Assembly (NCBI GenBank): GCA_002712765.1
Contig: PAUP01000087.1
Location: 1 to 37,026 of the forward strand
Direction of reading: 5' to 3'
From: Cytophagaceae bacterium
GTDB lineage: Bacteria > Bacteroidota > Bacteroidia > Flavobacteriales > Flavobacteriaceae
DNA: 37,026 nucleotides
Shown in pieces: positions 1 to 37,026 of this stretch; the stretch's first letter is position 1; each line of letters opens with the position of its first letter. The position numbers and the translations under genes are program-made. Below the pieces are notes generated by a model. It was not told the DNA's origin and did no database searches. It saw nothing but the letters and a program-made list of their open reading frames with translations.

Positions 1-1505
1 ATTTTGGCCAAAGCGATACGGCCTTGTTTGCGAGTAACTCCAAAAAGGAAAAACTCAACAGGCTCATAGATTATATCGATTATGAATATGTAGACACTGT
101 CGATACCGATAGTATTGTAGATGTAACGGTTAATGGTATTTTGGATAATCTCGATCCGCACAGTGTGTACATTCCTCCTAGTGAGCTTGCAGAAATAGAA
201 GAGAATATGAAAGGAGATTTTGTGGGTATTGGCATTAGTTTTTACCCATATAAAGATTCTATAGCTGTGATCAGGGCTATCCCTGGTGGTCCTAGTCATA
301 AGGTTGGTATACGGGGCGGAGATAGAATTGTTTATGCCAATGATATACCCCTTTTTGGCAACGCCTTATCTGATGATAGCTTGTCTAATATCCTAAAAGG
401 GAAAATGGGTAGCCAGGTCGAACTAAAAATCAAACGCGAGGGAGCCTCAGAATTGCTCAGTTATAATGTGCGACGTGGGCGAGTACCGCTGCGCAGTGTA
501 GTTGCATCCTACATGGTAAACGACGATCTTGGATACATCAAGATAAACCGCTTTGCAGAGTCTACGCATAACGAATTTAAAACTGCGCTGTTGCGGCTAC
601 TGGATCAAGGAGCCACCCAACTGGCTTTAGACTTAAGAGATAATCCTGGAGGTTATATCTCATCTGCCGAGAAGGTAGTGGACGAATTTTTATCTGAAGA
701 CAAACTCATCCTCTTTACCAAAAACAAACGCGGCAAGATCAATAGGTCTTATGCCAAAGATGATGGCATCTTTGAAGATGGAGAAATTTTTATAATGATC
801 AACGAAAACTCGGCCTCGGCAAGCGAGATTGTTGCTGGAGCCCTTCAGGACAATGATAAAGGCCTTATTGTGGGCAGGAGATCATTTGGGAAAGGACTGG
901 TGCAAAGAGAAATGGATCTTGGAGATGGCAGCGCGGTGCGCTTGACCATTGCTCGTTATTATACCCCTACAGGGCGATCTATCCAAAAACCCTATGAAAA
1001 TGGAAATGAAGCCTATTTTCAGGATTATAAAAATAGATATGAAAATGGTGAGTTGCGCAGTGCCGACAATATTCAAGTGGCCGATTCGCTTAAATTTAAA
1101 ACTCCTTTAGGGAAGGTGGTTTATGGCGGTGGCGGTATTATTCCTGATGTTTTTGTGCCCAAGAACACAGATTACGAAATAGAACATTTAAATTATGTCT
1201 TGAGACAAGGCTATATGGGCCGCTTTATTTTCGAATATCTCGAAAAAAACAGAAGCTATTACAATCAATTATCGGAGCAGGAATTTAAAAATGAGGTGGT
1301 TATCACAGACGAAATTGTTTTTGATTTTATATCTTTCGCCAAATTTAGAAGAATTAATCTGCGTGCCAACTCCTATTTGGATCAATACAAACGCTATTTA
1401 AAAGCGACGATGGCACAACAGCTATTTGGAGACAATGCTTTTGAGCGCATGATTAATCAAGAAGATAAAATGTTACAAAGAATAGTCGAAATAACGACGA
1501 ACTAG
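1..1505 (+). CDS. S41 family C-terminal processing peptidase (5' partial)
   Basis: Serine endopeptidase of the CTP/Tsp family, expected in the periplasm, where such enzymes trim or degrade exported proteins from the C-terminus. The frame is open from base 3, so the true start and any signal peptide lie upstream of the window; the TTG at 24 is not a convincing start. Visible order: an N-terminal helical stretch (LNRLIDYIDYEYVD), the family motif NLDPHSVYIPP, a PDZ domain at about 220-450 (GIGISF, GIRGGDRI), then the protease core. The catalytic serine should be the middle Ser of ENSASASE (codon 816-818) and the general-base lysine that of SFGKGLVQ (codon 891-893), 25 residues apart as in characterised CTPs. 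The C-terminal extension after about 1140 is typical of Bacteroidota homologues. A small membrane protein gene starts 9 bases downstream. Confidence 0.93.
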   Translation, partial: FGQSDTALFASNSKKEKLNRLIDYIDYEYVDTVDTDSIVDVTVNGILDNLDPHSVYIPPSELAEIEENMKGDFVGIGISFYPYKDSIAVIRAIPGGPSHKVGIRGGDRIVYANDIPLFGNALSDDSLSNILKGKMGSQVELKIKREGASELLSYNVRRGRVPLRSVVASYMVNDDLGYIKINRFAESTHNEFKTALLRLLDQGATQLALDLRDNPGGYISSAEKVVDEFLSEDKLILFTKNKRGKINRSYAKDDGIFEDGEIFIMINENSASASEIVAGALQDNDKGLIVGRRSFGKGLVQREMDLGDGSAVRLTIARYYTPTGRSIQKPYENGNEAYFQDYKNRYENGELRSADNIQVADSLKFKTPLGKVVYGGGGIIPDVFVPKNTDYEIEHLNYVLRQGYMGRFIFEYLEKNRSYYNQLSEQEFKNEVVITDEIVFDFISFAKFRRINLRANSYLDQYKRYLKATMAQQLFGDNAFERMINQEDKMLQRIVEITTN

Positions 1506-1514
1506 TACCCATTA

Positions 1515-1808
1515 ATGTTGATTATTGTATCCATATTTATTTTTATTATAGCCGTCATCTTTAGGCTTATGGACAATAGTGCAGGGCTCTTAATCTCAAA
1601 TGGTATTTCTGTAAGTCCTTTTTATCTCCCTCCTGATGTGATCAAAGACGAAATGAATAAGATTCATGACCTTAGATTAAAGCGCAAGTTAAAACGAACG
1701 CTCATCTATCAAAAACTCCATAAGGTATTTACCGTATTGGCCGTAGTCATGCTCGTAGTGGGGATTGCTTACGAGTTTTACAGCCCTACCTTGATTCACC
1801 TCTTCTAA
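1515..1808 (+). CDS. Small two-segment membrane protein, unknown function
   Basis: A 97-residue protein I do not recognise. It starts at an ATG nine bases after the protease stop, so it is probably cotranscribed. It has an N-terminal hydrophobic segment (about residues 2-15, IVSIFIFIIAVIF), a polar middle with a basic stretch (RLKRKLKR, about residues 54-63), and a second hydrophobic segment at about 75-90 (VLAVVMLVVGIAYEF). The basic stretch suggests the loop between the helices is cytoplasmic (positive-inside rule). Spacing and codon use suggest a real gene, but no functional motif is visible. It converges on the 65-residue membrane protein gene on the other strand, with 17 bases between the stops. 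Confidence 0.65.
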   Translation: MLIIVSIFIFIIAVIFRLMDNSAGLLISNGISVSPFYLPPDVIKDEMNKIHDLRLKRKLKRTLIYQKLHKVFTVLAVVMLVVGIAYEFYSPTLIHLF

Positions 1809-1825
1809 CCAAGACCTAACTAGGC

Positions 1826-2023
1826 TTAGGATTTTGCCTTTTCAGCAATGCGCTTACTCAATAATAAAATTAGCAATAATAAAGCGGCGCAGGCGCAGGC
1901 CACCACCCCAATCAATGCAATACTGCTATCTCCTTCAAAGGGATGAGAAAAATCGATTCTTGTCAAATTAAATATGGCCAATCCTAAAGCGAGGACAATA
2001 CCGACATAAATGGCATATTTCAT
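1826..2023 (-). CDS. Small membrane protein downstream of the MarC gene
   Basis: A 65-residue protein with two hydrophobic helices, about residues 4-20 (AIYVGIVLALGLAIFNL) and 36-58 (ALIGVVACACAALLLL), and a short basic C-terminus (KRIAEKAKS). It starts at an ATG seven bases after the stop of the MarC-family gene on the same strand, so the two probably form one transcript. No catalytic or binding motif is visible and I cannot name it. The tight linkage suggests it is either an accessory of the MarC protein or a passenger in its operon; this is inference from position only. Confidence 0.65.
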   Translation of the reverse strand: MKYAIYVGIVLALGLAIFNLTRIDFSHPFEGDSSIALIGVVACACAALLLLILLLSKRIAEKAKS

Positions 2024-2030
2024 AAATCTT

Positions 2031-2615
2031 CTATTTGAAAAGTTCCTGAATATTAGTCGTAAATAGTTTTACGGCTATCGCTAGCAAAATTACACCAAAA
2101 ACCTTTTGGATAACAGCAATTCCGTTCTTTCCTAGAAATTTCTCAATACGAGAAGAGGTCTTTAAGACAATATAGATCAAAATTATGTTGACTATAATGG
2201 CCACCAAAATGTTTTCAATTTGATATTCGGCGCGCAAGGCAACCAATGAGGTTAGACTACCAGGGCCTGCCAATAATGGAAAAGCCAGCGGAAATACCGA
2301 TATGGTTTTGGCGCTAATCCCATCATCATCTTTAAATAGACTGACACCAAGAATCATTTCTAAGGCTAGGAAAAATAAAATAAACGAACCAGCCACCGCA
2401 AATTCACTAACCTCAACCCCAATAACGCTCAAGATCGACTCTCCTACAAATACAAATGCAATCATAATTCCTAAGGCTACTAAAGCCGCTTTGCCACTTT
2501 GAATGTGTCCAGCTTTTTTGCGCAGTTTGATCACAATAGGAATATTACCCATTATGTCTATTACTGCAAACAGAATCATAGATGCCGCGATAATTTCTTT
2601 GGCTATAAAGTTCAT
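2031..2615 (-). CDS. MarC family integral membrane protein
   Basis: A 194-residue protein with about six hydrophobic segments and the typical MarC opening (FAVIDIMGNIPIVIKL) near the N-terminus. Other matching landmarks are AGSFILFFLALEMILG and PLAFPLLAGPGSLTSLVAL. The family is widespread; the early link to multiple antibiotic resistance was not borne out, and the transported substrate, if any, is not established. I chose the ATG at 2615 rather than a TTG at 2642: it has a purine-rich AAAAAGGATAACC just upstream, and a -7 promoter motif (2640-2647) overlaps the longer start. A 65-residue membrane protein gene follows in the same operon. Confidence 0.9.
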   Translation of the reverse strand: MNFIAKEIIAASMILFAVIDIMGNIPIVIKLRKKAGHIQSGKAALVALGIMIAFVFVGESILSVIGVEVSEFAVAGSFILFFLALEMILGVSLFKDDDGISAKTISVFPLAFPLLAGPGSLTSLVALRAEYQIENILVAIIVNIILIYIVLKTSSRIEKFLGKNGIAVIQKVFGVILLAIAVKLFTTNIQELFK

Positions 2616-2639
2616 GGTTATCCTTTTTAAAAATCGCTG

Positions 2640-2647
2640 CAAAAGTA
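2640..2647 (-). promoter_or_regulatory. Candidate -7 box of the MarC gene
   Basis: TACTTTTG on the minus strand matches the Bacteroidota -7 consensus TAnnTTTG and lies 24 bases before the chosen start at 2615. No TTG is seen at the usual -33 spacing, so the call rests on the -7 match and position. Confidence 0.4.
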
Positions 2648-2751
2648 CTCTAAATCTTTTGGTTAGACTTGTACATTATAGGTAAAGAAATAGTAAAATA
2701 TTGGTTATGTAATGGTGCTTTGTTACCGCTAGGAGAAAGACAGTAAATTGT

Positions 2752-2770
2752 TAGTTTTGAAGTATATTTG
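2752..2770 (+). promoter_or_regulatory. Two overlapping -7-like boxes before the DUF3109 gene
   Basis: TAGTTTTG (2752-2759) and TATATTTG (2763-2770) both fit TAnnTTTG. The second ends four bases before the ATG at 2775, so if it is used the transcript would be almost leaderless. Neither has a TTG at the usual -33 spacing. Confidence 0.3.
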
Positions 2771-2774
2771 TCCT

Positions 2775-3344
2775 ATGTTTCAACTTAAGAATACCATTGT
2801 TTCAGAAGATATTATAGAAAAAGATTTTGTCTGTAATCTCAATGCGTGTAAAGGCGAGTGTTGTATTGCTGGAGAGGCAGGTGCGCCATTAGAAAATGAA
2901 GAAGTCGAGATTCTTGAATCGATTTACGATAAGGTTGCCCCATATTTGAGAGCAGAGGGTAAAGCCGCCATTGCCGCTCAAGGCACATCCATTAAAACCG
3001 CCAATGGTGACTTGGAGACTCCTTTGGTTAATGGGGCAGAGTGTGCCTATGTGACCTTTAATGACAAGGGTTTTGCCAGTTGTGGGATAGAAGATGCCTA
3101 CAATGACGGGGCCGTATCTTTTAGAAAGCCGATATCCTGTCATCTCTACCCCATACGCGTTCAAGAATACAGTTCTTTTTCGGCGGTGAATTATCACCGC
3201 TGGCCTATTTGTGACGATGCCTGTACCTTGGGTAAAGAATTACAAGTTCCTGTCTATACCTTTACCAAAAATGCGCTAATCAGAAAATTTGGTGAAGCTT
3301 GGTATGAAGAACTTGAAAAAATCGCCAAGACATTGCGCTCATGA
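2775..3344 (+). CDS. DUF3109 family cysteine-rich protein
   Basis: A 189-residue protein matching the DUF3109 family common in Bacteroidota. It contains many cysteines in a pattern like metal-binding YkgJ-type proteins: an N-terminal CNLNACKGECC cluster, then AECAYV, ASCGIED, ISCHLYPIRV, and PICDDAC near the C-terminus. This suggests a bound zinc or iron-sulphur centre, but the function is not established. The ATG at 2775 is preferred to the upstream TTG at 2748 because homologues begin with the MFQLKNTIVSE-type sequence. The stop overlaps the start of the aminotransferase gene (ATGA, 3341-3344), so the two are likely translationally coupled. Confidence 0.85.
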   Translation: MFQLKNTIVSEDIIEKDFVCNLNACKGECCIAGEAGAPLENEEVEILESIYDKVAPYLRAEGKAAIAAQGTSIKTANGDLETPLVNGAECAYVTFNDKGFASCGIEDAYNDGAVSFRKPISCHLYPIRVQEYSSFSAVNYHRWPICDDACTLGKELQVPVYTFTKNALIRKFGEAWYEELEKIAKTLRS

Positions 3345-4486
3345 AAATCACCTCCAAATTACCCGAAATAGGCACGACTATATTTACACAAATGAGTCAG
3401 CTCGCCCATCGTCATAAGGCTTTGAATCTGGCTCAAGGTTTTCCTGGGTTTGAGACCGATCCAACATTACACCGACTGGTCACTACTGCCATGCAAGAGG
3501 GTTATAATCAATACGCTCCTATGCAAGGAGTGTTTGGCTTACGCCAAAAAATTGCCGAAAAAGCCAACCGGCTCTACCATAGCGATTATCATCCAGAAAA
3601 TGAGGTGACTGTAACGGCTGGGGCGACCCAGGCTATTTTTAGTATCATAGCTGCCTTTGTCTCGCCAGGTGACCAGGTGATCGTATTAAAGCCAGCCTAT
3701 GATTGTTATGAGCCTGCTGTTGAGGTACAGGGAGGCAAAGTGATTCCTATACAGTTAGAAGCGCCCAGCTACTCTGTAAACTGGCAGGCTGTAAAAGATG
3801 CTATAGGTCCGGCTACCAAGATGATGATTATCAATACTCCACATAATCCTACGGGTAGTGTTCTATCTGAAGAAGACATGCAGCAACTGGCCAAGTTGTT
3901 AAGAGGAACCAATATTATCTTGCTAAGTGATGAGGTCTATGAGCACATCATTTTTGATGGGCATTCTCATCAATCTGTTGCACGATTTCCTGAACTAAAA
4001 GAACGCAGCTTTATCACCGCATCTTTTGGTAAAACCTTTCACGTTACAGGATGGAAGATGGGCTATGTATTAGGTCCTAAGGATTTGATGAGCGAATTTC
4101 AAAAAGTGCATCAGTTTAATGTGTTTTGTGCCAATCACCCAATGCAACGCGCTTTTGCCACTTATTTAGAAACCCCAGAGCACTATCTCCAATTAGCCGA
4201 TTTTTATCAGGCAAAACGAGATATCTTTCTCGATGCTATAAAAGATTCAAAATTTACGATGACGCCAGCTTCAGGAACTTATTTTCAACTTCTCAATTAC
4301 AGTAATATAAGTAAAGAACACGATGTGCGTTATGCCCAATGGCTTACCCAAGAAAAAGGCTTGGCGGCTATCCCTACCTCTGTCTTTAATATCGATCAGA
4401 AAAATGACTACAACTTGCGTTTCTGTTTTGCCAAAGAGGATGACAGCCTATTACGCGCCGCCGAGATTCTCAATAGTATAGCCTAA
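3341..4486 (+). CDS. Methionine/glutamine-type PLP aminotransferase
   Basis: A 381-residue fold-type I PLP-dependent aminotransferase, about the usual length. Landmarks: LNLAQGFPGFETDP near the N-terminus (typical of the YbdL/kynurenine aminotransferase branch), YNQYAPMQGVFGLRQKIA, the cofactor-binding TAGATQAIFS, NTPHNPTG, LSDEVYEHI, and the Schiff-base lysine in SFGKTFHVTGWKMGY (codon 4031-4033, Lys231). NLRFCFAK near the end carries the substrate-carboxylate arginine. Bacteroidota members are usually annotated as methionine aminotransferase; this branch transfers amino groups between methionine, glutamine and aromatic amino acids and 2-oxo acids such as 4-methylthio-2-oxobutanoate. It overlaps the DUF3109 gene by four bases. 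An omega-amidase-type nitrilase about 2.6 kb downstream could remove its 2-oxoglutaramate product. Confidence 0.92.
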   Translation: MKITSKLPEIGTTIFTQMSQLAHRHKALNLAQGFPGFETDPTLHRLVTTAMQEGYNQYAPMQGVFGLRQKIAEKANRLYHSDYHPENEVTVTAGATQAIFSIIAAFVSPGDQVIVLKPAYDCYEPAVEVQGGKVIPIQLEAPSYSVNWQAVKDAIGPATKMMIINTPHNPTGSVLSEEDMQQLAKLLRGTNIILLSDEVYEHIIFDGHSHQSVARFPELKERSFITASFGKTFHVTGWKMGYVLGPKDLMSEFQKVHQFNVFCANHPMQRAFATYLETPEHYLQLADFYQAKRDIFLDAIKDSKFTMTPASGTYFQLLNYSNISKEHDVRYAQWLTQEKGLAAIPTSVFNIDQKNDYNLRFCFAKEDDSLLRAAEILNSIA

Positions 4487-4518
4487 CTACTAGCTTTAAC
4501 CCTATGACTTTTGAGACT

Positions 4519-5670
4519 TTAGTCGTTAAACGCTTTTTGTGATTGGGCCATAAAACGCCCAATTTGTGAGGGTTCTAGCCATCGGGTAACCACAACCATG
4601 CGGTGTTTTTTGTCTACTACAATAAAATTACCGCCAAACCCAGCAGCATAATAGACCGAGGTATCTACTCCTTCCCAATGCCGAGGCCCTTTGTTGTTAA
4701 GCCACCACATATACCCGTAATTGGGATTGGGATTAGAGGGTGTTGTGGCTTGAGTAATCCAAGTAGAAGAAAGCAAACGTTGACCATCCCAAACACCATC
4801 GTTGAGATAGAGCAACCCAAAGCGAGCCATATCCTGGGTATTGATAAAGATTCCGGCACCGCTATGTCCCCCTCCTGTAACCGATTTCATTTTTATCCCG
4901 TCAATAACAGTCCAAGCATCTTTATAACCAAACCATCGCCAGGTAGTAGAAGCGCCTATAGGATCCATTATATGTTTTTTTAACACCTGTGGTAGGGGTT
5001 GTCTCCAGGTGTGGGTAAGGGCATAGGCCAATACATTTACCCGCACATCGTTGTACTCCATGACACTGCCAGGCGTATTGGGCGTGGTATATTGCCAATC
5101 GTCTACATCGCCTTCTGAGGGTGGGCGATCTGCCCAGTCTTTACCGCCAAATAAACTGCCCTGCCAAGCGCTGTTTTGTTGTAATAAATGGTGCCATTGT
5201 ATACTGCTATTATGCCTGCCGTCAAAGGTGCCGTCCCAAACGTAGCTTGAAGCACGATCTTTAAAGGAGGTGATCAATTTATGGTCTAAGGCAAGCCCAG
5301 CGGTAGTGGCCAAAAAACTTTTGGTGACCGAGAAGGTCATATCGACACGTTGGGTATCTCCCCATTGCGCTACTATTTTTCCATCCTTTAAAATCATTCC
5401 AGCTGGGCCACCTCTCTTTTTAGTAGGCCCTAGAATTTGATGGTAAGGCTCGCGTTTAAAACCTTCGAGTATCGCTACTCTTAAATCTTTAGAGCCGCTG
5501 TATTCATTTGCTTTCGCGAAAGCGATCACTTGTTGGATCACTTCTGGATTTAGATCGGCGTCCTTAGGATTGACCTGCTCCCATTGTACCCCACGGGCGG
5601 GAAAATACATGTCTTGGCTATGGCTTAGAGCAGAAAAAACGCTTAACAACAGTAGTAGATAATATTTCAT
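4519..5670 (-). CDS. Serine hydrolase, class C beta-lactamase/PBP-like, exported
   Basis: A 383-residue exported protein of the beta-lactamase class C / esterase superfamily. The start is the ATG at 5670; a GTG at 5676 is in frame but weaker. An N-terminal signal peptide (MKYYLLLLLSVFSALSHSQ) is clear. The SxxK motif is SVTK (nucleophile Ser114, Lys117), followed by the Tyr motif YNDVRVN (YxN) and a C-terminal glycine-rich YAAGFGGNFIVVD in the place of the KTG-like strand. The region between has the usual WRWFGYKDAW and GGHSGAGIFINTQDMARFG. Family members include D-aminopeptidases, esterases and lactamases, so the substrate cannot be named. A genome-repeat palindrome (5510-5524) lies inside the gene and encodes part of IAFAKA without breaking the frame. 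Confidence 0.9.
   Translation of the reverse strand: MKYYLLLLLSVFSALSHSQDMYFPARGVQWEQVNPKDADLNPEVIQQVIAFAKANEYSGSKDLRVAILEGFKREPYHQILGPTKKRGGPAGMILKDGKIVAQWGDTQRVDMTFSVTKSFLATTAGLALDHKLITSFKDRASSYVWDGTFDGRHNSSIQWHHLLQQNSAWQGSLFGGKDWADRPPSEGDVDDWQYTTPNTPGSVMEYNDVRVNVLAYALTHTWRQPLPQVLKKHIMDPIGASTTWRWFGYKDAWTVIDGIKMKSVTGGGHSGAGIFINTQDMARFGLLYLNDGVWDGQRLLSSTWITQATTPSNPNPNYGYMWWLNNKGPRHWEGVDTSVYYAAGFGGNFIVVDKKHRMVVVTRWLEPSQIGRFMAQSQKAFND
5510..5524. repeat. Palindromic word inside the serine hydrolase gene
   Basis: GCTTTCGCGAAAGCG, containing a 14-base perfect palindrome. Read on the coding (minus) strand it gives Ala-Phe-Ala-Lys-Ala in frame. Confidence 0.8.
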
Positions 5671-5768
5671 GATCACGGTGTTGGTTATCGGTTAAAATTA
5701 GACAAAAACTGTCTTACATCTAACCTCTACGAACTACTTTTGGGCTGTTTAGGAAATACGCTATTCAA

Positions 5769-5782
5769 TTTCGCGAAAGCGC
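5769..5782. repeat. Intergenic copy of the palindromic word
   Basis: TTTCGCGAAAGCGC; the central ten bases are a perfect palindrome but the left arm has lost the GCGC end. It lies 38 bases before the ankyrin gene start. Confidence 0.7.
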
Positions 5783-5819
5783 TAGGAAAATTATCTTAGT
5801 TTTTTATAACTTAGTCGCA

Positions 5820-6287
5820 ATGAAGGATGCACTATTTTCGGCCATACGAGCCAATGATATAGATACGGTCAATGAGATCCTCAAAGATCAGCCTGCGCTA
5901 GTTCATCAAACCGATCAACGTGGCTCTACGCCTTTGCTCCTTGCTACCTATTACGGTTTTAAAGAATTAACCGCAGTTTTATTGTCGCATAGTCCAGATG
6001 TCAATGCCAAAGATGGCAGTGGCAATACCCCGCTAATGGGCGTTTGCTTTAAGGGGTATCCAGAAATTGCCAAATTGCTTATCGCAAACAAGGCCGATGT
6101 GAATGCCGTTAATTTTAACAATGCCACAGCTCTAATATATGCCGCAACCTTTTCGCAAGCGGCAATTGCGCGTATACTTCTTGAACATGGGGCAGACAAA
6201 ACCCACAAAGACGATCGTGGTAATACCGCTTATGATCATGCCAAAATGCAGGGGGCAAAAGAATTGATGGATCTACTGGAGTCCTAG
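5820..6287 (+). CDS. Ankyrin repeat protein
   Basis: A 155-residue protein built almost wholly of ankyrin repeats. Four or more units can be read: an N-cap (LFSAIRANDIDTVNEILKDQ), then GSTPLLLATYYGFKELTAVLL, GNTPLMGVCFKGYPEIAKLLI, ATALIYAATFSQAAIARILLEHGAD, and a C-cap GNTAYDHAKMQGAKELMDLL. There is no signal peptide or membrane segment, so it is probably cytoplasmic. Ankyrin repeats bind partner proteins; the partner cannot be told from the sequence. The gene stands alone on the plus strand between a minus-strand hydrolase and a minus-strand HAD gene. A palindromic repeat lies in its upstream region. Confidence 0.92.
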   Translation: MKDALFSAIRANDIDTVNEILKDQPALVHQTDQRGSTPLLLATYYGFKELTAVLLSHSPDVNAKDGSGNTPLMGVCFKGYPEIAKLLIANKADVNAVNFNNATALIYAATFSQAAIARILLEHGADKTHKDDRGNTAYDHAKMQGAKELMDLLES

Positions 6288-6320
6288 TAATTTTGACCGC
6301 TTATCTGCAAAAACAATTGG

Positions 6321-6977
6321 CTATACGAATTGACTATATGTAAAGCCGTTGTAATTTGGGATCCAATGACCGCAGCCCGCCTGTTTTAATGCTTTCTCTT
6401 TGGCCTGGCCAACACCTACAAATTCAAGTCCTAGGTTTTGAGCGATATATAAGTCCCACAACCCATCTCCAAAAGAGATGATTCTTTCAAATTGTTCAAT
6501 ACCGTAGTGTTTTTTTGCCTGATTGATAGCTTGCTGAACAAAGCCCTCTCTGGTAATACTTGTTTTTGAAGTAGCTAGCACCGAGGGTTCATAGGGCAAT
6601 TGAGCATCCTTCATTTTTATCGCTGTAGCCTTAGGAAACGCTCCTGTGCCAAAGGCAACTGGAAGCTGTTGCTCTTTAAGGTGATTGAGAAAGCTTTGGG
6701 CACCACTGATTTCATAGACTGGCGGGTGATTTTTCATTTCTTGAGCGAGCAAATCGTCTAACTGATCTCTAAGGGATAGACTAGCTTCTTTTCCAAAATG
6801 GCGCTTGTAATTATAGGCTAAGGCATAACTGTCTGTATGATGCTTATAATTGTCATAATCGGTATCTATATTAGAAATGCCCAATTGTTGCATCGCATTA
6901 GTAATGACCTGATGGTAAGTAGACACGCTCTGGGTCAAGGTGCCATCTATATCAAAGAGAAAGAGAATTGGAGTCAT
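6321..6977 (-). CDS. HAD family hydrolase (phosphoglycolate phosphatase-like)
   Basis: A 218-residue haloacid dehalogenase phosphatase with an inserted helical cap. Motif I is FDIDGTLTQS (nucleophile Asp9 and acid/base Asp11), motif II is around FGTGAFPK (with Thr), and motif IV is SFGDGLWDLYIA (GDGxxD). The start is set at the ATG at 6977, which gives MTPILFLFDIDGTL; an earlier TTG at 7097 would add 40 residues with no counterpart in the family and would overlap the divergent nitrilase promoter. The substrate is unknown; related proteins act on small phosphorylated metabolites. Confidence 0.88.
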   Translation of the reverse strand: MTPILFLFDIDGTLTQSVSTYHQVITNAMQQLGISNIDTDYDNYKHHTDSYALAYNYKRHFGKEASLSLRDQLDDLLAQEMKNHPPVYEISGAQSFLNHLKEQQLPVAFGTGAFPKATAIKMKDAQLPYEPSVLATSKTSITREGFVQQAINQAKKHYGIEQFERIISFGDGLWDLYIAQNLGLEFVGVGQAKEKALKQAGCGHWIPNYNGFTYSQFV

Positions 6978-7010
6978 AGAAAGTGTTAGAACTAACATTA
7001 TTGAATAGTG

Positions 7011-7018
7011 CAAAGGTA
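7011..7018 (-). promoter_or_regulatory. Candidate -7 box of the HAD gene
   Basis: TACCTTTG on the minus strand fits TAnnTTTG and lies 33 bases before the chosen start at 6977. No well-spaced TTG is seen. Confidence 0.35.
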
Positions 7019-7056
7019 CGAGGTCAAGATTAGATATGGCTGTATCATTTTTCGAG

Positions 7057-7089
7057 TTGCCCCGTATTGATTGTGATAGCATAACTTTG
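7057..7089 (+). promoter_or_regulatory. Candidate promoter of the nitrilase gene
   Basis: TTG at 7057-7059 and TAACTTTG at 7082-7089, separated by 22 bases, fit the flavobacterial TTG / TAnnTTTG promoter. Transcription would start near 7095, about 19 bases before the ATG at 7114, which also argues against the upstream ATG at 7036 as the start. Confidence 0.45.
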
Positions 7090-7113
7090 ATAGACAATTT
7101 TTACCTTTATCGG

Positions 7114-7917
7114 ATGAAGCAAGATTTACAGATTATATTGGTGCAGTATGACATCGCTTGGGAAGCCCCGATGACAAATAAAAAATACCTAGAGGCTATT
7201 CTCGGGCAGCTCCCTAAGGATACAGACCTGGTGGTCCTCCCTGAAATGTTTACTACGGGCTTTGCCATGACCCCAGCGGTACATGCCGAAACCATGAATG
7301 GCCCAACCATGCAGTGGTTACAACAGTGGTCTGCCCAATTAAACGCCGCTATCTGTGGCAGTATCATCATCAAAGAGGAAGAGGCCTATTACAATCGTTT
7401 TGTTTTTATGAGTCCGTCGGGTGAAGTTAGCTCATATGACAAGCGTCATTTGTTCAATATGGCGGGAGAAGGTGAGCAGTACACCCCGGGGTCTGATAAA
7501 AAAATTATCGAGTATCAAGGCTGGAAGATATTGCCACAAATCTGTTACGATTTGCGCTTTCCTGTCTTTTCGCGCAATACCCAAAATTATGACCTAATGA
7601 TCTATGTGGCCAATTGGCCTAAGACTAGAGTGGCGGCCTGGGATACCCTCTTGCAAGCCCGAGCCATCGAAAATATGTCTTATGCCATTGGGGTAAATAG
7701 GATAGGTCGTGATGCTAACGAACTAGACTATGTGGGCCATAGTGCGGCCTATAACCTCTTGGGAGAAAAGGTAAGCGAAGCGCTTGCAGCAACTACAACA
7801 CCCATAGCCAACGTGCAATTATATCAGGCAAGCCTATCCAAAGAATTGATCTCGGTTACGAGATCAAAACTACCCTTTCTTCAAGATCGCGATGATTTTA
7901 GTCTAACCGATCTTTGA
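7114..7917 (+). CDS. Nitrilase family amidase, omega-amidase (YafV) type
   Basis: A 267-residue carbon-nitrogen hydrolase. The catalytic triad is visible: Glu44 in VLPEMFTTGF, Lys110 in YDKRHLF and Cys144 in QICYDLRFPVF. The surrounding residues match the omega-amidase/YafV branch, which hydrolyses 2-oxoglutaramate and 2-oxosuccinamate to the 2-oxo acid and ammonia. The start MKQDLQIILVQYDIAW at 7114 fits family length; an in-frame ATG at 7036 would add 26 unmatched residues. The gene is near an aminotransferase that can make such substrates from glutamine. Its last 20 bases overlap the end of the lipoprotein gene on the other strand. Confidence 0.9.
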   Translation: MKQDLQIILVQYDIAWEAPMTNKKYLEAILGQLPKDTDLVVLPEMFTTGFAMTPAVHAETMNGPTMQWLQQWSAQLNAAICGSIIIKEEEAYYNRFVFMSPSGEVSSYDKRHLFNMAGEGEQYTPGSDKKIIEYQGWKILPQICYDLRFPVFSRNTQNYDLMIYVANWPKTRVAAWDTLLQARAIENMSYAIGVNRIGRDANELDYVGHSAAYNLLGEKVSEALAATTTPIANVQLYQASLSKELISVTRSKLPFLQDRDDFSLTDL

Positions 7918-9529
7918 GTTCAAAAAGCAATTTGGGTAACCATCCCGCATTGAGTTCTATGGCTTCGGGATAGTAAATAACGCGTTCTGGTTGCCGTTGT
8001 AGTAAAAAGTTACCCGCATCGTAACGACGGTTTTTATTGGCATCTTCGATAAGACGTATATAATAGGTGCTTGGTCGTAAGGTATTAAAAACAATCGGGC
8101 CCTCTTCTTCTACATAGATAGACTCCTTAACCTCACCTTTTTCATTTACCAACTCGACCAGATAGGGATAAGCGTTGGCGTTGTTTAGCCTAAGCTCAAT
8201 ATCTCCGTAATCTGCAAACTCCTTTGTCTTTGTCGTATAGGTTAGGGTGTCATTTACATTACCAAAAAAATCGGTTACGGCCTCGGGTAGGAGAGTCATT
8301 TCGTATTTGGTATTTTCGGCAGTGTCAAATTGCAGTGATAATTCACCCGCTCTCTGGTTATTTTCTATGGCAAAAGGTACTGAAAGTGAATCGGCAATGA
8401 TATCAATTTTTGACGTATCAATAGCCACTAAGGGAATATTGCTCCCAATTTTAAAAGCCTCGTCGAGCACTAGAAAAGTTCCTGTTAACGACTTAAACCT
8501 CAAACTGTCCTTTTTGAGATTTCTCAACTTGGCAACAACAGTATCCTTATAGTTGGGTGCGCTTAAAGCGAAAACTAACGAGTCTGCAGCTATGGCTGGT
8601 TTGTAAAGAAAACTCAGGGTATCCTCTTTGGGTTGGGTAAGTAATGTTTCTAACTCCTGCTTTACTTCTGAGAGTAAATTTATCTCCAAACTATCGCTGC
8701 TGCCTTGTACCCCAAAATTTATACGGCCCTCATTAACGTGTTTAGGACGACTCACATTTACAGCTACTTGTTCTGAAAATAGTTTTAAGGTGTAGGTAGT
8801 GTCTTTGGGTACAGTGATAAAGGATTCATAAAATCCGATTTTATCGCGTTTGGGCTGAAAGGTGAAATTGCCATCTTCATCTTTGATCGCCACCAGTTTA
8901 TAGCGACCTTCTTTAATATTGCTAATTTCGAAACTGGTTAAACTATCGAGGGTATTGGTCACATAACGGGGGGATTCTTTATAAACAATAGAGTCAGTAT
9001 AGCTGCTATCGGCCTCATAAAGCACAACCGATACAAAAGAATCTGGAGTTCTTTCTAGAGCATCGACCAATTGTCCCTTCACCGTAAGACTATCGATATA
9101 ATCTCCCGTAGACATAATATATTTGAAATAGGCATAGGGATTCTCTTCGTTGTTATCGACGATGCTTTGACCAAAATTAAAGACATAGGTCGTATTGGGT
9201 TGGAGGGTATCCTTGATGTCAATGCTCAAATACTTTGAGGCCCCACTTTGAGGAGAAATTAACGTATTAGACAAGGGAGGCGAAACGATGAGTTGCTTTT
9301 GGTAGTCTTTGAGTTTGATATACTCGTCAAAATAGATCCGTATTTCATCTTCCTCAAAATTGGTCGTAAAATTAGGAGGTGTGGCCTTGACAAATACAGG
9401 CGGTATAGAATCAACAGGACCGCCTTTGGGAGACCCGCGCTTGGCACAATTTACCAAGAGTAACGCTAAGATGCAAAAAGAGGCAGCATACCTAATACAT
9501 ACCTTTACTGTCGAAGTCTTCAAATGCAT
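7898..9529 (-). CDS. Ig-like (Big_5) domain lipoprotein
   Basis: A 543-residue lipoprotein typical of Bacteroidota. A signal sequence ends in the lipobox LLLVNC, followed by KRGSPKGGPVDSIPPVF. The next region, with TPPNFTTNFEEDEIRIYFDEYIKL, is the SbsA-like Ig domain (Big_5). Later parts are beta-rich with a carboxypeptidase-regulatory-like stretch (ISNIKEGRYKLVAIKDEDGNF) and a C-terminal one (LRPSTYYIRLIEDANKNRRYD). It is expected in the outer membrane or periplasm; its role is not established. The ATG at 9529 gives a normal signal; a GTG at 9544 would add five residues. The gene is convergent with the nitrilase gene and overlaps it by 20 bases. Confidence 0.85.
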   Translation of the reverse strand: MHLKTSTVKVCIRYAASFCILALLLVNCAKRGSPKGGPVDSIPPVFVKATPPNFTTNFEEDEIRIYFDEYIKLKDYQKQLIVSPPLSNTLISPQSGASKYLSIDIKDTLQPNTTYVFNFGQSIVDNNEENPYAYFKYIMSTGDYIDSLTVKGQLVDALERTPDSFVSVVLYEADSSYTDSIVYKESPRYVTNTLDSLTSFEISNIKEGRYKLVAIKDEDGNFTFQPKRDKIGFYESFITVPKDTTYTLKLFSEQVAVNVSRPKHVNEGRINFGVQGSSDSLEINLLSEVKQELETLLTQPKEDTLSFLYKPAIAADSLVFALSAPNYKDTVVAKLRNLKKDSLRFKSLTGTFLVLDEAFKIGSNIPLVAIDTSKIDIIADSLSVPFAIENNQRAGELSLQFDTAENTKYEMTLLPEAVTDFFGNVNDTLTYTTKTKEFADYGDIELRLNNANAYPYLVELVNEKGEVKESIYVEEEGPIVFNTLRPSTYYIRLIEDANKNRRYDAGNFLLQRQPERVIYYPEAIELNAGWLPKLLFELKDRLD

Positions 9530-9577
9530 TAATTTTCTAGCCACAAAGAAACAATTATTTTAAAGGAAACGAAAGCC

Positions 9578-10258
9578 TTAGGTAGCTATTGCCATCGTAG
9601 CGATACTTAACTCAACATTGGGAATTTTTAGCAGTTCTAGCCCGCAAGCTTCTAAGGTAGCCCCTGTAGTCAAAATATCATCTACTAACAGTATATGCTT
9701 ACCTGAGAGGTTTGTGTCTGGCCTAATGTAAAAGGCTTCAAATACTTCGTCACTTCGAGTCATGCGCCCTTTAAAGACCTGTGTCTTGGTGTTTTTGGAT
9801 TTTAACAACACATCATCCCTAAAGCTACACTCGAGATGAGAAGACAAGGCCTTTGCAAATCCTGTTACTTGATTGTACCCTCTGCTTCGTTTCTTTTTTG
9901 GATGTAGCGGTACCGGGATAACGACATCTATAGTGGTATATAGATGATCTTGAGCGAGCTCTTCGCCCAACCAATCTCCCAAAAACTCGCTAATGTTTTT
10001 TTGACCTTTGTATTTGAGACGGTGTAACAATTGTTGTACGGGGCCTTTTTTTTCGAAGTAAAATAAAGCTGTCCCCTGGGTGATGGGTAAACGCCCATAA
10101 AATACTTTTTGGACGGCTTTATCGTTATACCGATGAAATTGCGTTTCAGGCAATTGATGCCTGCAATTTGTGCAAATAATGTTTTCGCCACCACCAAGGG
10201 TATCTTGGCAGGCAGCGCATAGGGTAGGAAAGAACAGATTTTTTAGAGCACTAAGCAT
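9578..10258 (-). CDS. comF: ComF family phosphoribosyltransferase-like protein
   Basis: A 226-residue ComF-type protein. An N-terminal zinc-binding pair (LCAACQ and ICTNCRHQLP) is followed by a PRTase-like domain with VVIPVPLHPKKKRSRGYNQ and the phosphoribosyl-binding loop LLVDDILTTGATLEAC. ComF is needed for DNA uptake in naturally competent bacteria, and homologues are kept in many others; the biochemical step is not firmly known. The ATG at 10258 fits family length; a GTG at 10285 would add nine basic residues. It is divergent from the coiled-coil gene with a 48-base gap that must hold both promoters. Confidence 0.92.
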   Translation of the reverse strand: MLSALKNLFFPTLCAACQDTLGGGENIICTNCRHQLPETQFHRYNDKAVQKVFYGRLPITQGTALFYFEKKGPVQQLLHRLKYKGQKNISEFLGDWLGEELAQDHLYTTIDVVIPVPLHPKKKRSRGYNQVTGFAKALSSHLECSFRDDVLLKSKNTKTQVFKGRMTRSDEVFEAFYIRPDTNLSGKHILLVDDILTTGATLEACGLELLKIPNVELSIATMAIAT

Positions 10259-10306
10259 CCGTAATTTTTTTCTAAATTGCCACACTTTTAATGAGTAACA
10301 ATCTTT

Positions 10307-11188
10307 ATGAGTACTAAAAGTACCAACAATACCTTAAAATTCCTGACGATAGTTCTTACAATTCTTTTGCTAAGTCTTGGTCTCTATACTATTAAATTCT
10401 ACAATGAGGTAAAGGATAACCAAGCACAACTACTGCAAGAAAAAGCGCTTATATTAGAAGAACTACAACAAGAAGTAGATCGTTACAACGTAGTACTGCG
10501 CGAGAATACGTCAATAACTTCCCGATTGGAGGAGGCCAAATCTGAAGTCTTACAATTGCGCGAGCAATTAAAAACCCAAGAAGCTACTCGTGATGTTGTT
10601 AAAGAATATCAATTAGAACTAGGTAAGCTTAGACGCGAAAGAGAAGTCATTTTTAAACAAAATGACAGTTTGATCCAAGAGACACAACGATTATCTCAAC
10701 TGCAACAAGAAACTCAAGAACGGCTCGATAAGGCAACTCAAAAGCAAGATTCGATACAGGATCAAAATCGAGATCTAGCCTCAAAATTATCTCAGGGGGG
10801 TCAAGTCACTGCGAGACTATCTAGTGTTAGGGCTGTCATACAGCGCAATAATGGCAAATTTACGCCTACAGTAAGAGCCCGTCGTGCCGAGATGATACAG
10901 GTCAATTATATCGTTAACCAAAACATTTTGGCCAAGGCAGGAGAGCTTCCGTTTTATACCCAAGTCAAAGGGCCAGATGGTCGCATTATCGGGACGCCTA
11001 GAAGTGTTTCTTTTGACAACGGCAGCACTTTGTTGTATAACAATCGCGTCATTGTCCCTTATGACAAGACTGATTTTAAAGTAAATGACCTTATCTTGGG
11101 TAGCGGCTCCTTTGAGGAAGGTGTTTACGAAATTTTTGTTTATCAAGGTGCCCGCAATCTTATCAAGACCACGCTCGAGTTAAAATAA
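10307..11188 (+). CDS. Membrane-anchored coiled-coil protein, unknown
   Basis: A 293-residue protein with a single N-terminal membrane segment (residues 10-28, LKFLTIVLTILLLSLGLYT) followed by a long coiled coil from about 35 to 165, rich in Glu/Gln/Leu heptads with frequent arginine. The C-terminal 110 residues (VRAVIQRNNGKFTPTVRARRAEMIQVNYIVNQN onwards) form a globular, beta-rich domain. It probably sits in the inner membrane with the coil and domain in the periplasm. Similar proteins are common in flavobacteria, but I know no function. The gene is divergent from comF and precedes glyS with a 103-base gap. Confidence 0.8.
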   Translation: MSTKSTNNTLKFLTIVLTILLLSLGLYTIKFYNEVKDNQAQLLQEKALILEELQQEVDRYNVVLRENTSITSRLEEAKSEVLQLREQLKTQEATRDVVKEYQLELGKLRREREVIFKQNDSLIQETQRLSQLQQETQERLDKATQKQDSIQDQNRDLASKLSQGGQVTARLSSVRAVIQRNNGKFTPTVRARRAEMIQVNYIVNQNILAKAGELPFYTQVKGPDGRIIGTPRSVSFDNGSTLLYNNRVIVPYDKTDFKVNDLILGSGSFEEGVYEIFVYQGARNLIKTTLELK

Positions 11189-11223
11189 CGGCTAGGGCAT
11201 AGGTGCAAATTAATGCGGATTAG

Positions 11224-11231
11224 TATTTTTG
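11224..11231 (+). promoter_or_regulatory. Candidate -7 box of glyS
   Basis: TATTTTTG fits TAnnTTTG. If used, transcription would start near 11238 and the 18-base palindrome (11253-11270) would lie in the leader RNA. No TTG is seen at the usual -33 spacing. Confidence 0.35.
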
Positions 11232-11252
11232 TGGCTTGATATAAATAAATAT

Positions 11253-11270
11253 GCGCTTTCGCGAAAGCGC
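11253..11270. repeat. Perfect 18-base palindrome upstream of glyS
   Basis: GCGCTTTCGCGAAAGCGC is its own reverse complement and is the longest intact copy of the palindromic word in the window. It ends 21 bases before the glyS ATG. Confidence 0.9.
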
Positions 11271-11291
11271 AATTCACCATAATCTACTGTA

Positions 11292-12827
11292 ATGAGCAAT
11301 CAAGACGATCAATTCAAAAAAGTAATCTCTCACGCCAAAGAATACGGCTATATCTTTCAAAGTAGCGAGATTTATGACGGCCTAAGTGCTGTTTATGACT
11401 ACGGTCAAAATGGGGTTGAGCTCAAAAAAAACATCAGAGAATACTGGTGGAAATCTATGGTGCAAATGCACGAGAATATAGTGGGAATTGATGCGGCTAT
11501 TTTTATGCATCCTACTACTTGGAAGGCCTCTGGTCACGTAGATGCTTTTAGCGATCCTTTAATCGATAATAAAGACTCCAAAAAGCGATATCGCGCCGAT
11601 GTGCTAGTAGAGGATTATGCCGAAAAGCTCAATCAAAAAGCTGAAAAGGAGATCGCAAAGGCTGCCAAGCGTTTTGGAGATAGTTTTGATCGAGAGACTT
11701 TTGTCACGACTAATGGTAGAGTGATGGGGTATCATCAAAAAGCCAAAGACGCTACAGCCCGCCTTGCCAAATCATTGGATGCCGATGATCTAGCCGATGT
11801 TAAAGCATTAATTGAAGAATTGGGTATTGTTTGTCCTGTATCGGGCTCTAAAAACTGGACAGAGGTGCGTCAATTTAATTTGATGTTTGGCACCAAATTA
11901 GGCGCCTCGGCCGAGACCGCTACAGATTTATACCTGCGACCAGAAACGGCACAGGGTATTTTTGTCAACTTTTTAAATGTGCAAAAAACCGGTAGGATGA
12001 AAATTCCTTTTGGAATTGCCCAGACGGGAAAAGCCTTTCGCAATGAGATTGTAGCGCGTCAGTTTATATTTAGAATGCGCGAGTTTGAGCAAATGGAAAT
12101 GCAATTTTTTGTACGCCCGGGAGAAGAAATGAAGTGGTATCACCATTGGAAAGAGACACGTCTAAAATGGCATACTTCTTTAGGTTTGGGAGAAGAAAAT
12201 TATCGTTTTCACGACCATGAGAAACTTGCTCATTATGCCAATGCCGCTGCCGATATTGAGTTTAACTTCCCATTTGGCTTTAAAGAACTAGAAGGCATTC
12301 ACTCTAGAACAGATTTTGATTTAAAAGCCCACGAGGAGCATTCTGGAAAAAAATTACAGTTTTTTGACCCAGAACTCAATGAAAGTTATGTGCCTTATGT
12401 GGTAGAAACTTCTATAGGATTGGATCGTATGTTCTTGGCCGTATTGTCCAAATCGCTTCAAGAAGAGGCCTTAGACAATGGCACTTCTCGAGTTGTGCTT
12501 AAACTACCAGCGCTATTGGCTCCGGTTAAAGCAGCTATTTTCCCATTGGTTAAGAAAGACGGATTGCCAGAAATAGCCCGTGAAATCATCGATGAGCTCA
12601 AGTATGATTTTAATGTGCTTTATGACGAGAAGGACGCTGTAGGTAAGCGTTACAGAAGACAAGATGCTGCAGGTACGCCATTTTGTATCACAGTAGATCA
12701 TCAAACCATAGAAGATAAAACGGTGACTGTGCGTCATCGTGATACCATGGAGCAACAAAGAGTAGCTATTGAAGAATTGGGAGAATTAATAGGTAAAGCT
12801 GTGAGCTTTAGGCATTGGATAAAATAA
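11292..12827 (+). CDS. glyS: Glycine--tRNA ligase, single-chain dimeric type
   Basis: A 511-residue class II aminoacyl-tRNA synthetase that charges tRNA-Gly in the cytoplasm. It is the alpha2 (eukaryote/archaea-like) type used by Bacteroidota, not the alpha2beta2 type. Landmarks: an N-terminal SSEIYDGLSAVYDYG, motif 2 region RPETAQGIFVNF and GIAQTGKAFRNEI, the glycine-recognition region GIHSRTDFDLKAHEEHSG, motif 3 SIGLDRMFLAVL, and a C-terminal anticodon-binding domain (LPALLAPVKAAIFPL to the end). It begins at ATG 11292, 21 bases after a perfect palindrome, and is followed by a strong terminator. Confidence 0.97.
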   Translation: MSNQDDQFKKVISHAKEYGYIFQSSEIYDGLSAVYDYGQNGVELKKNIREYWWKSMVQMHENIVGIDAAIFMHPTTWKASGHVDAFSDPLIDNKDSKKRYRADVLVEDYAEKLNQKAEKEIAKAAKRFGDSFDRETFVTTNGRVMGYHQKAKDATARLAKSLDADDLADVKALIEELGIVCPVSGSKNWTEVRQFNLMFGTKLGASAETATDLYLRPETAQGIFVNFLNVQKTGRMKIPFGIAQTGKAFRNEIVARQFIFRMREFEQMEMQFFVRPGEEMKWYHHWKETRLKWHTSLGLGEENYRFHDHEKLAHYANAAADIEFNFPFGFKELEGIHSRTDFDLKAHEEHSGKKLQFFDPELNESYVPYVVETSIGLDRMFLAVLSKSLQEEALDNGTSRVVLKLPALLAPVKAAIFPLVKKDGLPEIAREIIDELKYDFNVLYDEKDAVGKRYRRQDAAGTPFCITVDHQTIEDKTVTVRHRDTMEQQRVAIEELGELIGKAVSFRHWIK

Positions 12828-12850
12828 ATCCATATTATGCATGCATTGTT

Positions 12851-12877
12851 AAAACGCCCGATTAGGGCGTTTTTTTA
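12851..12877 (+). terminator. Rho-independent terminator after glyS
   Basis: Stem AAAACGCCC (12851-12859) and GGGCGTTTT (12865-12873) with a five-base loop, running into a T tract. It starts 23 bases after the glyS stop. Confidence 0.85.
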
Positions 12878-12947
12878 TGGGTATTTAACGGTTTTTTAAG
12901 TATTTTTATCCGATTTTATATTCAATAACTATTAAAAAACTACAGTA

Positions 12948-14834
12948 ATGATTAAAGTTACACAATTACTTGCGTTTGTAGCTCTGCTTTTGAGCTTTAC
13001 AATAAGTGCGCAAGAAACCGAGGGCCAGTCAGAGCCTTTCATTATTCAAGAAGCTGTCGACTTTTATGTAACTGCTCCTATGCGTTCTTATCCTCAAGTT
13101 AACCTTTGGGAAGTTGAAGAAAAGACGGTTCCTAGAGGAGGCAGTGAGTCAAGACAACGCAAAGCGGCTGCCTATGAGAATATGGGAGAGAGTCCATCAA
13201 AATTAGACCCTCTTGCACAAGAAGCAGCTCCTACAAGAATAGGTAGACAACCCATCATTAACCAAGATGGTATCAACCTTAATGCAAACCCGCCAGATCC
13301 AAGTGCAGCTGTTGGACCTAATCACATCGTTCAAATGACTAATGGTCTTTGGTCTGTTTGGGATAAAGATGGAAATCAAGAACCAGGTTTTCCAAAAAAC
13401 TTAAGTAACCCCTTAGGTGGTGGATCAGGAGATCCAATAGTAATGTATGATAGAGAAGCCGATCGCTGGTTTATCAGTCAGTTTAGAAATCCTACTAGTT
13501 CTGCTAGTGAATTTTTAATTGCTGTCTCTACTTCTCCAGATCCTGGAGGAACCTATAATGTATATGCATTTTCTCCTGGAATATCAAATGATTATCCACA
13601 CTATAGTATCTACGGAAACAGCTATGCAGTAGCTGGTAATTTTGGAAACCAAGGACGCGTATTCTTATTTGATCGTGAAAAAATTCTTGACGGTGATAAT
13701 ACCGCAACTATGGTTGGATTCACTTTACCTGGATACACAAGACCTGCAAACCCTCAAGGAAATAACTTCTCAGCCATTATGCCTGTTCACTCTGAAGGTG
13801 CTGGTATTGCCGAAGGTGGTCTTCCATTTGTTTACTTTAAGGATGATGGTTGGAATGGAGTAACTGCAGATGAGTACTCGCTTTGGGAAATTGAAATGGA
13901 TTGGGAGGATATCAATAATACTGAGCTTACTGGACCTGTATTCTTGCCGGCAGCTGCTTTTGACTCTCACGTGAGAGGACAAGGAGCTGGAGGAGCATTT
14001 TCTAATCTACAACAGCCAGGTACCAGTCAAAGAATTGATGCCATCGTTGGAGCGATCATGTATATGGCGCATCGTTATGATTTTGGAACCCATGAGTCTA
14101 TGGTATTTAATTTTATGGTAGAAGTAGAAGATAACTCATTTATTTCTGGAATTCGCTGGGTAGAACTTAGACGTGAAGTAGGTGGAGATGTAGAAGATTG
14201 GGAAGTTTACCAAGAGGGTACCTTTGTAGATCCAACTGGAGACGAAAGCGTATTTATGGGTTGTATCGGTATGGACGTTGAAGGTAATATGGCCTTAGGT
14301 TATACCAAAACTGGTCCAACCACTTTCCCATCACTGTATTACACAGGACGTATGGCTAGTGATGATTTAGGGGTAATGACTGTAGCTGAAACTACGGTTA
14401 TTGAAGGAACAACATCTGTAACTACCAACAACAGATATGGTGATTATGGTCAACTTACTCGTGATCCAGTTGATGACCTTACTTTTTGGTACACTTCAGA
14501 ATATAGTGGGCAGCCAAGAAAAACGAGAATCGCCTCTTTCAAATTATCAAGTGCTTTATCTGTTGATGAATTACAAGCTACCGATGACGATTTCTTGATT
14601 ACTACATTAGACAATCAGCTTTTTGATATCAATCTAGCCACAGAAAGCACAAGTGATATTTTAAGATTATCAGTGTTTAATATTGCTGGACAACGCGTAG
14701 TTTATAACCAAGTATCTAAAGATAATGGTGTATATAACTCACAAGTTGATATGAGTAATATGAGCGCTGGTGTTTATATTGTTACTATTGGTAACTCAAA
14801 AACTAAACTGAGTAAGAAGATTTTAGTAAAATAA
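12948..14834 (+). CDS. T9SS-sorted secreted protein, beta-propeller-like
   Basis: A 628-residue exported protein. A Sec signal (MIKVTQLLAFVALLLSFTISAQ) is followed by a beta-rich body with a conserved set of motifs: NPPDPSAAVGPNHIVQMTN, GDPIVMYDREADRWFISQF and TNNRYGDYGQLTRDP. These resemble a blade-built, propeller-like enzyme or binding fold, but I cannot name the activity. The C-terminal about 80 residues (SVFNIAGQRVVYNQ to SKKILVK) form a type A T9SS sorting domain, which is cut off as the protein is attached to or released from the cell surface. Codon choice leans strongly to GGA, CCA, ACT and CTT compared with neighbours. Terminators on both sides make it a single-gene transcript. Confidence 0.85.
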   Translation: MIKVTQLLAFVALLLSFTISAQETEGQSEPFIIQEAVDFYVTAPMRSYPQVNLWEVEEKTVPRGGSESRQRKAAAYENMGESPSKLDPLAQEAAPTRIGRQPIINQDGINLNANPPDPSAAVGPNHIVQMTNGLWSVWDKDGNQEPGFPKNLSNPLGGGSGDPIVMYDREADRWFISQFRNPTSSASEFLIAVSTSPDPGGTYNVYAFSPGISNDYPHYSIYGNSYAVAGNFGNQGRVFLFDREKILDGDNTATMVGFTLPGYTRPANPQGNNFSAIMPVHSEGAGIAEGGLPFVYFKDDGWNGVTADEYSLWEIEMDWEDINNTELTGPVFLPAAAFDSHVRGQGAGGAFSNLQQPGTSQRIDAIVGAIMYMAHRYDFGTHESMVFNFMVEVEDNSFISGIRWVELRREVGGDVEDWEVYQEGTFVDPTGDESVFMGCIGMDVEGNMALGYTKTGPTTFPSLYYTGRMASDDLGVMTVAETTVIEGTTSVTTNNRYGDYGQLTRDPVDDLTFWYTSEYSGQPRKTRIASFKLSSALSVDELQATDDDFLITTLDNQLFDINLATESTSDILRLSVFNIAGQRVVYNQVSKDNGVYNSQVDMSNMSAGVYIVTIGNSKTKLSKKILVK

Positions 14835-14851
14835 GATCTAATAAATCATAA

Positions 14852-14887
14852 AAAAAAGCCGTCAAAGCTAGCTTTGACGGCTTTTTT
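14852..14887. terminator. Bidirectional terminator between convergent genes
   Basis: A perfect palindrome with two 18-base arms (14852-14869 and 14870-14887), centred on GCTAGC with an A tract on the left and a T tract on the right. It can stop transcripts from the T9SS gene and from the lipoprotein gene. Confidence 0.92.
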
Positions 14888-14904
14888 ATGTTTAAAATTT
14901 GATG

Positions 14905-15282
14905 TTACATAGGAGTTACAGTCTCTATTCTTATTGGATTTGCGGTTGTACATCTATTGGGCATCCTTAATCCGGTAAACGAAAATTTAATCTTCATACC
15001 GTCTTTTTGTAGGCTTTGATCTAAATTAACGGGGTCAAATGTTCTACCATCTTTTGTTTTTATGGTACAAGCACAATCTCCTTCTACTTCCGATAAAACA
15101 ATAGTTCCTTCAATCATATTTTCATCTTCGGCGCTCGTTGTCGCACTACTTCCATCTTTGTTAGCTGTCATTTCTGAATTTTCAATTGGCTGAGCCGAAG
15201 AGGTAGCTTCGGTATTTTTACAAGAATTGTTTAGGCTTAGTAACAGGGCTGCTACACCTAACGTAATGATCTTATTTTTCAT
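14905..15282 (-). CDS. Small lipoprotein with a C-terminal beta domain
   Basis: A 125-residue protein with a lipoprotein-type signal (MKNKIITLGVAALLLSLNNSC; the Cys at 21 is the expected lipid site although its lipobox is imperfect). A low-complexity Ser/Thr/Ala/Glu linker follows (about 22-55). The C-terminal domain (about 56-125) has GDCACTIKTKDGRTFDPVNL and KIKFSFTGLRMPNRC, with cysteines that could pair; small Bacteroidota lipoproteins with this layout are common but unnamed. It lies 41 bases downstream of the large barrel gene on the same strand, so may share its transcript. Confidence 0.8.
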   Translation of the reverse strand: MKNKIITLGVAALLLSLNNSCKNTEATSSAQPIENSEMTANKDGSSATTSAEDENMIEGTIVLSEVEGDCACTIKTKDGRTFDPVNLDQSLQKDGMKIKFSFTGLRMPNRCTTANPIRIETVTPM

Positions 15283-15323
15283 CTATATGGTTTTTAGGTT
15301 GTTATAAATATCGTTAAATGAAT

Positions 15324-18300
15324 CTAGAAAAACGCGCGCAATTGAACATTTCCGGTGTGGATGGTGTTCGAATTTTCGCTTTTTCGACCAAAATAGGAAA
15401 CATTGAGATCTAAAAACTTGGTAAGTCGTTTTTGCGCAATGACATTCCATGTAAAGTTGGTGCCGGGTTGTAACCCTTCTAACATTTGGTAGGCCACTGG
15501 GGTAAATGCGCTTCCGCGAAAGCGATTATCGATATACCTCAATTCTCCGGTAAGCGAGAGTTTTTCTGCATTGGTTAGTGCAAAGGCAATGCCAAGATTT
15601 TGTTGTTCGAGTGATTCGAGTTCTCCAATTTGATTGACCTTATCGGCATAGGTGTAAAAGGCAGAAATGCTAGATTGCTTCCCAAAGAGATAGGATAGCT
15701 TAGGGTTGATCGCATAATTATCAATTTTGAAATTTCTCGATGGGAAGTTTTCGGCTTCACTTTCTGTTTGGCCTAGACTTGATTTTATATTAAATAACCA
15801 GCTCTCTTTTACCTTGTGCAAAAAGACCAATTGATGACTATACAGCTCATTCTCTTGCAGTCCTGTAGATAGCAAATTCTTTGAGTTGGTATTGATATAG
15901 GTGTAGGAGGTGGTATAGCGCTGCTTGCCCCTGTGTAAAAACAGACTATTGCTAAAATTGATGATGGCCCCTATTTCGTTGTCATCGGTCTCAAAAGGAT
16001 TGATATTAAAATCTTCCCCATCTCTTCTCGTCCTGCGATCTATGGTATAACTGGTTTGGTTATAAAAGAGCGACAGGAATTTTTTCAGACCTTTCTGACC
16101 AGACCATTGCTGGGGGTTAAAGGTAAGTTGTTGGCTTAGTTTGTTTTGATGTGTCTTTATAAATATCTGATTGGGTAGCAAGACTCTGATAAAGTCAGAT
16201 TCGTCCTGAAATTGAGCGAGTTCAAACTCTTCCAGCTGTTGTATGCCATCGTTGTTATAATCATTCCAGGTATGGGTACCCTGGCCTTCGTCTACAGCTA
16301 CATAGGTAAATTCCTGTTGGGGTTGGGTGCCACTATTGGTCTCAAATACCGTATTTAACCTAACTAAATCATTGGCAAAGCGTTGGTCGTACAACAGTCT
16401 AGAATTTAATGAATTTTCGGCTTCCTGATTATTGGAATAGGATAGGCTTCGATAATTGATAAAGGCCGATATATTGGTTTTTTGATTTTTAATAAGCTGA
16501 GATTTTAGAAAGTAGGTATTTGAGGTATTCACTTGGGTAATGCGATTGTTGCGCAAACTATCATTGATGCGATATCTGTAACCAGCTTCGACAAAAACAT
16601 TGGTGCTGTCTCCCACTCCAACAAATGCTTCATACATTTCAAATCGTTGACTATCTGGGGTAAGTGAATCATTGGCCTTGATGACACGTTTGTTATCTTC
16701 TGTCAAAAACTTGGCACCCACCCATGCATTTTTTATACCATAAGCCATATTGCTGTAGAGTTTGGAAAAGGTAGAAACACTTGTAGTACTAGAGCTATTA
16801 AGAGTGCTGGCCAGTACTTGACCGTTTAACTGTCGGGTCGCTATGTTAGCATTTAAAGTGTGTCTTCGACCCGAGTAAAAGTCGTCAAAGTCTAAAAAGT
16901 CAAATTGATACTGAAAATCACCTAGAGCGCGATGTTGGTAGGTAACACCAGTAGTCACTAAGTTCTGGTTGCTGGGTAACACCCCTGAAGCGTTTGATAA
17001 ACTGTTCTCCAAATTCCAATCTCGATTAAACTCCACATTGTAAAGCCCTTCTTGATTGACAAAATCTTTTTGTATATAATCCCAATTGGTAAAGGCGTTA
17101 AGTCTTTGGGTGCTGTCTTTTTGAAACACTTGATGTTGGCCTTCTAAATGGACGGCAAAAGCGTCATTATTACCATCGTCAAGATCAGAAAACAGATTGA
17201 GATCATTTTTGCTACCTGCTGCTTCAAAGGCAATGTTTGTTTTTTCAGAAGGCCTATAGTGCCCATTGACGACCCCCATTTGCAACAGCGTAGGTGCAAA
17301 CAGTTGTACCACTGGGGCATAAGAACCTTGTGGTACCCCATTGACTGGAGGGACATACTCAAAAGTGCGCTGTAGAGTGTTGGTATTGCTAATCACATAA
17401 TCGCCCTGATTTTCGCCTACTAGGCTAAAACGTACATTAAATAACTCTTCATCGGGATCTGTACTAAATTCAAATATGGATACCCCGTTTACAAGGACTT
17501 GACGGTAAAGCACTTTATTTTCTCCAAAGGTATCTGAAACGGCACTAGGGGCCACCATCAATTCTTTGTTATCACCAGCCGCGGCCAGTACAGCGACTTG
17601 CTCGCTACTTAGGTTTTGTTGTAAGGGTTGATTCTTTGCGTCAGATTCTGAATAAACGTGGGCGTTAAGCTCAAAGGAGGAATTCTCGGTTTTGCCAAAA
17701 CCTTGACTTCTTAAACTTCCACCTCCATAGGCAATAAATCTCGTGTAGCGTCTTTCTGAGAATTGATACTCTACTTGGATACGCATTTCACTGGTGATGG
17801 GATAAGTCGCATTAAAACGAATTTCTCCAGCATTGTAATCGATAATATAATCTTCGGTTTCGCCTCGTTCGAGTTGTATCCCATTGACATATACACGCTC
17901 GCTTCCTGAGATCACCAATACAAATAACTCTCCATTAGGCCCAGTGAGTTTGTACGGGCCTTGGTTTCCTTCCTGGCCTACAAAATTACTTTGCGTAAAA
18001 ACCCCTCTAACTAGCGCGCCCGTTGCAAAAACATTGCTTTGGCTTACGTCAGAAAGTGGTAGGTTGGCCTGAAGCGATAAGCCTTGAATTTTTTTGGTGA
18101 ATTTGCCAAAGTAGGAATCGGCGTTTTGTAAATTTATATCTCCAGCTCTGATGTTCCAGCTATCGCTAAAAAGTTCAATAAATATTTGATCAAACTCATC
18201 GAGGTTTTGTGAATACCCACCTTCTTGATTAGGGATATTAGAATCTTGAAGCGAAGCCCGCAATGTTACTTTGTCATTTAATTTACCACTTACTTGCAAA

Positions 18301-18770
18301 TCGAGTTCAGAATTCAAGACGCTATTTTGATTGTTCCCTATAGAAACGCCTCTGAGAATACTACCGCTTGTATTTAAGCCCTGGAAAGGAACATAGCCAC
18401 CGGCATTGGCAGAGCGATTAACCTTGTAAATACGATCGAGTTGCCCCGTACTGTTAACAATGCGATCGCTATCGTAAAAAGAATATTTCTTGGTGAGAAA
18501 ACTGGGAAAGGTTTGATAGGAAATCACAAGGGTATCTAGGCTTGCTTTAAGACTAGGATCAATTTTGAGCAACGCTTTGCCAAAATCAATACTATAACGG
18601 CTGCTATCTATAGCTTGATTGTTTAGCGATTGCAGGGTAAACGTTTCGGGAATAATGGCTGTACTATCTAGGATGATACTATCGCGTACGGCTACTTTTT
18701 TAAGCTGTATATCCTGTGCCGATATCACAGCAGTACAGAAAAAGAAAAAAAGTAAAAACCTTTGGCGCAT
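15324..18770 (-). CDS. Large outer-membrane beta-barrel-like protein, unknown
   Basis: A 1148-residue exported protein. A signal peptide (MRQRFLLFFFFCTAVISAQ) begins at ATG 18770; a TTG at 18773 is less likely. The N-terminal third contains GSILRGVSIGNNQNSVLNSELDLQVSG and SWNIRAGDINLQNADSYF, the middle a Gly/Asn-rich Ig-like stretch (ERVYVNGIQLERGETEDYIIDYNAGEIRF in pieces), and the last half is rich in alternating polar/aromatic strands, ending in Phe-Phe as outer-membrane barrels do. A DYNNDGIQQLEEFE motif may bind calcium. It resembles large Bacteroidota surface barrels but I cannot assign SprA or another name. A degenerate palindromic repeat (15508-15524) lies in the coding region. Confidence 0.75.
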   Translation of the reverse strand: MRQRFLLFFFFCTAVISAQDIQLKKVAVRDSIILDSTAIIPETFTLQSLNNQAIDSSRYSIDFGKALLKIDPSLKASLDTLVISYQTFPSFLTKKYSFYDSDRIVNSTGQLDRIYKVNRSANAGGYVPFQGLNTSGSILRGVSIGNNQNSVLNSELDLQVSGKLNDKVTLRASLQDSNIPNQEGGYSQNLDEFDQIFIELFSDSWNIRAGDINLQNADSYFGKFTKKIQGLSLQANLPLSDVSQSNVFATGALVRGVFTQSNFVGQEGNQGPYKLTGPNGELFVLVISGSERVYVNGIQLERGETEDYIIDYNAGEIRFNATYPITSEMRIQVEYQFSERRYTRFIAYGGGSLRSQGFGKTENSSFELNAHVYSESDAKNQPLQQNLSSEQVAVLAAAGDNKELMVAPSAVSDTFGENKVLYRQVLVNGVSIFEFSTDPDEELFNVRFSLVGENQGDYVISNTNTLQRTFEYVPPVNGVPQGSYAPVVQLFAPTLLQMGVVNGHYRPSEKTNIAFEAAGSKNDLNLFSDLDDGNNDAFAVHLEGQHQVFQKDSTQRLNAFTNWDYIQKDFVNQEGLYNVEFNRDWNLENSLSNASGVLPSNQNLVTTGVTYQHRALGDFQYQFDFLDFDDFYSGRRHTLNANIATRQLNGQVLASTLNSSSTTSVSTFSKLYSNMAYGIKNAWVGAKFLTEDNKRVIKANDSLTPDSQRFEMYEAFVGVGDSTNVFVEAGYRYRINDSLRNNRITQVNTSNTYFLKSQLIKNQKTNISAFINYRSLSYSNNQEAENSLNSRLLYDQRFANDLVRLNTVFETNSGTQPQQEFTYVAVDEGQGTHTWNDYNNDGIQQLEEFELAQFQDESDFIRVLLPNQIFIKTHQNKLSQQLTFNPQQWSGQKGLKKFLSLFYNQTSYTIDRRTRRDGEDFNINPFETDDNEIGAIINFSNSLFLHRGKQRYTTSYTYINTNSKNLLSTGLQENELYSHQLVFLHKVKESWLFNIKSSLGQTESEAENFPSRNFKIDNYAINPKLSYLFGKQSSISAFYTYADKVNQIGELESLEQQNLGIAFALTNAEKLSLTGELRYIDNRFRGSAFTPVAYQMLEGLQPGTNFTWNVIAQKRLTKFLDLNVSYFGRKSENSNTIHTGNVQLRAFF
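15508..15524. repeat. Palindromic word, one mismatch, inside the barrel gene
   Basis: GCGCTTCCGCGAAAGCG. One base breaks the palindrome. It is in frame and encodes part of RFRGSA on the minus strand. Confidence 0.7.
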
Positions 18771-18907
18771 CAAGTGTAAAACTCGCAGTTTGTCATTTTA
18801 TTTTAACCTGACTAAGGTAGGTCTAATTATGTTAAAACTTTATAGCCTTTTTAACGACTTTGCTATAGCGAATTTATAAATTAGCGGCACAACCAGAATG
18901 CGCTACT

Positions 18908-19672
18908 ATGAAAATCATCTCTTATAATGTAAATGGAATACGCGCTGCTATGCGTAAAGGTTTTATAGAGTGGCTACAGCAGGCAAACCCTGATGTACTT
19001 TGCATACAGGAAACCAAGGCCAACGAAGACCAGGTAGATACGGCGCTAATTGAAGCAGCAGGCTACCACCATTATTGGTTTAGTGCTCAGAAAAAGGGCT
19101 ATAGCGGTGTGGCCATATTTACAAAAGAGCAGCCCAAGCACATAGAATATGGCACGGGTATCGAATCTATGGATTACGAGGGCCGTACGATCAGGGTCGA
19201 TTTTGACAAGGTTTCGGTGATGAGTTTGTATTTGCCTTCAGGGACGAACAGTGCCAGACTCTCACATAAGTTTGAGTTTATGGATTTGTTTCAGTCTTAC
19301 GTCGACGAGCTCAAAAAGGAAATTCCCAATTTGGTCATTTGTGGAGATTACAACATCTGTCATGAGGCTATAGATATTCACGATCCTGTGCGCAATAAAA
19401 AAGTGAGCGGTTTTTTACCTGAAGAGCGCGAGTGGATTGGCAACTTTATAGATAGTGGCTTTATCGATTCTTTTAGACATTTAAATAAAGACCCTCACCA
19501 CTATACCTGGTGGAGCTATAGAGCCAATGCCAGAGCCAATAATAAAGGCTGGCGTATTGATTATAATATGGTAAGCGAGCCCTTACAAGAAAACATCCAA
19601 AGAGCCGTTATTTTATCGGACGCCATGCATAGCGATCATTGCCCGCATATGGTACAGTTGTCTTGGTCGTAA
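18908..19672 (+). CDS. xth: Exodeoxyribonuclease III
   Basis: A 254-residue exonuclease/AP endonuclease of the EEP superfamily; repairs abasic sites and removes 3' blocks in the cytoplasm. Visible catalytic landmarks: NVNGIRAAMRKG, the metal-binding Glu35 in IQETKA, CGDYNICHEAIDIHDP (Asp and Asn of the active site), WWSYRANARANNKGWRIDY, and the C-terminal SDHCPHM with the Asp-His pair. Length is usual for the family. It sits upstream of the OmpA-like gene with a 31-base gap and could share a transcript with it. Confidence 0.96.
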   Translation: MKIISYNVNGIRAAMRKGFIEWLQQANPDVLCIQETKANEDQVDTALIEAAGYHHYWFSAQKKGYSGVAIFTKEQPKHIEYGTGIESMDYEGRTIRVDFDKVSVMSLYLPSGTNSARLSHKFEFMDLFQSYVDELKKEIPNLVICGDYNICHEAIDIHDPVRNKKVSGFLPEEREWIGNFIDSGFIDSFRHLNKDPHHYTWWSYRANARANNKGWRIDYNMVSEPLQENIQRAVILSDAMHSDHCPHMVQLSWS

Positions 19673-19703
19673 GCTTTATTCATCATAAAAAACAACCCCT
19701 GAT

Positions 19704-20687
19704 ATGTTGCGCAAATTTATCATACTTCTCCTTCCAATCCTTGTTTTAAATAGCTGTGTGTCGGCTAAGGTGTACAAAGATCTCGAATCAAAATATGCCA
19801 AGCTGCGATCCCAAAATCGAGATCTTTCTAGCGATTTATCAACGGCCCAGAAGGCACTTGAAGACTGTACCCAAGAGTACAATGAGACCAAAACGGCACT
19901 CGATCAAACCACGGCTCGTTATGCCGCCTTGGAACGTGATTACGCTTCTGCGAAAGCGAACTTAGACAATCTACAAGCCTCTTATGCTGCATTAGAAGCC
20001 AATAGTAGTGCCAGTATCGCCGAAAATGTCAAACAAAATAGAGCCTTACTTGCCCAATTAGAAGTCCAACAAAAGGCGCTTGATGAAAGTAAAGCCAAGT
20101 TAGATACAGAGCGCAAGCGTCTAGAACGCCTCCAACAAGACTTGGCCGAGAGATCGGCTAGGGTAGACGAGCTAGAGCGCGTCATTGCTGCCAAGGATGC
20201 CGCTATGCGTGCCTTAAAAGATGCGATTTCTAGTGCCTTAACAGATTTTGAAGGAAAAGGCCTAACCGTAGAGCAGCGCGATGGTAAGGTATATGTATCT
20301 CTAGAAAACAAACTATTATTTGCTTCGGGTAGTTGGAATGTTGGGGCCAATGGCCGCAGAGCTGTTGAACAATTAGGTGCAGTTCTTGCTAATAACCCTG
20401 AGATCGCTGTGCTTATAGAAGGTCATACCGATGATGTACCATATAGCGGGAGTGGGAATCTCTCAGGCAATTGGGATTTGTCTGCCAAGCGAGCTACTGC
20501 TATTGTCAAGATTTTGAGAGAAAATACAACCATAGATCCTAAAAATCTAACAGCAGCTGGCCGAGGTCAATACGCCCCAGTTGCTCCCAATGACAGTCCT
20601 GAAAACAAAGCAAAAAACAGACGTATAGAAGTTATTCTAACGCCTAAACTAGATGAGATTACTGCCCTATTGAAAGATGTAAATTAA
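19704..20687 (+). CDS. OmpA family lipoprotein with coiled coil
   Basis: A 327-residue lipoprotein. The signal ends in the lipobox VLNSC (Cys18). A long coiled coil spans about 25-170. The C-terminal OmpA-like peptidoglycan-binding domain has LIEGHTDDVPYSG, NWDLSAKRATAIV and NRRIEVIL, including the Asp and Arg that bind diaminopimelate. The protein should link the outer membrane to peptidoglycan, with the coil as a spacer across the periplasm. The downstream reductase gene starts eight bases after the stop. A degenerate palindromic repeat (19943-19958) encodes Ala-Ser-Ala-Lys-Ala within the coil. Confidence 0.92.
   Translation: MLRKFIILLLPILVLNSCVSAKVYKDLESKYAKLRSQNRDLSSDLSTAQKALEDCTQEYNETKTALDQTTARYAALERDYASAKANLDNLQASYAALEANSSASIAENVKQNRALLAQLEVQQKALDESKAKLDTERKRLERLQQDLAERSARVDELERVIAAKDAAMRALKDAISSALTDFEGKGLTVEQRDGKVYVSLENKLLFASGSWNVGANGRRAVEQLGAVLANNPEIAVLIEGHTDDVPYSGSGNLSGNWDLSAKRATAIVKILRENTTIDPKNLTAAGRGQYAPVAPNDSPENKAKNRRIEVILTPKLDEITALLKDVN
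19943..19958. repeat. Degenerate palindromic word inside the OmpA-like gene
   Basis: CGCTTCTGCGAAAGCG; imperfect at the centre of the left arm. In frame it gives ASAKA in the coiled coil, close to AFAKA in the serine hydrolase. Confidence 0.65.
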
Positions 20688-20695
20688 ACCTGTAT

Positions 20696-21730
20696 ATGAG
20701 ATATTCCTATTTGCCTACTACCGATATAAAAGTTTCTAAGATCTGTCTAGGTTCTATGACCTGGGGGGAGCAAAACACCCCTAAAGAAGGTCACGAGCAG
20801 CTTGATTATGCCATAGATAGAGGTGTTAATTTTATCGATACAGCCGAAATGTATGCCGTCCCTGGCAAACCTGAAACTCAGGGAGCCACAGAGACCATCA
20901 TTGGAGATTGGTTGGCATCCAGAAAAAACAGATCAGAGGTGGTATTGGCTTCTAAAGTCACTGGGCCAAGTCCAACTTTTGCGCATATTCGAGAAAACTT
21001 GGGGTTCTCCAAATCAGCTATTGATGATGCCTTACACAAAAGCTTAAAAAGATTACAAACTGATTACTTGGATCTCTATCAACTGCATTGGCCCGAAAGA
21101 AACACCAATTTTTTTGGACAGCGAGGGTATACGCATAAACCAGACGAGCAATGGGAGGACAATATCGCTGCCATACTCGATAGATTGGACGAGCATATCA
21201 AAGCAGGAAAAATACGGCATATCGGTTTGAGTAATGAATCTCCTTTTGGTGTTATGCGTTTTGTAGAAGAGGCAAGAAAAGGAAAACCTCGTATGCTTAC
21301 CGTACAAAATCCGTATAACTTACTCAACCGTAAGGACGAAGTAGGACTAACCGAGGTGTTACATCGAGAAAATCTTGGCCATCTACCCTATTCTCCGCTT
21401 GGATTTGGGCAATTAACTGGAAAGTACTTGGATGGATATCCACCTAATGCTCGTGTGACCCTTTTTCCAAATTATAACCGCTATCACAGTGATAATGGGT
21501 TTAAAGCTACACGTGAGTACAAAGCCATTGCCGATGCACACGATATGAGTTTAACTCAGATGGCGCTTGCCTTTGTTAATGATCGTCCCTTTGTCACGGC
21601 CAACATTATTGGAGCTACGAGTCTAGAACAATTAAAAGAAAATATCGATAGTATTGACGTGAGATTGTCTCCAGAAATTTTAGACCAGATTGATCAGGTA
21701 CACGCGCTTATCCCTAATCCTGCGCCTTAA
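20696..21730 (+). CDS. tas: NADP(H)-dependent aldo-keto reductase, Tas type
   Basis: A 344-residue TIM-barrel oxidoreductase. The sequence follows E. coli Tas closely: GSMTWGEQNTPKEGHEQLDYA, FIDTAEMYAVP with the catalytic Asp and Tyr, VLASKVTGP with the Lys, YQLHWPERNTNFFGQRGY with the His, QNPYNLLNRKDEVGL, and LPYSPLGFGQLTGKYL. Tas-type enzymes reduce carbonyl compounds; the physiological substrate is not known. It begins eight bases after the OmpA-like gene, so the two are probably cotranscribed. Its stop overlaps the radA stop (TTAA at 21727-21730). Confidence 0.93.
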   Translation: MRYSYLPTTDIKVSKICLGSMTWGEQNTPKEGHEQLDYAIDRGVNFIDTAEMYAVPGKPETQGATETIIGDWLASRKNRSEVVLASKVTGPSPTFAHIRENLGFSKSAIDDALHKSLKRLQTDYLDLYQLHWPERNTNFFGQRGYTHKPDEQWEDNIAAILDRLDEHIKAGKIRHIGLSNESPFGVMRFVEEARKGKPRMLTVQNPYNLLNRKDEVGLTEVLHRENLGHLPYSPLGFGQLTGKYLDGYPPNARVTLFPNYNRYHSDNGFKATREYKAIADAHDMSLTQMALAFVNDRPFVTANIIGATSLEQLKENIDSIDVRLSPEILDQIDQVHALIPNPAP

Positions 21731-23100
21731 CCAAATAAGTGACGTACCAGGTCATGCACCTTGGCAATTTTAATAATTTGGATGTTGTATGGTCTCTCTG
21801 CGACTTTGCAATAGGTAGAAATTACAATACTTTCAAAGCCTAATTTTTCGGCTTCGAGTATACGCTGATCTACCCTGGTTACTGGTCGCACTTCTCCAGC
21901 AAGACCTACCTCGGCGGCAAAACACATGGTTTTGGCGATGGCGATATCTACATTAGAAGATAAAACAGCAGCCACCACTGCCAGGTCAATGGCGGGGTCA
22001 TCTACAGAGATACCTCCAGTGACATTCAAAAAAACATCCTTTGCCCCTAGCTTAAAACCGGCTCGTTTTTCCAAGACTGTCAATAACATATTAAGGCGCT
22101 TCACATTATATCCTGTCGCCGATCGCTGAGGCGTGCCGTAAACGGCCGTACTCACCAATGCTTGTATTTCTATCATTAAGGGCCGCATTCCTTCTTGGGT
22201 AGCCGCTATGGCGGTACCACTTAATTCTTCGGCGTTTTTTGATATTAAAATTTCACTGGGGTTGGCCACTTCACGCAACCCACTGCCTTGCATTTCGTAA
22301 ATCCCGAGCTCATTGGTGCTTCCAAAACGATTTTTATGCGCTCTTAAAATACGATACACATGATTGCGATCTCCTTCAAATTGTAAGACGGTATCTACCA
22401 TGTGTTCTAAAATTTTGGGTCCGGCAATATTGCCATCTTTGGTAATATGCCCAATAAGAATCACTGGAGTTGCGGTTTCTTTAGCAAACCGAATTAACTC
22501 AGAGGTGGTTTCTCGTATTTGAGATATGCTACCTGCGGCGCTTTCGATATGGTCAGAATGTAGGGTTTGTATCGAATCAATGATCACAATATCGGGCTCC
22601 ATGGTTTCGATATGTCTAAATATATTTTGAGTTTTTGTTTCGGTTAACACATAGCATTGATCGCTTTCTGGATTGATACGTTCTGCTCGCATTTTTATTT
22701 GCTGCTGGCTTTCTTCTCCAGAAACATAGAGGGTTTTATAAGGCAAGACCAACGAGATTTGAAGTAGTAAGGTGCTTTTTCCGATACCAGGTTCTCCACC
22801 CAATAGTGTTAGTGACCCCGGGACCAAGCCGCCGCCCAGCACCCTGTTTAATTCACCATTTTTGGTATTCATTCGCGCTTCGGTCACCGTCGATATATCA
22901 GCTATTTTGAGCGGTTTTGAAAGACGTGATTTGGCTTTTGAACTAGCGGGATTGGCTTGTTTCCATTCTTTTTTATCTGCTTTTTGCACAACTTCTTCAA
23001 CTATGGTATTCCACTGTTTACACCCGTGGCATTGTCCTGCCCACTTAGCGTGTTGGGTGCCACAGTTTTGACAAAAAAAGGTCGTTTTTGTTTTGGCCAT
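21727..23100 (-). CDS. radA: DNA repair protein RadA
   Basis: A 457-residue RecA-like ATPase that promotes branch migration in recombination repair. It has an N-terminal zinc finger (CQNCG and CHGCKQW), the Walker A GGEPGIGKST, Walker B IVIIDSIQTL, the RadA signature KNRFGSTNELG, and a C-terminal Lon-like domain (LMIEIQALVS to the end). Length is usual. The start is ATG 23100, with an 8+8-base inverted repeat (23109-23125) nine bases upstream in the leader. The 3' end overlaps the aldo-keto reductase gene by four bases. Confidence 0.97.
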   Translation of the reverse strand: MAKTKTTFFCQNCGTQHAKWAGQCHGCKQWNTIVEEVVQKADKKEWKQANPASSKAKSRLSKPLKIADISTVTEARMNTKNGELNRVLGGGLVPGSLTLLGGEPGIGKSTLLLQISLVLPYKTLYVSGEESQQQIKMRAERINPESDQCYVLTETKTQNIFRHIETMEPDIVIIDSIQTLHSDHIESAAGSISQIRETTSELIRFAKETATPVILIGHITKDGNIAGPKILEHMVDTVLQFEGDRNHVYRILRAHKNRFGSTNELGIYEMQGSGLREVANPSEILISKNAEELSGTAIAATQEGMRPLMIEIQALVSTAVYGTPQRSATGYNVKRLNMLLTVLEKRAGFKLGAKDVFLNVTGGISVDDPAIDLAVVAAVLSSNVDIAIAKTMCFAAEVGLAGEVRPVTRVDQRILEAEKLGFESIVISTYCKVAERPYNIQIIKIAKVHDLVRHLFG

Positions 23101-23338
23101 AATTGTAATTTCGCTTTAAGCGAAAATAAGCATTATACCCAATAATTGGCCCACCAGTAGTAAGTAAACCGCTATGATATCTCTTGATTGGCGCTACTGT
23201 GATAGCTTGAAACCATCTAAATATCGCGCTGCTCATAATCGTATAAATCAAGACACTAGCTACGGGCTAGCTCAAATATTTTGTATGTGAGCAGTAGTAA
23301 AAAGTAATCCGAATTAGCTACCTTTCACACATTAGATT
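23101..23338. other. Longest intergenic gap (238 bases), divergent
   Basis: Lies between divergent radA and the histidine kinase gene, so it should carry both promoters. Apart from the inverted repeat near radA and a short CTAGC/GCTAG pair near 23255, I see no RNA gene, no clear TAnnTTTG box and no ORF worth calling. Confidence 0.5.
23109..23125. repeat. Inverted repeat in the radA leader
   Basis: TTTCGCTT (23109-23116) and AAGCGAAA (23118-23125) with one base between. It looks like a rearranged form of the palindromic word found before glyS. Confidence 0.7.
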
Positions 23339-26300
23339 TTGCTACCCCTGACACATAAGTTATACATAGCGTTGATGTTGTTTTTTGTCCAATTTTTAGG
23401 CGCTCAATCGGACAATATTTACCATGAAGTTTTTACCAAAAAAGACGGATTAGAAATTCAAGACGCCTTGGCAATAGCTATTGATGACGATGGCTTTGTT
23501 TGGTTAGGCGGTTCTGATCTAGATCAGAGAAATATCATAGAAAGCGATCAGGAATTATTTATTCAACGCTTTGACGGGCATAACTTTCACAAATTTGATT
23601 TGCCTATAGGGCGTTTTAAGTATACCGCGGTAGATCACTTTTATAAACGCAAAGACGGCAGCTTTTTTATCAGAGCCAAAACGGCGAGCAATACCGCAGA
23701 GCTATTAGTATTCGATCCCGTAACAACCCTATTTGAGCACCTTCCCATTCATAGCAAATCCGGAAAAATTGAGAGTGTATCTAAGATCTTTCTCCATCGC
23801 GATAAAGAGTACATTTTAATACAACAAGGTGATGTAATAACCCTTAACCGTATTGAAGATGGGCTACACTTTGTACCTGTTTTTAGCTTTACCCTTGATG
23901 TAGGTAGTAAATACGCCATCGATGCCACAACGGCTGTAATTTTTACTGAAGAATACATTTTGATAGGAGATGATAATTTTCCGTTTACCTATTTTGATTG
24001 GGAAGGACGACAACTAAACCAAATAGCCAGCGCCAGCTTTGCACCTAATCGAGATGCCGATATTGTTAAATTTATGGCAGAAGAGGTAGTGGAGATTGAG
24101 GGTAAACCTTGTTTGTTTATCAACAACGAAAAGGCTTTGTATACTGTGTCTAACAAAGGGTATGCATTAGAAGCATTAGAAGGAGATGCGCGTACCAATA
24201 CCAGAGCCGCTTTAAAAACCCTTAATGATCGTTTTGGAAATCATATCATCGCCACTGCAGACGATACGGGGCTGGGTGTATTTAAAATGACAGCAAACGG
24301 TAGACAAGTGCTCTATGCAGGAAAAGTCCTCGCAGGGACACCTGCCTTGAAATTGGCTTCTAAAGACTTGGAAAAAGATTTTTGGGTATTTACCAATCAA
24401 GGGGAGTTGCATTATTTTAAATTTCCGCCCAAAACGATTAAAAATTATTTGACAGATGCTGGTCTCAGACGCATCGTATCATTAGATAAGAACAATTATC
24501 TAATCGCCACAGACAGCGATGGTTGGTACACGATGAACAAGCAAACCCATGAGCTTTCGCCCTATAAACTTACCTTAAAGGGAAAGGCTATACAGCCGCG
24601 ATATAATCGCAATCTCATTGTAGAAAATCAAGTAATTTGGAGTAATAGCGCTAGTAGTATTATTAAGATTAATCGTCAAGATCAAAGTGTAGAGCGCTTT
24701 AGAAGATACCCTGTCGCTTGTTTAGAGCGGCCCACAGATTCGACCATCATTTATGGTACCAATCGCTATAATTTGATGGAATTTAATACCAAATCAGAAT
24801 TGCACAGGGTATTGCTCAAAACAGATACGCTCGAATTTTTTGATATGGTCTTAAACCCTGAGAAAACAAAAGCTATTTGTGCTACAGACAAGGGGTTGCT
24901 GGTGTATAATTTGAAAAATAAAAAGCATACTTTTTACGACAACAAAAAGCTGGATGATCCCTTTTTGCTTACCATAACTTATGATGCGCAAAGGGGCTAT
25001 TTACTGGGAAGCCGATCAGGAAAAATCATCAGATACACCGATAAGACAAAGGAGTTAGAAACGGTGTATTCTGACCCCTTAAAGGCAGGAATTGCGGGTA
25101 TTCTCTTTGACGACAAAGGCCAATGGTGGGTCAATACTTTTAATGGATTAGTCGTATTAAATCCTGAGCGCGAGATACTCAATCGATTTTCAGTAACCGA
25201 TGGATTGTCAGATAATGAAGGCAATCGATACAGCGCCCTCAGAACAGATAAGGGGATGTTTTTTGGTGCGATTAGAGGGCTCAATTTTTTTGATCCAGAC
25301 ATCTTACAGCCTACAACATCAGAAGCACAGCTCGAGGTGATGCGTATTCAGGCTTTTGATGAGAATAGCATGTCCTATCAAGAAAATTACAACCGAAAGT
25401 ATTTGCGCAAATCCACCAATAATAGCAGGGGTTATCAACCTATTAAAATATCTTCCGAAAACAGGAGCTTAGAGGTAGATTTTGCCCTGACAAACATGAG
25501 CGTAACACGAGAAGAACAGTATCAATATCGCATTAATGGAGATCAGTGGGTGCCACTGCGGTCATCTCCTACACTACAATTTTCTAATCTTGAGGCCGGG
25601 CAATATGCGCTGGATTTGCGATCATTAAATTTTGCAGGAAAACCCATCGGTAAAACCTTGACGCTTTTTCTGGTAGTAGATAATTTCTTTTACAAAACCT
25701 GGTGGTTTTATTTGCTCATTTTATTGGCGAGTATTGGTTTGATAAGCTGGATGTTTTATCAGCAACGACTTCGTAACAAACTACAAATACAATTTGCTCA
25801 AAACCTTTTGCAGTCGCAAGAAGAAGAACGCACTCGTATTGCCAAAGAACTTCACGATAGTGTGGGGCAACAACTCACTCTGATAAAAAAGAAGGCTCAG
25901 GTTTTAGAAGATGCTGAGGTGGCAGGACTCACCCATAGAGCGCTGGAAGAAGTAAGGACAATTTCTCGGGGCTTATATCCTGCCTTATTGCGTCAGGTTG
26001 GCCTTAGTGGAAGCATTGAGCAATTGCTCTTGGATGTAGACGAACAGACCGAGTTATTTGTCTCTGTAGAGATTGAAGATGTAGACGCCTATTTTAACGA
26101 GCAACAGGCGCTTAATTTGTATCGTTTTGTACAGGAGAATGTGACTAATGTGATCAAACATGCACAGGCCTCTACGCTGTTGGTGCGAATGGTTCTCAAT
26201 TCTTCAAAAGCGGCAGTACTTGTTGAAATATCAGATAATGGAAAGGGGTTTGATCAGGTAGAGACGCAAAAGAAAAATTCACTGGGTTTAAAAACCATGC

Positions 26301-26392
26301 AGGAACGCATACATATGTTAGGCGGATTTTTTATCTTGGAAAGTAATGAGCAGACAGGTACGAGAAGTATTGCCGAAATACCCCTAAAATGA
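23339..26392 (+). CDS. Propeller-sensor histidine kinase (HisKA_3)
   Basis: A 1017-residue membrane histidine kinase. An N-terminal signal (MLPLTHKLYIALMLFFVQFLGAQ) leads to a periplasmic sensor of about 640 residues with propeller-type repeats (DDDGFVWLGGSD, DDKGQWWVNTFNGLVVLN, TDGLSDNEGN), then a Y_Y_Y-type domain (about 690-775), one membrane segment (about 787-808, WWFYLLILLASIGLISW), a HisKA_3 dimerisation domain with phospho-acceptor His839 in KELHDSVGQQ, and a HATPase domain (ENVTNVIKHAQA, DNGKGFD, SLGLKTMQERI). The start is a TTG; an in-frame TAG lies at 23333 and the first ATG (23374) would cut off most of the signal peptide. It overlaps its response regulator by ATGA. Similar kinases sense polysaccharides or envelope signals in Bacteroidota. 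Confidence 0.92.
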   Translation: MLPLTHKLYIALMLFFVQFLGAQSDNIYHEVFTKKDGLEIQDALAIAIDDDGFVWLGGSDLDQRNIIESDQELFIQRFDGHNFHKFDLPIGRFKYTAVDHFYKRKDGSFFIRAKTASNTAELLVFDPVTTLFEHLPIHSKSGKIESVSKIFLHRDKEYILIQQGDVITLNRIEDGLHFVPVFSFTLDVGSKYAIDATTAVIFTEEYILIGDDNFPFTYFDWEGRQLNQIASASFAPNRDADIVKFMAEEVVEIEGKPCLFINNEKALYTVSNKGYALEALEGDARTNTRAALKTLNDRFGNHIIATADDTGLGVFKMTANGRQVLYAGKVLAGTPALKLASKDLEKDFWVFTNQGELHYFKFPPKTIKNYLTDAGLRRIVSLDKNNYLIATDSDGWYTMNKQTHELSPYKLTLKGKAIQPRYNRNLIVENQVIWSNSASSIIKINRQDQSVERFRRYPVACLERPTDSTIIYGTNRYNLMEFNTKSELHRVLLKTDTLEFFDMVLNPEKTKAICATDKGLLVYNLKNKKHTFYDNKKLDDPFLLTITYDAQRGYLLGSRSGKIIRYTDKTKELETVYSDPLKAGIAGILFDDKGQWWVNTFNGLVVLNPEREILNRFSVTDGLSDNEGNRYSALRTDKGMFFGAIRGLNFFDPDILQPTTSEAQLEVMRIQAFDENSMSYQENYNRKYLRKSTNNSRGYQPIKISSENRSLEVDFALTNMSVTREEQYQYRINGDQWVPLRSSPTLQFSNLEAGQYALDLRSLNFAGKPIGKTLTLFLVVDNFFYKTWWFYLLILLASIGLISWMFYQQRLRNKLQIQFAQNLLQSQEEERTRIAKELHDSVGQQLTLIKKKAQVLEDAEVAGLTHRALEEVRTISRGLYPALLRQVGLSGSIEQLLLDVDEQTELFVSVEIEDVDAYFNEQQALNLYRFVQENVTNVIKHAQASTLLVRMVLNSSKAAVLVEISDNGKGFDQVETQKKNSLGLKTMQERIHMLGGFFILESNEQTGTRSIAEIPLK

Positions 26393-27036
26393 ACAAAGAA
26401 GAAATAACTTTACTCGTTGCAGATGACCATCCTATGTTACTCAAAGGCCTCGTCGACACTTTAAACGAGGCACAGTACCGAGTAATCGAAGGTGTTAGCA
26501 ATGGTGCTCAGGCAGTAGCTAGCATATGTGAGCAAAATCCAACGATTGCCCTATTGGATATAGAAATGCCCCTTTTATCGGGTTTTGAGGTGATTAGTAA
26601 GTGTCGGGAAGCCCATGTAACTACGAAGTTTATTATTCTCACCTCTCATAAAGAAAAAGGTTTTGTACATCAGGCCAAAAAATTAACTATATCTGGGTAT
26701 TTGCTTAAAGATGAACCCTTTGAGGAAATCGAGCGATGTATTGATGCTGTCGCGAAAGGAAAAACATACTTTAGCACTACGTTTGATGAGATATTTGCTC
26801 GGGAAGTCAATCCTCATCTCGAGAAAATTAAATTTTTGTCTCCCTCAGAACGTACCATCGTGCGATTGATTGCGCAGGAGAACTCATCAAAGGAAATCTC
26901 TGAATTGCTTAGTATATCAACACGAACGGTAGAAAAACACAGGGCAAACATCATTGCCAAACTAGACTTAGAAGCAGGTACCGATTCTTTGACTCATTGG
27001 TCACTTGAACACCGCGAACTTATACTTTCGCTTTAA
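26389..27036 (+). CDS. NarL/LuxR family response regulator
   Basis: A 215-residue DNA-binding regulator, the partner of the upstream kinase. The receiver domain has the acidic pair in VADDHPML, phospho-acceptor Asp57 in LLDIEMPLLSGF, the Thr/Ser switch in ILTSHKEKG and the Lys in YLLKDEPFEE. The C-terminal LuxR helix-turn-helix is LSPSERTIVRLIAQ to STRTVEKHRANI. It overlaps the kinase gene by four bases. The next 116 bases carry three TACGTA sites and a -7 box before the HYR-like gene, so this cluster is its likely target; that is inference. A degenerate palindromic word (GCTGTCGCGAAAGGA, 26746-26760) occurs within the gene. Confidence 0.95.
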   Translation: MNKEEITLLVADDHPMLLKGLVDTLNEAQYRVIEGVSNGAQAVASICEQNPTIALLDIEMPLLSGFEVISKCREAHVTTKFIILTSHKEKGFVHQAKKLTISGYLLKDEPFEEIERCIDAVAKGKTYFSTTFDEIFAREVNPHLEKIKFLSPSERTIVRLIAQENSSKEISELLSISTRTVEKHRANIIAKLDLEAGTDSLTHWSLEHRELILSL

Positions 27037-27057
27037 GCCAAACCAAACCAAAACCAC

Positions 27058-27079
27058 TACGTACCCTTACGTATTTTTT
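27058..27079 (+). terminator. Possible weak terminator / hairpin after the response regulator
   Basis: TACGTA (27058-27063), loop CCCT and TACGTA (27068-27073) followed by six T. The stem is short and mostly A/T, so termination may be partial; the same bases may instead be operator sites. Confidence 0.35.
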
Positions 27080-27094
27080 GTAAGTAGCTACGTA
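27058..27094. promoter_or_regulatory. Three phased TACGTA palindromes (candidate operator)
   Basis: TACGTA at 27058, 27068 and 27089: spacings of 10 and 21 bases put all three on about the same face of the helix. They lie between the response regulator and the HYR-like gene, upstream of a -7 box. A fourth copy is at 31278-31283, just before the next gene. Confidence 0.45.
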
Positions 27095-27117
27095 TTTCTT
27101 TCTCTATCAGAAACATA

Positions 27118-27125
27118 TAGATTTG
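27118..27125 (+). promoter_or_regulatory. Candidate -7 box of the HYR-like gene
   Basis: TAGATTTG fits TAnnTTTG, 28 bases before the ATG. No TTG is present at 17-23 bases upstream, as might be expected of an activator-dependent promoter. The nearest TACGTA would lie at about -41 to -36. Confidence 0.4.
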
Positions 27126-27152
27126 ACTTCCAAATCATAATGTGCGATTACT

Positions 27153-30100
27153 ATGGGGGAAATTACGCGTTACGCGCTACTGGCATTATTTACTTTATTT
27201 ACATATGTTGCTACAGCTCAGGACACTACAAATCCAGTAGCTGTGTGTACAGACATCAGCATTGACCTCAATGCCCTAGGTATGGCCATGATTACTGGCG
27301 CCGATATAGATGGAGGCTCTACCGATGACACGGCTATTGTTTCTAGAACCGCTAGTCCTAATACTTTTGATTGTACCAATATTGGTACTCCTGTTATGGT
27401 GACCTTAACAGTGACCGATGCAGCAGGTAATAGTGACAGTTGTACGGCAACAGTCACGGTAAATGATCCTATTGCCCCAACAGCTATATGTCAGGATATT
27501 ACCCTAACTCTTGATGCCATGGGTATGGCAAGTCTTCTACCTTCAGATCTCGACGGTGGCTCTACCGATAATTGTACAACCCTGCTTACTTTTACAGCTT
27601 CGCAAACCACTTTTGATTGTAGCGATATTGGTGCTCAGACAGTCACTCTAACGGTTGAAGATGACCAGGGTAATAGTGACAGTTGTACGGCAACAGTTAC
27701 GATAGAAGACAATACCCCACCTACCATTAGTTGCACTGATATAAGTTTGGTGCTAGACTCTGCTACAGGCATGGTGACCATAGATCCTAATGCTTTAGCA
27801 CAAGTGACGGCTAGTGATGGTTGTGGTAGCACAACTATCACCGCAAGCCAAACGACCTTTGGCTGTGACGATGTACTTAATGTTCCCGTTAATGATTTGG
27901 TGCTAACAGGTGTGTTTCATGGATCGCTCACCGAAGACCTTATGGATCCTACCCCAGATATTGTAGATGTATTTCAAGGGGTAGAACTCTATGCTTTACA
28001 AGATATTCCAGATTTGTCTCAATATGGCTTGGGCGTGGCCAACGATGGTGGCGGTACCGACGGGCAGGAGTACAGCTTTCCGGCGGTCTCTGTTACAGCA
28101 GGAAGTTTTATTACTGTAGCGTCAGAAACCGCTAACTTTAATCGCTTTTTTGAAACAAATCCAAGTTTTGTAACCCCGATAATGGATATTGATGGAAATG
28201 ATACCGTAGAACTCTATTTTACAGGTAATGTCATTGATATTTACGGTGATCCCAATGTTAACCCTACAGCAGATCCTATGGTATCTGTGGCTTGGGACTA
28301 TACGTTAGGTTGGGGATATCGCAAAGGAAATCGAGGTCCAGACGGGACGAGTTTTATTTTGGATAATTGGTTTTTTAGCACCCCTGGAGCTCTAGACCAA
28401 GATGAAAATGCCACCAATGCTACTACGCTGGTACCTTTTCCATTAAGCGTTTATGTGAGTATACAGGAAGGGGTTCTATCACCATTGATGGTTACCTTTA
28501 CCGCTACAGACACTAGCGGCAATAGCGCCGATTGCATCGCTTTGGTAACTGTTCAAGATACCACGCCTCCTATTGCCATTGCTCAAGACCTCACCGTGAT
28601 GTTAGACATCAATGGGGAAGCCTTTATTGACGTTAATGCCCTAGACAACGGGTCTAGTGATTTGTGTGGTATAGCCTCACGTATTGCCGAGCCAAGTGGT
28701 TTCTTTTGTGATGAGGTGGGGAATAATACCGTCACCCTAACAGTGACAGATGTGTACGACAATATCTCTACAGCCACAGCAACAATTACAGTGATTGACA
28801 ATATACCGCCTACTATGGTGTGCGAAAATATTACCGTCCAATTAGACGCTACGGGTAATGTCACTGTAGACCCCGATCTGGTAGGTGGAGGATCGAGTGA
28901 TGTTTGCGAAATCGTAACCACATCCTTAAGCACAGATACTTTTGACTGTAGTCAGGTAGGAACAAATACAGTATCCTTTACCGCTACAGACACCCATGGG
29001 AACTCGGATACCTGTACTGCCGTAATAACGGTTGAAGACAATATTGCACCTGAAGTCGTTTGCCAGCCAGTCACCTTACAACTCAATGCTATGGGTATGG
29101 CCACTTTGACACCTATGGATATCGATGCTGGAAGTACAGATGCCTGTGGTATTGCTACGAGATCTATTGATATAAGTAATTTTGACTGTTCTCATCTAGG
29201 AACCAATGATGTCGTACTTACAGTCACCGATGTTAATGGCAATGCGGCAACATGTACTGCGGTGGTCACCGTCGAAGAAAGTATCAGTCCAACCGCTATT
29301 GCTATGGATATTACCATAGGAATTGGCACCACAGGATCAACCACGATATCTGGATCGGATGTAGATAATGGATCGTCAGACAACTGTAGTATTGCTACGT
29401 TGACGGTTTCTCCAAACACTTTTACCTGTTCTGATACTGGAGCTCCAATTCCGGTTGTACTTACCGTAACAGATAGTTCTGGTAATTCTAGTACCGCATC
29501 TGCCAATGTAACCGTGGTTGACGATGTGCCTCCTTCGGCAATTTGTCAGGATATAACTTTGGCCCTAGATGCCACAGGCAATGCAAACATAACGGTTGCT
29601 GATGTAGATGGGGGGAGCAGCGTGTCTTGTGGAACGTTCTCTGCAAGTATTGATGTAAATGCTTTTAATTGTTCCCAATTAGGCCCCAATAATGTGGTAC
29701 TCACAGTAACCAATACAAATGGGGTGAGCCGTTCTTGTACAGCTGTTGTGACGGTTGTAGACAATGCCGCACCAACTGTTATTTGCCAAGATATAACGGT
29801 TGTTCTAGATGCCAGTGGGAATGCCACTATTACAGCAGCCGATATTGACAATGGAAGTACCGATAACTGTGGTGTTGGGACGTCCTCGCTTGATATTACC
29901 ACTTTTGACTGTGACGACGTAGGAATAAATCCAGTAGTTCTTACTGTGACCGATGTTAATGGCAATGCTAGTAATTGTACAGCTCAAGTGACGGTTATAG
30001 ATGATGTACCGCCCACAGTGGCTTGTCAAAATATCACAGTACAACTTGATGCTAATGGTCTTGCGAATATTGATGCGCTCGCCGTAGATGCAGGGAGTAC

Positions 30101-31250
30101 TGATTTTTGTGGTGTTGCTTCTAGAAGTATAGACATAGACTCTTTTGATTGTTCTGATTTAGGTGCCAATACGGTAGTACTTACTGTAACAGACACCTCA
30201 GGAAATATGGCGAGTTGTAATGCGATTGTTACTGTCGAAGATATCGTGGCCCCTACTGTGGTCTGTCAAAATATCACCGTACAACTAGATGCCTCAGGGA
30301 CAGCTATTATAAATGCCACCGATATCGACAACGGTAGTAGTGATGCCTGTGGTATTGCCACTATTGATGTAGATAACACCTTGTTTGGATGCGCAAATAT
30401 TGGATCCAATACCGTCATTCTATCTGTGACGGATGTTAATGGAAACACCAGTACTTGTCCTGCCATAGTTACCGTCGAAGATAGTGTGGCTCCTGCCATT
30501 TCTTGTCAGGATATCACAGTGCAGCTCGATGCGGCTGGTACAGCAAACATTACTGTTTTTGACATTGATGGGGGGAGCACAGATGCCTGTGGGATCGCTT
30601 CTTCTTCAATAGACGTTACAGCATTTGATTGTGATGATGTTGGGATCAACAGCGTTACACTTACTGTATCTGATGTGAATGGAAATGTATCAAGCTGTGT
30701 TGCATCTGTAACTGTACAAGATGTCGAAGATCCAGTTATTGATTGTCCAGGAACACTTACCCAATCTATAACGACAGGATCACTTTATGATGTTCCAGAT
30801 TTTCTGGCAGCTGCAATCATCACTGCAAATGATAATTGTTCTACCACACTGACAACCATTACACAGTCGCCAGAGATTGGCGCACAGTTGGCAGAAGGAA
30901 CTTATGCAGCTTCACTCACGATCCAGGATGAAAATGGCAATCAAGAATCTTGTGTATTTACATTGGTAGTAACAGATACCGCACTAGGTGTCGAAGAGAA
31001 TCTGCGACCAAACCCGATTCGCATATATCCTAATCCTGCGCAATCACAAATTGTTTTAGAAAGTGAATACGCTTTAGAAATAGAACAGGTTCGGTTTTAT
31101 GATTTAACAGGTCGCTTGGTCAAATCTGTAGCGCTCAATAAGGCGCAACACCTTACTATCATTGATGTTTCCGAATTAGCCGTGGCAACTTATATGGTTG
31201 AGATTACAGCCAATGGTAAAGGTCAAATACAACAATTAATAAAAAATTAA
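27153..31250 (+). CDS. Giant HYR-like repeat surface protein with T9SS signal
   Basis: A 1365-residue secreted protein. Signal peptide MGEITRYALLALFTLFTYVATAQ, then 12 tandem Ig-like repeats of about 80 residues (27222-30722). Each starts near P-T-x-x-C-Q-D-I-T, carries GSTDxCG and FDCxxxG, and ends LTVTDVNGN..CTAxVTVxD. A 13th, divergent unit (30723-30977, PVIDCPGTL) looks like a true HYR domain. Repeat 3 is split by a lamin-tail-like domain (27891-28487; LVLTGVFHG, IPDLSQYGLG, AWDYTLGWGYRKG). The C-terminal about 85 residues (IYPNPAQSQ, DLTGRLVKS) are a type A T9SS sorting domain. It is likely a long adhesive stalk on the cell surface. It is first in a same-strand cluster reaching the window end, and follows a two-component system. 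Confidence 0.9.
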   Translation: MGEITRYALLALFTLFTYVATAQDTTNPVAVCTDISIDLNALGMAMITGADIDGGSTDDTAIVSRTASPNTFDCTNIGTPVMVTLTVTDAAGNSDSCTATVTVNDPIAPTAICQDITLTLDAMGMASLLPSDLDGGSTDNCTTLLTFTASQTTFDCSDIGAQTVTLTVEDDQGNSDSCTATVTIEDNTPPTISCTDISLVLDSATGMVTIDPNALAQVTASDGCGSTTITASQTTFGCDDVLNVPVNDLVLTGVFHGSLTEDLMDPTPDIVDVFQGVELYALQDIPDLSQYGLGVANDGGGTDGQEYSFPAVSVTAGSFITVASETANFNRFFETNPSFVTPIMDIDGNDTVELYFTGNVIDIYGDPNVNPTADPMVSVAWDYTLGWGYRKGNRGPDGTSFILDNWFFSTPGALDQDENATNATTLVPFPLSVYVSIQEGVLSPLMVTFTATDTSGNSADCIALVTVQDTTPPIAIAQDLTVMLDINGEAFIDVNALDNGSSDLCGIASRIAEPSGFFCDEVGNNTVTLTVTDVYDNISTATATITVIDNIPPTMVCENITVQLDATGNVTVDPDLVGGGSSDVCEIVTTSLSTDTFDCSQVGTNTVSFTATDTHGNSDTCTAVITVEDNIAPEVVCQPVTLQLNAMGMATLTPMDIDAGSTDACGIATRSIDISNFDCSHLGTNDVVLTVTDVNGNAATCTAVVTVEESISPTAIAMDITIGIGTTGSTTISGSDVDNGSSDNCSIATLTVSPNTFTCSDTGAPIPVVLTVTDSSGNSSTASANVTVVDDVPPSAICQDITLALDATGNANITVADVDGGSSVSCGTFSASIDVNAFNCSQLGPNNVVLTVTNTNGVSRSCTAVVTVVDNAAPTVICQDITVVLDASGNATITAADIDNGSTDNCGVGTSSLDITTFDCDDVGINPVVLTVTDVNGNASNCTAQVTVIDDVPPTVACQNITVQLDANGLANIDALAVDAGSTDFCGVASRSIDIDSFDCSDLGANTVVLTVTDTSGNMASCNAIVTVEDIVAPTVVCQNITVQLDASGTAIINATDIDNGSSDACGIATIDVDNTLFGCANIGSNTVILSVTDVNGNTSTCPAIVTVEDSVAPAISCQDITVQLDAAGTANITVFDIDGGSTDACGIASSSIDVTAFDCDDVGINSVTLTVSDVNGNVSSCVASVTVQDVEDPVIDCPGTLTQSITTGSLYDVPDFLAAAIITANDNCSTTLTTITQSPEIGAQLAEGTYAASLTIQDENGNQESCVFTLVVTDTALGVEENLRPNPIRIYPNPAQSQIVLESEYALEIEQVRFYDLTGRLVKSVALNKAQHLTIIDVSELAVATYMVEITANGKGQIQQLIKN
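27222..30977 (+). repeat. Array of 12 HYR-like repeats plus one divergent unit
   Basis: Units of about 240 bases, diverged in DNA but clear in protein. Most carry four cysteines: C1 near the start, C2 in TDxC, C3 in FDC, C4 near the end. Units 4 and 7 lack both C1 and C4 but keep C2 and C3; unit 1 lacks only C2. Confidence 0.88.
27891..28487 (+). other. Lamin-tail-like domain inserted into repeat 3
   Basis: About 199 residues inserted between C3 and C4 of the third repeat: the repeat breaks after NVPV and resumes at MVTFTATDTSGNS. Landmarks VFHGSL, VELYALQDIPDLSQYG, NDGGGTDGQEYSFP, ASETANFNRFF, AWDYTLGWGYRK and GPDGTSF match the LTD pattern of secreted Bacteroidota proteins. The frame is kept on both sides. 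Confidence 0.75.
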
Positions 31251-31272
31251 TACTGGCTTTTTACTCAGTATT
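31249..31272. repeat. Short inverted repeat after the HYR-like gene
   Basis: AATACTG (31249-31255) and CAGTATT (31266-31272), seven-base arms with a ten-base loop, starting at the stop codon. No T tract follows, so a processing or partial stop signal is possible but a strong terminator is unlikely. Confidence 0.4.
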
Positions 31273-31289
31273 TAGAATACGTAGAAATC

Positions 31290-31784
31290 ATGAAAAGACT
31301 CCCATTAATAATTGTATTACTTAGTGTTACAGCAGTATGTGGCGCCCAAGAAATGATCAGATCAACTGTTGGTGTTTCTGGAAGTACGGCCGTTGTAGAA
31401 AACAACGGAAATGAGCGAATTGTCCAACAAAGTGTTGGGCAATCTAGTGTTATTGGGACGTTTAAGAATGGATCGATGCAAATAAGACAAGGATTTGTCC
31501 AACCTCCGATAAGTGTTGAGGGTGTTTTTGAAGATGATACGAATCTAGACGCCACTATTTACCCTAACCCTGTTGAAAGCGTATTAACGGTTGTTTTAAA
31601 CGAAACAGTGACCACAGCGATAGATTTTGTGCTATACGATATGCTAGGACGAGTAGTTCACACCCAAAAGCTACCCGCACAGGAACAGCTGCAGTTAGAT
31701 ATGACAAAACTGTCTAGCGCGCAATATATACTGCTTATTACAGCAGGTAACAAACAATTTAAAGCCAATCTTATCAAACGCTAA
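31290..31784 (+). CDS. Small T9SS-sorted protein (SVGQ...RQGFVQP type)
   Basis: A 164-residue secreted protein: signal peptide MKRLPLIIVLLSVTAVCGAQ, a short body of about 70 residues, and a type A T9SS sorting domain (IYPNPVESVLTV, LYDMLGRVVHTQKL, to the end). The body has RIVQQSVGQSSVIGTF and MQIRQGFVQPPIS, a pattern common in small Bacteroidota T9SS proteins (often written as SVGQVVY and QGVQQPYE) whose role is unknown. It starts 39 bases after the HYR-like gene and ends two bases before the barrel gene, so the three are probably one transcript. A TACGTA site lies just upstream. Confidence 0.85.
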   Translation: MKRLPLIIVLLSVTAVCGAQEMIRSTVGVSGSTAVVENNGNERIVQQSVGQSSVIGTFKNGSMQIRQGFVQPPISVEGVFEDDTNLDATIYPNPVESVLTVVLNETVTTAIDFVLYDMLGRVVHTQKLPAQEQLQLDMTKLSSAQYILLITAGNKQFKANLIKR

Positions 31785-31786
31785 TT

Positions 31787-32458
31787 ATGAAGAAAATTAC
31801 CATTTTATTTTGCTTACTAATAGGATTAACCACTGCTGCTCAGGAGCTATTTGTAGAATTAGGCAAAGTCAATTCTTCGTTTGATTTTACAAACTCTCAA
31901 GGCGTTTCCTTAGACAACTTACAATCGGTTACCGATAATTATGCAGGGATTGGGTTTAAGCATCCTTTTTTTGACGAAAAACTAACCATAGCCTTGGGAT
32001 TAAATTATAACAGCTATGGTGCTACCGGAAGTGATCGTACACTCGATAATTCTTTTGAATGGGAGGTAGATTATATCGGGATAAATCTCAATTGGGAATA
32101 TCAGGCAATTACTGTAAAAGATTTTACATTTTTTCTTAAAGCAGGAATATCATATGAGTTTCTTGCCACTGGGACTCAACGTATCAATAACCAATCGTTT
32201 AGCCTTGTTGGTGTAGAAGAGTTTGATAATAACGCCATATTCTATCGCGGCGGAGCTGGTGTAGGATATCCGCTATTTGACGGAGGGACACTTTATGCCC
32301 AATACCTTTACGGGAAAAGTTTTGCATTAAAGGATGATAGCCCCTCAAGTAATGAAGAATTAAAAATTACTTCTCACATGTTTGGGATAGGTCTCACCGT
32401 CGATCTATTTAAGGATAAAAAAGAGACAACAAATACTACCGAAGATACCATTGATTAA
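31787..32458 (+). CDS. Small outer-membrane beta-barrel protein
   Basis: A 223-residue exported protein with signal peptide MKKITILFCLLIGLTTAAQ. The rest reads as amphipathic strands with many aromatic residues (YAGIGFKHPFF, LTIALGLNYNSYG, WEVDYIGINLNWEYQ, FTFFLKAGISYEF, GGAGVGYPLF, LYAQYLYGKSF, MFGIGLTVDLF), as in an 8- to 10-strand outer-membrane barrel. A short acidic/Thr tail (TTNTTEDTID) follows the last strand. The position, between a T9SS cargo gene and two fibre-like genes, suggests an anchor or assembly role, which is inference only. Gaps to neighbours are 2 and 20 bases. Confidence 0.8.
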   Translation: MKKITILFCLLIGLTTAAQELFVELGKVNSSFDFTNSQGVSLDNLQSVTDNYAGIGFKHPFFDEKLTIALGLNYNSYGATGSDRTLDNSFEWEVDYIGINLNWEYQAITVKDFTFFLKAGISYEFLATGTQRINNQSFSLVGVEEFDNNAIFYRGGAGVGYPLFDGGTLYAQYLYGKSFALKDDSPSSNEELKITSHMFGIGLTVDLFKDKKETTNTTEDTID

Positions 32459-32478
32459 AGCATTTAAAATAAATTCTC

Positions 32479-35400
32479 ATGAAAAAATTACTACAATTTG
32501 TATTGATTCTCTTGGCAATAACAGCCTATGCTCAGACCGATGGCTTGAGTTATCAAGCAGTTATTATAGATCCTAACCCTCAAGAGATTCCTGGTGCCGA
32601 TGTATCCGGAAATATATTGCCTAATGCAGCTGTGGCTGTTCGATTTACCATAGCTGGAGTGTCTGGAAACCAAGAGTATCAGGAAATTCAAAATACCTCT
32701 ACCGATGCTTATGGAATGATCAATGTGATCATTGGGCAAGGGGTGCCAACAGGAAGTAATCGATTTGATGAAATTATTTGGGACGGACAACGCAAGACTT
32801 TAAAAGTCGAGATTAATCTGGATGGCTCATATACCGATTTAAGCCTTCAAGTTTTGACTTTTGTGCCCTATTCTTTTCACAGAGATATTACGGCTACAGG
32901 TAATGTCATTGTAAATGGTGCTGTCGAGTTTAGAGGTGATCTTACAGTTGATGGTACGACCAACCTAAATAATTCTCTAACAGTAAATAGAGGGAAGCCT
33001 ACTGTGTTAACAGGGGATCTCTTTGTAGAACAGCAAACGATTTTAAACGGAAGTTTGGATGTAGAAAACCAAAGCCCTACTGCACTAAGTGGCGCTTTGA
33101 CTGTTGATGGATTTACTCGTTTCAAAGATCAATTGACCGTAGAAGGTGAAACAGTATTAAATGATGCGCTTAGCGTCGATGGCGCTTCTACCTTAAATGG
33201 GACTTTATACGTAAGAGATCAGACTACCTTAAATAATAATTTGACGGTAGCCCAGCAAGCGCCTACACTCTTGACAGGTAGTCTACAGGTAGATCGACAA
33301 ACTAATTTTAATGATGATGTTAATATCAATAATAGCGCAGCTTTAAACGTTAGTGGTGAGCTAAATGTTGGAGGTAACACGGTTTTTGATCAAGATTTAA
33401 CGGTCAATGGGAATACCAACCTCAATAATTTCCTCAATGTAAATAACGGGAGTACAACCACACTCACAGGAACCCTTCATGTCGCCAAAGAAACCGTGTT
33501 ACAAAACAGTCTACAGGTTTTTGGACAGACAAATTTGGAAGATGCCTTAAATGTGAATCAACAAAGTCCTACGCTTTTAACTGGCGGATTAACTGTAGAT
33601 CTCGAAACAAATCTCAATAGCAGTTTGGTGGTCAATAATGGTAGCCCGACCTTATTATCTGGTGACCTCGATGTTGGAGGCAATGTGAATCTCAATAATA
33701 ATCTATCGGTCAACGGAATTACCAATTTAAATGATGATGTCTTTGTCAATAATGGTAGTACCTCAACCTTGACGGGGCCGCTAAATGTTGATGGTCCAGC
33801 CGATATGAACAACACATTAATCGTAGACGGCATCACCACCCTTAATGACCAATTAACTGTAGCCAATGCTAGCGCTACATTGCTTACCGGAACCCTTACC
33901 GTAGATCAAGCAACCACCTTAAATAATGATTTGACCGTTGCCAATGGGACATCTACTACGCTCACAGGAACACTAAGCGTAGATGGCATTACTAGCCTTA
34001 ACAACGATCTTAATGTGACCAATGCCAGCCCTACAAATTTGTCTGGAACACTGGCCGTGGACGGCACAACGTCGTTAAACAACGATGTGACGGTCACCAA
34101 TGGAAGCAGTACTTCCTTAAGTGGTACACTTACAGTAGACGGTCTTAGTACCTTAAACAATGGTCTAACAGTGGTAAACGCAAGTCCAAGTAGTCTTAGT
34201 GGGACCCTAGAAGTAACAGGTGCAACGACCTTTAATAATACGCTCACTGCGAATGCTCCGACCTTGATTGATAGTGATCTTACGGTCACTGGAAGTACAA
34301 CAGTGGGGAGTTTAAGTACGCGTACAGTAGCTATTGAAAGTAATGATCCAGGTTTTGTAGCAAGCTTTGAAAATACCAATTCAGATACAGGTGACGGTAT
34401 CGTTATTAAATTGGGGCGTCTTCATGGTGCTTTTAACGACGGATCATTAACTGGACCAGGAAGTGCAACAGGAACAGATGGATTACTAGAGTTACCTAAC
34501 CCCATCGCCAGTGATTACCAAAGCGGTATCAATTTACTCAAAGACAAGTTTAGAAATCCGTCACCATTGACTTTTTCTGATATTGAGGCATTAGCTCCGA
34601 GTCTCGTTAAAGTTGGGGCTATTAATAACCTTAACAATCAAATATTTGAGGCATTTAATAATCAACTCCCTAATGTACCGTTGCCAGAGGTAAAATTACC
34701 AGATATTCCTTTATTGACAGGACGAACCATTTTTCCAGGAGCCGAAATTCCCTTCTTAGGTATTACGATTCCTGCCTGGAGATTTCCTGAACTGGCGATA
34801 GACGGTGATGCATTTCCAAATTTGCTCAACGCGCAAAACGACATCATCCCAAATTTGCCAATCAATTTAAATACCAGTGGTTTAACTGATATTGCCTTTC
34901 CTGTGATTGCGATTGCCGATTTGGCCAATGGGAACAGTTTGACTAAGGCTAATAAATTTATTTCTTTTCAGGACAAGGACGGAAGACAGCTAGGCGCTAT
35001 ACAGGCCGAATCTTTAAAAGACTATAAGGATAGAACCATTTGTAATCCAGTATACCTCCATGAACTAATTTCAAAATTTATTGGTATTGATGCGCTAAAG
35101 GATGTAGCCGAAGGAGCTGCAGCTCTTACTCAGGCTATCGACGACTTTAATAATTTTGGTGTTGAGTATGCTTCTGGTAATGGTGATTATGCCGAATGGC
35201 TAGAACGTGAAGATCCAGACGAATATTTAACAGCAGGAGATATTGTGGCGGTCAAAGGGGGTAAAATTACCAAAGACTTGACCGATTTAGAACAGATCAT
35301 GGTTGTTTCACACCGCCCTATAGTTTTAGGAAATGTACCAGAAGCCGATAAAACGCATCTGGGTAATAATGTGGCATTTATGGGCCAAGTTCCTGTAAAA

Positions 35401-35718
35401 ATCATGGGAGCGGTATACTCTGGTGATTATATCGTTGCAGATACACAAATACACGGCTATGGGAAAGCTATAGCCCCTAGAGATATGACAGCCGCCGATT
35501 TCAAAAAAGCTGTAGGAAGAGCCTGGCAAGAAAATGTAAATCCGGGGCCAAAAATGGTAAACACCGTTGTAGGTATTCACAATGGAGACTGGGTAAAGAT
35601 TATCCAAAAAATTGAGCAAAAGCAAAAGGCCTATGAGCAGCAATACAAAGAATTAGAATTACTTGTATCAAAGCTCGATCAAAAGGCCGATGCTATCATC
35701 ACTGGAACTAACGACTAA
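32479..35718 (+). CDS. Fibre-like protein with 26-residue repeats
   Basis: A 1079-residue exported protein I cannot name. Signal peptide MKKLLQFVLILLAITAYAQ; an N-terminal beta domain (about 20-140; LSYQAVIIDP, YGMINVIIGQG, LTFVPYSFH) of a kind common in Bacteroidota surface proteins (usually ending VPYALYA). Residues about 154-614 are near-perfect 26-residue repeats made of a 12-residue part (LTVDGTTNLNN) and a 14-residue part (LTVNNGSPTLLSG), likely a beta-solenoid. Then a Pro/Leu-rich region, a segment FISFQDKDGRQLGAIQ (about 825), and GNGDYAEWLEREDP to VVSHRPIVLGN (about 900-950), resembling tail-fibre C-terminal chaperone (Peptidase_G2-like) domains. The last 44 residues are a coiled coil. 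No T9SS signal is visible. Confidence 0.85.
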   Translation: MKKLLQFVLILLAITAYAQTDGLSYQAVIIDPNPQEIPGADVSGNILPNAAVAVRFTIAGVSGNQEYQEIQNTSTDAYGMINVIIGQGVPTGSNRFDEIIWDGQRKTLKVEINLDGSYTDLSLQVLTFVPYSFHRDITATGNVIVNGAVEFRGDLTVDGTTNLNNSLTVNRGKPTVLTGDLFVEQQTILNGSLDVENQSPTALSGALTVDGFTRFKDQLTVEGETVLNDALSVDGASTLNGTLYVRDQTTLNNNLTVAQQAPTLLTGSLQVDRQTNFNDDVNINNSAALNVSGELNVGGNTVFDQDLTVNGNTNLNNFLNVNNGSTTTLTGTLHVAKETVLQNSLQVFGQTNLEDALNVNQQSPTLLTGGLTVDLETNLNSSLVVNNGSPTLLSGDLDVGGNVNLNNNLSVNGITNLNDDVFVNNGSTSTLTGPLNVDGPADMNNTLIVDGITTLNDQLTVANASATLLTGTLTVDQATTLNNDLTVANGTSTTLTGTLSVDGITSLNNDLNVTNASPTNLSGTLAVDGTTSLNNDVTVTNGSSTSLSGTLTVDGLSTLNNGLTVVNASPSSLSGTLEVTGATTFNNTLTANAPTLIDSDLTVTGSTTVGSLSTRTVAIESNDPGFVASFENTNSDTGDGIVIKLGRLHGAFNDGSLTGPGSATGTDGLLELPNPIASDYQSGINLLKDKFRNPSPLTFSDIEALAPSLVKVGAINNLNNQIFEAFNNQLPNVPLPEVKLPDIPLLTGRTIFPGAEIPFLGITIPAWRFPELAIDGDAFPNLLNAQNDIIPNLPINLNTSGLTDIAFPVIAIADLANGNSLTKANKFISFQDKDGRQLGAIQAESLKDYKDRTICNPVYLHELISKFIGIDALKDVAEGAAALTQAIDDFNNFGVEYASGNGDYAEWLEREDPDEYLTAGDIVAVKGGKITKDLTDLEQIMVVSHRPIVLGNVPEADKTHLGNNVAFMGQVPVKIMGAVYSGDYIVADTQIHGYGKAIAPRDMTAADFKKAVGRAWQENVNPGPKMVNTVVGIHNGDWVKIIQKIEQKQKAYEQQYKELELLVSKLDQKADAIITGTND
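32938..34320 (+). repeat. 26-residue (78-base) repeat array in the first fibre gene
   Basis: Some 15 or more units. The basic unit is 12+14 residues; a few places have an extra 12-residue half unit (38-residue spacing). Conserved: V/N before G or D, LNN in the half unit, and T-L-L/S-G at the end of each unit. Confidence 0.85.
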
Positions 35719-35728
35719 TCAGTAAATT

Positions 35729-37026
35729 ATGAAAAAGCTATTTCTTTTACTCATTTGTTTGGTCGGTCTTCAAGGTTGGGCTCAGGTAGATGCTTTGAGC
35801 TATCAAGGTGTGATCATCAATCCAGACGATCAAGAATTACCAGGTGTTAACAAAGCTGATAATTTTTTGTCCAGAACCGATATACAGGTGCGATTTACAA
35901 TAATTGATGCGACGGGTAACGATTTATACCAAGAAACACATCAAACACGTACAGATCGATTTGGGATGTTTAGTCTTAGAATAGGTCAAGGCATGCCAAT
36001 AACTGCTTCTCTGTTTACAGAGATTAATTGGGACGGTATTCCAAAAAATCTCAAAGTTGAGGTAGCGATAGAAGGTGATTTTGCCCTATTAGATACAAAA
36101 GAACTCACCTTTGTACCCTATGCTTTTCACAGGGATATCTTTGCAAGTGGGATGATGAGTGTAGCTGGTACAACCTTGTTTCAAGACGATTTATTGGTAC
36201 GAGGTATGACCCAACTCAATGATACCCTATCTGTAAATAATGGAACACAAACTGATCTTACGGGCACCCTCACTGTAGATCAAAATAGTGTACTGGGCGG
36301 CTCACTTGATGTGACAAACCAACATCCTACGCAAATGACTGGAAGTCTAACCTTAGAAGGAAACGGACAACTCAACGACCGTCTTACTGTAGAAGGGCAA
36401 ACCAGCTTAGAGCGCACATTGGAGGTCAATGCGTCTACTAGACTTAAGACTACTTTAGATGTAAATGGGGCAACTACCTTAGCCAATGATGTAGCAGTAA
36501 TTGAAGGGAATGATACACGACTCACAGGGACACTTACTGTTGAGGGGGAAACCAACCTTAATAGTGATGTGACCATAAATAATGGCGGTGCTCTTAATCT
36601 ATCTGGTGATCTTACGGTGTCTGAGGCTACTGTCATAGACGGCACTATGACCGTTAATAGATTTACCAATCTCAATAAAAATTTAAGTGTTAATAACGGT
36701 GAGCCAACGGCTTTTACTGGAATGCTTCTAGTTGATGGTCAAACAACATTAGAAGATAGTCTCTTTGTGAGTAAAGAGACCAATCTCGAAAATGTGTTAA
36801 GGGTTAATAATCAAATGCCAACCTATCTTTCTGGTACACTTCAAGTAGATTTGGCCACTACCCTAAACAGTGCGCTCAATGTTAATAATGGTAGCAATAC
36901 AGAATTAACAGGGCCTTTAAATGTTCAAGGGATGATAGATTTTGGCAACGATCTCACAGTAGCAGGGCGTACTAATTTTAATGATGATCTCTTTGTCAAT
37001 AATAATGCAACTACTGCCATGTCGGG
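35729..37026 (+). CDS. Second fibre-like protein, 3' partial
   Basis: Open from ATG 35729 to the window end (432 full codons, no stop). Signal peptide MKKLFLLLICLVGLQGWAQ; N-terminal domain (DALSYQGVIINP, FGMFSLRIGQG, LTFVPYAFHRDI) clearly paralogous to the first fibre gene; from about 36150 the same repeat type (TLTVDQNSVLGG, LTVEGETNLNSDV, LNVNNGSNTELTG). The C-terminus lies outside the window, so a chaperone-like end can only be predicted. The gap to the first fibre gene is ten bases, so the two are probably one transcript and more copies may follow. Confidence 0.88.
   Translation, partial: MKKLFLLLICLVGLQGWAQVDALSYQGVIINPDDQELPGVNKADNFLSRTDIQVRFTIIDATGNDLYQETHQTRTDRFGMFSLRIGQGMPITASLFTEINWDGIPKNLKVEVAIEGDFALLDTKELTFVPYAFHRDIFASGMMSVAGTTLFQDDLLVRGMTQLNDTLSVNNGTQTDLTGTLTVDQNSVLGGSLDVTNQHPTQMTGSLTLEGNGQLNDRLTVEGQTSLERTLEVNASTRLKTTLDVNGATTLANDVAVIEGNDTRLTGTLTVEGETNLNSDVTINNGGALNLSGDLTVSEATVIDGTMTVNRFTNLNKNLSVNNGEPTAFTGMLLVDGQTTLEDSLFVSKETNLENVLRVNNQMPTYLSGTLQVDLATTLNSALNVNNGSNTELTGPLNVQGMIDFGNDLTVAGRTNFNDDLFVNNNATTAMS
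36153..37026 (+). repeat. Repeat array in the second fibre gene (partial)
   Basis: Same 12+14-residue pattern as in the first fibre gene, more diverged, running past the window end. An LTGTLTV-type junction recurs about every 78 or 114 bases. Confidence 0.8.

Follow-up and report, generated by a model that had tools for sequence, protein, structure and literature searches.

The window analysed here, a stretch of 37,026 nucleotides from a Cytophagaceae bacterium (contig PAUP01000087.1, assembly GCA_002712765.1), ends with two genes in tandem, which a previous sequence-only reading had described as encoding exported, fibre-like proteins with the same N-terminal domain (Table 1). This description has been confirmed: both products start with apparent signal sequences, as judged by eye from their N-termini, followed by a common domain of about 125 residues, and they are 50% identical across residues 1-431. 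Since the contig finishes at position 37026, the end of fibre gene 2 lies outside the data; the complete second fibre genes of loci L055, L034 and L003 carry a Peptidase_G2 (G2) domain at their ends. The neighbouring T9SS cargo noted earlier was likewise found, the protein that we call the adaptor having a sorting tail that scores above both type A cut-offs (TIGR04183, 42.9 bits, cut-off 23; PF18962, 46.8 bits, cut-off 27), and the host genome contains matches above cut-off to the T9SS sortase and SprA. The adjacent protein is a likely outer-membrane barrel, whose family matches fall under their cut-offs (24.7 bits against 27 and 40.9 bits against 135). Family profile searches rendered no PorP match for this barrel and no T9SS type A tail for the window fibre. 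The previous reading had left the two genes directly upstream of the fibres outside the system.

Table 1. Features at the distal end of the window, with positions in window coordinates
Feature	Position	Strand	Description
Adaptor	31290..31784	+	164 aa; conserved front region, then T9SS type A sorting tail
Likely outer-membrane beta-barrel protein	31787..32458	+	223 aa; family matches under cut-offs
Fibre gene 1	32479..35718	+	1079 aa; signal sequence, N domain, 12+14 repeat shaft, tip, G2, helix
Apparent Sec signal sequence, fibre gene 1	32479..32532	+	aa 1-18; called by eye
N-terminal domain, fibre gene 1	32533..32907	+	aa 19-143; remote Bdello_MAT_N kinship; 19-member alignment
Shaft, fibre gene 1	32908..34314	+	aa 144-612; 12+14-residue repeats, lag 26 z 17.6
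Presumed tip, fibre gene 1	34315..35133	+	aa 613-885; lower conservation among closest relatives
Peptidase_G2-type chaperone domain	35134..35628	+	aa 886-1050; profile searches
Invariant DYAE	35185..35196	+	aa 903-906; alignment of G2 ends
Predicted C-terminal helix, possible coiled coil	35584..35700	+	aa 1036-1074; structure model
Fibre gene 2	35729..37026	+	432 aa seen (35729-37024); open-ended, cut by contig end

The 12+14-residue repeat proposed for both proteins is real, the self-similarity lags lying far above those of shuffled sequences. Residues 150-610 of fibre 1 rendered peaks at lags 26, 38 (z 13.5), 52 (z 10.1) and 12 (z 9.8), the highest shuffle value being z 3.9, and residues 145-432 of fibre 2 at lags 38 (z 10.4), 12 (z 8.9) and 26 (z 8.8), with a shuffle maximum of z 4.7. 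Profile searches also link the shaft of fibre 1 with phage structural families and with those of tail fibres. A beta-solenoid shaft and trimerisation of the fibre are predicted. In an AlphaFold monomer of residues 19-318 (mean pLDDT 49) the repeat region, at pLDDT about 30-53, forms short regular strands, and a C-terminal model has a mean pLDDT of 32, both having been built on shallow alignments of 3 or 4 sequences from the window and L003 only; these models are too poor to prove a solenoid. The C-terminal coiled coil announced earlier fared similarly, in that a helix is predicted there (pLDDT about 53-78 over ten-residue blocks), the coiled coil itself being only possible. Foldseek with the poor N-terminal model returned no match at E <= 0.001, a result of little weight given such a model, and the single match of whole fibre 1 to a solved structure (E 0.38) was regarded as due to chance. 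In fibre 2, bactofilin (E 5e-4) and hexapeptide acyltransferases (E 0.018-0.09) were matched below their cut-offs. Both of these are beta-helical, and the matches, as well as one to YceI, were ascribed to a common beta-helix or beta-rich build. With G2 set apart, no enzyme family scored above cut-off in the fibre proteins, the full-length protein included, and an enzymatic reading of the fibres was rejected.

The phage-type chaperone-like C-terminus that had been suggested for fibre 1 was borne out as a Peptidase_G2 domain (PF11962): the excised domain scores 26.0 bits, above the gathering cut-off of 25, and the whole protein 19.9 bits, under it. The earlier guess of Peptidase_G2 was correct, and there is no S74 match in fibre 1 at E <= 1. 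The domain lies behind the repeat shaft at the C-terminal end of the fibre, followed by 19 residues in the window protein, and Peptidase_G2 is matched at E <= 0.01 by 18 of the 19 aligned members (best E 2.6e-9). Searched against solved structures, the G2 profile has five matches at E <= 10. Phage tailspikes or their chaperone ends account for four, namely the Dpo31 chaperone D4 (E 0.0012, the best), whole Dpo31 (0.029), the phi29 gp12 fragment 3gqh (0.056) and whole gp12 (0.32). The segment preceding G2, the presumed tip, is 26-62% identical to its counterparts in the closest relatives; G2 itself reaches 58-76% and the N domain 50-69%, all with bounds placed by eye.

The DYAE motif is invariant in all 19 members, and its Asp falls on the residue with which chain 3gqh, the crystal structure of the phi29 gp12 chaperone, begins and at which cleavage is predicted. 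The residue that precedes this Asp is Gly or Ala in 19/19 members and Ser in phi29, so that cleavage is not assured. It can also be the case, though we consider it doubtful, that G2 is a permanent C-terminal trimer clamp kept on the fibre rather than an autoprotease; besides the Gly or Ala, this would fit the 111 to 129 residues that 10 of the 19 members have beyond the matched G2 stretch and would lose upon cleavage. Against a clamp stand the complete conservation of DYAE and the fact that Dpo31 chains too have Ala or Ser before the Asp. The catalytic residues of G2 were not found in the texts consulted.

The resemblance of G2 and the repeat to phage structural proteins raises the question of a remnant tail fibre from a prophage or a contractile injection particle. 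A related C-terminal end does occur in viral DNA, where the 313-kb contig L067 encodes a fibre-like protein that closes with it; this is one of three cases confirmed among 25 pattern matches. However, inspection of the window ORFs by eye revealed no phage structural gene, the window fibre starts with an apparent signal sequence, its C-terminus has no tblastn match in 50,697 phage records, none of 19 pattern matches in viral contigs (obtained with a single short pattern) was confirmed as an N-domain relative, and the same cassette of genes occurs in many genera. We have rejected such an origin as highly improbable, and the earlier view of an apparently exported, cell-encoded fibre-like protein is supported.

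The N domain appears, from profile comparisons, to be a remote relative of Bdello_MAT_N, the N domain of the mosaic adhesive trimers (MAT) of Bdellovibrio. The window fibre proteins score 17.5 and 23.8 bits against the NCBIfam model, the cut-off of which is 60, and the best score found was 52.1 bits, none of 100 family or 395 phylum genomes reaching the cut-off. Matches at E <= 0.001 are nevertheless present in 31/100 family genomes and at E <= 1e-5 in 62/395 phylum genomes, compared with 0/14 control genomes in each case, and 12 of the 19 members of the N-domain alignment match at E <= 0.01. Because these E-values are significant and the controls empty, yet the 60-bit cut-off is never attained, we call the fibres MAT-like and do not file them as members. 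A match of the N-domain profile to a solved structure (E 0.47) and one of a single N domain to alcohol dehydrogenase (E 0.0076) were taken as chance.

Across Bacteroidota, the N domain is found on proteins with diverse shafts and ends, and the MAT trait of one conserved end with exchanged tips is thus observed in N-domain proteins. Among 62 such proteins, YadA-head repeats are matched at E <= 0.001 in 13, S74 in eight, G2 in eight, and collagen and C1q in one each, tallies that refer to the families listed (the first 25 of 36 and of 38). The 45/62 that match Bdello_MAT_N are a partly circular count, many having been fetched with that model. A scan of genome contigs with a single protein rendered two loci. 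The G2 domain is carried by 14/149 genomes of the window's family and by 16/395 of the phylum sample, and in 13 of the 14 family genomes the G2 protein has the same N domain (in the remaining one, G019, it is truncated by the start of a contig), so that the combination is not unique to the window. At the level of sequence, then, these fibres consist of a common N domain, a shaft of repeats that differs in length, a segment that changes faster and, closing the protein, a phi29-type G2 with DYAE.

The diversity of ends also bears on whether the fibre is exposed at all. It could be a structural protein of the periplasm or of the inner face of the outer membrane, as the lack of a T9SS-A tail on the fibre and the adjoining gene for a likely barrel might suggest. 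We find this improbable, since the same N domain bears ends of exposed types (S74, C1q and collagen among them) and, according to Caulton et al. (PMC10769870), the Bdellovibrio MAT proteins are surface displayed.

The genes next to the fibres form a conserved cassette, which comprises a T9SS-tailed adaptor of about 165 aa, a likely outer-membrane barrel of about 220 aa and one or more fibres. At 16 loci with a G2 fibre, the adaptor is present in 15 and the barrel in 14, any other neighbouring family being found in at most eight; G005 has a G2 fibre without a barrel, and G083 (C27) an adaptor and a fibre without a barrel. Barrels at E < 1e-10 were found in 20/149 family genomes, weak partial matches (G017, G145 and G148:C21, E 2e-4 to 4e-4) being left out. 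In 19 of these 20 an N-domain gene lies downstream of the barrel, either immediately or after an intervening adaptor, and in the twentieth (G019) the barrel is at a contig end; seven of the 20 genomes lack G2. The following counts rest on the first 150 matches listed for the adaptor. An N-domain gene lies within 2.5 kb of 34 of the 35 full-length matches (29 near an N-domain hit in the search tables, plus five of the other six after fetching their regions), the thirty-fifth (G019) being at a contig end. Nine intermediate matches, four of them near an N-domain hit, were tallied apart. None of the 106 tail-only T9SS matches is near an N-domain gene, which is what the tables show and no proof, as the N-domain list is incomplete for G100-G148; three of the 106 loci were fetched (L173-L175) and have no N-domain gene. 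Where the adaptor is directly upstream of the N-domain gene, the median gap is 5 bp (n=15). The N-domain genes themselves have no type A sorting tail in any of 75 cases, 62 of them uncut, according to the type A profiles.

A small T9SS-tailed neighbour accompanies 38 of these 75 genes, or 43 once L039, L046 and the second gene from each of three tandem pairs are added by hand, a count biased by the inclusion of regions chosen for barrel or adaptor; the background is 26/291 genes including barrels and 8/267 without them. When 46 N-domain genes were picked by MAT_N similarity alone, 18 had such a neighbour within 150 bp and 28 did not, including all eight of G063 and all five of G096, and an adjacent adaptor is therefore not needed by every fibre of this type. 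It might be that the trimeric surface fibres use another route to the surface, the adaptor and barrel being co-regulated surface proteins with tasks of their own. The neighbour-less genes speak for this, as does the position of MAT-bearing Bdellovibrio outside Bacteroidota; Bdellovibrio is not known to possess a T9SS. We regard such an independent route as rather unlikely in view of the association of full-length adaptors with N-domain genes (34/35, against 0/106 for tail-only matches, among the matches listed) and of the small gap between adjoining genes.

Taken as a whole, our preferred reading, to which we give a probability of roughly 0.6, is that these are homotrimeric surface fibres of Bacteroidota working like Bdellovibrio MAT and displayed or anchored via the adaptor and barrel. 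The chains would cross into the periplasm through Sec, and G2 would start trimerisation of the shaft and tip and then cleave itself ahead of Asp903, leaving the tip (residues about 613-885) exposed to act in binding. The adaptor would be carried to the surface by T9SS via its own type A tail, and its front region, with the barrel in this subfamily, would hold the N domain, so that the fibre is exported or anchored. The adaptor, here with the barrel, would in this way display or anchor a trimeric fibre devoid of a tail. The general form of this proposal, in which a small T9SS-tagged adaptor (plus a barrel in one subfamily) exports or anchors tail-less trimeric fibres via the N domain, the tips being freely exchangeable, is put forward more tentatively, at somewhat less than even odds. 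The tip would most likely serve in adhesion, be it to algae, to particles or to other cells.

The 2024 Bdellovibrio study (PMC10769870) leaves open the surface partner of MAT-type N domains. The conserved adaptor and barrel are concrete candidates for what these domains bind, and they can be probed genetically and biochemically in culturable Bacteroidota. If the adaptor does carry or anchor the fibre, T9SS would serve proteins without its sorting tail, a function could be assigned to a gene pair present in many flavobacterial genomes, and there would be a name for the type of surface element to which MAT-type N domains may attach. The adaptor-fibre pair is not named in the literature searched, most subscription papers and supplements being outside that search. 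That adaptor and barrel keep company with the fibres in related bacteria points to a putative means by which such fibres could be attached to the cell.

Several known systems share part of this build. The phi29 pre-neck appendage gp12 (3gqh, 6qz9) ends in a domain that likewise belongs to Peptidase_G2 and has, like the window fibre, D-[YF]-A-E where the chaperone fragment starts, but it is a part of the virion without such an N domain, whereas the window fibre has an apparent signal sequence, and it has Ser where the window G2 family has Gly or Ala. The tailspike chaperone D4 of Dpo31 (28nb, 28lx), the best profile match among solved structures, belongs to a phage depolymerase, in which no N domain of the window kind was matched. 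Type Vc trimeric autotransporters possess a C-terminal YadA-type anchor, for which the window fibre has no match at E <= 1, although matches to models of YadA heads and autotransporters do occur in 6-13 of 62 other N-domain proteins (among the families listed). Peptidase_S74 or ICA fibres differ from it in their C-terminus. Type B T9SS adhesins (PMC9143113, PMC12618676) also have the adhesin gene beside that of an outer-membrane barrel; there the adhesin itself carries the sorting tail and the barrel is PorP/SprF, whereas here a separate small type A protein carries the tail and the barrel has no PorP match in the family profile searches. The closest parallel is the MAT superfamily, described in 2024 from Bdellovibrio bacteriovorus (Caulton et al., PMC10769870). 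Its members are fibres encoded by the cell itself, with tips that can be swapped and ends of the chaperone type, so that the build, contrary to what had been supposed, is not new in kind. Both have a signal sequence, a conserved beta-rich N domain of about 130 aa, a long shaft and C-terminal tips open to exchange, a phage-type chaperone end being present on some. A trimeric, meandering beta shaft, another MAT trait, is a prediction for the window fibres. Apart from the phylum and the scores of the N domain, which never reach the NCBI cut-off, the window fibre differs in having a G2 chaperone in place of S74, and can so be described as a MAT-like fibre with a G2 cap. The T9SS-tailed adaptor and likely barrel encoded alongside the fibre are a further difference between the window locus and MAT.

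Two adjacent genes at the 3' end of the window encode products that share an N-terminal domain and a long 12+14-residue repeat, as the sequence-only reading had proposed, the repeat being significant in both products at lags of 12, 26 and 38. The genes lie 10 bases apart and are the sole two matches in the source genome, an incomplete assembly (2.77 Mb in 107 contigs, 78% complete) of which the window makes up all of one contig (C87); neither tRNA genes nor tandem DNA repeats were found in the window. The repeat region matched phage structural and tail-fibre families of PHROGs (best 2e-17). AlphaFold models were weak, with a mean pLDDT of 49 for residues 19-318 and of 32 for residues 600-1079, and were uninformative on the fold. 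Over a portion of its repeat region, the window protein showed 28% identity to a stretch of a Candidatus Peribacteria contig (L004:4677-5549).

Fibre genes and upstream pair in the window
Feature	Position (strand)	Product and remarks
Adaptor	31290-31784 (+)	164 aa; T9SS type A tail; in the upstream pair with the barrel before gene 1
Barrel	31787-32458 (+)	223 aa; likely outer-membrane; ends 20 bases before gene 1; its family matches stay under their cut-offs
Fibre gene 1	32479-35718 (+)	1079 aa
Fibre gene 2	35729 to contig end (+)	432 aa seen, cut

The closest named fibre relative found, in the Flavobacteriaceae metagenome genome UBA3611, matched over residues 1-1074, with 51% identity in the best segment; judged by this relative, the host would belong to the same family of the Bacteroidota. 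A second fibre gene that is complete and ends in a Peptidase_G2 (G2) domain is present in UBA3611, in G151 (of the window's genus) and in G078. Since the G2 domain of gene 1 is nearer to those of the first genes of these three loci (69-76% identity) than to those of the second genes (58-61%), the duplication looks, by sequence identity, older than the split of the loci.

The proposed resemblance of the C-terminus to the chaperone domains of phage tail fibres held as well. The G2 model scored 19.9 bits against the whole gene 1 protein (cut-off 25) and 26.0 against the excised domain, and it matched 18 of the 19 members of our G2 alignment at E <= 0.01 (best 2.6e-9). Among solved structures the alignment profile gave five matches at E <= 10, of which four were to phage tailspikes or to the chaperone ends of such proteins. 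The motif DYAE is invariant (19/19 members) and is preceded by Gly or Ala; the crystallised phi29 fragment 3gqh starts at an Asp aligned to its Asp903. Self-cleavage before Asp903 appears plausible. No match to the fibre C-terminus was found in 50,697 phage records. On a 313-kb viral contig, a 725-aa fibre-like protein (L067:3219-5396) has a C-terminal domain related to the window G2, and a large open frame adjoins it.

The interpretation as a cell-encoded fibre of a new build stood only in part: a fibre with a phi29-type chaperone end was retained, but not the novelty of the whole, since the N domain remotely resembles that of MAT, the mosaic adhesive trimer of Bdellovibrio. The match of Bdello_MAT_N to the two window products was weak (E 0.0028 and 3.2e-5). 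Its signal recurred consistently from genome to genome: 31 of the 100 genomes of the family had it at E <= 0.001, as did 62 of the 395 of the phylum at E <= 1e-5, at as many as 14 places per genome, and none of the 14 control genomes showed it in either search; no match in the family and phylum genomes exceeded the 60-bit cut-off. Comparison of the N domain with solved structures gave no convincing match, and a scan of viral contigs with one short pattern confirmed no relatives. These similarities point to a remote kinship with the MAT N domain, outside formal membership.

For the 62 N-domain proteins uncut by the fetched stretch, the families listed as matching at E <= 0.001 included YadA-head repeats (13), S74 (8), G2 (8), collagen (1) and C1q (1), modules that serve as shafts or ends in known trimeric proteins. 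N domain and G2 occur together in 18 proteins of 638 to 1135 aa, separated by about 217 to 783 residues. Between closest relatives, identity was 26-62% in segment 613-885, 50-69% in the N domain, 58-76% in G2 and 48-64% in the shaft; the lower conservation of 613-885 may be expected of a putative binding tip.

The conserved adaptor and barrel are, in our view, of more interest than the fibre itself. An adaptor accompanies the G2 fibre at 15 of 16 loci and a barrel at 14, and the two neighbour families next in frequency reach 8 and 5; locus L043, which begins at a contig end, has neither, and L035 (G005) has the adaptor without the barrel. The order is adaptor-barrel-fibre in most G2 loci and barrel-adaptor-fibre in G069, G070, G132 and G140. 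A search with the barrel alone found it in 20 of 149 genomes at E < 1e-10, and in 19 of them it precedes an N-domain gene, either immediately or with the adaptor intervening; in G019, barrel and adaptor lie together at a contig end. Seven of the 20 lack G2; one of these is cut by a contig end (G065) and another has an interrupted frame (G123), which leaves five in which the end has clearly been exchanged. Downstream of the fibres, four of the 16 loci carry a protein of ~190-200 aa, exported as judged by eye (L034:5777-6370, L055:16690-17265, L003:11651-12250, L035:6908-7486), whose place in the window would fall past the contig end. Two further genes follow the G2 fibre in five loci (L036, L037, L038, L040, L043), one for a protein of 1600-1900 aa and one for a lipoprotein-like product of ~235 aa.

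The adaptor linkage was examined in both directions. With the adaptor profile, the best 150 matches listed from these 149 genomes comprised 35 of full length, 106 of the sorting tail only and 9 intermediate. Among these, an N-domain hit lay within 2.5 kb of 29 of the 35 full-length matches versus none of the 106 tail-only ones, the N-domain list used being incomplete for genomes G100-G148. Five of the other six full-length adaptors listed were fetched and all had an N-domain neighbour, 5-12 bases downstream in four and, in one (G028:C2), 268 bases away on the opposite side; the sixth is that of G019. Conversely, 46 N-domain genes chosen by MAT_N similarity alone had a small T9SS-tailed protein directly upstream in 15 cases (median gap 5 bp) and downstream in three. 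The remaining 28 had no such neighbour, and many of these belong to gene arrays in G063 and G096. In a set of 75 N-domain genes (62 uncut), none carried a type A tail; of the other genes in the loci of that set, barrels left out, 8 of 267 had a small T9SS-tailed neighbour. Fibre genes without adaptor neighbours were seen at L129 and L131 (G063, arrays of up to five) and at L114, L125, L139 and L146 (G096), some with an S74-like end by eye; we note in passing that they may represent an alternative arrangement or mode of display of the fibres.

The source genome has matches above cut-off to SprA and to the T9SS sortase, the latter a partial gene where a contig starts; two of the 14 controls also showed sortase matches, these below the cut-off. 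A sensor kinase and a LuxR-type response regulator (23339-27036, by eye), encoded upstream of the cassette, are a possible regulator of the fibres. A similar pair occupies the same place in L003, L034 and L055, and several other fibre loci have LuxR-type regulators nearby together with a kinase or TPR protein. Between regulators and adaptor sits a 1365-aa T9SS cargo with HYR repeats (27153-31250), with large look-alikes by eye in that position in L034 (13951-17982) and L055 (4608-8981).

T9SS type A proteins are described as being shuttled by PorV and anchored to the surface or released (PMC12618676, PMC9143113). Because a fibre without such a tail adjoins a small protein made of a conserved front region, a type A tail and little else, the gene arrangement suggests that the adaptor is an anchor or carrier of the fibre. 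The modular fibre, the G2 end and the close adaptor linkage are the steps supported by sequence; beyond them, the chains would trimerise, the G2 end would cleave itself off, and the fibre, contacted by adaptor and barrel, would be displayed on the surface and mediate adhesion. Read from its sequence, the window fibre is a MAT-like protein that ends in a chaperone of the phi29 type. The mature phi29 appendage is modelled up to residue 691 (PMC6542822), and its last residue is given as the serine (PMC4690869). The window fibre shares the type of chaperone with this appendage, whereas the residue before the Asp is Ser in phi29 and Gly or Ala in our alignment.
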